This document shows, one piece after another, positions 1 to 58,727 of a DNA stretch of 58,727 nt. The stretch lies in the NCBI GenBank assembly GCA_017461665.1, contig JAFTXI010000007.1, forward strand, positions 1-58,727. The letters are read 5' to 3'. The stretch comes from Bacteroidales bacterium (GTDB lineage Bacteria; Bacteroidota; Bacteroidia; Bacteroidales; F082). How positions within the stretch are numbered: the first letter of the stretch is position 1; every line of letters starts with the position of its first letter. The notes under the pieces were generated by a model. It saw only the letters and a program-made list of their open reading frames with translations, was not told the origin of the DNA and did no database searches. Position numbers and translations under genes: made by a program.

Positions 1-2367
1 CAAGAAAAAGATTTCATCAATCATTATAAGGCACATTTCCAAGAGGCATATTCACTTCTGAAGAAGCTTGAAGCCTTTAACATCACTCCATCAGAAACTA
101 TATCCAAATTCATTAACGACTTTGGAAGAATCAACAAACTTGTAAAACAACATAATGATGGTGTTATAACCTTTCTACTTGACACTCACAGGGACTTTTT
201 CGACCATTGTCTAAAATACCCATTAGACAAGCAACAAAGACGCTCTATTGTTTCAGAAGAGGATAATTGTTTGGTAGTCAGTAGTGCAGGTAGCGGTAAA
301 ACCTCTTCTATTGTTGGCAAAGTAAAATACCTCACTGAAATCAAGGGAGTAGCACCCGAAAGGATTTTGCTTATCAGTTATACCAATAAGGCTGCTGCCG
401 AACTTACCGAAAGAATGGCGACCAATGGATTGAGAGGTTACACATTTCATAAGTTAGCCATTGACATTATAGGCAAAACGACAGGTACAAAACCATCTAT
501 TTGCGACAATACAGATTCATTGTTCGTAGATATATATCACAAATTGTTGGATAAATCGTCTTTCAAGAAAAGTATCGTGGAATACTTTGTTGATCACCAA
601 ACGAATGAAGCAGATTGGGAACAACGCAAGAATGAAAGACGGGAGCAATTATCAGAGCAAAAGAATGTTCAACTTAAAGCGATGTTCCCAGATATGGACG
701 GTAGAGCCATATATGTGAGAAGTGAACAAGAACAAAAAATATGTTTTGCTTTGTCCTCGCTTGGAGTGAAATTCAGATATGAAGAATCATACGAGCATCA
801 ATTAGCAGATGAGATGCACTCACAATATCGTCCCGACTTCTCAATATATTTTGAGCAAGGAGGAGTAACCAAACGCATCTATCTTGAACATTTCGGAGTT
901 GATGAACACGGGCTTGTTCCTGCTTGGTTCGCAAAAGATAAGGGTATAACCTACGAAGAAGCCAATCAGAAATACAATGATGGTATAACTTGGAAGAAGG
1001 CTGTTCACGAGAAATTTGGGACACACCTTTTAGTGACATCAAGTGCAGATTTTCATTATTCTGACATTAGGAATAAACTCCGAAAATTATTGGAGGACGC
1101 AGGTGTGCCAGTTCAAGAGAAAACCAATGAAGAATTATACGATTTAGTACTACCCAAAGGTAGCAAGCAGGAAAAGGCGTTTATACGACTTGTCGTCACT
1201 TTCGTTACATTGGTGAAGTCAAGTTGCAAATCTGTTAAAGAGGTCTTGAAACAAGCCAAAAATGCAGATGATGAACGAAGTGTATTTATCATCAAGAACA
1301 TATTTCAACCTGTATATGAACGCTACATAAATGCGTTAAGCGATAGTAACCAAATTGATTTTACCGATGCTATTATTCAAGCCACAGAGATATGTCGTAC
1401 TTTACATCCTGTTGAGTATGATTATATCATAGTGGATGAGTTTCAAGATATTTCAGTTGACCGTTACAATTTCTTGAAAGTATTGCGAGAGGGTAATCCT
1501 CCTGCAAAGTTGTATTGTGTGGGTGATGATTGGCAGTCTATCTATCGCTTTTCGGGAAGTGATATGGCTCTATTCAATCAATTCCCCGAATATTTTGGAG
1601 CAACGGAGATAAACAAGATTGAAACGACATACAGATTTGGAGAGCCTTTGGTTTCTTTATCCTCGAACTTCATACAACGCAATAAAGCCCAAATACAAAA
1701 GAATATCCATTCGTTCAGTTCTGAAATGAGAACTGAGTTGGAATTCTATGCTTATGATAGACGAGATTACTGCAATACGATGGGGCAAATTGTGGCTTCT
1801 ATTCCATCGGATAAATCAATATTCCTATTGGGGCGTTACTCTTTTGATGATTATTACCTCTCCTTTATGTTCCAATCAATTAAAGAGGGTAATAGATTCT
1901 ACTATGTGATAGGAGGACGAAAGATAGAATTTTTGACCGTACATAAGTCAAAAGGTCTTGAAGCGGATTATGTAATACTCTTACAATGCAATAAAGATAC
2001 ATACGGTTTCCCATCACAGGTGAGTGACGACCCTGTGCTTAACTATGTACTCACTAAAAGCGACCAATTCCCATACGGAGAAGAAAGAAGATTATTCTAT
2101 GTTGCAATTACAAGGGCTAAGAGAAAAACGCTCGTATTATACGATAAGCGTTTCCCGTCTGTATTTGTGGATGAGTTTATGCACCCAGAAAAGGTTTCCG
2201 AAGAAAGCTATGTAAAACACCCCAACGCTAATAAAAGATGGACGAGAGGTGCAGACCAATTCCTATTGAAGTTACACAGCGAGGGAAAGAGTGTGAAATA
2301 CATTGCTGCTAAAATGGGCAGAAGCCAAACATCTATCGTTATGCGATTGAATAAGCTTAAACAATAA
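1..2367 (+). CDS. UvrD/HelD-like superfamily 1 helicase with inserted nuclease-like domain, 5' end outside window
   Basis: The frame is open from base 1, so the gene begins upstream; a TTG at 271 would cut off the Q-motif-like LDKQQRRSIV (about codons 76-85) just ahead of Walker A, SSAGSGKTS (about codons 94-102). Helicase motifs follow: VDEFQDIS (motif II, near 1432), GDDWQSIYRF (motif III), VHKSKGLEADYVI (motif V, near 1939) and FYVAITRAKRK (motif VI, near 2095). Between motifs I and II lies a block (about 716-1120) with YRPDFSIYF followed by IYLEHFGV. This is the D...E pattern of the PD-(D/E)XK-like insert known in some helicase-IV-type proteins. The last 45 residues resemble a helix-turn-helix. 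Likely role: ATP-driven DNA unwinding in repair or defence. The family call is firm; the nuclease domain is inferred from motif spacing. Confidence 0.9.
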   Translation, partial: QEKDFINHYKAHFQEAYSLLKKLEAFNITPSETISKFINDFGRINKLVKQHNDGVITFLLDTHRDFFDHCLKYPLDKQQRRSIVSEEDNCLVVSSAGSGKTSSIVGKVKYLTEIKGVAPERILLISYTNKAAAELTERMATNGLRGYTFHKLAIDIIGKTTGTKPSICDNTDSLFVDIYHKLLDKSSFKKSIVEYFVDHQTNEADWEQRKNERREQLSEQKNVQLKAMFPDMDGRAIYVRSEQEQKICFALSSLGVKFRYEESYEHQLADEMHSQYRPDFSIYFEQGGVTKRIYLEHFGVDEHGLVPAWFAKDKGITYEEANQKYNDGITWKKAVHEKFGTHLLVTSSADFHYSDIRNKLRKLLEDAGVPVQEKTNEELYDLVLPKGSKQEKAFIRLVVTFVTLVKSSCKSVKEVLKQAKNADDERSVFIIKNIFQPVYERYINALSDSNQIDFTDAIIQATEICRTLHPVEYDYIIVDEFQDISVDRYNFLKVLREGNPPAKLYCVGDDWQSIYRFSGSDMALFNQFPEYFGATEINKIETTYRFGEPLVSLSSNFIQRNKAQIQKNIHSFSSEMRTELEFYAYDRRDYCNTMGQIVASIPSDKSIFLLGRYSFDDYYLSFMFQSIKEGNRFYYVIGGRKIEFLTVHKSKGLEADYVILLQCNKDTYGFPSQVSDDPVLNYVLTKSDQFPYGEERRLFYVAITRAKRKTLVLYDKRFPSVFVDEFMHPEKVSEESYVKHPNANKRWTRGADQFLLKLHSEGKSVKYIAAKMGRSQTSIVMRLNKLKQ

Positions 2368-2457
2368 CTGCCATTGTTTTTTATGGTATGACATTGCTTG
2401 TGTCGAATAAATCTATTACCTTTGTAGCATCAAGAGTTATCACATTGGAGCATAACA

Positions 2458-2535
2458 ATGAAGAATTCATACATACGAACGGTTGCCATCTCGTTACCCA
2501 ATTTTCAAGCAATCCGACCAACCGATTTATTCTAA
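2458..2535 (+). CDS. Possible 25-residue peptide ORF (hypothetical)
   Basis: An ATG at 2458 opens a 25-codon ORF (MKNSYIRTVA... ending RPTDLF, TAA). It lies 33 bases after the TACCTTTG box, a normal Bacteroidota promoter-to-start distance. It could be a leader peptide, the start of a decayed gene or chance. No function is proposed. Confidence 0.3.
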   Translation: MKNSYIRTVAISLPNFQAIRPTDLF

Positions 2536-2656
2536 GCAAGTTATCTTTTCCTGCAAAAGTTACAAAAAGAATTGAATACAAAATCCTTATTATTACGATT
2601 TTGGTTGGCTATTTTATTTTTTAATAAAATTGTAACATTTCTTAAAATCATTTTAA

Positions 2657-2695
2657 TTGAACCCTAATTGAAATGAAACATTCTTGTAACATTTT
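2657..2695 (+). promoter_or_regulatory. Pho-box-like direct repeats upstream of pstS
   Basis: TGAAACATTC (2674-2683) and TGTAACATTT (2685-2694) are direct repeats exactly 11 bases apart, the spacing of PhoB half-sites. A weaker TTGAA pair at 2657 and 2668 has the same 11-base step, and another TGTAACATTT lies at 2631-2640. The best pair ends six bases before the -7 box, where a Pho box normally takes the place of the upstream promoter element. PhoB binding is inferred. Confidence 0.5.
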
Positions 2696-2700
2696 GCCGA

Positions 2701-2708
2701 TACTTTTG
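2701..2708 (+). promoter_or_regulatory. -7 promoter box of pstSCAB
   Basis: TACTTTTG fits the Bacteroidota -7 consensus TAnnTTTG and is followed by CA, as is common. It lies 24 bases before the chosen pstS start. Confidence 0.6.
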
Positions 2709-2732
2709 CATTGTAAATCTAAGATTGAAAAT

Positions 2733-3794
2733 ATGAAAAAAATCGCATCAATTTTTATGATAGTTGTAATGATAGGTACAATGTCATCATGTGGAAGCAA
2801 GTCGAACAACGGAAAGCGTAAGGCTCAAGAACTTGCAGGAGCAGGCGCTACATTCCCGCTTCCATTTTATAACGTAGTGTTTGAAGAATTTGCAAGAGTC
2901 GATGGCGACATCGTGGCTTACGGCGGCATCGGTTCGGGAGGCGGAGTCCGTAATCTTCGCGACAAAATCGTCGACTTCGCAGGCAGCGACGCTTTCTTGA
3001 GCGATAGGGAAATGAGCGAGATGGACGACGTGATTCACGTTCCTACTTGCATGGGCGCTGTAGTGTTAGCTTATAACCTTGAAGGTGTTAAGGAGCTGAA
3101 ACTCACAGGTGAACTCATCGCCGACATCTTCGCAGGTGAGGTTATGATGTGGAACGACGCTCGTCTGCAAGCCTTAAATCCAGATGTCAATCTTCCTGAA
3201 GAAGCTATAATCCCTGTATATCGTTCCGACGGTTCTGGCACTACTTTCGTCTTCACCGATTATCTCACCAAGGTAAGTCAGATGTGGGCAAACAACTACG
3301 GATGTGGTAAGTCAGTCAACTTCCCATTAGGATTGGCAGCTAAAGGAAATCCGGGTGTGGCAGGTGTCATCTCTCAGACTAAGAACACTATAGGCTACGT
3401 CGGATCTGAATATGCTTTCGCACAGAAGATTCAATACGCCAAAGTAGAGAATCCGAGAGGCGAGTTCGTGTTACCAACTTCAGCTACCATCTCTCACGCA
3501 GCTTCAGGAGAGATACCTGCCGACACGCGTGCTTCCATAACCAACTCCGACGCTCCTGGTGCATATCCAATCTCAACATTTACTTGGATGATAATCTATA
3601 AGGAACAAAACTATTCCGACAGAAACAAAGAACAAGCCGAAGCTACACTTAGTCTTTTGAAATACATACTCTCCGACGAGATGCAGGCTATAACTTCAGA
3701 GGTTCATTACGCACCATTACCGACAAAGGTTAAAGAGTTGAGCATGACAAATCTTAAGACTGTTACATATAGCGGAGTGTCAATATTGCAATAA
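2733..3794 (+). CDS. pstS: PstS, phosphate-binding lipoprotein of the ABC phosphate importer
   Basis: Captures phosphate outside the cytoplasmic membrane and hands it to PstCA. The start at 2733 is preferred over the upstream ATG at 2673 because it gives a proper lipoprotein signal (MKKIASIFMIVVMIG, lipobox TMSSC) and because 2673 lies upstream of the promoter box. Mature-protein motifs are typical: GAGATFPLPFY, GGIGSGGGVR, FAGSDAFL and YRSDGSGTT, which line the phosphate site. The 353-residue length is normal. It is the first gene of pstSCAB, two bases ahead of pstC. Confidence 0.95.
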   Translation: MKKIASIFMIVVMIGTMSSCGSKSNNGKRKAQELAGAGATFPLPFYNVVFEEFARVDGDIVAYGGIGSGGGVRNLRDKIVDFAGSDAFLSDREMSEMDDVIHVPTCMGAVVLAYNLEGVKELKLTGELIADIFAGEVMMWNDARLQALNPDVNLPEEAIIPVYRSDGSGTTFVFTDYLTKVSQMWANNYGCGKSVNFPLGLAAKGNPGVAGVISQTKNTIGYVGSEYAFAQKIQYAKVENPRGEFVLPTSATISHAASGEIPADTRASITNSDAPGAYPISTFTWMIIYKEQNYSDRNKEQAEATLSLLKYILSDEMQAITSEVHYAPLPTKVKELSMTNLKTVTYSGVSILQ

Positions 3795-3796
3795 TC

Positions 3797-4654
3797 ATGA
3801 ACGATAAGATTTATAAGATAATATTGTTTGCAGCGGCGTTGGTGATACCGATAGTTTGTGGAGGCGTTGTCTATGCACTCGTCACCGATGCTTACGAGGC
3901 ATTCGACCACTTCGGATTCATCTCGTTCCTCACCTCGTCGGAATGGAGTTATACCGATGGTGACGAGCATTATGGCGCGCTGCCTTTCATCACAGGAACA
4001 CTGATGACTACCTTCTTAGCGTTGTTGTTCTGTATTCCATTCTCATTGCCTGTCGCCTTGTTCGTTGGAGAATATTTCAAAGGAACAAAAGTGGCAGCGG
4101 TCTTGAGCACCGTGACCGACCTTCTCGCCGGTATCCCTTCTATCATCTACGGATTATGGGGATTCTACACCTTACGTCCAATCATCATGGAGTTAGACAT
4201 CTCGCCGCAAGGATCTGGAATTTTGACAGCCTCTTTGGTCCTGGCTATTATGATAGTACCTTACGCCGCTTCGCTGAGTGCCGAGTTTATCAAGATGGTA
4301 CCCAACGACCTCAAAGAAGGAGCTTACAGTCTCGGTGCCACTCGCGCTGAAGTGATTCGCAGAGTCGTCTTCCCGGTGGCAGGATCCGGAATATTCTCGT
4401 CCTTCGTCTTGGCTGTAGGTCGCGCCTTAGGAGAGACGATGACCGTCACCATGCTCATCGGCAACACCAACACCATGCCCGACTCCATCACCTCGACAGG
4501 TAACTCCATGGCTTCTATCATCGCCAACCAGTTCGGCGAGGCTTCCGACCTGCGTCTGTCTTCTCTGATAGCTATAGGTCTTATACTTTTTCTGATTACC
4601 GCAGTAATCAACCTTGTTGGAAAAATGATGATTAAACGCGCAAGAATTTCATAG
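3797..4654 (+). CDS. pstC: PstC, phosphate ABC transporter permease
   Basis: Integral membrane subunit (285 aa, about six hydrophobic segments) that forms half of the phosphate channel. The ABC-permease EAA-like loop is present: EGAYSLGATRAEVIRRVVFP, followed by GRALGETMTVTMLIGN, characteristic of PstC/PstA. It lies two bases after pstS and two bases before pstA, so translation is probably coupled. Confidence 0.93.
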   Translation: MNDKIYKIILFAAALVIPIVCGGVVYALVTDAYEAFDHFGFISFLTSSEWSYTDGDEHYGALPFITGTLMTTFLALLFCIPFSLPVALFVGEYFKGTKVAAVLSTVTDLLAGIPSIIYGLWGFYTLRPIIMELDISPQGSGILTASLVLAIMIVPYAASLSAEFIKMVPNDLKEGAYSLGATRAEVIRRVVFPVAGSGIFSSFVLAVGRALGETMTVTMLIGNTNTMPDSITSTGNSMASIIANQFGEASDLRLSSLIAIGLILFLITAVINLVGKMMIKRARIS

Positions 4655-4656
4655 AT

Positions 4657-5520
4657 ATGAGACATAAGATAAAAAATAGATTATTGAAAGACAAGCTGAT
4701 GCTTTGGCTGATATGTATCTTATCCGCACTCACCGCTGTCCCTTTGTTCGCCATCTTAGGTGAGGTTTTGTTACGCGGTTACGATCAACTTTCGTGGTCG
4801 TTCTTCACCGAGCCAACACCTACAGCCTATAGAGCGATGAAGGCCATCCAAGCCGGAGAACCAATACCGGGTGGCATTGCAAACGGTATCGTCGGCACTA
4901 TGATAATGCTCGGCATGGCGGTAGTCTTTGCGGTGCCGATAGGAATATTATGCGGAGCCTATCTCGCCGAAAATCCGAAGCGTCGTTTTGCTAAGGTGGT
5001 GAGTTATCTCACTGATATGTTACAAGGTACGCCCTCTGTCATCATAGGCATCATCACTTATATCTGGGTTGTCGTCCCGATGAAAGGATATTCTGCCATT
5101 GCCGGCAGCGTGGCACTCTTCATCATGATGTTACCTCTGATAATACGTTCTACTGAAGAGACCATCAAGATTCTGCCAGCGTCGTTGAAAGAAGCAGGTC
5201 TCGCGCTCGGCGGCAACAGAGCACGCGTGATGCTCAGGGTGCAGCTGCCAGCCGCCTTCGGAGGTATATTCACCGGAGTGCTGCTCGCAATATCACGCGT
5301 CATTGGCGAGACAGCCCCTCTGATGTTCACTGCTTTAGGATGTTCCTTCGTACGTTTCGCCGTCGATAAGCCAATATCGGCAGTGCCTCTCCTTATATGG
5401 GAATTCTTCAACGACCCCAACCTTCAAGAACTCATCTGGGGTGCCTCACTGTTCTTATTGTTATTCGTTCTTACATTAAACATCACAGCTAAATATCTTG
5501 CAAAAAAATGGAATCAATAA
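4657..5520 (+). CDS. pstA: PstA, phosphate ABC transporter permease
   Basis: Second permease subunit (287 aa). The EAA-like motif is KEAGLALGGNRARVMLRVQL and the later segment is SRVIGETAPLMFTALG, where PstA has the ETAPL motif. The N-terminal part has one helix, then a loop with a short insert typical of PstA. Its last 13 bases overlap the start of pstB. Confidence 0.93.
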   Translation: MRHKIKNRLLKDKLMLWLICILSALTAVPLFAILGEVLLRGYDQLSWSFFTEPTPTAYRAMKAIQAGEPIPGGIANGIVGTMIMLGMAVVFAVPIGILCGAYLAENPKRRFAKVVSYLTDMLQGTPSVIIGIITYIWVVVPMKGYSAIAGSVALFIMMLPLIIRSTEETIKILPASLKEAGLALGGNRARVMLRVQLPAAFGGIFTGVLLAISRVIGETAPLMFTALGCSFVRFAVDKPISAVPLLIWEFFNDPNLQELIWGASLFLLLFVLTLNITAKYLAKKWNQ

Positions 5521-6275
5521 AACCTATACTCGAATTTAACAAGACTTGCGTATCATATACCAAGCAGACCATGGCAGTGAAATATGTGTCGGCCACCATC
5601 GACAGAAACACCATCACGGCGATAATGGGTCCTTCGGGCTGCGGCAAATCGACATTGTTGCGCGCCGTCAACCTCATGCACAACCTCTATCCTAACATAC
5701 GCGTCGATGGCGAGATTTTGTTGAATGGAGAAAATATCCTCTCGATGGAGCCTATCGATGTACGTCGCCGTGTCGGCATGGTGTTTCAGCGTCCTGCTCC
5801 TTTTCCAACGATGAGCATCTCCGAAAACGTACTTGCCGGCTACACCCTGAACGGGATAAATCTCCCGAAGAATGAGAGAGATGCAACAATCGAGCGTTGC
5901 CTGAAGAGCGTGGCACTTTGGGACGAGGTGAAAGACGTACTTAATAAAAAAGGAACTTTCCTCTCCGGAGGACAACAGCAGCGACTGTGTATCGCACGCG
6001 CCTTGGCGATGAAACCCGATGTACTTCTGATGGACGAGCCTACTTCGGCACTCGACCCGATAGCGACGAAACATATTGAAGAATTGTTACAAGAACTTCA
6101 GAAAGAAGTGACGATATTGATAGTGACGCATAATATGGGACAGGCGATGCGCATCTCTTCAAAGTCGATGTTTATGTATCTCGGCGAACTTGTAGAATAT
6201 GGTGACACCGCTATGATGTTCTCCAATCCAGCAGATGAACGCACCAAAGCCTATCTCACAGGAAAGATGGGATGA
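5508..6275 (+). CDS. pstB: PstB, phosphate ABC transporter ATPase
   Basis: Cytoplasmic ATPase of the importer (255 aa). Walker A GPSGCGKST, Q-loop VFQRPAPFP, signature LSGGQQQRL, Walker B VLLMDEPTSALDP and switch histidine in VTHNM are all intact. The ATG sits inside the last codons of pstA (13-base overlap). No phoU follows, although many pst operons end with it; the next 70 bases are a palindromic intergenic repeat. Confidence 0.95.
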   Translation: MESIKPILEFNKTCVSYTKQTMAVKYVSATIDRNTITAIMGPSGCGKSTLLRAVNLMHNLYPNIRVDGEILLNGENILSMEPIDVRRRVGMVFQRPAPFPTMSISENVLAGYTLNGINLPKNERDATIERCLKSVALWDEVKDVLNKKGTFLSGGQQQRLCIARALAMKPDVLLMDEPTSALDPIATKHIEELLQELQKEVTILIVTHNMGQAMRISSKSMFMYLGELVEYGDTAMMFSNPADERTKAYLTGKMG

Positions 6276-6280
6276 TTTTT

Positions 6281-6336
6281 CAATTTACAATTAACAGTTT
6301 ACAATGAACAATTTGTAGGTTAATAATTGTAAATTG
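6281..6336. repeat. Inverted repeat after pstB, possible terminator
   Basis: CAATTTACAATTA (6281-6293) is the exact reverse complement of TAATTGTAAATTG (6324-6336), a 13-base stem with a 30-base loop. The loop contains TTTACAATGAACAATTT, also found inside the coding region near 40104. This looks like an interspersed AT-rich repeat; a transcription-stop role is possible but there is no strong U-run. Confidence 0.5.
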
Positions 6337-6348
6337 TTAATTATTGTT

Positions 6349-6750
6349 TCAGGCGCTGCCAAATTCAAAAGCAATATCTTTGTGGGCATAAGTACCTCCA
6401 TAACGACCTTGTTTAGAGAATATTCCGATGGCACTCGTTTTTTCAACACAACTATTAATACTCATTGTAAATGTTGGTAAACTCGACTCCTTTCTAAAGT
6501 GGTCAAATTCGACCACTTTAAAATTAGGGTTATAAAAAGATTCCCATGTTCCTAAAAATTCGATAGTACCTCTATTCCTAATCCAATTTTTAATGATGGC
6601 AGCAGCTATGGTGAGATATGTTTTGCGGTCGAACTCGGGTGGAAGGTTGTTGAGGAATGTCTGCCGGATAATGGTGGGGGCATTGCCGTTTGTTGTTGTT
6701 TCGGTGGCTGGCAATGAACCAAAAACCTTGGCTGTGTGTTGCAGAAGCAC
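6349..6750 (-). pseudogene. Chimeric remnant: KilA-N domain fragment fused to a DUF3987-like tail
   Basis: The C-terminal two thirds match KilA-N-family proteins of Bacteroidota: NWIRNRGTIEFLGTWESF, VEFDHFRKES, SAIGIFSKQGRYGGTYAHKD and IAFEF. It stops just after that block, so the usual C-terminal domain is missing. The N-terminal part (LPPEFDRKTYLTIAA) instead resembles the end of DUF3987/primase-type mobile-element proteins. Only a GTG start exists, and the upstream frame (RAWHWW then a stop) does not continue either family. I read this as recombined debris of mobile genes. Family matches are from memory, not a search. Confidence 0.6.
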
Positions 6751-6803
6751 ACGAGCCCAATGCCACCATTATCGTTGAGAACCTGATAAACCGAAGTCTA
6801 CAT

Positions 6804-7262
6804 TTATGTCGTTGATATTTTATTTCTAATAATGTTCAAGAAGGTCGAATTACGAGCATCAGCATCGTTTACAACAGCATCAAAATCCATGATAAACAAA
6901 CCTATAGGAACTGACACTTTTGGATTAGCTTGCAATACAATCTCTTTATCCCTATAGTAAACCTTACCTGTTGAGTACAATTTATGGTAGTCGGAAGCAA
7001 GATGTAATTCGTATTCTTCATCTATTTCAACAATTCCATAGAACCAAATTTGCTGAATTTTATCCTTATAATGTTGCAATAATTTTCTTGCCCGTTTTTC
7101 TAATTGTATTTCAACAATAGAGTTGTTTTCTACAGACAACCCTTTTTTCTTCAATTCAACAATTACGACATTGACTTTTTTGTTATTTGTTTCTTTGGGG
7201 TCTCCTGAGAATATAAGAGCAATATCAGGTCTGTCGTCATCATTGTCATATACTTCCCCCCT
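6804..7262 (-). pseudogene. Frameshifted PD-(D/E)XK nuclease half of the GHKL ATPase gene
   Basis: Read in the frame shifted by one base at the G6 tract (7256-7261), the previous ORF continues as GEVYDNDDDRPDIALIF, then VNVVIVELKKKGLSVE and about 125 more residues to the stop at 6804. RPD...VELKKKG is a classic PD-(D/E)XK nuclease core (D, E-x-K). No good start codon is visible for separate translation before the motif; the first ATG at 7154 falls after the E-x-K. Removing one G joins both parts into a 612-residue protein. Confidence 0.7.
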
Positions 7263-8643
7263 CAGTTATAACATTAACGACATCAGACATTTCCTTATCG
7301 CTAAGAATTGTGTCATATGTCATATATTTATCATCAAGAACCCAGATGTTGTTTCTGTAAATGTCATCAGCAAAAGTTTGTTCTTCAAATACATTTTTCA
7401 TTGGAATGAGAATATTGTGTATCACAGATTCTCTATCTTTTTCATCAATATTTTTTAACTTTTCAATTACATTTTGGCGAAACAAAATATATTCAGTCAA
7501 GGTTCGTGACGCTAAATCTAACGATTGTGCGTATTGCTCATCAGATAAATGAGTGGCATTAAGTATTTCTCGTTGCTTTCTAAAAAATGTTTCTTGTGCT
7601 TTTTTTAGCAATTCATCTTGAGAAGCATAACCTATCTTGTCATTTTCAAAATATCCGTTTAGATGCGGATACCTATTTATCAACTTTTCTTTCCGCTCTT
7701 TATTAATCTGTGCGATTTTGGGGATTTTTTCATTGATAATGCTTTCTATGTTTTTACGTAACAATGATTGAATTCTATCCATATCCGCTTTGGGAATAGA
7801 CAAACTTTCTCTTGATGCATCAACCTTACCTGCAAAATAATCGGAATACAGCAGGAACACCATTTCATAAAAAGGCGGAAAATTCTCATTCGCCATAATA
7901 TCAATAGGATAAGTCCTTTCGTCTACAGATATTGCAGTAATAACTTTACTATTGCCTGTTGTACTTTGTATATTATAGTATAATTCTATATTTGAGAATA
8001 AATCTAACTTTTCTTGTATTTGTACTTGAGTAAATTCAGGAATGTCGGATGTTTTCAATGTTTCTGCTTGTTGTTTGCCCGATATGGTTGCAGTAATTGA
8101 AATCTCAATATTTTCTGATTTTGTTTTGTATTTGTATAAACGAGAATAGAACTTTTCAAGAACTTTGTCTTTTATATACTTTGGAAAAAGATATTCATTT
8201 TTACCCAATTTAGCTAATGTGTACCCTGACATTGACAATGTGCTCCCATTAACACCTTTGCTTTGCTGTGTAATTGTGCAATTTGCTTCATCAAAAGAAT
8301 CTGAAAACTCAAAATCTCGTTGATATTTCTCTTTATACCTACTTGTTATCTTTATTTTCTCAAAATAACACAAATACACCAACCTCCCTAATCCTTTATG
8401 AGACGCATCTTCAACATCAAATAGATTGCTGAACTTGGAATACCTTTCGTCAGTAAAGCCTTCGCCATTATCAGAAATGGTTATTACAAGGGTTTCAGGT
8501 TGGCTGTAATCTTTGGCTTCAATATTGATGCTAACTTGCGTGGCATTGGCATCCAATGCGTTGGCTATAGCCTCAAAATAAACCATCTCTAATGAAGAGT
8601 TTCCAAAGAATAGTTTTACCGCTTTGCTTAACTTTACTTTCAT
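7246..8643 (-). CDS. MORC/MutL-like GHKL ATPase of a restriction-modification operon (frame broken near its end)
   Basis: The N-terminus has the GHKL ATP-binding motifs: the N box E24-x3-N28-x2-DA32 (FEAIANALDANA), D58-NGEGF63 (G1 box) and KGLGRL at 83-88 (G2-like lid). A second domain (about 200-320) would be the S5-fold transducer, and the rest is helical. The ORF ends at 7246 only because a G6 run shifts the frame; the natural protein continues into a PD-(D/E)XK domain. MORC-like GHKL ATPases joined to nuclease domains are known from bacterial restriction-modification loci. It is the third gene of this operon, 83 bases after the methyltransferase. The gap encodes a short coiled-coil-like run (KKIEEIRKEIERLRIT) without a usable start. 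The exact role (ATP-dependent restriction or accessory) is inference. Confidence 0.75.
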   Translation of the reverse strand: MKVKLSKAVKLFFGNSSLEMVYFEAIANALDANATQVSINIEAKDYSQPETLVITISDNGEGFTDERYSKFSNLFDVEDASHKGLGRLVYLCYFEKIKITSRYKEKYQRDFEFSDSFDEANCTITQQSKGVNGSTLSMSGYTLAKLGKNEYLFPKYIKDKVLEKFYSRLYKYKTKSENIEISITATISGKQQAETLKTSDIPEFTQVQIQEKLDLFSNIELYYNIQSTTGNSKVITAISVDERTYPIDIMANENFPPFYEMVFLLYSDYFAGKVDASRESLSIPKADMDRIQSLLRKNIESIINEKIPKIAQINKERKEKLINRYPHLNGYFENDKIGYASQDELLKKAQETFFRKQREILNATHLSDEQYAQSLDLASRTLTEYILFRQNVIEKLKNIDEKDRESVIHNILIPMKNVFEEQTFADDIYRNNIWVLDDKYMTYDTILSDKEMSDVVNVITEGGSI

Positions 8644-8726
8644 ACATAAAGGATTTAAGTGATTCTCAGTCTTTCGATTTCTTTCCTAATCTCCTCAATC
8701 TTCTTGGATAAATGCGTGGTTCATTG

Positions 8727-9560
8727 TTAAATTTCCTGTATTAATTCCGCTTGATGATAAAACATTCCCATATTTTCCTTGTGTAATTCGACACGTTTCC
8801 GTGCTAAATCACAATACGTTTCGCTAATATCAATACCTATATAGTTCCTTTCATTATCCATCGCAGCAACGCATGAAGTACCACTTCCACACATTGGGTC
8901 TAAAACTATATCTCCTTCATTTGACCATGATAAAATATGGTCTTTTGCCAATTCGTATGGAAATGGTGCGGGATGTTCTTTCGATTCTTGGTCAACCGCT
9001 TTTTTTCCAACAACGTATTCCCAAATATTCCCTTTTATTTTATCGTTTTTCACAGGGTTGGCCAATTTCCCACGAGTTTGTTCTCCCTTGGAATAGTTTT
9101 TATAAGTTGTTCCCTTCAGTTCCAAGCCAGCATGTAAACAAGGTATTTTTATTGGATTATGCGTTGAAACGGGACCTTTGGAAAAGACAAACATATATTC
9201 AAATTCATTGTTGTAACGTTTCCTGTATATTTGAGGAACTGGATTTGTTTTTTTGAAAATCATAGTATCATGAAGATTAAAACCACATTCTACGAATTTT
9301 AATGCCTGCTTAAAACTCGTACAAGTTTCACAACCATCAATTGTCGCATCTGAAACAACCCAAACGACAACACCGCCCTCTTTTGTAATTCTAAATAATT
9401 GTTTTGCAATACTTTCAAATGGAAAACTATATCCTTTATATGTTCTAAGGTTGTCGTATGGCGGAGATGTAATGGTCATATCTATAGAATTGCCAGGGAA
9501 CAATTCCATTACGTTAACACAATTTCCGCTGAGAATTTGATTTATATATTGTTCAATCAT
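8727..9560 (-). CDS. Type II DNA methyltransferase, beta class, partner of the HindIII-like enzyme
   Basis: S-adenosylmethionine-dependent DNA methylase. Catalytic motif IV TSPPY (residues 31-35) precedes the SAM-binding motif DPMCGSGTS (221-229), the order of beta-class N6-adenine/N4-cytosine enzymes. The start at 9560 gives an ATGA overlap with the endonuclease stop; an ATG 20 codons upstream (9620) would lie within that gene and add a non-conserved extension. Length is 277 aa. By context it should methylate the endonuclease target and protect the host. Its specificity is not readable from sequence alone. Confidence 0.9.
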   Translation of the reverse strand: MIEQYINQILSGNCVNVMELFPGNSIDMTITSPPYDNLRTYKGYSFPFESIAKQLFRITKEGGVVVWVVSDATIDGCETCTSFKQALKFVECGFNLHDTMIFKKTNPVPQIYRKRYNNEFEYMFVFSKGPVSTHNPIKIPCLHAGLELKGTTYKNYSKGEQTRGKLANPVKNDKIKGNIWEYVVGKKAVDQESKEHPAPFPYELAKDHILSWSNEGDIVLDPMCGSGTSCVAAMDNERNYIGIDISETYCDLARKRVELHKENMGMFYHQAELIQEI

Positions 9561-10432
9561 CTGTTTATCTGATTTATAAATGTTCTTATAGTGTCTATTT
9601 TCGAGTCCAACTTCATGCAAACTATAAGTTCCTCAATTGCGGTTTCCCTGTCCAATTGCCTGATTCTATTAATTTCATCTTCATAATACAGAATCTCACT
9701 GTTTCCCCGTTCAACAATCATTTCTTTTATTTGTGCGAACAAATGATTGAAAACATTTTCGGAAATATTTATGATATTCAGCAAGTTGCAGTCTTGTTGT
9801 CTTATAAAACTTTTGTTTGATTCTTCAACTGTAACATTTTGCCTGATTATAGCACTTTGATTCCATAAATCAGACAAATTCAAATTTGGTGTTTCCTTAA
9901 CATGTGCTGACAAAAGCACATATAAATATTCCCATGAAAACAATGCAACATTCCCATACAATGCAGACTTGTAGATTTGGCTATTCGCTTTCGGATATTG
10001 ATAATAAGGGCAGGCAAGAACAGAGTAATCGTTATCGCCCCTCCAATGTACCATTGAATCAACTTTGAAGTCTTTTGCGTTTTTTGCTGTACGACTCAAA
10101 CGAAATGCTTTTGCATCTCCAACGAGAGAATATCCGTGATATTTGCTTTGGGCGACAATGTCCGCACAATTTGAGCGTTCACGTAGCACCTGTACTTCAA
10201 AGTCCATTTCTTTAAGTGCCTTGGCAAATAGCATGTCAGAAACTTTTGTGTATAGTTTTTCTTCCGTGGAGTCATGGGCTATATCTTCAGGAATAATACC
10301 AATCTCTGTAATTAAAGCAATCGTATCATTCGTATTTATAGTGAAAAGAATCTGTTGAAGTTCATTGCTCGCCTCAACAAAGTTCTTGTCGATTTTTTCC
10401 TTAATCAATCTTCTCAAATCTCTGTAATTCAT
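9557..10432 (-). CDS. HindIII-family type II restriction endonuclease
   Basis: Strong resemblance over the full length (291 aa) to HindIII, which cuts AAGCTT. The most diagnostic block is GDAKAFRLSRTAKNAKDFKV (105-124), nearly identical to HindIII. The catalytic D91...D106-x-K108 pattern (CADIV, then GDAK) is kept. Later blocks (PYYQYPKANSQIYKSAL, NVALFSWEYLYVLLS) also match. It is the first gene of the operon, and the next gene overlaps its stop. Cleavage at AAGCTT is inferred from homology. AAGCTT is not avoided in this window (for example 64, 2353, 12797, 20662), so an active enzyme would need the methylase to protect the host. Confidence 0.92.
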   Translation of the reverse strand: MNYRDLRRLIKEKIDKNFVEASNELQQILFTINTNDTIALITEIGIIPEDIAHDSTEEKLYTKVSDMLFAKALKEMDFEVQVLRERSNCADIVAQSKYHGYSLVGDAKAFRLSRTAKNAKDFKVDSMVHWRGDNDYSVLACPYYQYPKANSQIYKSALYGNVALFSWEYLYVLLSAHVKETPNLNLSDLWNQSAIIRQNVTVEESNKSFIRQQDCNLLNIINISENVFNHLFAQIKEMIVERGNSEILYYEDEINRIRQLDRETAIEELIVCMKLDSKIDTIRTFINQINR

Positions 10433-10481
10433 ATATCTACAGTTTTATTTGTCCTATAATCAATATAGTTTTTTCAATTTG

Positions 10482-10511
10482 CAAAGATACAAAAAATTAA
10501 CCGTATCTTTG
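10482..10511. promoter_or_regulatory. Back-to-back -7 boxes in a perfect inverted repeat upstream of the restriction operon
   Basis: CAAAGATAC (10482-10490) and GTATCTTTG (10503-10511) are perfect inverted copies 12 bases apart. Read leftward, TATCTTTG is a canonical -7 box 49 bases before the endonuclease ATG. Read rightward, the other copy faces a region with no clear plus-strand gene. The same symmetry could be an operator or a hairpin ending the esterase transcript. Confidence 0.5.
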
Positions 10512-10559
10512 AGATTTTCTTATGCTAAGTTTTTCTAAGTTTTTCGCCCCACTATTTCT

Positions 10560-10694
10560 TCAGAAAACTTTATCAAGTAAGTCGCTTGCTTCGTCTTTCT
10601 TCTTGTCGATGATTTGGGCCTCATCTGTGAAATTCGTGGGGACATGCTCCGTACCAAGTCCGTACCAAGTCCAAGTGAAGCGTCGTTTTTGCAT
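10560..10694 (-). CDS. Possible 44-residue hypothetical protein
   Basis: Short ORF between the esterase stop and the restriction operon. It encodes MQKRRFTWTWYGLGTEHVPT followed by an acidic/lysine-rich tail ending DLLDKVF. It is hydrophilic and could be a real small gene, a fragment or repeat-derived (a tandem GTACCAAGTCC pair lies within it). No promoter of its own is evident; read-through from the esterase would be needed. Confidence 0.3.
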   Translation of the reverse strand: MQKRRFTWTWYGLGTEHVPTNFTDEAQIIDKKKDEASDLLDKVF

Positions 10695-10728
10695 TGGGGA
10701 TATAAATTCCTCTGCGCTCCTTTGTGTC

Positions 10729-12822
10729 TCAGCGAGTGACGGTGCTTATCTCAAAAGTACTCGCTGGCAATCCTTCTTCATTGACTAAGTTCCCTTCGCT
10801 ATAAGGCTGCCAGCCGTAACGGGCTTGGGTAGGATTGTTAACTTCTTTGCTGCTGATAATTATATTGTTACCTTTTACTTCGATATTATCAGCTTGATAG
10901 AAGATGCCATTCTCGTCAGCGACTTCAAACGTGCGTAGTTCCTCTCCGTCGCTGCTCTTCATACCTTCCGAGTTGTCGAAATAAAGTATGATTTTGTTGC
11001 TATCTTGAACTGCTTTTTCGATACTTGGTCCGTGCGAAACTACATTCTCAAAATGATACGTGTCTTTGAGCGCGAGACGTGCAAGTCGCTCTCCTATAAT
11101 GTCTTTCTGTTTCGGATGTACATCCCAGCGATCGCCTTTGTCGCTCGATACTGCGAAATCGCAATGTTTTATCTCTTTTGCTAAAAGTCGTTGTGAGTCA
11201 CGGAAATGAGTCCATGTCGGACGTTCTATGCTCGAGAGCTGCACGAAATAGAAAGGCATCTCGTCGTCGTTCCATGTCCTGCGCCAACTCTCAATTAAAG
11301 TTGGAAATATAATCTCATGTAATTCAATGTTATGTGCATTCGACTCGCCTTGATACCAGATAGCTCCTTTTATTGGATAAGAAGCAATTGGTGTGATGCC
11401 GGTCTCGTAGAGGTATGTCGGTTCGTATGGATGTCGTTGTAAGTCGTTGTGGCTCTTATTACAATTTAAAGAAGCACGTCCGCGACACCAATCTTGTATC
11501 ATCTCATTACTACGCCAATCATATAATATGTCAACGAGTTGCGGATGCCATTCCAAAGTCTTCCTGTCGATGAACGACTCAGCAGGTGCTCCGCCAATGG
11601 CATTACAAATCAAGCCGATAGGGACTTGTAAAGAATCGGCGAGCATGACACCGAAATGATATGCCACTGCGGAAAAGTCGGATACGTTGTTTTCATTTTG
11701 CAGCTGCCAGCTGGTAGGAAGATAATAATCGTGATTGTTGAGTTTGACCAAATCGATGGAATCCCATTCGATGTCGTTGGTTATCACGCGTGGTTTCATA
11801 TCATATAGACGAATGTCTCTGCCCTCTATATTGTTGAGACTTAAGTCTTTGTGAGATGTCTCCTTGACCATAAACGCCATATTCGATTGTCCGGAACAAA
11901 GCCAGACTTCTCCAACGACGATATTATTGAAACTTAATGTCTTGTCTTTGGTTTTGATAGTTAACTTATGTTTCTTGCCATCGGCTTTTAAGGTGTCTAA
12001 TGCGACTTCCCATTTCCCGTTGTCGGCGGCTTGTGTCTTGAATCTTTTATTGTCGAAACGTATTATGACTTCATCTCCTGCGTTTGCTAAACCTTTAACA
12101 GTAAATACCTTATCGCGTTGAATCACCATGTTGTCGCTATATATTTTCGGTACCGACAATCCGCCGAAGTCGCCTGTGATGGCGGAATATACGCGTCTTG
12201 CAATCAAAGTCGCGCCTTCAGGATTTGGATGCAAGGCGTCGGGCATCAAGTCGGGACGATGATATAATAACTCTTGTAAATCAATGATTCTTACCTCAGC
12301 TATGTTCTCTGCAATATTCTCTATCGTCGCCTGAATCTCCCAATACCAGTCGCGTGTTCCTTTTAAAAATCGATGGTGCCAATGGAATATTGGCGTCATT
12401 CGGCAGATATAGATCTCGACATCAGGATTTACTTTTTCAATGTCTTCGATGAGCGAGACATAGTCGGCAATAAATTCTCTTTTATAATATTTCCAGTTGC
12501 GAGGGTCGGTGTCGTTCAATCCTAAATGAATTATCGCGATGTCGGGGCAAAAATCTAATGCTTCTTTGTATTCAACCTGTTCGTTATAAGGACGATGACC
12601 TTTTTGTAATAATGTAGCTCCCGATTTTCCAAAGTTACCTACTTCATAATCATCGCCTAACATCGTGGCAAGCTGAGAAGGATATGAAGTTACTTCTGGA
12701 TTTTCGTGGCTGTAACCGTAAGTGACACTGTTGCCGATACAAGCGACTTTTATTTTTTCTTGGGAAGAAGTTACTGACGATAATAAAAATATCATCAAGC
12801 TTAGAAGGAAATATCTTTTCAT
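10729..12822 (-). CDS. Two-domain secreted esterase: GDSL/SGNH hydrolase plus sialate O-acetylesterase
   Basis: Likely removes O-acetyl groups from sialic acids or other glycans in the periplasm. The N-terminal SGNH domain has GNSVTYG (block I serine), GLNDTD (block III) and DALHPN (Asp/His). The C-terminal domain has a second serine site, CSGQSNMAF, with GGAPAESFID, GAIWYQGESNA and a late histidine in DRWDVHPKQ, as in sialate O-acetylesterases (SASA family). The start at 12822 (MKRYFLLSLMIFLLS, cleaved after SVTSSQ) is preferred to 12837, because 12837 falls inside the TATATTTG box at 12835-12842. The 697-aa tandem layout is known in Bacteroidota. The precise substrate is not certain. Confidence 0.88.
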   Translation of the reverse strand: MKRYFLLSLMIFLLSSVTSSQEKIKVACIGNSVTYGYSHENPEVTSYPSQLATMLGDDYEVGNFGKSGATLLQKGHRPYNEQVEYKEALDFCPDIAIIHLGLNDTDPRNWKYYKREFIADYVSLIEDIEKVNPDVEIYICRMTPIFHWHHRFLKGTRDWYWEIQATIENIAENIAEVRIIDLQELLYHRPDLMPDALHPNPEGATLIARRVYSAITGDFGGLSVPKIYSDNMVIQRDKVFTVKGLANAGDEVIIRFDNKRFKTQAADNGKWEVALDTLKADGKKHKLTIKTKDKTLSFNNIVVGEVWLCSGQSNMAFMVKETSHKDLSLNNIEGRDIRLYDMKPRVITNDIEWDSIDLVKLNNHDYYLPTSWQLQNENNVSDFSAVAYHFGVMLADSLQVPIGLICNAIGGAPAESFIDRKTLEWHPQLVDILYDWRSNEMIQDWCRGRASLNCNKSHNDLQRHPYEPTYLYETGITPIASYPIKGAIWYQGESNAHNIELHEIIFPTLIESWRRTWNDDEMPFYFVQLSSIERPTWTHFRDSQRLLAKEIKHCDFAVSSDKGDRWDVHPKQKDIIGERLARLALKDTYHFENVVSHGPSIEKAVQDSNKIILYFDNSEGMKSSDGEELRTFEVADENGIFYQADNIEVKGNNIIISSKEVNNPTQARYGWQPYSEGNLVNEEGLPASTFEISTVTR

Positions 12823-12834
12823 AAAATTTTTTAA

Positions 12835-12842
12835 CAAATATA
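12835..12842 (-). promoter_or_regulatory. -7 box of the esterase gene
   Basis: On the minus strand this reads TATATTTG (TAnnTTTG). It ends 12 bases before the ATG at 12822, implying a leader of only a few bases. Confidence 0.5.
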
Positions 12843-12988
12843 ACTTCTTTTAATTCTACATTTTAACAAATTATAAAAACATTGTCATATAGACTGGTAT
12901 GTAATCTACGCTAAAAATGTCATTATCCATCAAATTTTACACTCGTGCAAAACCACTCTCACCTGAGTTTTTAGTAAAGGTGTGAAAA

Positions 12989-13888
12989 TTACCATCCTTG
13001 TTTTCTTAGCATCACAGCATTGGAATTGTTAAGAATATTGATAAACTCTGTTAAGGATTTCTTTTGATAAGTATTTTTCAGAATATGGATACAGACTTCC
13101 ATCTTGTTATTTAAACAGTTGATAGGTATGGCTTTAACACCATCAATGTTATGAATACTCGACTCGGAAAGAATAGTAACCATCTCACTATGTCTAATAA
13201 TTTTTAACAAGATGTTGGCATCGTTCAATTCTATCCTCACTCTGAATTTAAGTTTATGTTGTGATTGTAATTCCTCAAAAGTGTTGCGTGATTGGAATCC
13301 ATGTGAGGGGAGAGCCAAGTCGTAGCGTTCCAAGTCGCTGAGTTCCATACTTTTCTTACTTGCCAAAGGATGATTCGAGTTGACGATTGCCGACAGATGG
13401 TTGTCGAAGATGACCTGTGATTCTACGTCGTTGCTGATAATGGAAGGCTTGAACGACAACACGAAATCGACTTTTCTGTTGTGCAGCATCTCCATCAGTT
13501 CCTCGACAGATTTCTGATAGACATTAAGCTTGACTTTTGGAAAACGCTCCATGAAAGTGAAGATACTTTCCATCACTATCGGACTGAAGGAATAAGTCAC
13601 GCCGATGTTAAGAGTACCCGTCATAAAATGCTGTAAGTCCATGATTCTCTGATGACAGCTATCGACGGCATGAATGGCTTCTATGGCAGATGGCAGCAGC
13701 TCCATTCCGGCTTCGGTGAGTGAGACATAGTGATTGTTCCTCTCGAAAAGCTGCACGTTCATCTCGTTCTCTAACTGTTTGATTTGTTGAGACAAAGTGC
13801 TTTGGGTTACGTAATTTCTCTTCGCTGCTTCAGAAAAGTTTAAAGTCTCAGCCGTAGTTACAAAATATCTTAACTGTCTTATTTCCAT
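12989..13888 (-). CDS. LysR-family transcriptional regulator
   Basis: The N-terminal winged helix-turn-helix is typical: MEIRQLRYFVTTAETLNFSE, then QSTLSQQIKQLENEM and LFERNNHYVSLTEAG. The C-terminal effector-binding domain (about 90-295) starts with GTLNIGVTYSF. The 299-aa length is standard. It lies 44 bases downstream of the AspT-type transporter on the same strand, so it may control that transporter or be co-transcribed with it. No conserved redox cysteine pair is obvious. Effector unknown. Confidence 0.9.
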   Translation of the reverse strand: MEIRQLRYFVTTAETLNFSEAAKRNYVTQSTLSQQIKQLENEMNVQLFERNNHYVSLTEAGMELLPSAIEAIHAVDSCHQRIMDLQHFMTGTLNIGVTYSFSPIVMESIFTFMERFPKVKLNVYQKSVEELMEMLHNRKVDFVLSFKPSIISNDVESQVIFDNHLSAIVNSNHPLASKKSMELSDLERYDLALPSHGFQSRNTFEELQSQHKLKFRVRIELNDANILLKIIRHSEMVTILSESSIHNIDGVKAIPINCLNNKMEVCIHILKNTYQKKSLTEFINILNNSNAVMLRKQGW

Positions 13889-13932
13889 TATCTTATATTT
13901 TATTTTCTTCGATTATGATTTATAAGTTAAAA

Positions 13933-15585
13933 TCACATCAAAAGTAATAAAATTAATTGTCCGCTGAGAATTCGTAAGAACATTGTGAGTGGATATACTG
14001 TGGAATAAGACACGGCTGGTGTGTCGTTGTTTGCTGTCTGACTTGCGAAAGCCAATGCTGCTGGGTTTGTTGTTCCGCCAGCGATGACGCCTATAATAGA
14101 GAAATAATTGATTTTAAATACGTAACGTGCGATGATTCCGATGATGATGATAGGAATCATCGTGATTAAAATTCCGTAGGCAACGTAGAGCAATCCGCCG
14201 TTCAATATTGTTTCCAAGAAGTTGCCGCCGCTGCTCAGTCCGACGCTTGCCAAGAAGAGAGAGATTCCCATCTCACGCAGCATCAGGTTGGCGCTCATTG
14301 TTGTATATGTCACCAATCTGAATTTGTGACCGAAGCGTCCGAGTATGATAGAGACGATGAGAGGTCCACCTGCCAATCCTAATTTCACTGGAGTCGGCAT
14401 TCCCGGGAAGTGGATAGGGATACTACCTACCAAGATTCCAAGGCATATTCCGAAAAATATGGTGGCGATATGAGGATAATCCAATCTCTTCAACTCGTTA
14501 CCCAAGACGTGTGCGAAACGTTTCACCTCGTCTTTCTTACCTACAGCCATCACCTTGTCGCCAATCTGTAACTCCAAGTTAGGATCAGCATAAAGATCGA
14601 CGCCCGAACGGTTGACGCGTGTTATGGTTACATTGAATGTTGAGAAATGTAAGTCCTTGAGTTTCCTTCCGTTGATTTCTGAGTTGGTGACTAAGATACG
14701 ACGCGACACCATAGGCGAATCATCGTTGTACCAGTTGAAGTTGATGCTCTCGCCGATAAATTGAGCAATGCCTTGACTGTCTTCTTCCTTACAAACAACC
14801 AAAATCACGTCATTTATTTCCAAGACGGTGTTGGCGTAAGGTTTGTCGATGTCGCCATGACTTGAGATACGAGAACAGATGAAACTATATGGAGTCATCT
14901 TGCGTATCTCTTTGAGAGTCTTTCCATTCAATTCGTTGTTACTGATTCTGATGTTCATTACAGAAGGCGCGTCTCTGTGGTCTTCGTGTTCTTTCAATTC
15001 GGTCTCTTCCTTGTCAAGTTTTATCTTACAGACGTATCTGATGATGACCATGCTTAAGATGCAGCCGACGACACCCATAGGATAGGCACATGCGTAACCC
15101 GATGTCAATGAACTACCTGAGTAGTTGAGTTGACCGAGAGCCTCGTTGGCGGCGCCGAGACCCGGAGTGTTGGTGACGGCACCATATAAGATGCCGACAA
15201 TCATAGGGAGTTCTGTTTCGCCGTCTAAGTAGTATATTGTCAATGCCGTGGCTATGTTGAGTAACACTATGCCGACGGCTAAGAGATTCAGTATCAATCC
15301 ACCTTGCTTGAAAGAGGAGAAGAAAGAAGGTCCTACCTGCAAGCCGATGCAGAACACAAAGAGTATCAAGCCGAACTCGCGGATGAAATGTAAGGTGTTA
15401 GGTTCAATCTGAAGCCCGAGATGTCCGGCAAAGATACCGACAAACAAGACCCAAGTGACTCCTAAGGAGATGCCACATACCTTGATTTTTCCTAACACGA
15501 TACCCAATGAGATGATTAGAGCATACAAAAGAATTGTGTGCGCCGTGCTCAAATAATCGGAGCTTATTGATTCTATCCAACTCAT
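13933..15585 (-). CDS. AspT/YidE/YbjL-type transporter with two RCK_C domains
   Basis: Integral membrane protein (550 aa) with two membrane halves (about 15-180 and 375-550) around two TrkA-C (RCK_C) cytoplasmic domains (about 205-285 and 290-370). The half motifs [16 protein letters not shown] and [13 protein letters not shown] are the duplicated signature of the aspartate:alanine-exchanger/YidE group. Members such as AspT exchange amino acids, but most are uncharacterised, so the substrate is open. A minus-strand box TAACTTTG (15675-15682) lies about 90 bases upstream of the start. Confidence 0.87.
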
Positions 15586-15674
15586 GACAAATTTAATTTT
15601 TTTATATTGTTTTTTAGACTCTGTACTTATATCTAATTGATTCTTATGAAGAGAATTTTCTTGAAAAGAAGTTG

Positions 15675-15682
15675 CAAAGTTA
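15675..15682 (-). promoter_or_regulatory. -7 box of the AspT-type transporter
   Basis: The minus strand reads TAACTTTG followed by CA, a good TAnnTTTG match, leaving a leader of about 80 bases. Confidence 0.45.
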
Positions 15683-15762
15683 CGTTAAAAAAACTACTGC
15701 GGCACTTTGTGTTATGGATTATTTCGATAGCAATGATAGATAAAATGAATAGTTAATAATAG

Positions 15763-17883
15763 TTAATTTTCTAATGTCATAAAACTTACTGCGCAGCCTC
15801 CGCCTGCAGCCATATTAATATATAAGGTGTCGTTGTGCGAGATAATTTTCTTCTCTATTTTATATGAAGTAGGATTTGTCTTCCAATGGGCGTTGTCGCC
15901 ATCAGAGTATATTATAGCGATGAAGTCTTGATTTTCGGGAAGGAACGTTAAAGGAACAACGACTTCACGCGCCGAGCCGTTAGTTGTCGCCCCTAAGAAA
16001 TAGTCGCTGCCGGCTCGGCGCACAACAACGATATATTCTCCAGGCTCGCCTTGCAGCGCCTCCGACCAATCGCAGTCGGGATTAAAGTCGCGGAAAAACT
16101 GAAACGCTGGATGTCCCTCGTAATGTTCAATCATATCCGACGCCATCTGTAAAGGTGAGTATAATACCACCCAGTTGGCAAGTTGTTTCGCCAATGTCGT
16201 GTTGACGCGGCTGTTACCTCTGTCGTTGTCGTTCCATTTCTTGCGTTGCGGTGAGTTGCGAGTGTTTTCAAACAAGATGTCGAATGTACCTGGAGTGTAA
16301 TCCATCGGACCGGCGAGCAGTCGTGTGAAAGGCAGAATGACGTGATGTTCAGGAGGATTGCCTTCGCTCCAGGCGTTCCATTCCATGCCACGCGCTCCTT
16401 CACGCGTCATCATGTTGGGATAGGTGCGACGAATGCCAGTCGGTTTGATAGGCTCATGAACGTCGAGAGTTATATTGTATTTCGCAGCAGTCTCAACGAC
16501 CTTGCGATAATGTCGCACGTTATATTGTCCATGGTGATTATGACCATCAGGTAAGCCGCCGGCATAACCTGTCTTCACACAGTGAATGCCTTTCTCGGCG
16601 GTCCATCTATAGGCTTCATCTAACTGATTCTCATAGTTTATGATGTTACCTCCAGTCTCGTGATGTCCGATAATCTCGACGTTTCTTTCTTTTGCATAAC
16701 GCATAATTTCGTCGATGTCGAAGTCGGCGTATGGCTTGGTGAAGTCGAAGTTCTGCCGTCCGCCCCAGCTGTCCCATCCTTCGTTCCAGCCTTCAAACAA
16801 GACAGCGTCGATATTATTGTTGGCAGCGAAGTCGATGTATTTCTTAGCGTTAGCAGTCGTCGCTCCATGACGGTCGTCGATTACCCAACTCTCAACGCCG
16901 AGATGCATGCTCCACCAAACTCCTACATACTTCATTGGACGAATCCACGACAAATCGCCTTCTAACACACAAGGCTCGTTGAGATTCAGTATCAATGACG
17001 AGTTGATGAGACCGACGGCTTTGTCGGAAATCTGTATCGTACGCCAAGGGGTTTTGAAACTGAGAGTTGAATAATTGTAGGGACATGTCGCATACGACCT
17101 TTGAGAGCCTGAAGTAAAAATGGCTTTAGCCTTTCTATCTGGATAAGGAGCTAATTGAACCTTGAACTCTGAACTTTGGCTTTCGTACTTTTCGACAAAG
17201 TCTGTTGTCTGTTGTTTGTTGTCTGTTGTCCGACAAATTCGCAACGTCATTTCTGGAAAATCAGTTAAAGCGGCTTCATGAATGCTCGCGTAGATACCGC
17301 TTTCCGTCTTGAAAGTAAAAGGCGTGTTTGCGTCATTTATTTCGTTCAAAGGAAGTGTACGATACAAAAATTCGTAACTCTCAAAACTTGCCGGTATCGA
17401 CCAGGAAGTTCCGTTTTCTTTAATGTTAAAAGATGTTAATTCGTCGGTGATTATAATACTGTCGATGTCGGTGACTTTATATTCGTAGCGGAAACCGATA
17501 CCGTCGTTGAAAAGTCGGAAACACATCACGAGGAAGATGCTGTCTTCATTAGCAAGATGAACCGCCATCTCGTTGTAGTTGTTACGAATAGTTTTGTTCT
17601 CGCCCCAAATCTGCGTCCATGTCTCGTCTTTTGAAGAAAATTCGGTCTTTATAATAGAGAAAGAATTTTTCAGGTTAAGTCCGTTTTTCGCTTCAAATCC
17701 TAATAACGAAGGAGCTATGAAAGAACTGTCATTGACTTTAACGTCATAATACATAAAACCATCATCGTCGATTTTAAAAGAAAGACGTATTTTTCCATCT
17801 GGTGAAGCGACTTCGTTCTTTGGAGCAGAGCAGCTGAAGAAAAAAATAATTGATATTAATATAAAGGTATAAAGTTTCTTCAT
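15763..17883 (-). CDS. GH97 family glycoside hydrolase lipoprotein, SusB-like alpha-glucosidase
   Basis: Starch or oligosaccharide alpha-glucosidase of family GH97. The N-terminus is a lipoprotein signal (lipobox FFSCSAP). The GH97 beta-sandwich (about 25-290) is followed by the TIM barrel with LFEGWNEGWDSWGGRQ, GHHETGGNIINYE and VKTGYAGGLP. The glutamates in DVHEPIKPTG and ARGMEWNAW align with the catalytic pair of inverting SusB-type enzymes, with HVILPFTRLLAGPMDYTPG nearby. Around residues 218-245 sits TTDNKQQTTDFVEKYESQSS, which looks like an in-frame repeat insertion. It starts four bases after the ATPase gene stop. Linkage specificity is inferred. Confidence 0.9.
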   Translation of the reverse strand: MKKLYTFILISIIFFFSCSAPKNEVASPDGKIRLSFKIDDDGFMYYDVKVNDSSFIAPSLLGFEAKNGLNLKNSFSIIKTEFSSKDETWTQIWGENKTIRNNYNEMAVHLANEDSIFLVMCFRLFNDGIGFRYEYKVTDIDSIIITDELTSFNIKENGTSWSIPASFESYEFLYRTLPLNEINDANTPFTFKTESGIYASIHEAALTDFPEMTLRICRTTDNKQQTTDFVEKYESQSSEFKVQLAPYPDRKAKAIFTSGSQRSYATCPYNYSTLSFKTPWRTIQISDKAVGLINSSLILNLNEPCVLEGDLSWIRPMKYVGVWWSMHLGVESWVIDDRHGATTANAKKYIDFAANNNIDAVLFEGWNEGWDSWGGRQNFDFTKPYADFDIDEIMRYAKERNVEIIGHHETGGNIINYENQLDEAYRWTAEKGIHCVKTGYAGGLPDGHNHHGQYNVRHYRKVVETAAKYNITLDVHEPIKPTGIRRTYPNMMTREGARGMEWNAWSEGNPPEHHVILPFTRLLAGPMDYTPGTFDILFENTRNSPQRKKWNDNDRGNSRVNTTLAKQLANWVVLYSPLQMASDMIEHYEGHPAFQFFRDFNPDCDWSEALQGEPGEYIVVVRRAGSDYFLGATTNGSAREVVVPLTFLPENQDFIAIIYSDGDNAHWKTNPTSYKIEKKIISHNDTLYINMAAGGGCAVSFMTLEN

Positions 17884-17887
17884 GATC

Positions 17888-19009
17888 TTATAACAGAAAA
17901 TCTTCTATGTTATTAGGGGTGATTATTTTAAATTCAGAATCTGTGTAAGTTTCAATAAACGCTTTTGGAATTTTGACTTTAGCATTTTCATTCCATTTGA
18001 ATTCGTATGCATGCAATTTCCCGTCAAATTCTTCAATATAATCTATTTCTTGCTGTGTTTTTGTTCTCCAAAAATATTTATTACACCATAAATCGCTGTA
18101 TTCCGTAAACTTCTGTCTTTCAGAAATTAAGAAGTTCTCCCATAAGGCACCAATGTCGTTACGATTTTCTATCTGACTATAGTTGGAGATAATAGCATTG
18201 CGAATACCATTGTCATAGAAATATATTTTTCGACTTGTAGTCAATTCGTTACGCAGGTTTCTACTGAACGAGTTGAGTCTGAATATTATGTAGCATTTTT
18301 CTAATATCTGTATATATTTCTCAATTGTTTTTGAGTCGGCACCAACAATTTGTGATAATTCATTATACGATACTTGTGAACCTATCTGGTAAGCAAGTGC
18401 TTGCAATAATTTTATTAATTTGTCTGATTTTTTTATGTAATCCAAGTTGAGAATGTCTTTGTATAAGTAACTGTCTGATAATGATTTAAGTATAATTTTT
18501 TCACTACCTGGATTTGTTACTACTTCTGGATAATATCCATAAACTAAACGATGAGGCAATAACCTTTTTTCAGTTATAAATCCATGATGATCAACCATTT
18601 CAGCAAATGATAAAGGAAACATCTGAAATTCCCATTTACGACCTGTTAGTGGTTCTTTGGTTTTGTCGGCGAGTTCAAAAGAAGAACTACCAGTCGCAAC
18701 CAATTGAACATCCTTAATATTATCGGTTATTAACTTTAATTTTAATCCGATATCGCTAATGCGTTGAGCTTCATCTATTACAACAATTTTCCTATTTCCT
18801 AAAAAAAGTTTCAAACGGTCAGATGTAATGTTCTCAAAAAAAGATTGAGTATCACCATCGTCTCCGCTTAACCATAAAACATCATCTTTTGAGCGAAATA
18901 TCTCATTTAAAGATGTTGTCTTTCCAATCTGACGACATCCAAATAGCAATATAGCTTTACCTTTAAATAGAAAATTTTCAATTTTTTTGTCTATAACTCT
19001 CCTTATCAT
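17888..19009 (-). CDS. AAA ATPase with C-terminal DUF4143
   Basis: Cytoplasmic P-loop ATPase (373 aa). Walker A is GCRQIGKTT, Walker B KIVVIDEAQR, sensor VATGSSSFEL, and EPLTGRKWEF follows, as typical for this group. The C-terminal DUF4143 part contains FYDNGIRNAII, ENFLISER and a PD-(D/E)XK-like core QQEIDYIEE...LHAYEFKWN. These are very common in Bacteroidota, present in many copies, and of unknown function; links to toxin-antitoxin-like behaviour are speculative. It is probably autoregulated through the paired repeats just upstream. Confidence 0.88.
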   Translation of the reverse strand: MIRRVIDKKIENFLFKGKAILLFGCRQIGKTTSLNEIFRSKDDVLWLSGDDGDTQSFFENITSDRLKLFLGNRKIVVIDEAQRISDIGLKLKLITDNIKDVQLVATGSSSFELADKTKEPLTGRKWEFQMFPLSFAEMVDHHGFITEKRLLPHRLVYGYYPEVVTNPGSEKIILKSLSDSYLYKDILNLDYIKKSDKLIKLLQALAYQIGSQVSYNELSQIVGADSKTIEKYIQILEKCYIIFRLNSFSRNLRNELTTSRKIYFYDNGIRNAIISNYSQIENRNDIGALWENFLISERQKFTEYSDLWCNKYFWRTKTQQEIDYIEEFDGKLHAYEFKWNENAKVKIPKAFIETYTDSEFKIITPNNIEDFLL

Positions 19010-19031
19010 GCCAATTATTTTTAATTTTTTT

Positions 19032-19039
19032 GCAAAAAT
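19032..19039 (-). promoter_or_regulatory. -7 box of the DUF4143 ATPase gene
   Basis: The minus strand reads TATTTTTG followed by CA, ending 22 bases before the ATG at 19009. Confidence 0.5.
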
Positions 19040-19042
19040 ATA

Positions 19043-19095
19043 ACTTTTTTGGAATTGAATCCTGATTTTTCATGACTTTTTCGGAATGAAATCCT
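19043..19095. promoter_or_regulatory. Paired operator-like repeats before the DUF4143 ATPase
   Basis: ACTTTTTTGGAATTGAATCC (from 19043) and ACTTTTTCGGAATGAAATCC (from 19075) are near-identical direct repeats 32 bases apart, about three helical turns. The core GGAATnnAATCC is a partial palindrome. The near copy sits immediately upstream of the -7 box, where a repressor would block the promoter. Confidence 0.45.
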
Positions 19096-19295
19096 AAAAA
19101 GTTAATTTTAGCATTAGCATCTCTTTATTTATTCTTTCATAATACGAGATAAGGAAATTGTGAAATAATAAAAATTGTTTTCTTTAATAAACAAAAAAGT
19201 ACTATTATTGCTCTCTGTAATAAACAATTTATGGAGGGATTTTGAGATATTTTCGAAGAAAGTAAGTCGGAACAACACTCTAAAAATTAAAAAAT

Positions 19296-19760
19296 ATGAT
19301 ACGTAAAGCTAACGAAAAAGACATCGAAAGAATATTGGAACTTCTCACTCAAGTCAATGACGTTCACGCAGAGAAGCGTCCTGATTTTTTCATAAAAGGG
19401 AAACAGAAATATACGGCTTCGGAACTGAAAGAAATCATCAATGATGAAACGACGCCGGTCTTTGTGTGCGAGAAAGAATCTGTCGTGATGGGTTATGCTT
19501 TCTGCGTTATGCAGGATTTAAGTCGCTGCAATAACCTGCGTCCCGACAAGAGTCTATATATCGACGATATCTGCGTTGACGCGGAGTATCGTCGCAGCGG
19601 AGTAGGGAAGAAATTATACGAATATGTAATTCAATACGCTAAGAAAAATAATTGCTTCAACGTGACCTTAAATGTGTGGGACGGAAACGTCTCGGCGCAG
19701 CGTTTTTATGAAGATATGGGAATGCACGTTCAGAAGGTTTGTATGGAGCACATTTTATAA
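19296..19760 (+). CDS. GNAT-family N-acetyltransferase
   Basis: Transfers an acetyl group from acetyl-CoA to an amine; substrate unknown. The GNAT core is complete in 154 aa: the N-terminal strand-helix (MIRKANEKDIERILELLTQV), LYIDDICVDAEYRRSGVGKK with the acetyl-CoA loop R-x-x-G-V-G, and a late NVWDGNVSAQRFYEDMGM strand-helix. It stands alone, before the hydrogenase operon promoter. Confidence 0.9.
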   Translation: MIRKANEKDIERILELLTQVNDVHAEKRPDFFIKGKQKYTASELKEIINDETTPVFVCEKESVVMGYAFCVMQDLSRCNNLRPDKSLYIDDICVDAEYRRSGVGKKLYEYVIQYAKKNNCFNVTLNVWDGNVSAQRFYEDMGMHVQKVCMEHIL

Positions 19761-19805
19761 GTAAATTTTTTTGTAAAAAAGGATTGAATGAGATAAAATT
19801 AATAT

Positions 19806-19813
19806 TAACTTTG
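19806..19813 (+). promoter_or_regulatory. -7 box of the hydrogenase operon
   Basis: TAACTTTG fits TAnnTTTG; it leaves a leader of about 75 bases before the ATG at 19894. Confidence 0.5.
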
Positions 19814-19893
19814 TCGTCCAAAATGAAAAAAGGGGAAGAGTTAATTATCAGATAGATAATAAAAAATTGTTCTTGAATTATAATTTTTTTGCT

Positions 19894-20187
19894 ATGACTA
19901 CCATTAAAGTGTGTGTTGGCAGTTCATGCCATTTGAAAGGTTCCTACGATGTGATAGAGTCTTTCAAAGAAATTTTAAAGAAATATGATGTAGAAGACAT
20001 CGTCGATCTTCAGGCAAGTTTCTGCTTGGGATTCTGTGCTCAAGGTGTTACCGTGAAGGTGGAAGACTTGGACGAGCCAATGGCTCAAAAAATCGGAGAT
20101 GATTGTCTTTTTATTCATAACGTCAACAAAGACAACGCTGAAGAGCTCTTTGCAAAAGAAGTGTATCCTTTGTTGAACCTAAATTGA
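19894..20187 (+). CDS. Thioredoxin-like [2Fe-2S] ferredoxin protein of the hydrogenase operon
   Basis: A 97-aa electron carrier with the NuoE/thioredoxin-like [2Fe-2S] pattern: C-x4-C at the N-terminus (KVCVGSSCHLKGS) and C-x3-C later (ASFCLGFC). The ATG at 19894 is chosen over a TTG at 19867, which would add an unrelated hydrophobic run. It precedes the PAS/hydrogenase gene by 38 bases. It likely passes electrons to or from the downstream hydrogenase proteins; redox partner not shown. Confidence 0.87.
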   Translation: MTTIKVCVGSSCHLKGSYDVIESFKEILKKYDVEDIVDLQASFCLGFCAQGVTVKVEDLDEPMAQKIGDDCLFIHNVNKDNAEELFAKEVYPLLNLN

Positions 20188-20225
20188 TTCGAACTTTTTT
20201 GGTTAATAAAACATCGTTTTAAATC

Positions 20226-21941
20226 ATGGCTGATTACTTAGAATTCAGAAACGCTAAGTGTAAGGATTGCTACAAGTGTTTGCGCGAGTGTCCTGTCAAA
20301 GCTATAGAAGTAAAAGATCATCAGGCGCGAATCATCGAGAGTCGCTGCATCTTGTGTGGACACTGCACCTTGATATGTCCGCAAAATGCAAAAATCGTAC
20401 ATAGCTCTCTGAACGAGATAAAGCAGATTCTCAGCAGCGGAACAAAAGTAGTGGCAAGCGTGGCTCCTTCCTTTATCTCAAGTTTTGGATTGAAGGATTT
20501 TAACGTGTTTAAAATAGCTTTAGCAAAGATTGGTTTCTACGATGCCGAAGAGACTGCTTACGGAGCAGAACTTGTGACTCAACAATATAAGTCGTTGTTG
20601 GAGTCGAAACAGTTTAAGAACTTCATCACCTCGGCGTGCCCTGCGGTATGCCGCCTCATACAAGCTTATTATCCTAAAGCTCTGCAATATTTGGCTCCCG
20701 TCGATTCACCGATGATAGCTCATGCTAAGATGTTGAAGAAACAACATCCCGATGCTAAGATTATCTTCATAGGACCTTGTATCGCCAAGAAACGCGAAGC
20801 CGCTGAAAGCGGTATCATCGACGGTGTGCTTACATACGACGATATGCAGGAGTTGCTTGCAGAAAAAAATATCATTCTCGAAGAGATTACAAACATAGTC
20901 CTCGAAGATAAAAATTCGCCGGCTTGTCTCTCAAAGGCTTATCCGATAAGTCACGGTATTATTAAGTCGTTTCCTTCATTGCCCAAAGGTTACGATTACA
21001 TGGCTGTCGATGGACCCGACCGCTGTGTCGATGCACTGCAAAACATCGATAGTCTCGAAAACGTCTTCTTGGAAATGAATATCTGTAAGGACGGCTGCGT
21101 CAATGGACCTTGTAGCCTTTCCGTAAAAGGAGGCAGCATCAGAGCAACATCCGACGTGATAAAATATTACAAAAACGAAATAGATACAATGTCGCCTCAT
21201 CGCTACGAAGAAAGTGACATCGACCTCAATAAAGTCTATCCCCGCATAAGAAACAACAGCATGCCGGCACCGGAACGCGAGATAAGATCTATCTTGTCGA
21301 AGATTGGAAAACACTCTGAAGAAGATGAACTTAACTGCTCAGCTTGCGGCTACGAAACCTGCCGCGACAAGGCTTGGGCTGTCTATAACGAATATTCCGA
21401 CGTGGAGATTTGTCTACCTTATATGCGTGAACGCGCCGAGTCTCTTTCCTACGAGATTATTCAAAATAGCCCTAACGGAATCATCTTGTTAGACTCTGAT
21501 TTTTATATTCAGGACATAAATAAAAAAGGTCGCGAGTTGCTCGGAATCCACGACCCCCACGCTAAAGGTCGTCATGCAAAAGATTTCTTCAACTTAGTCG
21601 ATTTCATCATCGCATATAACGAGAAACGTAATGTCACCGTCGAGAAGATGTTCGTTCCATCAACAGGTAAATACGTCGATATGTCTATAACTTATCTCAA
21701 AGATCAGAATGTGATGTTCGGCGTGATGAAAGATATCTCGGAAGGTGTCAACTACGATGCTGAGATTACTAAAGTCAAGATGGAGACATTGAAGACGACA
21801 GATGAGGTTATCAAGAAACAGATGCGTGTAGCCCAAGAGATTGCGTCCTTGCTTGGAGAGACGACAGCAGAGACAAAGGTGGCTTTGCTTAAACTGAAGA
21901 AGACACTTTCGGAAGAACATATAGAAAAAGGTAAGAAGTGA
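20226..21941 (+). CDS. [FeFe]-hydrogenase homologue with PAS domain, probable redox/H2 sensor
   Basis: Domains in order: two [4Fe-4S] ferredoxin clusters (CKDCYKCLRECP at 12-23; CILCGHCTLICP); a hydrogenase H-cluster domain (about 70-330) with L1 TSACPAVC, L2 GPCIAKKRE and L3 NICKDGCVNGPC; an extra Fe-S domain (CSACGYETC, near 370); a PAS domain (about 415-512); and a C-terminal helix. All four H-cluster cysteines are present, but the TSCCP motif reads TSACP, so the cysteine that relays protons in active enzymes is alanine. Together with PAS and the neighbouring phosphatase this points to a sensory or slow-turnover role. The stop overlaps the next start (ATGA). Confidence 0.85.
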   Translation: MADYLEFRNAKCKDCYKCLRECPVKAIEVKDHQARIIESRCILCGHCTLICPQNAKIVHSSLNEIKQILSSGTKVVASVAPSFISSFGLKDFNVFKIALAKIGFYDAEETAYGAELVTQQYKSLLESKQFKNFITSACPAVCRLIQAYYPKALQYLAPVDSPMIAHAKMLKKQHPDAKIIFIGPCIAKKREAAESGIIDGVLTYDDMQELLAEKNIILEEITNIVLEDKNSPACLSKAYPISHGIIKSFPSLPKGYDYMAVDGPDRCVDALQNIDSLENVFLEMNICKDGCVNGPCSLSVKGGSIRATSDVIKYYKNEIDTMSPHRYEESDIDLNKVYPRIRNNSMPAPEREIRSILSKIGKHSEEDELNCSACGYETCRDKAWAVYNEYSDVEICLPYMRERAESLSYEIIQNSPNGIILLDSDFYIQDINKKGRELLGIHDPHAKGRHAKDFFNLVDFIIAYNEKRNVTVEKMFVPSTGKYVDMSITYLKDQNVMFGVMKDISEGVNYDAEITKVKMETLKTTDEVIKKQMRVAQEIASLLGETTAETKVALLKLKKTLSEEHIEKGKK

Positions 21942-23101
21942 TGGATTTGTGTTTGGAATATGGATGTACCTCGGTGAATAAGTTCGGGGAAGAGTTGTGT
22001 GGCGATAATGTTGTTAGCATCGTCGATGGCGAATACACTACTTTGGTGCTTGCCGACGGTCTTGGCAGCGGAGTGAAAGCCAACATTCTTTCTACCCTTA
22101 CGTCGAAGATTCTGTGTACTATGGCGGCTAACGGCATCGACATCGACGAGTGCGTGGAGACGCTTATTCAAACGTTGCCCGTCTGTCAAGTGAGAGGCGT
22201 CGCATATTCCACATTTTCCTTGATACATATTAACAACGAAGGCAGAGGATTCCTCTATGAATTCGACAATCCACAGGCTATATATTATCATAAAGGTAAG
22301 TGTATCAACTTTGAAAGAGAAGAGTTGGAGATATGTGGCAAGTCGGTGTTTAAGTCGGAACTCAACTTAGAGGAAAACGATGTCATCATGCTGATGTCGG
22401 ACGGAACGATTCATGCCGGTATAGGTCAGATTCTGAATTTCGGATGGGAACGTCAGCAGATTATGGAACATCTTGACAGAAACATAAAACAAAGTATGTC
22501 GGCGAAAGCCGTGGCATGTCTGCTCACTTCAGCTTGCAACGACTTGTATCTGGATAAGCCCGGCGACGACACCACTGTGGCAGCGGTGAAGATACGACGT
22601 CCTATTCACGTCAATATCATGGTCGGACCACCTGTCGATAAGGAGAAAGACAACTTCTATGCTAAGCAGTTTATGGAAGGTGACTCCAAGAAAGTTGTGT
22701 GTGGCGGAACAAGCTCGCAGATTGTGGCGCGTTATCTCAATAAGCCGCTGCGGACCAGCTTCGACTTCCCCGATAAAGACGTGCCACCAATAGGCTTTAT
22801 TGAAGGCGTCGATCTTACTACCGAAGGCGTCCTTACCCTGAGAAGACTGCTCGAACTGTCGGAAAAATATATATCAGTCAATGATTTGACACCAAAGACA
22901 TTTACGAAACAAGACGGAGCTTCACTCTTGGCAAACGTGCTTTTTGAGGAAGCCACACATATAAAATTCTTCGTGGGACAAAGTGTCAATGTGGCACATC
23001 AAGGATTGCCTATCGACATCACCATGAAGATGAAACTCGTAGAAAGATTAGCATCAAATCTACGAACTATGGGAAAAACAGTAATATTGAATTATGACTA
23101 A
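21938..23101 (+). CDS. SpoIIE-like PP2C phosphatase of the hydrogenase operon
   Basis: The N-terminal half (about 1-215) has PP2C/SpoIIE motifs: VLADGLGSGVKANILS, IMLMSDGTIHAGIG and PGDDTTVAAVKI, with metal-binding aspartates in place. The C-terminal 170 residues (from about HVNIMVGPP) form a separate domain of unknown function. It overlaps the PAS/hydrogenase gene by four bases and is followed nine bases later by the catalytic hydrogenase, so the three are co-translated. It probably dephosphorylates a regulator in response to the sensor; the target is not in the window. Confidence 0.87.
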   Translation: MMDLCLEYGCTSVNKFGEELCGDNVVSIVDGEYTTLVLADGLGSGVKANILSTLTSKILCTMAANGIDIDECVETLIQTLPVCQVRGVAYSTFSLIHINNEGRGFLYEFDNPQAIYYHKGKCINFEREELEICGKSVFKSELNLEENDVIMLMSDGTIHAGIGQILNFGWERQQIMEHLDRNIKQSMSAKAVACLLTSACNDLYLDKPGDDTTVAAVKIRRPIHVNIMVGPPVDKEKDNFYAKQFMEGDSKKVVCGGTSSQIVARYLNKPLRTSFDFPDKDVPPIGFIEGVDLTTEGVLTLRRLLELSEKYISVNDLTPKTFTKQDGASLLANVLFEEATHIKFFVGQSVNVAHQGLPIDITMKMKLVERLASNLRTMGKTVILNYD

Positions 23102-23110
23102 TTTTAAGTA

Positions 23111-24550
23111 ATGGATACAAGTAAAAGAGTTTTTGACACAAATGTTCAGATTGTCAAGTACAATGTTTTGAAAGAAGTTATTCGTCGTGCGTACGAAGGA
23201 GGTTTGGAAAATGCTTATATCGAAATTCCAAAGGTGATTTGTCCCGGACCTAAATCGACCATGCGCTGCTGTATTTACAAGGAAAGAACTATCATACAAG
23301 ATAGAATCAAGATGGCGATGGGAGGCGATAAGAACAATCCTAATCCGGTGGAAGTTATTGACATCGCATGTGATGAATGCCCGGCAGAAGGCGTTATGGT
23401 GACAGCAGCTTGTCGCGGCTGTATGATGCACGCTTGTCAAGATGTATGTCCTAAAGGTGCTATCTCTATTATCAACCATCATGCTGTGGTAGATAAGGAA
23501 AAATGTATCGAATGCGGCAAATGTTCGAAAGCATGTCCTTACTCCGCAATCATTATGCAACATCGTCCTTGTATGGTGAGCTGTAAGGTGAAAGCTATCT
23601 CCATCGATGAAGAGAAGAAGGCAAAGATAGACAACAACAAATGTATCTCCTGTGGAGCTTGCGTCTATAAATGTCCTTTCGGTGCCATCACCGATAAGTC
23701 TTTCGTCCTCGACATCATCGATATGTTGAAGAAATCGGAGAATAACACGAAATATAAAGTCTATGCTGTCATCGCTCCGGCTATCGTAAGTCAGTGTCGT
23801 TTCGGCAGACCAACACAAGTCGTAACTGCGATACAGAAACTCGGCTTCTTCCAAGTGGTTGAAGCTGCTCTCGGTGCAGATATCACATTATACAACGAGG
23901 CTTTGGAATGGAAAGAAAAAGGCTTGATGACAACATCATGCTGTCCTTCTTACGTGGCTTATATCGAGAAGAACTTCCCAGAATTGGTGCCTCATATCTC
24001 GCACTCGGTGTCGCCAATGATTATGACAGCACAACTCATAAAACATTCCGACCCTACAGCAAAAGTCATCTTCATAGGACCTTGCGCCTCAAAGAAATTT
24101 GAATATAAATTGGAAAAGACCGGTGGTGCTATCGACTGCGTGATGTCGTTTGAAGAGTTGCAAGCTTTCTTGGATGCTCGTGGCATCGATACCGTAGAAT
24201 GTGAAGACACTGTCTTAGACAACGCCTCTTTCTACGGAAGAATATTCGCTAAGTCGGGAGGTATCGTACAAGGACTTTTAGATGTCGCCAAAGAGCTTAA
24301 CGTTGAAGGCCTTAAACCAGTAGTGATGAATGGCATCGACGAATGTAAGATTAATCTTTTGAAACTTAAAGCCGGCAAATCGACTGACAACTTCTTCGAA
24401 GGAATGGCTTGCGAAGGCGGATGCCTCAACGGACCTCTCTGTATCACCCATAGCCCTCGTAACATCGTCGACGTCGATAAATACGGAAACGAAGCTAAAG
24501 AAAAGACCATTCATAACTCGGTCAAACTTTATCAGATGACAAAAGAATAA
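23111..24550 (+). CDS. Group-B-type [FeFe] hydrogenase
   Basis: Reversible proton reduction to H2 with ferredoxin-type electrons. The N-terminal region has several cysteine clusters: CRGCMMHACQDVCP, CIECGKCSKACP and CISCGACVYKCP. The H-cluster domain (about 215-460) has intact L1 TTSCCPSYV (near 272), L2 GPCASKKFE (near 323) and L3 EGMACEGGCLNGP (near 432), so it is expected to be catalytic. The GPC and NGP variants are those of group B enzymes of anaerobes. The gene order (2Fe-2S protein, PAS homologue, SpoIIE phosphatase, hydrogenase) resembles clostridial hfs-type loci as I recall them. Maturases HydEFG are not in the window. Confidence 0.9.
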   Translation: MDTSKRVFDTNVQIVKYNVLKEVIRRAYEGGLENAYIEIPKVICPGPKSTMRCCIYKERTIIQDRIKMAMGGDKNNPNPVEVIDIACDECPAEGVMVTAACRGCMMHACQDVCPKGAISIINHHAVVDKEKCIECGKCSKACPYSAIIMQHRPCMVSCKVKAISIDEEKKAKIDNNKCISCGACVYKCPFGAITDKSFVLDIIDMLKKSENNTKYKVYAVIAPAIVSQCRFGRPTQVVTAIQKLGFFQVVEAALGADITLYNEALEWKEKGLMTTSCCPSYVAYIEKNFPELVPHISHSVSPMIMTAQLIKHSDPTAKVIFIGPCASKKFEYKLEKTGGAIDCVMSFEELQAFLDARGIDTVECEDTVLDNASFYGRIFAKSGGIVQGLLDVAKELNVEGLKPVVMNGIDECKINLLKLKAGKSTDNFFEGMACEGGCLNGPLCITHSPRNIVDVDKYGNEAKEKTIHNSVKLYQMTKE

Positions 24551-24568
24551 ATATTAAGTCGTAAAACA

Positions 24569-24624
24569 TTTTAAGGTGATTTCTGTAGATTTCGTCAAGG
24601 GAATATATAGAAGTCACCTTAAAA
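24569..24624 (+). terminator. Hairpin after the hydrogenase operon
   Basis: TTTTAAGGTGA (24569-24579) pairs exactly with TCACCTTAAAA (24614-24624); the 34-base loop is long for a simple terminator, so another RNA role is possible. Confidence 0.5.
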
Positions 24625-24732
24625 TTTATATGCCAATTCATGATTTTTTCGGTGAGAAAAAAAACTTTGATTTGGACGTTAAAATGATGTGAAAAAAAAC
24701 GATAAAAATATATTTATAAATAAAAAAAACAT

Positions 24733-24740
24733 TATATTTG
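24733..24740 (+). promoter_or_regulatory. -7 box of aspA
   Basis: TATATTTG followed by CA, a good TAnnTTTG match; the transcript would carry a leader of about 125 bases. Confidence 0.5.
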
Positions 24741-24874
24741 CAATCGTTAAAAGAGGCGTTGCAGTTTGTAGTAACGATAAGGAAAATAAGCAATTAGAAA
24801 GCAACCAATAAAAAATAACAAAACGGTTGAAATAATATAAAATATAACACAACAACAATAAAAAATCTAAAAAA

Positions 24875-26269
24875 ATGGAAACAAAGAAAACTCGTATTGA
24901 ATCAGACCTTATTGGTTCACTCGAAATCCCAATGGAATGCTATTACGGCGTACAAACAATGAGAGCTCTTGGTAACTTCCCAATCACAGGCATTGGTCTC
25001 AATCGTTACCCAAATATTGTTAAGTACTTAGGCGTTATCAAAAAAGCTGCTGCAGTTGCTAACTACGAAACAGGTAAAATCAGCAAAGAAATTTACGAAG
25101 GTATTGTAAAAGCTTCTGACGATGTCATCGCCGGTAAATTAAACGATCAATTCCCAGTTGACGTTATCCAAGGTGGTGCTGGTACTTCAACAAACATGAA
25201 TGCCAACGAAGTTATAGCAAACCGCGCTTTAGAATACATGGGACATCAACCTGGTCAATACGAATTCTGTTCACCTAACGACCATGTCAACGGTTCACAA
25301 TCAACAAACGACGCTTATCCATGCGCAGTACATTTGGCAATGTATGCCGACCACTTAGAAATGGTTAAACACTTGGATATGCTCATCGAGTCATTGGAAA
25401 AGAAAGCTAAAGAATTTGAAAACGTTATCAAGATGGGTCGTACACAGCTCCAAGACGCTGTTCCTATGACATTAGGTCTTACATTCAACGCTTTCGCTCA
25501 AGCAATGAAGAACGAAAAAGAACATCTTCTCGAAGCTGCTAAAGAATTATTATACAGCAATATGGGTGCAACAGCTATCGGTACAGGTATTTGCTCGACA
25601 TTACCATACAGAGAAGTATGTCTCCGCGCTTTACGCGATATCACAGGTTGGGACATCCAATTGGCAAAAGATTTCGTACAAGCTACATCAGACGCTACTC
25701 CAATGTTAGTCTATTCAAGCGCATTGAGAACACTCTGCACAAGTTTGTGTAAAGTATGTAACGACTTACGTTTGATGAGCTCAGGCCCACGTTGTGGCTT
25801 AGGCGAAATTAAACTTCCAGCATTACAACCAGGTTCATCAATCATGCCAGGTAAAGTTAACCCAGTTATTCCGGAAGTAGTCAACCAAATCTGCTACCGC
25901 GTTATGGGTAACGACCACTGCATCATGCTCGGCGCAAACAACGCTCAATTAGAACTCAACGTTATGGAACCAGTTATGGTTTACGCTTTGTTAGAATCAA
26001 TCGAATTGATGCAAAACGGCTTCGACGTATTACGTACACTCTGCATCGATGGTATAGTTGCTGACGAAAAACGTTGCCGCGAATTAGTAGAAAACAGCGT
26101 TGGCGTTATCACAGCTTTAGTTCCTGTTATCGGTTACAAACCATGTACAAAGCTTGCTAAAGAAGCTATCGAAACAGGTAGAGGCGTCATGGATCTCGTA
26201 AGAGAACAAGGTTTGTTAACAGAAGAACAAATCGAAGATGCAATGTCAACAAAGAAAATTATGCTCTAA
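24875..26269 (+). CDS. aspA: Aspartate ammonia-lyase (aspartase)
   Basis: Converts L-aspartate to fumarate and ammonia in the cytoplasm. It belongs to the aspartase/fumarase superfamily: the signature GSSIMPGKVNP is near residue 320, with SPNDHVNGSQSTNDAYP and MGRTQLQDAVPMTLG upstream. The N-terminus RIESDLIGSLEIP...YYGVQTMRA fits AspA rather than fumarase C. Length 464 aa is normal. It has its own promoter and a strong terminator, then the nqr-dass-frd block. Its product is the electron acceptor of the downstream fumarate reductase. Confidence 0.93.
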   Translation: METKKTRIESDLIGSLEIPMECYYGVQTMRALGNFPITGIGLNRYPNIVKYLGVIKKAAAVANYETGKISKEIYEGIVKASDDVIAGKLNDQFPVDVIQGGAGTSTNMNANEVIANRALEYMGHQPGQYEFCSPNDHVNGSQSTNDAYPCAVHLAMYADHLEMVKHLDMLIESLEKKAKEFENVIKMGRTQLQDAVPMTLGLTFNAFAQAMKNEKEHLLEAAKELLYSNMGATAIGTGICSTLPYREVCLRALRDITGWDIQLAKDFVQATSDATPMLVYSSALRTLCTSLCKVCNDLRLMSSGPRCGLGEIKLPALQPGSSIMPGKVNPVIPEVVNQICYRVMGNDHCIMLGANNAQLELNVMEPVMVYALLESIELMQNGFDVLRTLCIDGIVADEKRCRELVENSVGVITALVPVIGYKPCTKLAKEAIETGRGVMDLVREQGLLTEEQIEDAMSTKKIML

Positions 26270-26289
26270 TAAGATATAATTTCTAACTC

Positions 26290-26317
26290 GGATGGTACCG
26301 AAAGGTACCATCCTTTT
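26290..26317 (+). terminator. Rho-independent terminator of aspA
   Basis: GGATGGTACC, loop GAAA, GGTACCATCC: a perfect 10-base stem followed by TTTT, 21 bases after the aspA stop. Confidence 0.9.
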
Positions 26318-26343
26318 GTCGTTTTTAAAAGTATAGTTGTAAA

Positions 26344-26360
26344 TTATTCTAATAGAATAA
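26344..26360. promoter_or_regulatory. Perfect 17-base palindrome upstream of nqrA
   Basis: TTATTCTAATAGAATAA has two 8-base arms around a central A. It lies 31 bases before the nqrA ATG, where a dimeric regulator would contact the promoter of the nqr-frd block. The binding protein is unknown. Confidence 0.4.
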
Positions 26361-26391
26361 ATTTTAATTATTTATATAAAAACAACTTTTT

Positions 26392-27744
26392 ATGATTAAA
26401 ATAAAAAAAGGTATTGATATTCACCTTGTTGGCGAGGCAAAGAAAGAGCTCAGAAATTATGAGCCTACACTTTGCGCTGTCAAACCTCACGACTTCATAG
26501 GCGTGGTGCCAAAATTACACGTGGCAGAAGGTGATGAAGTAAAAGTCGGTACCGTTTTGTTCCACAACAAGAACAATGAAGGCATTTTCTTTACCTCCCC
26601 GGTATCAGGAACTATTAAAGCCGTCGTTCGTGGAGAAAAACGCGTCATCCTACAAGTCATCATCGAATCAGATGGAAAATACGAAACCATCGACTTCGGT
26701 AAAGCTGACCCATCTAAGTTGTCACGCGAACAAGTGGCAGACAAGATGATTCAAAGTGGTACATGGACAATGTTACGTCAACGTCCATACTCTACAATAG
26801 CTAATCCACAAGACAAACCAAAATGTATCGCCGTTTCAATGTTCGATACAGCTCCATTGGCTCCAGATGATAACTTCATCATTGAAAACCAATATGAAGC
26901 AGTTAAAGTAGGTGTCGAAGCTCTCGCTAAATTGACCGACGGTATGGTTTATCTCAACGTCAACTCATCGGCAACAGCAAAAAAACTCGCTTCATTGAAC
27001 TTCTCAGCAAAGAACGTCTCTATCAACGAGTTCGAAGGACCACACCCTGCAGGTAACATAAGCACCCAGCTTAATGTGTTGTCGCCTATCAATAAAGGCG
27101 AAGTGGTATGGTACTGCTACGCACAAAATCTTGTCAGCATAGGAAATCTCTTCCTCAATGGAACTTACGACAGCCTCAGAACAATAGCTTTCACAGGTTC
27201 AGAAGTGAAAGACCCAGTATATTACCAAACAAGAATCGGTGCCGATTTGTCAGGATTGTACAACAACATCTCTTCAGACTTGGCTACAGTCCGTATCATC
27301 AGCGGTAACGTCTTGACAGGTACAAAAATCAATGGAGACAATTTCTTGGGATTTTACGATTCACAAGTCACAGCTATTCCAGAAGGCGACCACTATCAAC
27401 TCTTCGGTTGGTTAGCTCCTAACTTCAAGAAGTTCACCTCAACAAACACAATGGGCGCATCATTATGCAAGAAGAGCAAGAAAGTTCTCGACACCAACCT
27501 CAACGGTGGTATCCGTCCACTTATTATGACAGGTAACTTCGAGAAAGTATTCCCATTCGATATCTATCCAATGCAACTCCTCAAGGCTTGTATTATCAAA
27601 GACATCGATCAGATGGAAGAACTCGGTATCTATGAAATCGATGCTGAAGACTTCGCTTTGTGTGAAGTCATCGACCCATCGAAGACTCCGATTCAACAAA
27701 TCGTACGTGAAAGTTTAGAAATGCTTCGTAAAGAAATGAACTAA
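26392..27744 (+). CDS. nqrA: Na+-translocating NADH:quinone reductase subunit A
   Basis: Peripheral quinone-interacting subunit (450 aa) of the Na+-pumping NQR complex. The N-terminus MIKIKKGIDIHLVGEAKKEL is typical, and a barrel-sandwich region (KPHDFIGVVPKLHVAEGDEV) follows. The C-terminal RPLIMTGNFEKVFPFDIYPM is also conserved. It opens the nqrABCDEF cluster, whose genes nearly all touch or overlap. Confidence 0.94.
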   Translation: MIKIKKGIDIHLVGEAKKELRNYEPTLCAVKPHDFIGVVPKLHVAEGDEVKVGTVLFHNKNNEGIFFTSPVSGTIKAVVRGEKRVILQVIIESDGKYETIDFGKADPSKLSREQVADKMIQSGTWTMLRQRPYSTIANPQDKPKCIAVSMFDTAPLAPDDNFIIENQYEAVKVGVEALAKLTDGMVYLNVNSSATAKKLASLNFSAKNVSINEFEGPHPAGNISTQLNVLSPINKGEVVWYCYAQNLVSIGNLFLNGTYDSLRTIAFTGSEVKDPVYYQTRIGADLSGLYNNISSDLATVRIISGNVLTGTKINGDNFLGFYDSQVTAIPEGDHYQLFGWLAPNFKKFTSTNTMGASLCKKSKKVLDTNLNGGIRPLIMTGNFEKVFPFDIYPMQLLKACIIKDIDQMEELGIYEIDAEDFALCEVIDPSKTPIQQIVRESLEMLRKEMN

Positions 27745-27755
27745 ATATCAGAATT

Positions 27756-28913
27756 ATGGGATTACGTAAATTTTTAGATAATATCAAACCTAACTTTGAA
27801 GAAGGCGGCAAACTACACTGCTTCCATTCATTGTTCGATGCTATGGAGACATTCTTCTACGTTCCTAACAAAGTGACTCTCAATGGCGCACACGTCAGAG
27901 ATGCTGTCGATATGAAACGTAACATGATTTATGTCCTCATCGCTCTCATTCCTTGCTTCCTCTTCGGAACATGGAACATCGGTTATCAACATTTCCTTTC
28001 TCATGGTGAAACAGCAACATTATGGCAAAACTTCGGTTATGGTTTGCTCAAAATATTGCCTCTTTACATCGTGAGTTATGTAGTAGGTCTTGGCATTGAA
28101 ATCATCTTTGCACAGATCAGAAAAGAAGAAGTCAACGAAGGTTATTTCGTGACAGGTTTCTTGATTCCTTTAATCATGCCAGCTGACGTTCCATTGTGGA
28201 TGCTCGCATTGGCAGTGGCTTTCGCAGTCATCATCGGTAAAGAAGTGTTCGGCGGCAGCGGTATGAATGTCGTCAACCCAGCTCTTCTTGCACGTGCCTT
28301 CTTGTTCTTCTCATATCCATCGCAAATGTCGGGCGACGGCATCTGGATTGCTGAAAAAGCTGACGCATACTCAGGAGCAACACCACTCGGTACAATCTTG
28401 AACGGCGGTGGCGTTGACCAACTTCCAAGTGTGATGGAAATGTTTATCGGAACAATACCAGGTAGCGTCGGTGAGACTTCAAAGATCGCTATCCTCATTG
28501 GTGCATGCTTCCTCTTATTAACAGGCGTTGCAAGCTTCAGAATCATGCTCTCAACATTCGTTGGAGCAGCAGCAATGGGCTTGTTGTTCAATGCTATCGG
28601 TACAACAACAGCAATGGAAGTCCCATTCTACTATCACTTCTTGATGGGCGGTTTCATGTTCGGTGCAGTCTTCATGGCAACAGACCCTGTTACAGCAGCA
28701 CAGACAAACACAGGTAAAATCATCTACGGATTCCTCATCGGAGCAATGGCAGTATTAATCCGCGTTGCGAACCCTGGTTACCCAGAAGGTATGATGCTCG
28801 CTATATTGCTCCTCAACGTATTCGCTCCACTCATCGACTATTGTGTAGTGGCAATGAATATCAGAAACCGTAAAAAACGTTGGGCTAAAGCAGAAGAAAG
28901 GAGCACAAAATGA
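27756..28913 (+). CDS. nqrB: Na+-translocating NADH:quinone reductase subunit B
   Basis: Integral membrane subunit (385 aa, about nine hydrophobic segments) on the Na+ path. The FMN-attachment threonine lies in AYSGATPLGT. The soluble N-terminal part includes KVTLNGAHVRDAVDMKR. It overlaps nqrC by four bases (ATGA). Confidence 0.94.
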   Translation: MGLRKFLDNIKPNFEEGGKLHCFHSLFDAMETFFYVPNKVTLNGAHVRDAVDMKRNMIYVLIALIPCFLFGTWNIGYQHFLSHGETATLWQNFGYGLLKILPLYIVSYVVGLGIEIIFAQIRKEEVNEGYFVTGFLIPLIMPADVPLWMLALAVAFAVIIGKEVFGGSGMNVVNPALLARAFLFFSYPSQMSGDGIWIAEKADAYSGATPLGTILNGGGVDQLPSVMEMFIGTIPGSVGETSKIAILIGACFLLLTGVASFRIMLSTFVGAAAMGLLFNAIGTTTAMEVPFYYHFLMGGFMFGAVFMATDPVTAAQTNTGKIIYGFLIGAMAVLIRVANPGYPEGMMLAILLLNVFAPLIDYCVVAMNIRNRKKRWAKAEERSTK

Positions 28914-29635
28914 AAGACAGATATATTTTCACATACATTATAATATTGGTTGCAATAGTAGCCGTATTATTGTCGGCAGCAGCAATGGTGTTACAACCAT
29001 TCCAACAGGCAAACATCAATAACGAAAAGATGATGAACATCTTGAAAGCAGCCGATGTACAAAATGTCGATAAAGAAAATGTCCAAAAGCTTTTCAATGA
29101 AGATTGCGTAAAGATGTTACTCGTTAACGCAAAAGGTGAAGTTGTTGAAGAATGTACGAAAGACTTTACAGAATTCGCTGCTTTCACCATGAACATGAAA
29201 GATGAGCTTTATAAAAAAGACAATGGAAAAGATTATGTTTTACCAATTATCGTTATCAATAACGGTAAGGAAAACGTTAACGTCATTCAACTTCAAGGCG
29301 CAGGTCTTTGGGGACCTATCTGGGGTTACATCGGAATGACATCAAACTTCCAAAACGTAGTAGGCGTTGTTTTCGACCACAAATCAGAAACACCAGGTTT
29401 GGGTGCTGAAATCACAACACCGGGCTTCACAGAACAGTTTAAAGGTAAGACAATCTTCAGCGATGGTGAATTTGTTTCGATAGACGTCGTTAAAGGCGGG
29501 GTGGCAAATCTCTCAGCCGATCTTCAAAAGAACTCTGTCGATGCCATCAGCGGTGGTACTATAACTTCAAACGGAGTTAATAATATGATAGAAAAAGTGT
29601 TAGAATCATATTTACCATATATTGAAAAACAATGA
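28910..29635 (+). CDS. nqrC: Na+-translocating NADH:quinone reductase subunit C
   Basis: Membrane-anchored flavin subunit (241 aa): one N-terminal helix, then a periplasmic domain. The FMN-bearing threonine is in [13 protein letters not shown] (SGxT-TS motif). [14 protein letters not shown] and [12 protein letters not shown] are typical NqrC/RnfG blocks. It overlaps both neighbours by four bases. Confidence 0.93.
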
Positions 29636-30240
29636 ATAAGAATTTAGAACTCATAACAGCTCCATTACGCAAGACAAATCCTGTAACAGTATTAATATTA
29701 GGTATATGTTCTGCACTCGCCGTAACAGCAAAGCTTAAACCGGCATTGGTAATGGGTCTCTCAGTAACAGTGGTTGTAGCTTTATCAAACTTAGTTATCT
29801 CGTTATTGAGAAAAGGTATTCCTGCAAAAATACGTATCATCGTTCAACTTATAGTGGTAGCGGCTCTCGTTATCTTAGTTGACCAGGTTCTTAAGGCTTT
29901 CGTCTATGACGTAAGTAAACAACTCTCAGTTTATGTCGGTCTTATCATCACAAACTGTATCGTGATGGGACGTCTCGAAGCTTTCGCTATGGCAAACAAA
30001 CCATGGGAATCATTCTTAGACGGTATCGGCAACGGTCTTGGTTACGCCCTTATATTAGTCGTTGTGGCATTCTTCCGCGAACTCTTCGGTTCAGGAACAT
30101 TACTCGGTTTCCAAGTTATCCCACAAGGACTTTACGATTTCGGTTATGTTAACAACGGTCTCATGATTCTTCCTCCAATGGCATTGATTATTATCGGAGT
30201 TATCATGTGGCTACAAAAACCAGAGGAGGATAAGAAATAA
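29632..30240 (+). CDS. nqrD: Na+-translocating NADH:quinone reductase subunit D
   Basis: Six-helix membrane subunit (202 aa) related to RnfE. The conserved cysteine of the intramembrane Fe site is in [16 protein letters not shown], and [16 protein letters not shown] is conserved near the end. The stop overlaps the nqrE start by one base (TAATG). Confidence 0.93.
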
Positions 30241-30857
30241 TGGAATCATTAGGTATTTTTATTCGTTCGATATTCATCGACAATATGATATTTGCATATT
30301 TCTTGGGAATGTGCTCATATCTCGCAGTATCGAAAAATGTTAAGACCTCTTTCGGTCTTGGCGTAGCAGTTGTATTCGTGCTTGCTATCACAGTGCCTAT
30401 CAACTATTTATTAGATGAATATGTTTTATCGACAGGCGCTTTGGCATGGTTAAGCCCTAAGTTCGCTGGCGTCAACTTAGACTTCTTAAGCTTCATCCTC
30501 TTCATCGCTATCATCGCAGCTATCGTTCAAATTCTTGAGATGGTAGTAGAGAAATTTACTCCAGCCTTGTATTCTTCATTAGGTATCTTTTTGCCTCTTA
30601 TCGCTGTTAACTGCGCTATCATGGGTGCTTCTCTCTTCATGCAAGAAAGAGATTTCACAACAGTTGGCCAGTCGTTGGCATACGGCTTAGGCTCAGGTAT
30701 CGGTTGGCTCCTCGCTATCGTAGGTATAGCCGCTATCAGAGAAAAGATAAGATATTCTCATATCCCTAAGTCATTGCAAGGTACAGGTATAGCTTTCATT
30801 TTGACAGGTTTGATGGGTATCGCCTTTATGTCATTCCTCGGTATAACTTTTAAATAA
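30240..30857 (+). CDS. nqrE: Na+-translocating NADH:quinone reductase subunit E
   Basis: Six-helix membrane subunit (205 aa) related to RnfA, in inverted topology to NqrD. Conserved cysteines are in FLGMCSYLAVSKN and IAVNCAIMGASLFM, which share the Fe centre with NqrD. Confidence 0.94.
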   Translation: MESLGIFIRSIFIDNMIFAYFLGMCSYLAVSKNVKTSFGLGVAVVFVLAITVPINYLLDEYVLSTGALAWLSPKFAGVNLDFLSFILFIAIIAAIVQILEMVVEKFTPALYSSLGIFLPLIAVNCAIMGASLFMQERDFTTVGQSLAYGLGSGIGWLLAIVGIAAIREKIRYSHIPKSLQGTGIAFILTGLMGIAFMSFLGITFK

Positions 30858-30886
30858 TTTTTGTTACAGTCTAAAAAAATAAAGAA

Positions 30887-32131
30887 ATGAGTACTACATC
30901 AATCATTTTATTAAGCGTTATCGTTTTCTTGATCGTTGTTTTAATTCCTGTAACAATATTGGTTATTGTCAGAAAGAAACTTGCACCACAAGGCAAAGTT
31001 AAGATTAACATCAACGATGAAAAAGAAATAGAAGTAGAACCGGGCAACTCATTGCTCGCAACATTAGCCAACGAACAAATATTCCTTCCATCAGCATGTG
31101 GTGGCGGCGGTAGCTGCGGTATGTGTCGTTGCCAAGTATTAGAAGGCGGCGGTACCATCCTTCCTACAGAAACAGGTTTCTTCAGCAGAAAAGAACAACA
31201 AAATCACTGGAGATTAGGCTGCCAGGTGAAAGTTCGCGAAGACATGAAAATCCACATCAACCCACAAATCTTCGGTATTAAGAAGTGGGAATGTGAAGTT
31301 GTCAGCAACAGAAACGTCGCTACTTTCATCAAGGAATTCGTCGTTAAACTTCCAGAAGGTGAACACCTCAAGTTCTTATCAGGCGGTTACATCCAAATCG
31401 ACGTTCCTAAAATTGATGTCAATTATAAAGACATCGACGTCGATGACGAATACAAAGCCGACTGGGAAAAATTCGGTATGTTCGACTTGGTCATGCACAA
31501 CCCTGAACCACAGTTCAGAGCTTACTCTATGGCCAGTTACCCAGCCGAAGATAATATCATTATGCTTAACGTCCGTATCGCAACACCTCCATTCGACAGA
31601 GTTAATGGCGGCTTCATGAAAGTAAATCCTGGTGTATGTTCTTCATACATCTACTCATTGAAACCTGGCGATAAGGTTACTATCAGCGGTCCATACGGTG
31701 AATTCCACATCAAGGATACAAAACGCGAGATTATCTTCATTGGTGGTGGCGCCGGTATGGCTCCAATGCGTTCTCACATCTTGGATCTCTTCCTAACAAA
31801 ACACACCGACAGAAAAGTTTCTTACTGGTACGGCGGTCGTTCTTTACGCGAACTCTTCTACATCGACGACTTCAGAAAGATTGAGGAAGAAAATCCAAAC
31901 TTCAAGTTCAACATCGCTCTCTCGGCTCCGCTTCCTGAAGATAATTGGACAGGTTATGTAGGTAACATCCACGAAGTATTGTTAGAAAATTATCTTAAGA
32001 ATCACAGCGAACCAGAAGAAATTGAATACTACCTCTGTGGACCTCCTATGATGACAGCAGCAGTCCTTAAGATGCTCGACAGTCTCGGCGTTCCAAAAGA
32101 AATGATTTCATTCGACGATTTTGGAGGTTAA
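30887..32131 (+). CDS. nqrF: Na+-translocating NADH:quinone reductase subunit F
   Basis: NADH-oxidising subunit (414 aa). One N-terminal helix is followed by a [2Fe-2S] ferredoxin domain (SACGGGGSCGMCRC and RLGC), an FAD domain (FRAYSMASYP) and an NADH domain (GGGAGMAPMRSHI, YYLCGPPMM), ending FDDFGG as usual. It closes the nqr cluster; the dicarboxylate transporter starts 38 bases later. Confidence 0.95.
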   Translation: MSTTSIILLSVIVFLIVVLIPVTILVIVRKKLAPQGKVKININDEKEIEVEPGNSLLATLANEQIFLPSACGGGGSCGMCRCQVLEGGGTILPTETGFFSRKEQQNHWRLGCQVKVREDMKIHINPQIFGIKKWECEVVSNRNVATFIKEFVVKLPEGEHLKFLSGGYIQIDVPKIDVNYKDIDVDDEYKADWEKFGMFDLVMHNPEPQFRAYSMASYPAEDNIIMLNVRIATPPFDRVNGGFMKVNPGVCSSYIYSLKPGDKVTISGPYGEFHIKDTKREIIFIGGGAGMAPMRSHILDLFLTKHTDRKVSYWYGGRSLRELFYIDDFRKIEEENPNFKFNIALSAPLPEDNWTGYVGNIHEVLLENYLKNHSEPEEIEYYLCGPPMMTAAVLKMLDSLGVPKEMISFDDFGG

Positions 32132-32169
32132 TAAACGATGAATTCAAAACTTTAAATTAAAAAACAACA

Positions 32170-33612
32170 ATGAGTGATTCATTCAATTTAAGAAAGGCAG
32201 TCAAGATAACCTTGGCTATTATAGTATTCTTCTTCTTATGGTTTGTCCCAGCGGCAGTCTTGGGATTGCCAGAGCTCACTGTAGTACAACAACGTGTCAT
32301 AGCCGTTTTCGGCTTGGCACTTGTTTTATGGTTTACAGAAGCTATTCCTTCATGGACAACATCAATGCTTATTGTTGTCATCTTATTAGTGACATGTTCC
32401 GACAGCTCGTTGTTCTTCTTGAGAAATGGAGAAAACATTGGTCAGCTCCTTTCACATAAAGCTATCATGGGAGCTTTTGCAGATCCAACCATCATGCTTT
32501 TCCTCGGCGGTTTCGTCATCGCTATCATAGCTTCCAAGATGGGTATCGACGTTCAGTTGGCAAGATTATTAATGAAGCCTTTCGGTAAGAGGTCGGAGTT
32601 TGTTCTCCTCGGCTTCCTTATGATTACAGGTTGTTTCTCTATGTTCATCAGCAACACAGCAACGGCAGCTATGATGCTTACCTTCATGGCACCTATCATC
32701 CGTTACTTGCCTGTTGATGGTAAGGGTAGAGTAGGTTTCGTAATGTCAATTCCAATCGGAGCCAACCTCGGTGGTATGGCAACTCCAGTTGGAACACCTC
32801 CAAATGCTATAGCCCTCAAATATTTGAACGACCCTGAAGGTCTTAACTTAAATATCGGTTTCGGCGACTGGGCAATGGTGATGGTTCCTTTCACAATCGT
32901 ATTGCTCTTGTTAGCTTGGGTATTGCTTATCAAGTTGTTCCCATTCAAACAAAAGACTATCGATTTGCATATCGAAGGTGAAACAGAAAAAGGACCAAGA
33001 CTTGTTCTTGCTTACGTCACATTACTTTTAACAATAGCATTATGGTTGACAGATAAATTCACTGGTATCAACGCCAATGCTGTCGCTTTGATACCTATCG
33101 CAGTATTCTGCGTGACAGGTTTGTTCACAAAGGACGACCTTAAGGAAATCAACTGGGACGTTATCTGGTTAGTAGCCGGAGGTTTCGCTTTGGGTACAGC
33201 TTTAGACCATTCAGGTCTTGCCAAATATTTGGTACAAGCTATTCCATTCAATCAATGGTCGCCAGTAATCGTTATCGCAGGCGCAGGTTTGTTGTGTTAC
33301 TTCTTCTCAAACTTAATTTCAAACACAGCAACAGCAGCTCTCCTTATCCCTGTTATGGTAGCAGTTGGAACAGGTATGGGAGATGTCTTGGAACCTTACG
33401 GAGGAATATTGACACTCATCCTCGGTGTAACATTGTCAGCATCACTCGCTATGATATTACCGGTAAGTACACCTCCTAACGCTATCGCCTATAGTACAGG
33501 CATGGTAGATACAAAAGAGATGCGCAAAGTCGGTGTCATCGTTGGTGTTGTAGGTCTCGTCTTAGCTTTCACAATGTTAATCATTGTTGGTAAGGCTGGA
33601 ATCATGCTTTAA
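32170..33612 (+). CDS. SLC13/DASS-family Na+-coupled dicarboxylate transporter
   Basis: Membrane protein of 480 aa with the two-fold inverted repeat of DASS carriers. The Na+/substrate motifs occur twice: ISNTATAAMM with TPVGTPPNAIAL, and ISNTATAALL with LPVSTPPNAIAY. WFTEAIPSWTTSMLI is also typical. Likely moves C4-dicarboxylates such as fumarate, malate or succinate with Na+. It sits between the Na+ pump and fumarate reductase, which supports both the ion and the substrate. Direction of transport and exact substrate are inferred. Confidence 0.9.
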   Translation: MSDSFNLRKAVKITLAIIVFFFLWFVPAAVLGLPELTVVQQRVIAVFGLALVLWFTEAIPSWTTSMLIVVILLVTCSDSSLFFLRNGENIGQLLSHKAIMGAFADPTIMLFLGGFVIAIIASKMGIDVQLARLLMKPFGKRSEFVLLGFLMITGCFSMFISNTATAAMMLTFMAPIIRYLPVDGKGRVGFVMSIPIGANLGGMATPVGTPPNAIALKYLNDPEGLNLNIGFGDWAMVMVPFTIVLLLLAWVLLIKLFPFKQKTIDLHIEGETEKGPRLVLAYVTLLLTIALWLTDKFTGINANAVALIPIAVFCVTGLFTKDDLKEINWDVIWLVAGGFALGTALDHSGLAKYLVQAIPFNQWSPVIVIAGAGLLCYFFSNLISNTATAALLIPVMVAVGTGMGDVLEPYGGILTLILGVTLSASLAMILPVSTPPNAIAYSTGMVDTKEMRKVGVIVGVVGLVLAFTMLIIVGKAGIML

Positions 33613-33640
33613 ATAAATTATTAATTCAAAACAAAAAAAC

Positions 33641-34339
33641 ATGGGTAACAAAGGTCTTTCATCAATTACAAAAAAATTGATTATGGCGATAACTGGAGGA
33701 GCGATGGTATTTTTCCTCTTGTTCCACGCCTCAATGAACTTAGTCGCAATTATCAAGCCAGAAGGCTATAACAAAATTTGCGAATTTCTTGGAGCAAATT
33801 GGTACGCTTTAGTAGCTACAGTCGGTTTAGCAGCTCTTATGGTAGTCCACCTCGTTTACGCTTTTATCTTGTCGTTACAAAACTACCGAGCACGTGGTAA
33901 ACAACGTTATGCAGTAGTTGAAAAACAAGAAGGCGTGTCATGGGCTTCTAAAAACATGCTCGTTATCGGTATGATAGTGTTAGTAGGTTTGGTAGTACAC
34001 TTGATTAATTTCTGGGCAAAGATGCAACTTCCTGAAGTATTGCATAAGTTAGGCTTCGAAGTTAACAAAGCTGTCCTCGACAACGCAACAAACGGTGTTC
34101 ATTACATCGTTAACACATTCTCATGCTGGTGGTATTCAGTGATTTACTTAGTATGGTTGTTCTTCTTGTGGCTTCACTTGGATCATGGCATTGCAAGCGT
34201 TATGCAATCAATCGGTTGGAGCAATCATGTATGGCAAAAGAGAATTGAGTGTATAGGAAAAATCTTCGCTATCCTCATCGTTCTTATGTTTGCTTCTGTA
34301 GTTATTTATTATTGGTTAATTGTCCCTCCTGTAGCATAA
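33641..34339 (+). CDS. frdC: Fumarate reductase/succinate dehydrogenase cytochrome b subunit
   Basis: Membrane anchor (232 aa, five helices) of the di-haem type found in Bacteroidota quinol:fumarate reductases. Candidate haem histidines lie in [26 protein letters not shown] and LHLDHGIAS. It exchanges electrons with menaquinone and passes them to FrdB. It precedes frdA by 19 bases. Confidence 0.92.
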
Positions 34340-34358
34340 TATTAAAAGACAATACGAT

Positions 34359-36296
34359 ATGAAAGAGTTAAATTCAAAGATACCGGCAGGTCCATTGGCA
34401 GAGAAATGGACAAATTATAAGGCTCATCAAAATTTGGTGAATCCTGCCAACAAGAGAAAATTAGACATTATTGTTATCGGTACCGGTCTTGCAGGTGCAT
34501 CGGCAGCTGCTTCATTCGGAGAGATGGGTTTCAACGTAAAAGTGTTCTGCATCCAAGATAGCCCACGCCGCGCTCACAGTATCGCTGCTCAAGGTGGTAT
34601 CAACGCTGCTAAGAACTATCCTAACGATGGCGACAGCGTTTATCGTCTTTTCTACGATACAATTAAAGGTGGCGACTATCGCGCACGCGAGGCTAACGTC
34701 TATCGTCTCGCAGAATTGAGTAACAACATCATCGACCAATGCGTGGCTCAAGGTATTCCTTTCGCTCGCGAATACGGTGGATTATTAGCTAACCGTTCTT
34801 TCGGTGGTGCTCAAGTATCCCGAACATTCTATGCCCGCGGTCAAACCGGACAACAACTCCTCTTAGGTGCCTACGGCGCTTTAAGTAAAGAAATAGAAAA
34901 AGGTACAGTTAAGATGTACGCTCGTCGCGAAATGATGGACGTCGTTCTCGTCGATGGTCGCGCTCGTGGTGTCATCATGCGTAACCTTGTAACAGGCGAA
35001 CTCGAACGCTACGCAGCTCACGCTGTCGTCATCGCTTCTGGCGGTTACGGTCGTGTGTTCTTCCTCTCAACAAATGCCATGTCGTCAAACGGCTCAGCCG
35101 AATGGCAAGCCTATAAGAGAGGCGCTATGATGGCTAACCCTTGCTTCACTCAAATACACCCAACATGTATCCCTGTCCACGGTGACTACCAATCTAAACT
35201 TACTCTTATGAGTGAAAGTCTCCGTAACGACGGTCGTATCTGGGTCCCTAAAGATGAAAAAGACGCAAAACGCTTGGCTAAAGGCGAAATCAAAGCAACA
35301 GATATCCCTGAAGAAAAACGCGACTACTATCTCGAACGCCGCTATCCAGCTTTCGGTAACCTCGTTCCTCGTGACGTCGCTTCTCGCGCAGCTAAAGAAA
35401 GATGCGATGCTGGCTTCGGTGTGAACAACACAGGTCTCGCTGTTTACTTAGACTTCAAAGAAGCTATCGGTCGCTTGGGTGAAAAAGTCGTTGAAGAAAA
35501 GTACGGCAACCTCTTCGAGATGTATGAACGTATCACCGACGACAATCCATATAAGACACCTATGATGATTTATCCTGCTGTTCACTACACAATGGGTGGC
35601 CTCTGGGTTGACTACGAATTACAAACAACAATCCCTGGTCTCTTCGCAGCCGGTGAAGCTAACTTCTCCGACCACGGTGCTAACCGTCTCGGCGCTTCAG
35701 CTTTGATGCAAGGTTTATCAGATGGTTACTTCATCTTGCCTTACACAATGCAAAACTACTTAGCCGACCAAATCGGTGTGCCACGTTTCCAAACAAACAC
35801 AGCTGAATTCGACGAAGCAGAAAAACAAATCCGCGAAAAGATCAACCGACTCATGGCTATCAACGGTAAGAAAACCGTCGATTCATTCCACCGCCGCTTA
35901 GGTCTCATCATGTGGAACAAAGTCGGTATGGCTCGTAATGAAGCCGGTTTGAAACAAGCTATCGAAGAAATCAAGGCATTACGCGCTGAGTTCTGGAAAG
36001 ACGTTAAAGTACCAGCAACATCAGGCATGAACAACGAATTGGAAAAAGCTCTCAGAGTAGCCGACTTCTTAGAAATGGGCGAACTCATGGCACGTGACGC
36101 TCTCATGCGTAACGAATCATGTGGCGGCCACTTCCGCGAAGAGTTCCAAACACAAGACGGCGAAGCTATGCGTAACGACGCTGAATATAGCTTCGTAGCT
36201 GCCTACGAATACCAAGGTCCTGATGCAGAACCAGTATTGTATAAGGAACCACTTAAGTTTGAAAATGTCGAGGTTAAACAAAGAAACTATAAATAA
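34359..36296 (+). CDS. frdA: Fumarate reductase/succinate dehydrogenase flavoprotein subunit
   Basis: Catalytic subunit (645 aa). The N-terminal FAD motif is [19 protein letters not shown]. The covalent-FAD histidine is in [14 protein letters not shown]. Active-site and FAD blocks include [24 protein letters not shown] and [18 protein letters not shown]. By context (anaerobe, aspartase, NQR, DASS carrier) fumarate reduction is the likelier direction. Confidence 0.95.
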
Positions 36297-36305
36297 TTTT
36301 GCGTT

Positions 36306-37061
36306 ATGAAGTTAACATTGAAAATCTGGAGACAGAAAAATAATTTAGATAAAGGAAAATTTGTTACATATAATGTAGATAACATTCCGGAAGAAGCTTC
36401 ATTCCTCGAGATGCTCGACATCTTGAACGAAAGCCTCGTAGTGAAAGGTGAAGACCCTGTTACTTTCGACCACGACTGCCGCGAAGGTATCTGCGGTGCC
36501 TGTGGCTTGTATATCAATGGTCACCCTCACGGAAAATTCAAGAACACCACAACTTGCCAACTCCACATGCGTAAGTTCAAAGATGGCGACACTATCACCA
36601 TCGAACCATGGCGTTCTGAAGCTTTCCCTATCATAAAAGACTTGATGGTCGACCGTTCAGCATTAGACAGACTCATCCAATCGGGTGGTTACATCTCAGT
36701 ACGCACAGGCGGCGTGCCAGATGCTAACTCAATACCTGTCAACAAACACGACGCCGACCTCTCCATGGACGCTGCTTCATGTATCGGCTGCGGCGCTTGC
36801 GTGGCAACATGTAAAAACGGTAGCGCTATGCTCTTCGTATCAGCTAAGTTCTCTCAACTTGCTCTCTTACCTCAAGGTCAAGTAGAGGCTTACGAAAGAG
36901 TACAAAAAATGGTCAAGAGAATGGACGAACTCGGATTCGGTAACTGCTCAAACACTTACGCTTGTATGGCAGAATGTCCTAAAGGCATCTCTGTTACTAA
37001 CATCGCAAGAATGAACAGACAATTCTTGGCAGCTAAGATAGCAGAACCATTGAAGAAATAA
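36306..37061 (+). CDS. frdB: Fumarate reductase/succinate dehydrogenase iron-sulfur subunit
   Basis: Electron-transfer subunit (251 aa). [2Fe-2S] cysteines: [10 protein letters not shown] and TTCQLHM. [4Fe-4S]: [12 protein letters not shown]. [3Fe-4S]: [15 protein letters not shown]. It links FrdA to FrdC. It is the last gene of the nqrA-frdB run (about 10.7 kb) and is followed by a palindromic repeat and a terminator. Confidence 0.95.
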
Positions 37062-37077
37062 AATGACATAACCTGTA

Positions 37078-37129
37078 GAGACGTATCAATTACACCATAA
37101 AAATAAACAATATGTAATTGCTGCGTCTC
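37078..37129. repeat. Interspersed palindrome, copy A
   Basis: GAGACGTATCAATTAC (37078-37093) faces GTAATTGCTGCGTCTC (37114-37129) across an AT-rich loop with ATAAAAATAAACA. It belongs to the same family as the copies at 45681, 47769 and 47891. Confidence 0.7.
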
Positions 37130-37143
37130 AGAATCTGAAAATC

Positions 37144-37177
37144 AAAAAGTCTCGGTATTTATATTCCGGGACTTTTT
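37144..37177 (+). terminator. Terminator of the nqr-frd block
   Basis: AAAAAGTCTCGG (37144-37155), loop TATTTATATT, CCGGGACTTTTTT (37166 on): a strong stem with one G-T pair and a U-run. Confidence 0.88.
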
Positions 37178-37278
37178 TTGTTATATCCATAAAAAGTCTC
37201 TAAAATAAAAAGTTTTTAGTGTTATAACCCTAAAGTTGGAAATATAATATTACATTTGCCGTTGGATAATTTTTTACC

Positions 37279-38322
37279 ATGGAAAAGACTTTTTATTATG
37301 GTTTCCCTTCCGGCTTTGTTGATGAGAAGTTCTATGATCTGCATTATAACAAAGGAAAGGAGTTGTACAAAAACAAACAATATGAAGATGCTGTCTTTCA
37401 TCTGAGAAGGGCGATGTGTCATTACGAATGGGCTAAGTCGTGTTTGGCTTATTGCTATAGTTATGGGTTGGGCGTAGAACGTAATCTCTTGACTGCACTT
37501 ACATTATATAAATCTCTGATGTTTAGAACGCGTGAGGCTCAGCGGATAAAAGACGAGATGAAGAAAATAGAAGCCGAACTTCATACAACAAAGATAAATT
37601 ATGATAAAGACGAAGCCACTATCATCGATAGGGAATTGGGAAATATTAAGGTCTCATTTTCAAAATATATCAATAATTCCTTAGTGAGATTTTGCAAAGA
37701 TTATATTTCCGTGACAGTTGCCCCCGATGAGACTGCCGATGCAGCAATCGTGGAGATTTATAAGACCTTAGCTTCAAAAGATTGGAATCGTAGTTGCGAT
37801 AATCTCATGCGTGTAGATGAAAATCTTAAACGAGACTATCCGCTTTTCAAACTCAGGATAGAGAAATCTGACGTTAAGGTTTTTTCTTATAAATCACAAA
37901 ATGAAATATATACCATCTTGGTTCCGCGAAACATAAATTTTGATTTGGTACAAACGAGAGAAGCGATAATAGAATATGGCATCTCCTTGATGAAGATTCA
38001 GGCTAAGTCATACATAACAAAACGAATCAAGGAATTATCTGAGCAGACGGGTTTAGAATATAAAGAATGTAAAATTATCTCGTCGAGAAACAAATCTTAT
38101 ATAGGAATGTATTATTATGACAGTAAAATCGTGGAGATTTCATATCACATCATAAAGTCGAGTGAGAAATATATCGACTCGCTCTTGATTCATGAGTTGT
38201 GTCATTCTCTGGTAGAAAATCATGACGCCGAGTTCTATGCTTTGATGGAAAAAGTTTCGTCGAAAGAATATGTTAAGATAAATAAAGAATACATAGGTTA
38301 TTGTAATAGTTTTGATATTTGA
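37279..38322 (+). CDS. TPR/Sel1-like protein with C-terminal YgjP-like metallopeptidase-fold domain
   Basis: The N-terminal part (about 10-90) reads as TPR/Sel1 helices: YNKGKELYKNKQYEDAVFHL and AKSCLAYCYSYGLGVERN. The C-terminal part (about 180-340) follows the YgjP/DUF45 layout: ITKRIKELSEQTGLEYKECK, then DSLLIHELCHSLVENHDAEF, an HE-x2-H zinc motif with a downstream H/E. The SRWGSC motif of the family is replaced by SRNKSYIGM, so the substrate groove may differ. It would be cytoplasmic; no signal peptide. Function unknown; a zinc protease-like role is possible. Confidence 0.75.
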   Translation: MEKTFYYGFPSGFVDEKFYDLHYNKGKELYKNKQYEDAVFHLRRAMCHYEWAKSCLAYCYSYGLGVERNLLTALTLYKSLMFRTREAQRIKDEMKKIEAELHTTKINYDKDEATIIDRELGNIKVSFSKYINNSLVRFCKDYISVTVAPDETADAAIVEIYKTLASKDWNRSCDNLMRVDENLKRDYPLFKLRIEKSDVKVFSYKSQNEIYTILVPRNINFDLVQTREAIIEYGISLMKIQAKSYITKRIKELSEQTGLEYKECKIISSRNKSYIGMYYYDSKIVEISYHIIKSSEKYIDSLLIHELCHSLVENHDAEFYALMEKVSSKEYVKINKEYIGYCNSFDI

Positions 38323-38553
38323 AAAACATCTTAAAATATCTTTAAAAAACACTTTCAAATCTCAGAAAACTTTTGTAATTTTGAAGTCTCAAATAAAGAT
38401 GTCATGACTTTTCAGCCAAGTGAAAAATATACATTCTTAAATCTCAAAGAACGCGACAGATTCTAAGTAGAATTTTAGAACTCTAAAATTTTAGAATTTT
38501 TTGAATAGCATCAATTTACAATTAAAAATTTAATAACTAAAAAAATAAATATC
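38323..38553 (+). promoter_or_regulatory. tnaA leader with possible leader peptide and mutually exclusive hairpins
   Basis: A -7-like box TAATTTTG (38376-38383) precedes an ATG at 38404 opening a 20-codon ORF (MTFQPSEKYTFLNLKERDRF, stop 38464-38466). The stop codon sits in TTCTAA, which can pair with TTAGAA at 38475 or 38491. AATTTTAG (38471-38478) pairs with CTAAAATT (38483-38490), and a T6 run follows at 38497-38502. This layout is attenuator-like, but the peptide has no tryptophan and the stems are AT-only, so it is tentative. Confidence 0.35.
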
Positions 38554-39933
38554 ATGGAATTACCATTTGCAGAATCTTGGAAAATTAAGATGGTTGAACC
38601 CATCAAGAAAAGCACTCGCGAAGAACGCGAACAATGGATGAAAGAGGCTCATTACAATTTGTTTAATCTCAAAGCCGACCAAGTTTATATCGACTGTTTG
38701 ACCGACTCAGGTACAGGCGCTATGAGCGACCGTCAATGGGCTGCTATGATGATGGGCGATGAAAGCTACGCAGGTTCATCTTCATTCTTCCGTCTTAAAG
38801 AAGTCATCACACGTCTCACAGGCTTCGAATATGTTATCCCAACACACCAAGGCCGCGCCGCTGAAAACGTTCTCTTCAGCCACCTTGTAAAGAACGGCGA
38901 CATCGTCCCTGGCAACTCACATTTCGACACAACAAAAGGTCACATCGAAAGCCGTAAAGCTTTTGCAGTAGATTGCACCGTCGACGAAGCAAAAGACACT
39001 CAATTAGAAGTTCCTTTCAAAGGTAATGTCGATGTTAAGAAACTTGAAAAAGTTCTCGCTGAAAACGCAGACAAAGTTCCTTTCGTAATCGTTACCGTTA
39101 CAAATAACACAGCAGGTGGTCAACCTGTATCAATGCAAAACCTCCGCGAAGTTAAAGCTGTTGCTGAAAAATATGGCAAACGCGTTATCTTCGACTCGGC
39201 ACGTTTCGTTGAAAATGCTTACTTCATCAAGACACGTGAAGCTGGTTACGCCGACAAAACTATCAAAGAAATCGTTAAAGAAATGTATCAATACGCCGAC
39301 GGTATGACAATGTCAGCTAAGAAAGACGGTATCGTTAACATGGGCGGTTTCATCGCTACACATCATGAAGACTGGTTCGAAGGCGCAAAACGTTTCTGTA
39401 TCCCATTCGAAGGTTACCTCACATACGGCGGTATGAACGGTCGTGATATGGACGCTCTCGCAGTAGGTTTGGATGAAAACACAGAATTAGACAATATCGA
39501 AACACGCGTCAAACAAGTTCAGTATCTTGCAGCAAAGTTAGACGAATATGGTATTCCTTACCAACGTCCTGTTGGCGGACACGCTCTCTTCGTTGACGCA
39601 GACCGCGTTCTCACTAACGTTCCTAAAGAAGAGTTCCCAGCACAAACACTCGCCATCGAGCTTTATCTTGAAGCTGGTGTCCGTGGATGCGAAATCGGTT
39701 ATATCCTCGCCGACCGTGACCCTGTCACACGCGAAAACCGCTTCGGCGGATTAGACCTTCTCCGCCTCTGTATCGCTCGCCGCGTCTATACTAACAACCA
39801 CATGGACGTTATAGCAGCAGCTTTGAAGAACGTTTACGACCGCCGCGACGAAATCAAACACGGCGTACGTATCACATGGGAAACAGAACTCATGCGTCAC
39901 TTCACAGTACAATTAGAAAGAATTGAAGATTGA
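38554..39933 (+). CDS. tnaA: Tryptophanase (tryptophan indole-lyase)
   Basis: PLP enzyme that splits L-tryptophan into indole, pyruvate and ammonia. The PLP-lysine motif is MSAKKDG (Lys about 256-257), with PTHQGRAAENVLF, AGGQPVSM and FDSARFVENAYFIK upstream. The close relative tyrosine phenol-lyase has SGKKD and VRSMERG; here SAKKD and GCEIGYILADRDP favour tryptophanase. Length 459 aa is normal. Pyruvate and ammonia made here fit the amino-acid-fermenting context of the neighbouring aspartase and fumarate reductase. Confidence 0.9.
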   Translation: MELPFAESWKIKMVEPIKKSTREEREQWMKEAHYNLFNLKADQVYIDCLTDSGTGAMSDRQWAAMMMGDESYAGSSSFFRLKEVITRLTGFEYVIPTHQGRAAENVLFSHLVKNGDIVPGNSHFDTTKGHIESRKAFAVDCTVDEAKDTQLEVPFKGNVDVKKLEKVLAENADKVPFVIVTVTNNTAGGQPVSMQNLREVKAVAEKYGKRVIFDSARFVENAYFIKTREAGYADKTIKEIVKEMYQYADGMTMSAKKDGIVNMGGFIATHHEDWFEGAKRFCIPFEGYLTYGGMNGRDMDALAVGLDENTELDNIETRVKQVQYLAAKLDEYGIPYQRPVGGHALFVDADRVLTNVPKEEFPAQTLAIELYLEAGVRGCEIGYILADRDPVTRENRFGGLDLLRLCIARRVYTNNHMDVIAAALKNVYDRRDEIKHGVRITWETELMRHFTVQLERIED

Positions 39934-39944
39934 TAATATAATTT

Positions 39945-40020
39945 AGTTTAAAGTTTAAGGTTTAAAGTTTAAGGTAAGATGCCTTAAGCCTTAAACCTTA
40001 AGCCTTAAACCTTAAACCTC
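39945..40020. repeat. Inverted TTTAAGG/CCTTAAA repeat cluster after tnaA
   Basis: Several TTTAAGG-type units on the left face five CCTTAA units on the right around the short loop TAAGATG. This can fold into a long hairpin and fills most of the tnaA to MntP-like gap. Confidence 0.6.
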
Positions 40021-40024
40021 AAAT

Positions 40025-40576
40025 ATGAACATACTATTTGTCATAGCCTTGACATTTCCGGTGGCTGTAGCATCGACGGCATTCAGCCTTAACAGTGAAC
40101 AATTTACAATGAACAATTTACAATTGGGAACTAAGTTGTTCTATTCTCTGATATTCGCTTTGGGTCAAGGATTGATGTATTGGCTTGGCAGTCTGCTCGG
40201 CGGAACGTTCATGCATCTCTTGGAACGTCTATCACATTGGATAATAGTAGCCCTATGTTTCTCCGTGTCGTATAGAATGTTGATAGATACACTGAAAATC
40301 AAAAATGGAACCAATTTACTTTTCGTTGAAAATAAAAAACACCTGTTGCTGTTGTCGGTGGCGTTGGGAATAAATCCATTCATCATAGGATTGTTCGCAG
40401 AATTCTATCAGCCTTTCCCAAACATTACACCGTATATATTGATGATAGTAGCGTTTGTATGGTCAGTCGTGTCTATGATTGTCCCATTTTCTAAATTAAA
40501 ATTAACATTCTACAGCCTGCTTAACATCATCTTTGCAGCAATGGTTTTGGTTAGAGGCTTGTTGATGTTAGTGTGA
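40025..40576 (+). CDS. Divergent MntP-like six-helix membrane protein
   Basis: 183-aa membrane protein with about six helices in two halves, the size and layout of MntP-type manganese exporters. The aspartates of the usual MDAFA and LDAMA motifs are missing (here VASTAFS and NPFIIG), so Mn2+ export is doubtful. Residues 22-37 (LNSEQFTMNNLQL...) are encoded by AACAATTTACAATGAACAAT-type repeat DNA also seen between genes, an apparent in-frame repeat insertion in the first loop. It follows tnaA. Confidence 0.5.
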   Translation: MNILFVIALTFPVAVASTAFSLNSEQFTMNNLQLGTKLFYSLIFALGQGLMYWLGSLLGGTFMHLLERLSHWIIVALCFSVSYRMLIDTLKIKNGTNLLFVENKKHLLLLSVALGINPFIIGLFAEFYQPFPNITPYILMIVAFVWSVVSMIVPFSKLKLTFYSLLNIIFAAMVLVRGLLMLV

Positions 40577-40630
40577 TAAACAAATCTTAAAGAATCTTTC
40601 ATCATTTGTCCTTTGTCATTAGATTTTTTT

Positions 40631-40638
40631 TATCTTTG
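40631..40638 (+). promoter_or_regulatory. -7 box of the QueD-like gene
   Basis: TATCTTTG followed by CA, the most common Bacteroidota -7 form, 26 bases before the ATG at 40665. Confidence 0.6.
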
Positions 40639-40664
40639 CACCCTAACTTTTATTGTTGCAAAGT

Positions 40665-41108
40665 ATGATTCATTTGACGAAAATCTTTCATTTTGAGGCG
40701 GCTCATTCCTTGATGGGCTACGATGGACGTTGCCGAAACATTCACGGACATTCGTATGAGATGCGCATCACCATAAAAGGAAATCCTATCATGGATTCGT
40801 CCAATCCCAAAAACGGAATGGTGATGGATTTCGGCGACTTGAAGAGGATTGTCAATGAAGAGATAATAGACCAATACGACCATGCATTTATCGTAAACCA
40901 TGAGATGCCAAACAATTTAATAGAAAGCATTAAAAACCACTACGAAAGAATTATAGTCTTACCATTCCAACCTACTACAGAATTGATGTTGATGCATTTC
41001 TCGGAAAAAATCAAGAAAAGACTTCCTGAAGGAATAAGGCTGGTCAAGATATTCTTGAGAGAGACAGAAGGCTCGTACGCCGAATGGATTGAAGATGAAA
41101 TCAATTAA
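40665..41108 (+). CDS. queD: QueD/PTPS-family enzyme (6-carboxy- or 6-pyruvoyl-tetrahydropterin synthase)
   Basis: 147-aa T-fold enzyme. Zinc ligands are H14 (FHFEAAHSL) and H27/H29 (NIHGHSYEM); C23 (GRCRN) is the expected catalytic cysteine. MVMDFGDLK and the late EGSYAEW are conserved. The usual bacterial role is 6-carboxytetrahydropterin synthesis toward queuosine, but folate- or pterin-linked PTPS homologues look alike. The ATG at 40665 is chosen over a TTG at 40653. It stands alone between unrelated genes. Confidence 0.87.
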   Translation: MIHLTKIFHFEAAHSLMGYDGRCRNIHGHSYEMRITIKGNPIMDSSNPKNGMVMDFGDLKRIVNEEIIDQYDHAFIVNHEMPNNLIESIKNHYERIIVLPFQPTTELMLMHFSEKIKKRLPEGIRLVKIFLRETEGSYAEWIEDEIN

Positions 41109-41133
41109 CACATTATAAATTCATAAACTAATC

Positions 41134-44100
41134 ATGAGAAAGTTTTTTACAACATTGTTGCTTTTGGTGTTGATGGCACCATTCGCAATGCAAGCCGATG
41201 AAGTTATCATTGGCACAGGAACAGGTGAAGATGCTTCTATCCCGTTTAACACGAGTTATTCCTATTCATGGAACGAAACCATTTATCCGGGCAGCGAAAT
41301 CGGTGGAGAAGCCACAATCAATTCCATCGCTTTCAACTGCAATGAAGCAGGAACACTTACTCTCAGTGAAGTTGACATCTACATGGGTATCACTCAGAGA
41401 GAATCAATGTCGTCACTTTTAGACTGGACTCCAGAAAGCGACCTCACTCTTGTTTATTCAGGTGAGAACGTCACTATCGGTGACTCTGCATGGGAAACAT
41501 TTACCTTAGACGTTCCTTTCTATTATCACGGAACAGGTAATTTGGTTGTTGTAGTCGCCAAGAAATTAAGTGGCTATAACTCTGACTTGAAATGGTATTA
41601 CACCAATGCAAGCAACACTACAATGTATTGCCGCAACGACAGCTCCGAAAACATCGCCGACCAACATCCTGGCGAAAACCAAGCTCAAGGAAGATTGTCG
41701 TACAGAGCTAATATGAAGTTAGACCTTACCTACGGTTCTTTGGCATCTCCTGTCGTTATCACTCCTAATGTCTTGGACCTCGGTAACCGTCCTGCCGGCG
41801 CATGGATGCGTCACACCCCTGTGACAGTAGAAGCTACAGGTGAAGCAACGACAATCACTTCAATAACATCGACAAATCCTTTCTTTATCTTCTCTCAAGT
41901 AGAATTGCCTTACGAACTCACCACAGAAAATCCTTTGGAATTGAGAGTGTCGCACCTCTCAGGTGATGGCGTTGAAAACGGATATATCATCGTAAGTCAT
42001 TCTTTCGGAACCGATACACTTACATTGACAGCTAACGCTTATACCGCAGAAGTCGGTGACGTTTGGGAATTGCCAATCGTGGTGTCAGAATATCCTTACT
42101 CGGGAACACCGACTTATAACACCTTATATAATAACTATCTCCTTCCAGGCGACGAGCAAGACGGTGCTGACGTCGTTTATAGACTTACCTTCCAAGAAGA
42201 GACAACATTCTCAGCTATGGCAAATGGAGCAGATGCAAAGATAGCTCTCTATCCTTCAAGCTTCTACGGTAAGGGCGGTCCCGACAACGACAACTACTAT
42301 GGCTCAGGCTACACTCCTGATGACGATGACGACGATCCATTCCCAGAAGTAATGGGCGAAACATTCTTCTACGACTTTAACGACGCTTCTATTGAAGATT
42401 GGAGAGTAATCGATGCTGACGGCGACTTCAAAAATTGGAAAGCTTCTAATGGTTCAAGTGGAATACCAGGTGTTGATAACACAGGATGCATCTATTCCGA
42501 ATCGTTCGATATGAACTCTAACTCGCCTCTTACTCCTAACAACTACATCTTCACAAAAGGCTTATACACAATAACAGAAAATACAACATTGTCGTTCGAC
42601 GCTATTCCTTTAGACTCTTATTTTTATTCAGAATATTATGGCGTTGTGGTTTCATCAGACGGTGAAAACTTTATCACAGTATGGGAACATCAATGTACAT
42701 GGGATGATGCAGCTGACTGGACACATAAGACCATCGACCTCAGCGAATATGCCGGACACAATATGTACGTAGGCTTGCGTCACTTCAACTGCTCAAACGA
42801 ATATGCTATCGTTATAGACAACTTGGAATTGTCAAACGGTACTCGCTCGGCAAAATCAAACAAGATTGAAAACATGACGGTTCCTGCCGGCGTTTATTAT
42901 CTCGTGGCTTCCGCAACAGAACAGTTCTCTGTCAATATCAATACTCAGTCTGCCGACGGTCATAACGCAGTGGCTGAAGTCGTTGCAGAAGAAATCGACG
43001 ATAACAATGCAAAAGCTTATTGGAGCTGGAACTTCATCGATACAAAAGAAAACGCTACTTTCAATCTTTACAGAAGAAATAATTTAACAGAAGAAGAAAT
43101 TATCAGCTTAGCTCAAAATATCACCGACACAGTCTATGTCGATAATACATGGGGCAACGCCGAAAGTGGCGTCTATCAATATGGTGTCGCTGTCGTCTAT
43201 GCTGATTATACAACTCCAATTGTATGGTCTAACACCTTAGACAAAAACATGAACGCTGCTGTCACCGTCAAGGTCGAGGCAGAAACAGACGCTTCTGTTG
43301 CAGGAACTCTCGTCTCTTTCGTAGGCATCGATAACTCAAAAGTCTATGAAACAACTTTAGACGCTTCCGGAACATATACATGGAACGACTTCCGTATTGG
43401 AACCTACAAATACACAATCTCATTGGAAGGCTATCAGTCGTGCGCAACAAACGAAATCATCGAAATTACTGATGACGCAGTTGTTGAATGTACTTTGGAA
43501 GAATATTTCCATGTAGGCGATTTGTTCGTCTCTTCAACAGGTTGGGCAATGTGGAATCACACCGACGCTGAGACATATAATGTCAAATTGGACGGAACAA
43601 CAGTTGCTGAAGTATGGAATAACTACTATCAATTTGACGTTACTAACTTAGTTGAAGGTCAAAGCTACAAAGCTGAGGTTGATGAGTATGAATATACATG
43701 GACTTACATCCCATGCGACAACTTCGTTGAGCCTACAAACTTCGAAGCTGTCGTCAATAAAACTAATGTTGAGCTTTCATGGACACTTCCTCTCGGCGCA
43801 CATCCAACAGAATTCATGTTCGATTTTGAAGACGGAACATTAGACGGCTTCACAACAATAGATGCTAATAACGACGGTCGTACATGGGGTAACTCAAAAC
43901 AATTCTCAACAACAGACTGCGGCTACGAAAGTGCTAACAGCGCAGTGTCACGTTCTTACGACGGTATGTACAACTTCGAACCAAATGACTATATGGTGAC
44001 AGAAAGCAAATATGAAATCACAGCAAATTCTAAACTTACATTCTATGTCTGCGCAGAAAACTCTATGTATGCGGCAGAACATTATGGCGTTGCTATCTCA

Positions 44101-45618
44101 GAAACAGGCAATACTTCAGAATCTGATTTCACTGTGATCTGGGAAGAAACTTTGACAGCTAAGGAAGGTGCTAAGGTAAATCGCGACGACCGCGCTCAAG
44201 GCACTTGGTATCAAAAGACTATCGACCTCAGCCAATACGCAGGTAAAGATATATATATCGCATTACGTCACTTCAACTGCTACGGTCAGTTCTGGATTAA
44301 TATAGACAACCTCAGTTTGACAACATCAGCAAAAGATGATCCTAACACAACTGACCTGAGAGTTCTAGGAGCAATGGTTTATCGCGATGGCGAATATATC
44401 GCCGGTCCTTTAAATCAAGAGTCATTTGTTGATGAAAACGTATCTTACGGCGAACATGAATATTCAGTAAGAGTAGTTTATGGCGATGAAGATAAAGACA
44501 TTTATTACTCAATGTCTTGTCCTTTAACAGAAATAGTTGTCGTTGAAAGAACATGTGATGCTCCACGTAAACTCTATGGAGTAGAAAGCACTAATGAAAA
44601 TGGCGAAAACGGTGTCTCATTGATTTGGCCTTACGCAGGACAAACAGCAGAATGGTTATATTATGACGATGGCGTCAATGTGACAGGTATAGGTATGGGT
44701 ACTCCATCTCCAATATATTTCGGTATCATGTTCCCAGGCGCTTCTCTCGAAAATTATTTAGGAACATACATGACAAAAGTCTCAATCTATGATTACGAAG
44801 CACATGAAGGTAACCTCATGATTTATTACGGAGGCGATAACGCTCCTGATATGTTAATTCATTCACAACCATACGCTACTTCAGCTTCATTATCATTCGT
44901 GGAGTTAGATCTCACAGCTCCACTTCCGATAGACCCTTCAATGAACTTGTGGATAGTATTCAACAGCTTGAACGGTTCTTACCCGGCTCCAGGTTGCGCC
45001 ACAACCGGCGACCCTAATGGACGCTGGATCTCAATGGACGGAACAACATGGCAAGACGTGGCAACAGCAGGCACTGACTTGAACTATACATGGATGATTC
45101 GCGCATACGTCACAGGCGAATCTAAAGACGCTGTGTTATTGTCTGACGACGAAGCCAAAGATAGTACATTCGAACATTATAACATCTATCGCAGTACTTC
45201 AAACGACAACTTTGAATTGATTGGCGAATCAACACAAGGCAACTACTTCGATGTTGTTGAAGTCGGTACTTACTACTATCAAGTGACAGCAGTCTATACC
45301 GTCGATGGCGAAGAATGTGAGTCAGCACCAGCCGATGCTTACAATGGCGATGGAAATTACGTTATGGTTGAAGTTACAAGCATAGATGAAAACGGTATCG
45401 AGGGATTGATGGTTTATCCTAACCCTGCAAAAGACTTCGTCAAGATTTCATCTCTCAGCTCTCAACTTTCAGTAGTGAAGATTTATAATACACTCGGAAT
45501 GTTAATCGACGAGATTGAACTCAATTCTAATGAAATAGAAATCAATATCTCAGATTACAATCCAGGAGTTTATTTCTTCAATGTTGACGGAAAAGTCGTT
45601 AAGATAATTAAGAATTAG
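41134..45618 (+). CDS. T9SS-secreted protein with two cleaved-adhesin domains
   Basis: 1494-aa surface or secreted protein. The signal peptide is MRKFFTTLLLLVLMAPFAMQ. A first beta domain (to about 200) precedes an Ig-like segment (VVITPNVLDLGNRPAG). Two cleaved-adhesin (gingipain-type) domains follow at about 410-570 (FFYDFNDASIEDW...IVIDNLELS) and 892-1065 (MFDFEDGTLDGF...INIDNLSLT), separated by Fn3-like and carboxypeptidase-regulatory-like segments. An acidic DDDDDD linker precedes the first. The C-terminal type A sorting domain begins VYPNPAKDF (about 1427) and ends KVVKIIKN. Role in adhesion is inferred. SSLSSQLSVV near the end may be repeat-derived. Confidence 0.9.
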   Translation: MRKFFTTLLLLVLMAPFAMQADEVIIGTGTGEDASIPFNTSYSYSWNETIYPGSEIGGEATINSIAFNCNEAGTLTLSEVDIYMGITQRESMSSLLDWTPESDLTLVYSGENVTIGDSAWETFTLDVPFYYHGTGNLVVVVAKKLSGYNSDLKWYYTNASNTTMYCRNDSSENIADQHPGENQAQGRLSYRANMKLDLTYGSLASPVVITPNVLDLGNRPAGAWMRHTPVTVEATGEATTITSITSTNPFFIFSQVELPYELTTENPLELRVSHLSGDGVENGYIIVSHSFGTDTLTLTANAYTAEVGDVWELPIVVSEYPYSGTPTYNTLYNNYLLPGDEQDGADVVYRLTFQEETTFSAMANGADAKIALYPSSFYGKGGPDNDNYYGSGYTPDDDDDDPFPEVMGETFFYDFNDASIEDWRVIDADGDFKNWKASNGSSGIPGVDNTGCIYSESFDMNSNSPLTPNNYIFTKGLYTITENTTLSFDAIPLDSYFYSEYYGVVVSSDGENFITVWEHQCTWDDAADWTHKTIDLSEYAGHNMYVGLRHFNCSNEYAIVIDNLELSNGTRSAKSNKIENMTVPAGVYYLVASATEQFSVNINTQSADGHNAVAEVVAEEIDDNNAKAYWSWNFIDTKENATFNLYRRNNLTEEEIISLAQNITDTVYVDNTWGNAESGVYQYGVAVVYADYTTPIVWSNTLDKNMNAAVTVKVEAETDASVAGTLVSFVGIDNSKVYETTLDASGTYTWNDFRIGTYKYTISLEGYQSCATNEIIEITDDAVVECTLEEYFHVGDLFVSSTGWAMWNHTDAETYNVKLDGTTVAEVWNNYYQFDVTNLVEGQSYKAEVDEYEYTWTYIPCDNFVEPTNFEAVVNKTNVELSWTLPLGAHPTEFMFDFEDGTLDGFTTIDANNDGRTWGNSKQFSTTDCGYESANSAVSRSYDGMYNFEPNDYMVTESKYEITANSKLTFYVCAENSMYAAEHYGVAISETGNTSESDFTVIWEETLTAKEGAKVNRDDRAQGTWYQKTIDLSQYAGKDIYIALRHFNCYGQFWINIDNLSLTTSAKDDPNTTDLRVLGAMVYRDGEYIAGPLNQESFVDENVSYGEHEYSVRVVYGDEDKDIYYSMSCPLTEIVVVERTCDAPRKLYGVESTNENGENGVSLIWPYAGQTAEWLYYDDGVNVTGIGMGTPSPIYFGIMFPGASLENYLGTYMTKVSIYDYEAHEGNLMIYYGGDNAPDMLIHSQPYATSASLSFVELDLTAPLPIDPSMNLWIVFNSLNGSYPAPGCATTGDPNGRWISMDGTTWQDVATAGTDLNYTWMIRAYVTGESKDAVLLSDDEAKDSTFEHYNIYRSTSNDNFELIGESTQGNYFDVVEVGTYYYQVTAVYTVDGEECESAPADAYNGDGNYVMVEVTSIDENGIEGLMVYPNPAKDFVKISSLSSQLSVVKIYNTLGMLIDEIELNSNEIEINISDYNPGVYFFNVDGKVVKIIKN

Positions 45619-45643
45619 GAATGAGGGATTAGGAATTCTGTAC

Positions 45644-45728
45644 GGACACATTGAATGTGTCCTCATTGAATGAGTCCTGTAGAGACGTGTCAACGATGCA
45701 TGGAATAATATATCGTTGACACGTCTCT
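45644..45728. repeat. Triple hairpin cluster including interspersed palindrome copy B
   Basis: GGACACAT-TGA-ATGTGTCC (45644-45662) and CTCAT-TGA-ATGAG (45662-45674) stand just before a perfect 17-base stem, AGAGACGTGTCAACGAT (45681-45697) with its complement (45712-45728), followed by TTTTG. It probably ends the adhesin transcript. The inner stem differs from copies A, C and D but stays fully paired. Confidence 0.75.
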
Positions 45729-45828
45729 TTTGTTTATGAACAGAACATCTAATCATATTTGTTTTTTTCAGAAAAAATCCGTTGTGGGCTTTCGGTTTTT
45801 TGTACTAAAAACTTATAGACTTTTTTCT

Positions 45829-45836
45829 TATCTTTG
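45829..45836 (+). promoter_or_regulatory. -7 box of the ABC-F gene
   Basis: TATCTTTG ends only five bases before the ATG at 45842, so the transcript should be leaderless or nearly so. Confidence 0.6.
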
Positions 45837-45841
45837 CGCTT

Positions 45842-47755
45842 ATGATATCGATACAAAATCTTAGCATGCAATTTACGGGTGACGACCTCTTCACCGACAT
45901 CAACTTCATGATTCGTGAAAAGGATAGGATAGGTCTCGTCGGAAAAAACGGTACCGGCAAGACAACGCTCATCCGTCTCCTCTGTGGTTTAGAACAGCCT
46001 TATAAAGGCGATGTGATAATGTCGGACGACGTGACTATCGGCTATCTCCCTCAAGAGAAAAACGTCAATAGTACAAAGACCGTCTTAGATGAGGCTATGA
46101 CAGCCTTCGAGGAATATCACGAGATGGAACGTCAACTCGCTGTCTTGCAAGACGAACTCTCTAACAGAGAAGACTACGAAAGCGAGTCTTATCAGCGTCT
46201 CTGTGAGAAGATGAGTCATCTCAACGAGCGTCTCGCACTCATGGGTGGTCACTCCATCGAAGGCGAGGCTGAGCAGATTCTCATCGGTCTCGGCTTTGAA
46301 CACAACGACATGCAACGCCCAATGAAGGAGTTCAGCAACGGATGGCAGATGCGCGTCGAACTCGCTAAGATTCTGTTACGTAAACCTAAGTTGTTACTCT
46401 TAGACGAACCTACCAACCACTTAGACATCGAGTCGATACAATGGTTGGAAGGCTTCCTTAAAAATTATTATGGCGCCATCTTCATGGTGTCGCACGACAG
46501 AGCCTTCTTAGACCAGATAACGATAAGAACAATAGAGATTTCCTGCGGAAAGATTTACGATTATAAATGTTCCTATTCTGAATTTATTGAAAGAAGAGAG
46601 GAACGTATCGATATTCAGAAGGCAGCGTTCGACAATCAGCAGCGTGAGATAAAAGAGATTGAAGCTTTTATTGAGAGATTTAGATATAAGGCAACAAAAG
46701 CCAAACAGGTGCAGTCGCGTGTGAAACAGCTCGAAAAGATGGACGTGGTGCAGATTGACGACCAAGACAAGGCAGCGATTCATTTCAAGTTTCCGCCGGC
46801 TCCTCATTCCGGTAAGGTGACTTTAGAACTTAACGGCGTCTCAAAATCGTATGGAGAAAAAAACATACTCAACAACATAGACCTTCTCATTCCGAGAGGC
46901 GAGAAGATTGCTTTCGTGGGACGCAACGGTGAAGGAAAATCTACACTGTCTAAAATCATCGCCGGAGTCATAGATTATCAAGGTGAGATGAAAATAGGTC
47001 ATGAGGTGCAGATAGGTTATTATGCGCAGAATCAACAAGACATGCTCGACCCAGAGAAGACCGTCTTCGAGACTTTAGACGACGTCGCCACAGGTGATAT
47101 GCGCGTGAAGGTCAAGTCGCTTTTAGGAGCTTTCCTCTTCGGCGGCGATGCCATAGAGAAAAAAGTCAAAGTGTTGTCGGGCGGCGAGAAAGCACGTCTG
47201 TCGCTTGCCAAGATGTTACTCTTCCCAACGAACTTACTCATACTCGACGAGCCTACGAACCACTTGGATATGCTCTCGAAAGATATTCTTAAGTCGGCGC
47301 TCATTCAGTTCGATGGAACTTTGATTATCGTATCTCACGACCGCGACTTCCTCCAAGGTCTTACCAATAAAGTCTATGAATTTAAGAAACCTCATATCAA
47401 GGAATATATTGGCGATATCTATGATTTCTTGGAAGAGAAGAAACTCAAAGAGTTAGACGATCTTAACAAGAAACAGAAGTCTCAGCCCGTAGAGACAAAG
47501 ACTTCTCAAGGTAAAATAGATTATGAGTTAAAGAAACAAAACGACAGAGAAATCAAACGTATCGAACGCGAGATTAAGAAACTTGAAGAGCAGATAGAAT
47601 CTGTGGAAAATGAGATAGCTGAGATGGATGCCGTGATGTCTAATCCTGACGCTTATCCCAATGTCAATATCGACAATGCTTGGTATTCCTCATACGGAGA
47701 CAAGAAAAATAAACTCCATGATTTGATGAACCAATGGGAAGAATTAGTTGTTTAA
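45842..47755 (+). CDS. ABC-F family ATPase
   Basis: Soluble protein (637 aa) with two ABC domains and no membrane segment, as in ribosome-acting ABC-F factors. Domain 1: GKNGTGKTT, FSNGWQMRVELA, LLLLDEPTNHLD. Linker helices follow at about 240-320. Domain 2: GRNGEGKST, LSGGEKARLS, LLILDEPTNHLD. A C-terminal coiled coil (about 560-637) is like that of Uup/YheS-type members. Its role could be translation rescue or drug protection; the subgroup cannot be fixed by eye. Confidence 0.92.
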   Translation: MISIQNLSMQFTGDDLFTDINFMIREKDRIGLVGKNGTGKTTLIRLLCGLEQPYKGDVIMSDDVTIGYLPQEKNVNSTKTVLDEAMTAFEEYHEMERQLAVLQDELSNREDYESESYQRLCEKMSHLNERLALMGGHSIEGEAEQILIGLGFEHNDMQRPMKEFSNGWQMRVELAKILLRKPKLLLLDEPTNHLDIESIQWLEGFLKNYYGAIFMVSHDRAFLDQITIRTIEISCGKIYDYKCSYSEFIERREERIDIQKAAFDNQQREIKEIEAFIERFRYKATKAKQVQSRVKQLEKMDVVQIDDQDKAAIHFKFPPAPHSGKVTLELNGVSKSYGEKNILNNIDLLIPRGEKIAFVGRNGEGKSTLSKIIAGVIDYQGEMKIGHEVQIGYYAQNQQDMLDPEKTVFETLDDVATGDMRVKVKSLLGAFLFGGDAIEKKVKVLSGGEKARLSLAKMLLFPTNLLILDEPTNHLDMLSKDILKSALIQFDGTLIIVSHDRDFLQGLTNKVYEFKKPHIKEYIGDIYDFLEEKKLKELDDLNKKQKSQPVETKTSQGKIDYELKKQNDREIKRIEREIKKLEEQIESVENEIAEMDAVMSNPDAYPNVNIDNAWYSSYGDKKNKLHDLMNQWEELVV

Positions 47756-47768
47756 GTCACCGAGTGTA

Positions 47769-47821
47769 GAGAAGTTCCAATTACATCTATAAAAATAAAC
47801 ACGATGTAATTGAAGCGTCTC
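47769..47821. repeat. Interspersed palindrome, copy C
   Basis: CAATTACATC (47778-47787) pairs with GATGTAATTG (47803-47812) inside outer GAGA/TCTC flanks; the loop ATAAAAATAAACA is shared with copy A. Confidence 0.7.
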
Positions 47822-47890
47822 GTTGAGAGTCACCGAAAAATACACCTTATTAATTAATATACACACGAGAAACACTCTCAACTTATCAAA

Positions 47891-47942
47891 GAGACGCATC
47901 AATTACGTATTGTTAATATTTTTGGTGTAATTGATACGTCTC
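47891..47942. repeat. Interspersed palindrome, copy D (opposite orientation)
   Basis: GAGACGCATCAATTAC (47891-47906) and GTAATTGATACGTCTC (47927-47942). Its reverse complement aligns with copies A and C, including the AT-rich loop. Confidence 0.7.
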
Positions 47943-48066
47943 TACCAAACTCCACAACTTTATCCCTTTTTTACCAATTTAAAAAAAAGTTAAAAAAAAT
48001 TAAGAATTGTATTTAAAAAAAACATATTTTTGTATGTTCAAATAGTAATAGTACAAAATTGAGAAT

Positions 48067-48379
48067 ATGAAAAAAGTATTAAATCGTAACTTATTGATTT
48101 CCACCCTAATAACTACAACGGGGGGGTAATTTGCATTATGTAAATTACGAGACTTGTTCTTTTGACCAAAACCTTAGTGAAACCACATCTATTGTAGAGC
48201 CTGCCTGGGCTTCATTCGGAGACGACAAATCTAATTTCAATAATATATACAGAAATAATTTCTTGCTTGAAGGCGATGATGCTTTCTCGAGCGAGTTGTT
48301 TCTTTATACCCATTATTGTCCTATTGGAACTGCCAAAGAAAAATGTTTAATCTTAAAATTCCACAGTGCCGCAGCATGA
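48067..48379 (+). pseudogene. Small ORF broken at a G7 tract (hypothetical)
   Basis: ATG 48067 opens MKKVLNRNLLISTLITTTGG and stops at 48127, right after a run of seven G (48120-48126). With six G the frame would continue as GNLHYVNYETCSFDQNLSET and on to the stop at 48379, giving a 103-aa protein ending FHSAAA. The N-terminus is only weakly signal-like. No family is recognised. Either a decayed gene, a phase-variable gene or a sequencing error. Confidence 0.45.
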
Positions 48380-48440
48380 GTGTAGCAGCATTGTGTCAAT
48401 ATGAATTTTTAACCTAAATTATTAATAAAAATTACAAATT

Positions 48441-51400
48441 ATGAAAATTAAAACATTTATTCTGACATTTCTTTTAGCAATGTCGTGTCCGTTTTTGTTC
48501 GGACAGAGTAGATCAGGCCAAACTTCAATTGCGAATTTTGGCGACCTACAAAGTGCTATTAAAACTGCTAATGAAGCAGAATCAGAAAGCGCTAAAACTA
48601 TTGTTCTTTACCTAACAAGTTACGGTATAGAAGATGCTAATGCAAAAATCACCATTGACAAAGGTGTAAATGTAACATTAGATCTTAATGGTCGTAATTT
48701 GTGGAGTAATGCTGATAATTATCTTTTTCAGATTAACGAAGGTGCTACATTAAGAATTAAAAACACTGGTAATTATGGAGAAGGTTCTATCAAAGCTAAA
48801 GGCATTAATAACTATCAAGGTACGTTGATAATTGAGAATGTTGTTTGCGTAAGCGAATCAACATCAGGTGCTTTGATCAACAACCAAAAAGGTGGTACTG
48901 TTAACATTAATGGTGGTAGCTATGTTACTAAAAGCAATACTGCTATCAATAACCAAGGTGTCATGACAATCGCTAATGCTGAAATTAGTAGTGACTACCG
49001 TGCTATTACCGTTTATAAAGAATCTACATTAGACATCACAAATACTAAAATATATGATGTAAATGCTGGATATCGTTTTGATGCTAAATATTTGACAGCT
49101 GCTGAAGTTAATCTTGCGTACACCAACACAGAACGTTTAGATGATTCTGGTAATGCTATACCTGTAATAACAGAAGGTGAAGGTACTTTCTTCGTTAAAG
49201 CAATTGTTGGTGATGAACCATTTGCAAGTTTAAAAGAAGCTGTAGAATCTGCAATTGCATCGCAAGAAAATGAAGTTTCTTTATATACCAGCGATGTAGA
49301 AGATGAAATTATTGAAATCACAGCTCCTATCATTATCAATGGTAATAACAAAACTTTAACTTCAACAGCTAGTAGAGCTATTAATGTTAATATAGATGGT
49401 TTTGAAACAAATAATGAAGTTACAATTAATGACTTAACAATCGTTGGTAAAGATGGATGCCAAAGAGGTATCAACATTATTAGAACTAATGAAGTTACTG
49501 AACCTGGAAGCCCTATAGTTAACATCAATAATGTAACTATTTCTGATATGACACACTATGCTGTACATGTCGCAAAAACTGGTGCTGCTGTTAAAGTTAA
49601 TGTTAAAGATTCAAACCTCAGCGCATGGGGTGCCTTGGCAGTTTATGGCGATGGTACTATATGTAACGTTGAAAATTCAAAATTAACAGGTATTAACACC
49701 TATCAAGGTGAATCAGATGCATTCGCTACGATTGCTTTAGGTGGCAAAAATGTTGAAATCAACGTTGATGAAAATAGTACAGTTACAGCTAAGAGTTCAG
49801 ATGAATACAAAACACAATTTATCGTTTGTATATATAATTCAACAACAGAAAATGCAAAAGTTGTTCTCAAAACAAACAATTTGAGTTTGGAAGGTAGCAA
49901 TGTTGAATATCTTGAAAGTGATTTCAGTAATAGTAATATTGATTTACAAGTTAGCAAAGATTTAATTGAAACATTAGAAGAAGCCGGTTATGCACTTGGC
50001 ACTCCAACAGAAGATGGTTTAGTATCTGTTGAAGGTGTTGCAGTTGCTGAAATTGATGGTAAGAACTATACTTCTCTTCAAGCTGCTTTAAATGCAGTTG
50101 CTGAAGATGGTATAATTAAAATAGTTGCTGCAGAAGGTGAAGAAGATTATGTTAAATATAATGGAACTGCAAAACGTTTCACGGTTCAATTAGCTGAATC
50201 ATCAAACTATACAGTTAAAGGATTTGATGTTGAAAGTGAAACAACAGTTACTATAGAAGGTAGTAATTATAACTCTTTTGGAGTAAAGAATGCTAATTCT
50301 GTTATCGAAATCGCTGGAGAAATCAATACAGCTACAATCAATGGTGATGGTTCAATTAATTTGTTGGATGGTGCTAAATTCAGTGTTAAGAATATCAGTG
50401 CCAACATTAATGCTTCTGGTAATGTTGTTATCAATCAATCAGCTGGTAGTACTGTAACTAAACCTATTACTCTTAAAGGTGCGACATTGGCTGAAGGTAC
50501 AGTGTTAAATAACGTTGATATTGTAGTTGCTGAAGGTGAAAATGCTATCAATACTGCTATTGAATTAAATAACTTAACAGTCGCTGACGAAGCAACACTT
50601 ACAGCTAATGCAAATGTAACTGTTAACAATGTACTCGAGATAAATGGTACTGTAGAAGTTGATAACAATGCTAAATTATCACATAATAAATCACTTACTA
50701 AACTAAATGATGGAGCAATAATCAAAGTAGCTGAAGGCTCAACCTTTGCCATCTTTAGTGGTGATTTTAATGGAAAAGTTAAATTTGAAATTAACGGAAC
50801 GGCAAAAAGCGCATATTCCATTTCTACTCTCGATGAAGGTGACAAACTTGAAGTTGAGTTGAAAGCTGAAGCAGCTAGATTTGAAGTTAAAGAAATTGCA
50901 AGCGATAACTTTACAATTACATCTGGTGTTGCAGCAATGAAAGTCGCTTATCAAAGTGAAGCATACGTCCTTGCTAACTATGAATATGTCGCTCAAGTTA
51001 AGGATGCAGAAGGTGTAGTAATTGCTAAATTTGAATCTGTCGCTGATGCTCTCGATAAAGTAGAAGCAAATCAAACAATTGTAATCGAAGGTAAAGAAGG
51101 TGACAAAGAACCTGCAGTTATCAGTTATGACGGTGAAGGTAAAACATTCACTATCACATCTGCTGAAGGTTCAATGTATTCATTTGGCGGTAATAAGATT
51201 AATTTATCAAATGCAACTGTTAATCTTGATAACGCTAACATTAACGGTATCATAGTGGCTGCAAAAGATGCTACTATTAATATTATCGGTACCACATACG
51301 TCAAAACACTTATGAGTGCAGGTACTGGTAAATACTTAGTAGATAACGCAACACTTAATGTTGGTACTCTTATGTCTGATGTTTATGTTTCTGGTGTATC

Positions 51401-54400
51401 TACATTGAAAGTTGATGCTTACACAAGCGGTACTTTGTTTATGTCGAATGTTACTTTAGGCGAAACATCAGTTTTGAATAATGCTAATATTACATTCACT
51501 GAAGGCGATAATGTTATTAATGGTCAAGAACTTGGTGCATCTAAATATATTATCAATAATGGTGTTACAGTTACATTGAATAACGCTATGTTAGAAGGTG
51601 TCGATAATAGTACAATTGAAGGTACATTGAATGTTAACAACTCACAGGTAAAATACAAAAACCTTGTAGTTAATGGTGAATTGAATATAACAAACGAAGA
51701 TAATGCAAATACTGTCAATGAATTAGAAGTAACAGGTACTCTTACCGGCAATGGTATGATCAAATTGAATAATGTAGATGCTAAAACTAAAGCTTTAATA
51801 GTAAATAATACATTAGTTGTCGATAAAAATTCAGTATTAACTATACTTACTACAATAAAAGGTGATGGTACTTTAGAAATTGCAGGTAATGTCAATGCAT
51901 CAGAATCTACTTCACAAACTGTTGAAAATATTACAATTAATAGCATCCTCTTAAACGGCACAGCTGCTAAATTCTATGCTCCAGAAGGTTTAACTAATGT
52001 TAAAGATGTTAATGATCTGTTAGAACCAAAATATGAAGAAGAAGAAGGTTACTATTCACTCGACGGAACTTACGTAGCTCAAGTTGGTGAAAAATCTTAC
52101 CTCACAATCGGATCAGCTCTTGAAGCTGTACAAGAAAACAACACAATTATTACCTTGATCGATAACACTACTGAAGATGTTACTATCGGCAAGAATGTTG
52201 AATTCGAAACCATTGAATCTGGTGTCGCAATTAACGGTACTGTTACAATTGGAGATGGTGTTAATCTTACAAATCATGGTAAGATAACTGTTAATGGTAG
52301 TTTGAATAATAACGGTACTTTAACAAACAATGGTGCTTTAATAGTTAATGCACTTAATGGAGTAGGTTCATTAACAAATAATGCTACTTTCAATAATAAT
52401 GGTACTTTAACTGCTAATGTAATATTTGAGAATACTGACAAATTTATTAATTATCAGACTATTGAAGCATCTGAACTTATAAACTCAGGTGATATCGAAA
52501 ACAAAACTAATGCTAAAATAGATGTTCTTGTTGAATCTGAAAGTACAGATTGGTATGGTAATTCTACTACTACATTTAGTGGTTCTATTGCAAACACAGG
52601 TACTATAAATAACTATGGTAGCTTACAAACAAACGAGTTTACTTATAATAGTAATGTTTATCTTTACGCTAATAGTTCAGTTTGGGTTCAACAAACTAAT
52701 GATATTCCAGGTTCATTCTTTGTAAATGCAGCTCTTACTTTAGATGCTAATACACAATTACAAAAAGCTAACATTACATTTGTTAAGGATGTTGTAAGTA
52801 CTATTAACGGTGCTAATTTAGCAGGTAGTAAATTAACTGTTGAGCCAGATGCTACATTAAATGTTCAAAATAACTTGAATATTGAATCATTAGATTTGAA
52901 ATATGAAACCGGATATTATTGGAATGAATATGTTTATGTTTATTCTACAGTTAACATTAAAGGTAATGGTAATTTAACAGTTAGTACTTTAACTAACAAT
53001 GCAAAACTTAATGTTGAAGGTACCTTAAAAACAACAACATTAACAAATGAAAGCAGAGGTACTATTATAAACACAGGTACTTTAACAGCTAATACTAACG
53101 GTATCGAAAATAAAGGTACTTTAACAAACAATGGTACTTTAACAGCTACAACAATTACAAATAGTGGTTCAATTAGCAATGATGCAGGTAAATCATTAAC
53201 AGTTAATGGTACTTTAACTAATAATTTGACTATTAATAATAGTGGTAGTTTAACAGCTTATAATGTTCTTAACAATAGCAATAACACTGTCAACACAAAT
53301 ATTCAATTGGAAAACATTAGCAACGGTACTTTAACAGTTAATAATGGCGATTTAACTAATAATGGTTCTATCACAATTAGCTCAAATTCAAACAATAATA
53401 AAGTAACTGGTACTTTAACAAATAAAGGTACTATCACAGTTAGTCATGGTGCTAAATTAACAGCAAATACTGTTTCTAATGAAGGAGCTGCTGCAAAATT
53501 AAATGTTTATGGTAATTTTGTTGCTAATTCTTCTTCTTATTATTATAATAGTTATTCATTTACTAATGTTAATGGCGCAACTATTAACGTTACAGGCAGT
53601 TTGCAAGTTAATAGCAACAATGTTAAAAACAACGGTACAGTTAACGTAGAAGGAACTTCAGCTGTTATCTACATTGCTAACAGTGTTTCAAGTCAAAGTA
53701 CAGGTACTTTCAACATGGAAGGTGTTAATTTAAATGGTAGCAACAAGTTGACAGGTGCTGATATTAAATTTACTGGTGTAACTTACCCATATGCAGAATC
53801 TAGCACAATTTCTGGTGCAACATTAACTAATAGTAAATTGACAGTTGATAGCGGTTATATATTAGATGTTACAGCTAATTTAGATTTATCAGACGGTACT
53901 TTAACAAACAATGGTACAGTCAATGTTGACAGAATTGAATTGTCAGGTGCAACATTAACTAACTCAGGTACTCTTTCAATCAATGAAAGTGGTTCTGCAA
54001 TATTTAGTACTGTTGAGAACAATTATATAATCAATGTTTCAGAATCAACTTTGGAAGCAACTTCCACATTTACAAACAGCGGTACCGTTAACGTTGAAGA
54101 TTCATCTGTATTAAATGCAACAGTAACTGGTGATGGTACATTCAACATGACAAATGTTATATTAGATGGTAATACAACATTAACTAGTGCTAACATCACA
54201 TTTACAAAATCAAATAACACAGTTAGATCTTCATATCTTTTAGGTTCTGCTGTTATAGTTGAAAGCGGTGCTACATTAGAATTAACTGGCGCAACAACAG
54301 GTGGTATCATTAACAAAGGTACACTCAATTTAACTGGTATTGTTGAAGCAGGTGATGTTACAAACATGGCTACAATCGGAATGATGGCTGATGACACTAA

Positions 54401-57089
54401 GTTCTATACACCAACAGAAACTTTAGCAGATGTTATGATAACATGTCATACCGGTGACGATGTAGTTTACAATGTCGATGAAAAATACTATTACATCAAT
54501 AATAACTATGTAGCTAAAGTAGGAGAAAAAGAATATGCATTGTTACAAGACGCTATCGATGCTGCTAACAACGGTATAGTTACAATCATCGCTGAAAGCA
54601 TTGAAGAAAATGTAAAAGTTTCAGATGATGCTAATATAGAATTTAAATTAGATGCAGTTAGTGAAGCTACAATCAACGGTACACTTACAGTTGCTGGTAA
54701 AGCTACATTCAACTGCGCTAAAATTCAATTCACAAATGTAGATCTCGAAGCTGGTGCTAAAATGGACATCAATAGTGGTGCATTCAGTGTTGAAGGAACA
54801 ATAGCAACCTTAGGTCAGAACACAGCAATTTATGTTGCTGAAGAAACAGAACTCAATGGACGTATTAAGATCCAACACTTATATACATCTATTGATATTG
54901 ACGGAACAGTTGACGCAAGTTCAGTTACCGTACCAGAGGTAATCAATGTTTATACAATTAACTTGGGTGCTCACGATGCAAAATTGATCACTCCTACGAC
55001 AGGTTTGAATGTTACAACAAATTATGTTGCCGAAGATTTAATAGATGAAAATGGCAAAAACCACAGAGTTTCATACAAAGAAGACGAAGGCTGGTATCAA
55101 TTGGTCAACATGTTTGTAGCTAAAATTGGAGTTAATGGAACAACACCATACACAACTCTTGATGCAGCTCTCCAAGCAGCTAACAATAATGAAGAGATCT
55201 ATTTATTATGGGAAGACGGTAACGATCCTATCGTAATGAAAGGTGCATTATCAGGCAAGAATGTAACAATCAAAGCTGCTGTTGATGCTACAATTGATGT
55301 TGACTGGAGCGAAGGTTGGCTCTTTATCGGTAGAGGTTACGAATACAACAATGGTCCAGCAGAACTCACATTCGACAATGTTACTTTAAGTTCTGTAAAC
55401 AATGGTGTTCATGTTTCAAACGACAATACCAATGGTTATATTTATGGTATCCATGTTTCTGGCAGACAAAGAAATTCTGAGAAATATGATGGTAAACTCG
55501 TAATCAAGAATTCAGTCATCGAGCTTTCATACTTGGTAAATAGAAATGTTGTTGAAATAGAAGATAATAGTGAACTTACATTACAACAAGAAACAGGTTT
55601 GAATGTAGGAGGTCGTGTAGCAAAAGAATCTACTACAGGAACAGATAGATCAGCAAGCATAGCACTTACAAATTCTACATTGAATATAAATAATGCAAAT
55701 ATTGGATACGAAGACAATATCGATGGTCAGAAATATCCTACAATGGGCGTTATGAATGTAAATGAAGGTTCACAAGTTAATATTGCAGACGGCATGAAGC
55801 TTCATGTAGGCGATCAAGGCACACTCAACAGTTCAGCAAACATCTTTGGTTTCTTCGACACAACAGATCTCGGACAGATTAACCTTTCAGCCGGTATCTA
55901 TTCATTCGATGTAAATGCATATTGTGAACTTGGTGTATCTGCATTCGAATTACCAACTGGTTACTGGGAAATCAGACAAACAGCAGGTGGTCAAGAACGA
56001 AAATTTGCAAATGCCGGATGGTATTGGTTCTCTTCTTACATTGCAGACTTAGAAGGAACAGAGGGTCTTAATATGTTAAGAAATGAATTAAATCCTTATG
56101 GTAAACAAATTAAAGGACAATTTGGTTTTACAAATTACTTTGGTTCAAATTGGTCACAAGGTGGTCTCAATGCACTTTCATCATCTGGAATGTATATGAT
56201 TAATACTACAGATGCTGTTACAGTATCATTTGAGGGTGACTTTGTAGATTATAGTAATACACCTATAGTATTACAAAAGGGTTGGAATTGGATAGGCTAT
56301 CCTGTAAAAGATGCACAAGACCTTACAGTAGCACTTGCTAATTTAACTCCAAATGAAGGTGATGTTATCAAAGGAAAAACATGGACTTCATACTATGAAG
56401 ATGGAGCATGGGAACCAATAGATAATATTATGGAACCTGGTCATGGCTATATGTATTACTCAGTAAAAGAAAATGATTTCTATTATAATTCAAATGGTCA
56501 GCCTGCAGCACCAAGCAGAGCTTCAGAGTCAAAATACTGGAATGCTAACACATCATTATATCCAAGCAATATGTCAATAATTGCAACAACAGATATTGAA
56601 GGATCAGATTATGAAGTAGCAGCATTCGTTGATGGAGAGGTTCGTGGCAGTGCACGCCCAATCTATGTTGAGTCAATAGACGCTTACATTGTTGTTCTTA
56701 CTATAAGTGGTAATGATGTTGAAGAAATGACATTCAAATACTATGACACAACTACAGGTGAAGAATTTGAATTCGCAAATAGAATGAACTATTCAAACGA
56801 TGCATTAGTTGGCTCGATGGCAGAACCATTCATGTTGACTCGTGGTACTACTGGAATTGGCAATGTTACAGCGAACGTAGTAAACATCTATCCTAACCCA
56901 ACAACAACTGATGTAGAAATCAACCTCAATGCTACATGCAACAAAGTTGAAGTATTCAACGCACTCGGTGTTAAGGTTGCCGAATATCAAAACGTTGATT
57001 CTATCGATGCTCTTGAAACAGCAGGTATATACGTAATTAGAATTACCAACGAAGGCAATGTACAAAATTGCAGATTAGTAGTAAAATAA
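48441..57089 (+). CDS. Giant Asn/Thr-rich beta-helix-like surface protein with T9SS sorting domain
   Basis: 2882 residues. The signal peptide is MKIKTFILTFLLAMSCPFLF, cleaved near GQS. The body is mostly short N/T/G-rich repeats such as LTNNGTLTA and VNVEGT, suggesting a long parallel beta-helix. At least five spaced units of the form VAxVGxxxYxTLxxALxAA recur (near 50040, 50985, 52072, 54508, 55113), plus one weaker unit near 49190. Near residue 2720 is a YEVAAFVDGEVRG domain shared with the next gene. The type A sorting domain starts NIYPNPTTTD (about 2815). Codon use is more A/T-rich than in the metabolic genes. Likely an adhesin or surface fibre. Confidence 0.85.
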   Translation: MKIKTFILTFLLAMSCPFLFGQSRSGQTSIANFGDLQSAIKTANEAESESAKTIVLYLTSYGIEDANAKITIDKGVNVTLDLNGRNLWSNADNYLFQINEGATLRIKNTGNYGEGSIKAKGINNYQGTLIIENVVCVSESTSGALINNQKGGTVNINGGSYVTKSNTAINNQGVMTIANAEISSDYRAITVYKESTLDITNTKIYDVNAGYRFDAKYLTAAEVNLAYTNTERLDDSGNAIPVITEGEGTFFVKAIVGDEPFASLKEAVESAIASQENEVSLYTSDVEDEIIEITAPIIINGNNKTLTSTASRAINVNIDGFETNNEVTINDLTIVGKDGCQRGINIIRTNEVTEPGSPIVNINNVTISDMTHYAVHVAKTGAAVKVNVKDSNLSAWGALAVYGDGTICNVENSKLTGINTYQGESDAFATIALGGKNVEINVDENSTVTAKSSDEYKTQFIVCIYNSTTENAKVVLKTNNLSLEGSNVEYLESDFSNSNIDLQVSKDLIETLEEAGYALGTPTEDGLVSVEGVAVAEIDGKNYTSLQAALNAVAEDGIIKIVAAEGEEDYVKYNGTAKRFTVQLAESSNYTVKGFDVESETTVTIEGSNYNSFGVKNANSVIEIAGEINTATINGDGSINLLDGAKFSVKNISANINASGNVVINQSAGSTVTKPITLKGATLAEGTVLNNVDIVVAEGENAINTAIELNNLTVADEATLTANANVTVNNVLEINGTVEVDNNAKLSHNKSLTKLNDGAIIKVAEGSTFAIFSGDFNGKVKFEINGTAKSAYSISTLDEGDKLEVELKAEAARFEVKEIASDNFTITSGVAAMKVAYQSEAYVLANYEYVAQVKDAEGVVIAKFESVADALDKVEANQTIVIEGKEGDKEPAVISYDGEGKTFTITSAEGSMYSFGGNKINLSNATVNLDNANINGIIVAAKDATINIIGTTYVKTLMSAGTGKYLVDNATLNVGTLMSDVYVSGVSTLKVDAYTSGTLFMSNVTLGETSVLNNANITFTEGDNVINGQELGASKYIINNGVTVTLNNAMLEGVDNSTIEGTLNVNNSQVKYKNLVVNGELNITNEDNANTVNELEVTGTLTGNGMIKLNNVDAKTKALIVNNTLVVDKNSVLTILTTIKGDGTLEIAGNVNASESTSQTVENITINSILLNGTAAKFYAPEGLTNVKDVNDLLEPKYEEEEGYYSLDGTYVAQVGEKSYLTIGSALEAVQENNTIITLIDNTTEDVTIGKNVEFETIESGVAINGTVTIGDGVNLTNHGKITVNGSLNNNGTLTNNGALIVNALNGVGSLTNNATFNNNGTLTANVIFENTDKFINYQTIEASELINSGDIENKTNAKIDVLVESESTDWYGNSTTTFSGSIANTGTINNYGSLQTNEFTYNSNVYLYANSSVWVQQTNDIPGSFFVNAALTLDANTQLQKANITFVKDVVSTINGANLAGSKLTVEPDATLNVQNNLNIESLDLKYETGYYWNEYVYVYSTVNIKGNGNLTVSTLTNNAKLNVEGTLKTTTLTNESRGTIINTGTLTANTNGIENKGTLTNNGTLTATTITNSGSISNDAGKSLTVNGTLTNNLTINNSGSLTAYNVLNNSNNTVNTNIQLENISNGTLTVNNGDLTNNGSITISSNSNNNKVTGTLTNKGTITVSHGAKLTANTVSNEGAAAKLNVYGNFVANSSSYYYNSYSFTNVNGATINVTGSLQVNSNNVKNNGTVNVEGTSAVIYIANSVSSQSTGTFNMEGVNLNGSNKLTGADIKFTGVTYPYAESSTISGATLTNSKLTVDSGYILDVTANLDLSDGTLTNNGTVNVDRIELSGATLTNSGTLSINESGSAIFSTVENNYIINVSESTLEATSTFTNSGTVNVEDSSVLNATVTGDGTFNMTNVILDGNTTLTSANITFTKSNNTVRSSYLLGSAVIVESGATLELTGATTGGIINKGTLNLTGIVEAGDVTNMATIGMMADDTKFYTPTETLADVMITCHTGDDVVYNVDEKYYYINNNYVAKVGEKEYALLQDAIDAANNGIVTIIAESIEENVKVSDDANIEFKLDAVSEATINGTLTVAGKATFNCAKIQFTNVDLEAGAKMDINSGAFSVEGTIATLGQNTAIYVAEETELNGRIKIQHLYTSIDIDGTVDASSVTVPEVINVYTINLGAHDAKLITPTTGLNVTTNYVAEDLIDENGKNHRVSYKEDEGWYQLVNMFVAKIGVNGTTPYTTLDAALQAANNNEEIYLLWEDGNDPIVMKGALSGKNVTIKAAVDATIDVDWSEGWLFIGRGYEYNNGPAELTFDNVTLSSVNNGVHVSNDNTNGYIYGIHVSGRQRNSEKYDGKLVIKNSVIELSYLVNRNVVEIEDNSELTLQQETGLNVGGRVAKESTTGTDRSASIALTNSTLNINNANIGYEDNIDGQKYPTMGVMNVNEGSQVNIADGMKLHVGDQGTLNSSANIFGFFDTTDLGQINLSAGIYSFDVNAYCELGVSAFELPTGYWEIRQTAGGQERKFANAGWYWFSSYIADLEGTEGLNMLRNELNPYGKQIKGQFGFTNYFGSNWSQGGLNALSSSGMYMINTTDAVTVSFEGDFVDYSNTPIVLQKGWNWIGYPVKDAQDLTVALANLTPNEGDVIKGKTWTSYYEDGAWEPIDNIMEPGHGYMYYSVKENDFYYNSNGQPAAPSRASESKYWNANTSLYPSNMSIIATTDIEGSDYEVAAFVDGEVRGSARPIYVESIDAYIVVLTISGNDVEEMTFKYYDTTTGEEFEFANRMNYSNDALVGSMAEPFMLTRGTTGIGNVTANVVNIYPNPTTTDVEINLNATCNKVEVFNALGVKVAEYQNVDSIDALETAGIYVIRITNEGNVQNCRLVVK
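52300..53930 (+). repeat. Near-identical GGTACTTTAAC units inside the giant gene
   Basis: The 11-mer GGTACTTTAAC (encoding GTLT) occurs at least nine times here, often inside longer shared strings such as AACAAATGGT-like NNGTLT units. This is repetition at DNA level, not only protein level, so length change by recombination is likely. Confidence 0.7.
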
Positions 57090-57117
57090 TTCTAATGAAT
57101 AAAGGCTAAAGGCTAAA

Positions 57118-57142
57118 GGGCTGTGAGAAATAATCACAGCCC
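57118..57142 (+). terminator. Hairpin after the giant surface gene
   Basis: GGGCTGTGA, loop GAAATAA, TCACAGCCC: a perfect nine-base GC-containing stem 28 bases after the stop. There is no immediate U-run, so termination strength is uncertain. Two AAAGGCT repeats precede it. Confidence 0.6.
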
Positions 57143-57194
57143 ATAGCTCCAAAGCTTAAGGTTTTAAACAATAAATCCAAATCAAATTAAACAA

Positions 57195-58727
57195 ATGAAA
57201 AAAAGATTAACATTTATCACACTCTTGATGTTGTTCTGCTCAGCAATGTTCGGACAAAAACATTTTGAATTTACACAGGAACACCTTTATAGTCAAACTA
57301 TGACAGTTAACTGTATAGTTTCGATTAATGGTAAACCTCAAACAGAAGGTGTAGAAATTGCAGCTTTTTTTAATAATGTTATGAGAAGTGAAGGCGCTAC
57401 TTTGAAACTACATTCTGCAGGACATTATTATGCACAGGTAGTAGTGCATGGTAACAACAATAATGAAGCCATAACCTTTAAACTTTATGACGGTGTTAAA
57501 GAATTAAATACTGACGTTGTATATTCATTTAAGTCTAATCATTCGTATGGTACACCAAAGAATCCTAATTCTATAGATTTTTATGAAACTTACTGGAATT
57601 ATACCGGTAGTTCTGACGTTTATATGGGTGTATTTGCATCAATTTTAATCAATGATGAATTGCAGAGTCGTCAAGATCTTGAAGTAGCAGCTTTCTCAGG
57701 TGATGAACTTCGTGCTGTGGCAAGACCATACCCTAACACTATAAATGGAGAACAAGTTTATGTAGCTTCTTTAAATATTGCTGGTAATTCTAGCCCTGAA
57801 GATCTTGAAGATACTGAGACTATTACTTTTAAGCTTTACGATTTTAAAACAGACAAAATATTGTGGTCTACAAACACTCTTCCTTTTGTTGATCAAACTA
57901 TGCATGGGGCCGATGAGCCTTATAAATTATTTTTCTATCCATATGAAGTACGCGTAGGTGAAACAGAATACCCAACTCTCGCTGCTGCAGTTGGAGCAGC
58001 TGAAGAAGGTGCTACAATCACTGTTCTTAAGGATCTTGCTGAAGGTTGCGTAATAGATAAGGAAGTAACAATAAATTTTGCAGGTTTCGGTCTTGCAGAA
58101 GGTAAAGTCATCAGCATCAAACAAGATGGTGTTGCTACATTCGAAAACGACGCTAAAGTAACAGGTGTTGAACTTTACGGTGGTCAACTCTTTACAGAAA
58201 CGGCTCTCAACATTGTTGCAAAGAAAGACTTCGCATCAGTCTCTGCTAACGCTAACACTAATGTTGGTTGGGGAACAATCGCAACTCCTATAGACGGAGC
58301 TGAAGTTCCTACATTTGAAGGTGTTCAACATGATATGTACACATATAGTGAAAGTGCTATGTTGTGGAAATATGTTGGTGCTATTGAAACATTCACATTA
58401 GGCATGGGTTATCTCTACGCAAACTCAAGCGCACAAGATAATTTAACAATAGAGTTAGAAGGAATACTTAACGTAAATAACAAAGATGTTGCACTCTCAT
58501 ATACAGAAAACGCTCTCGCAGGTTTCAATATGATTGGCAATCCATTCTCATTCAATATCACCGAAGCTAACTTCTCTGGTGCTAATCTTTCAAATGGTTT
58601 CTATGTAATTTCAGCAGAAGGAGCTATAGTTGCAAGACCTGAAAATGCTATCATCGCTCCAATGGAATCTGTTATGGTTCAAACAAATGCTGCTGCAACA
58701 TTAACAATCAACAAGACAGCTGCAACA
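57195..58727 (+). CDS. Related secreted surface protein, 3' end outside window
   Basis: Open from ATG 57195 through the last base (511 codons, no stop). The signal peptide is MKKRLTFITLLMLFCSAMFG, cleaved near GQK. Two beta domains follow (about 20-130 and 135-250), with VEIAAFFNNVMRSEG and LEVAAFSGDELRAVARP, the second like the YEVAAFVDGEVRG domain of the preceding giant protein. Then comes VRVGETEYPTLAAAVGAAEE (about 250-270), the same module that recurs in the giant. The rest is Asn/Ala-rich beta sequence (GFNMIGNPFSFNI). A T9SS tail would be expected beyond the window. Confidence 0.85.
   Translation, partial: MKKRLTFITLLMLFCSAMFGQKHFEFTQEHLYSQTMTVNCIVSINGKPQTEGVEIAAFFNNVMRSEGATLKLHSAGHYYAQVVVHGNNNNEAITFKLYDGVKELNTDVVYSFKSNHSYGTPKNPNSIDFYETYWNYTGSSDVYMGVFASILINDELQSRQDLEVAAFSGDELRAVARPYPNTINGEQVYVASLNIAGNSSPEDLEDTETITFKLYDFKTDKILWSTNTLPFVDQTMHGADEPYKLFFYPYEVRVGETEYPTLAAAVGAAEEGATITVLKDLAEGCVIDKEVTINFAGFGLAEGKVISIKQDGVATFENDAKVTGVELYGGQLFTETALNIVAKKDFASVSANANTNVGWGTIATPIDGAEVPTFEGVQHDMYTYSESAMLWKYVGAIETFTLGMGYLYANSSAQDNLTIELEGILNVNNKDVALSYTENALAGFNMIGNPFSFNITEANFSGANLSNGFYVISAEGAIVARPENAIIAPMESVMVQTNAAATLTINKTAAT

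Follow-up and report, generated by a model that had tools for sequence, protein, structure and literature searches.

A split gene for a GHKL ATPase and putative nuclease beside a HindIII-type restriction pair, and the restriction neighbourhoods of its relatives

A HindIII-type endonuclease and its methylase are followed, in a stretch of 58,727 nt from a Bacteroidales bacterium (hereafter the window), by a gene for a GHKL ATPase with a nuclease-like C-terminus that is out of frame. This raises the question whether the third gene is a dedicated partner of the HindIII-type system, sharing its methyl mark as a second restriction layer, or a defence gene of a more general kind that happens to be found at this place. 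We approached the question by analysing the three genes and by comparing the neighbourhoods of the third gene in its relatives with those of other HindIII-type pairs.

The HindIII-type pair and the split third gene

The three-gene block is located on the minus strand (10432-6804), in the order endonuclease, methylase and frame-split GHKL ATPase-nuclease (Table 1). The methylase ORF is listed as 8727-9620(-) with 297 aa; the ATG at 9560 was taken as start, which results in 277 aa, and this start overlaps the endonuclease stop. Downstream of the methylase, after a gap of 83 nt, the third gene follows on the same strand. Its nuclease-piece ORF, as listed, comprises only 116 aa (6804-7154(-)), and upon extension to the upstream limit near 7255 it becomes a piece of 151 aa.

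Table 1. Features of the three-gene block, in coordinates of the window.
Feature	Position	Strand	Basis
HindIII-family type II restriction endonuclease, 291 aa	9557..10432	-	PF09518; match to HindIII chain 2e52
N6/N4 DNA methyltransferase of the HindIII-type pair, 277 aa	8727..9560	-	PF01555; methylase identities
Third protein, GHKL ATPase and middle region, 465-aa ORF	7246..8643	-	HATPase_c_3, HATPase_c; identity to L076
Third protein, putative C-terminal PD-(D/E)XK-type nuclease piece, other frame	6804..7255	-	identity to L076; RPD, VELK and later Q
Run of six G on the coding (minus) strand, frame switch point of the third gene	7256..7261	.	scan of relatives

The first two genes are an ordinary HindIII-type pair, as had been predicted. 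The endonuclease scores 203.4 bits with the Pfam family RE_HindIII (PF09518, curated cut-off 25.3) and aligns with solved HindIII (2e52) over residues 6-289 of 291 (E 7.8e-63). It is 34-37% identical to five other members of the family that were compared; the closest HindIII gene among those compared is L149 from genome G626, with 64% and 53% identity over two pieces. The methylase ORF matches N6_N4_Mtase (PF01555, 152.6 bits, Pfam), and the methylase is 69-75% identical to those adjoining six other HindIII-family genes, a comparison that leaves aside locus L036 with its methylase of different size. The order of endonuclease and then N6/N4 methylase is common to the window and the other loci that were read. 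As judged from the family, AAGCTT is the probable recognition site.

The original prediction had further described the third gene, once its frame is repaired, as a GHKL ATPase of 612 aa which carries its own PD-(D/E)XK nuclease, and the sequence supports this. The 465-aa ORF matches HATPase_c_3 with 36.2 bits (cut-off 25) and HATPase_c also above its cut-off, and it retains the GHKL residues E24, N28, D58, G60, G62, G84 and G86. The two pieces were searched separately against the relatives. The ATPase piece is 60% identical to residues 1-461 of the intact relative L076 (up to 61% among relatives), and the 151-aa piece is 75% identical to residues 461-609 of the same protein, its highest identity being 76% to L080, a partial gene. 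The nuclease piece holds RPD, VELK and a later Q, all conserved in the family. Intact relatives have about 612 aa (L076 exactly 612), which fits the repaired total.

The two frames join at the six-G run, one of only two G/C runs of at least six in the window. The break affects the only copy of the gene found in its genome and leaves the nuclease part out of frame, so that the gene as assembled yields an ATPase without nuclease. The G run might allow phase variation, but the gene lacks such a run throughout its length in all ten close relatives scanned, which makes a conserved switch improbable. Nor is a programmed frameshift likely: among the 79 named loci with a relative of the gene only two (L113 and L115) are split, and at other places. 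The gene at L121 is merged and truncated, and the remaining named loci are single-frame as far as their sequence extends.

The block has a G+C content of 32-35%, compared to 39.5% across the window, and a KilA-N remnant is found downstream of the third gene. A short in-frame, coil-like stretch between methylase stop and ATPase start (8643-8727) might in principle derive from an hsdM or methylase gene that has been lost, but by eye it is unlike the C-termini of six other HindIII-type methylases, and it is too short to be placed. The flanking pstB was not found in the other 39 genomes of the genus at the strict cut-off used.

A conserved family of paraMORC3 type

The third protein has the architecture of paraMORC3 proteins, GHKL ATPases with a C-terminal nuclease of the restriction-enzyme fold, which have been reported as prevalent in Proteobacteria and Bacteroidetes, in restriction-modification (RM) neighbourhoods or alone (Iyer, Abhiman and Aravind 2008; PMC2292703). 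The copy in the window differs in being split between two frames and in adjoining a HindIII-type pair; in the main text of that paper, figures apart, the word HindIII does not occur. The family was aligned from 69 sequences selected for being full-length (67 of the 79 named loci and the viral L125 and L126), together with the 465-aa ORF from the window. HATPase matches were obtained for all 70 members at E values up to 1. The GHKL residues E24, N28, D58, G60 and G62 are invariant in all 69 full-length members and are present in the window row, and the nuclease residues D472, E496 and K498 are equally invariant (69/69) and also occur in the out-of-frame piece from the window. We consider the C-terminus to be a putative PD-(D/E)XK-type nuclease, a fold assignment that rests on sequence and profile comparison. 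The earlier label "MORC-type" is loose. The GhXhhpXXRhl motif in the S5 domain, which marks MORC proper (Iyer 2008), was found in none of the 70 members, and therefore "paraMORC" is the better term.

Proteins formerly annotated as paraMORC3 include those resembling VcSduA, a GHKL-type Shedu system ("type I-D") in which changing E27 or K557 abolishes phage defence (PMC12137116). The full-length family profile aligns over 568 columns with that of four Bacteroidota GHKL proteins (99.95%, E 1.2e-37), which have the E near position 27 and the nuclease K at 552-564, the window family being about 60 aa shorter. The domain order matches that of VcSduA, and ATPase E and nuclease K occupy comparable positions in this bridging group, which the window family matches along its entire length. 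The link to VcSduA is one of architecture and residue numbering, since the bridging proteins were compared and not the VcSduA sequence itself. With the Shedu profile SduA_C (DUF4263), the profile comparison of the C-terminal domain is weak (36.6% probability, E 3.7e-4), with the catalytic D and ExK in register; the full-length family reaches 6.1% and the bridging group 55.1%, against an SduA_C alignment built from 9 of 13 matches. SduA_C is not among the best 25 of 57 Pfam families for the 70 members, the other 32 families matching at most one member each.

In the PDB, the sequence of the 465-aa ORF found no match, and the nuclease domain on its own gave only chance-level matches. Searched with the family profile, the PDB returned only GHKL proteins (PMS2, MutL, histidine kinases and others; best E 0.003). 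PADLOC assigned no family to the ATPase piece and gave scattered weak matches across the family. Similarity to the restriction enzyme family BbrUII/HgiDII (NF050001) is weak and limited to the GHKL motif region: the window protein aligns over about 50 residues with 24.6 bits, and three of six relatives matched with 19.3-39.3 bits, at a cut-off of 550.

Neighbourhoods of HindIII-type pairs and of the third gene

If the third gene were a specific partner of HindIII-family enzymes, as originally proposed, GHKL-nuclease genes should be found next to other HindIII-type pairs. In draws of 395 and 393 genomes this is not the case: none of the eight other HindIII-family loci above the Pfam cut-off has the third gene, and none of the 79 named relatives has a HindIII-labelled neighbour in the examined flank. 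In the plasmid collection, 19 records contain a HindIII-like endonuclease, but no record matches L076. With the distant member L131 as query, 25 plasmid records were matched, and none of the 20 listed among these belongs to the 19 HindIII records. The outcome named in the original proposal as its refutation has thus been obtained, and a partnership specific to HindIII is not supported.

The gene family is nevertheless found near RM genes more often than expected from random stretches. An RM gene occurs within the examined flank at 36 of the 79 named loci, compared to 1 of 40 control stretches (taken from eight genomes only), and at 24 loci, including L121 with its merged ORF, it is directly adjacent and on the same strand. 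After clustering at 90% these numbers are 27 and 16 of 67. RM labels were assigned by phmmer similarity to seeds (E 1e-5), some of which were checked with Pfam; some of the counted RM genes are 3-6 kb distant, and those at L083 and L103 are encoded on the opposite strand. At the other 43 loci no RM gene was found in the examined flank, many of these flanks ending at contig ends. According to Pfam analysis of representatives, the partners comprise HsdR, HsdM, HsdS, Type_ISP_C, C5, N6_N4 and Eco57I. In 11 loci (not counting L121) the gene overlaps hsdM, hsdS or ISP-like genes by 4-26 nt.

When RM loci are selected without regard to the gene, it is not found. Within up to 1.5 kb on each side, it is absent from 22 HsdR loci (13 of which are only 39-41% identical, one being partial) and from 30 ISP-like loci, which are part of a larger set of places in 55 genomes and are 38-58% identical to the protein at L076; several of the flanks in both sets stop at contig ends. 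RM linkage is thus general rather than bound to HindIII, and the gene is optional to its RM partners. The two strong homologues from the other 394 genomes of the phylum draw (G331 and G320) have no RM neighbour by eye. Among 39 other genomes of the genus one has a homologue (G812, 42% identity), with an HsdS gene adjoining by eye, and one phage record matches L076 with 23% identity.

To what extent RM linkage follows descent was addressed with a quick tree of 72 rows, which comes with long-branch warnings; it includes 69 of the 79 named loci, L125, L126 and the window, ten duplicate, partial or split genes being left out. The RM label changes 19 times, at least 16 of these changes being forced by starred branches. 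Upon shuffling, the mean is 23.2 changes, and 22 of 500 shuffles are as low as the observed value. This mild clustering indicates that the linkage is partly inherited.

Possible roles of the third gene

The reading that we prefer, with a probability of about 0.6, is that the third gene encodes a defence nuclease of a known kind, which forms a second layer and has settled next to RM genes, the present copy being broken as assembled. Two defence modules would stand side by side, the HindIII-type endonuclease-methylase and a paraMORC3-type protein resembling VcSduA, whose N-terminal GHKL ATPase and middle region would feed the C-terminal PD-(D/E)XK nuclease. By analogy to VcSduA, working relatives are most likely ATP-controlled dimers, which would cut invading phage DNA directly, with no dependence on a neighbouring methyl mark. 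As an optional second layer, the gene would have been lodged repeatedly inside or beside many kinds of RM operons; elsewhere it stands alone. The domains, their conservation, the gene contexts, the optional presence and the frame break are computational findings, whereas nuclease activity, dimer formation, phage targeting, mobility and independence from HindIII are inferred. Of the original second-layer idea, the back-up layer is retained as the best reading. A shared methyl mark is unlikely because the partners include C5 and several unrelated N6/N4 classes of methylases, and because 43 of the 79 loci lack an RM gene in the examined flank.

A second restriction layer that is dedicated to the HindIII system and reads its mark is already largely refuted and highly improbable. 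The shared strand and order and the 83-nt gap would agree with it, but the eight HindIII loci lacking the gene (which include the close L149), the 79 relatives lacking a HindIII-labelled neighbour, and the unrelated methylase classes of the partners speak against it. The gene overlaps suggest a tighter co-function with hsd and ISP-like genes than mere parking, and this counts against the defence nuclease reading that we prefer. Together with an RM linkage that is independent of partner type, they would fit a GHKL-nuclease which, whatever restriction enzyme lies next to it, recognises the DNA ends that this enzyme produces and degrades the cleaved phage DNA, the mark being left unread. We consider such end-processing unlikely, given the 43 loci with no RM gene in flanks that often end at contig ends, and given that VcSduA alone protects E. 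coli (PMC12137116), the match of the branch itself to SduA_C being weak (36.6% for the C-terminal domain). Rather doubtful, too, is its extension to the whole branch as a general restriction add-on that recognises ends or fragments from any neighbouring enzyme and finishes off the invader. If true, it would account for the exchange of one orthologous family between unrelated partners (type I, ISP-like, paired-C5 and type II), frequently with overlapping frames, even though the gene is dispensable to each partner.

The third gene might also be a relic that has no present function, left from the decay of a former RM locus (type I or ISP-like, for instance) into or beside which the HindIII pair has moved. 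This would be in line with the frame break in the only copy, the low G+C content of the block, the KilA-N remnant, the two relatives that are likewise found in two ORFs, and a nearest clade tied to ISP-like and type I genes in 7 of 9 rows (with three near-copies among the seven). However, the assembly is a draft and the break falls within a homopolymer, where an error of sequencing or assembly may have caused it. In addition, the active-site residues are retained in both pieces, which are still 60-75% identical to L076; decay, if real, would therefore be recent. We regard a relic as improbable.

The window itself contains a common restriction pair and, next to it, a defence nuclease of a known kind whose gene is broken in the assembly. 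The broader pattern is of more use. In one orthologous GHKL-nuclease family, which has the tested phage-defence protein VcSduA as a distant cousin, some members abut type I, ISP-like and C5-methylase genes or overlap with them; comparable HsdR and ISP-like genes at other loci lack such a neighbour, and many members have no RM gene nearby. These varied contexts allow a clean test of whether embedded defence nucleases are independent of restriction or feed on restriction-made ends.

Growth data for VcSduA are consistent with direct restriction and host survival, and VcSduA adjoins the type IV system GrwAB (PMC12137116), whereas 36 of the 79 named loci here have an RM gene in the examined flank. 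DarTG2 is a defence gene embedded in a type I RM operon (PMC12255303), and so is the pair TgvAB, which protects without HsdR (PMC11411939). The TgvAB pair alone gives 10-100-fold less protection against several phages than the whole cluster (PMC11411939), which counts against its use as a precedent for an independent layer. As with these extra layers among hsd genes, the relatives described here are found beside or inside RM operons, but the protein families differ and the partner in the window is of type II.

The three-gene block and its third gene, broken as assembled

In the operon of the window, a HindIII-family endonuclease (PF09518, 203.4 bits) and an N6/N4 DNA methylase (PF01555, 152.6 bits) are followed by a GHKL ATPase (HATPase_c_3, 36.2 bits). 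The solved HindIII aligns with residues 6-289 of the endonuclease (E 7.8e-63). While the methylase is 69-75% identical to those adjoining six other HindIII-family genes, the endonuclease is just 34-37% identical to five other family members compared; for the two pieces of the broken endonuclease of L149, the nearest of the HindIII-family genes compared, the values are 64% and 53%. The G+C content of the block is 32-35%, compared to 39.5% for the window, which fits a horizontal arrival. Elsewhere in the same genome, seven N6_Mtase matches over the cut-off are found (contigs C3, C4, C9, C15, C19 and C60), with none on the contig of the window.

The 465-aa ORF of the third gene stops early and homology goes on in a 151-aa stretch in another frame. 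When searched separately, the two pieces correspond to residues 1-461 (60% identity) and 461-609 (75% identity) of an intact relative, L076, which has 612 aa. Unbroken copies of the gene exist, and the original prediction of a GHKL ATPase that carries its own C-terminal nuclease and has 612 aa after repair is borne out, the nuclease being recognized by sequence. Six consecutive G mark the junction of the two frames. A scan of the window shows just two G/C runs of at least six, this one included, and none of ten relatives scanned has such a G run anywhere in the gene. Two of 79 named relatives (L113, L115) are likewise split into two ORFs, with break points elsewhere in the gene. Because the nuclease is encoded in a different frame in the window, the gene as assembled would not supply it.

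Features of the window with their coordinates
Feature	Position	Strand	Basis or remark
HindIII-family endonuclease, N6/N4 DNA methylase and GHKL ATPase	10432 to 6804	minus	Pfam and ORFs
KilA-N remnant	6349-6750	minus	PF04383, 37.7 bits; just downstream of the third gene
Seven-G run	48120-48126		sole other G/C run of at least six in the scan; upstream of the large ORF at 48441
2882-aa repeat-rich protein, probably secreted	48441-57089	plus	signal-like N-terminus and sorting-like C-terminus, by eye

L070 likewise has a KilA-N gene, there a full one, 90 nt downstream of its GHKL-nuclease gene.

The protein family and its relation to Shedu

Relatives were collected by profile search (79 named loci among the best 80 of 97, plus 12 viral loci). 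Alignment A2 comprises the 465-aa ORF of the window and 69 full-length members, of which 67 are named loci and two are viral. All 69 full-length members have E24, N28, D58, G60 and G62 in the GHKL domain and D472, E496 and K498 in the nuclease. None of the 70 shows the S5 motif that is specific to MORC proteins (Iyer 2008).

The GHKL-nuclease architecture, with RM and stand-alone contexts, was already described in 2008 (PMC2292703). The word HindIII is absent from the main text of that paper, and a pairing of HindIII with a GHKL-nuclease was not found reported in the titles and abstract starts retrieved, subscription papers and preprints lying outside this search.

Four longer Bacteroidota GHKL proteins, which have an ATPase E near position 27 and a nuclease K at 552-564, align with the family across 568 columns (99.95%, E 1.2e-37). 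The positions of these two residues are comparable to those in the Shedu protein VcSduA, where phage defence is lost on changing E27 or K557 and growth data are described as consistent with direct restriction, the host surviving (PMC12137116). VcSduA-like proteins were formerly annotated as paraMORC3, according to the same source. No direct match to the Shedu profile SduA_C was seen in our family, among profiles matched by more than one of the 70 members, and profile-profile comparison gives 36.6% (E 3.7e-4) for the nuclease domain, 6.1% for the full length and 55.1% for the four bridging proteins. We therefore file the third gene, by its sequence, as paraMORC3-type and VcSduA-like rather than as a proven Shedu protein. 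A different GHKL protein, L160:123-1883, is fused to SduA_C (32.5 bits, over the cut-off).

Association with restriction in general

The family is associated with restriction systems in general. An RM gene occurs in the flank examined in 36 of the 79 named loci (one seed set), directly adjacent and on the same strand in 24, while 43 have none in that flank; among 40 control stretches, each 15.8 kb long and taken from eight genomes within the phylum, one contains an RM gene. After collapse at 90% identity, 27 of 67 loci have any RM gene and 16 a directly adjacent one. Pfam searches on representatives confirmed HsdM, HsdS and HsdR, methylases of the C5, N6/N4 and Eco57I kinds, and an ISP-like methylase-specificity protein without helicase matches as partners. 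At 11 loci the family member overlaps hsdM, hsdS or an ISP-like gene by 4-26 nt. In the draw of 395 genomes from the phylum, the strong homologues beyond that of the window are in G331 and G320, with no RM genes adjoining by eye.

The ISP-like protein stands beside the GHKL-nuclease gene in L076 (8836-11970; N6_Mtase and Type_ISP_C, no helicase match), L078, L107 and L110. It has about 1030-1044 aa, or two ORFs in L078, and its gene overlaps the neighbour by 4 nt except in L107 (3 nt apart). In L096 (5485-14243) the GHKL-nuclease is followed by two C5 methylases, an AAA_5 ATPase and a 753-aa protein, an order reminiscent of the LlaJI-type McrBC-like RM arrangement; judging by gene sizes, L093 appears to be alike. 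L088 (4757-8848) has two N6/N4 methylases, then the GHKL-nuclease, and no restriction gene labelled with the seeds used.

The partnership with the HindIII family, which had been singled out as the point of interest, is not special. PF09518 is over the cut-off in five of the 395 genomes and in five of 393 from the order, the genome of the window being counted in both. The count of the third gene at the other HindIII loci of these draws is 0 of 8: tblastn with six family members gave chance matches alone (E 0.24 and above); all eight loci cover at least 2.6 kb downstream of the methylase. Conversely, the flanks examined of the 79 named relatives contain no neighbour labelled HindIII. Among 72,556 plasmid records, 19 have a HindIII-like endonuclease and none matches the close relative L076; a distant family member matches 25, and among the matches listed (20) none is one of the 19.

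An optional gene and its possible mode of action

On a quick tree of 72 rows, the RM label requires 19 changes, at least 16 of them forced by starred branches, compared to a mean of 23.2 for shuffled labels (22 of 500 shuffles were as low as 19). Partners are thus gained and lost repeatedly, and the linkage is mildly inherited. Nine rows form a group with the window (support 90, not starred). Of these, seven are RM-linked, including three near-copies and L083, where HsdM is 2.2 kb away on the opposite strand; the other two end at or near the gene at contig ends. We also searched 277 genomes of the order with the HsdR of L089, whose operon includes the third gene, and with the ISP-like protein of L076. 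Within up to 1.5 kb per side, the third gene is found at none of 22 HsdR loci (eight of them with 65-72% identity along almost the whole protein) and none of 30 ISP-like loci (38-58% identical). The third gene is thus optional and not needed by those RM systems.

Working copies most likely act as a GHKL dimer in which ATP binding and hydrolysis would control the C-terminal nuclease, which, by analogy to VcSduA and from the conserved residues, would cut invading DNA. That the protein reads the HindIII methyl mark, as originally proposed, is unlikely because the methylation types of its partners are unrelated and no RM gene is seen near many copies. The simplest reading is that the third gene would provide a second layer of its own, independent of the RM genes among which it is lodged. 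A precedent is TgvAB, encoded in a type I operon: it is described as protecting without HsdR, although against several phages its protection alone is 10-100-fold below that of the complete cluster (PMC11411939). A bolder and less probable reading is that the protein completes the destruction of DNA already cut by whichever restriction enzyme is its neighbour.
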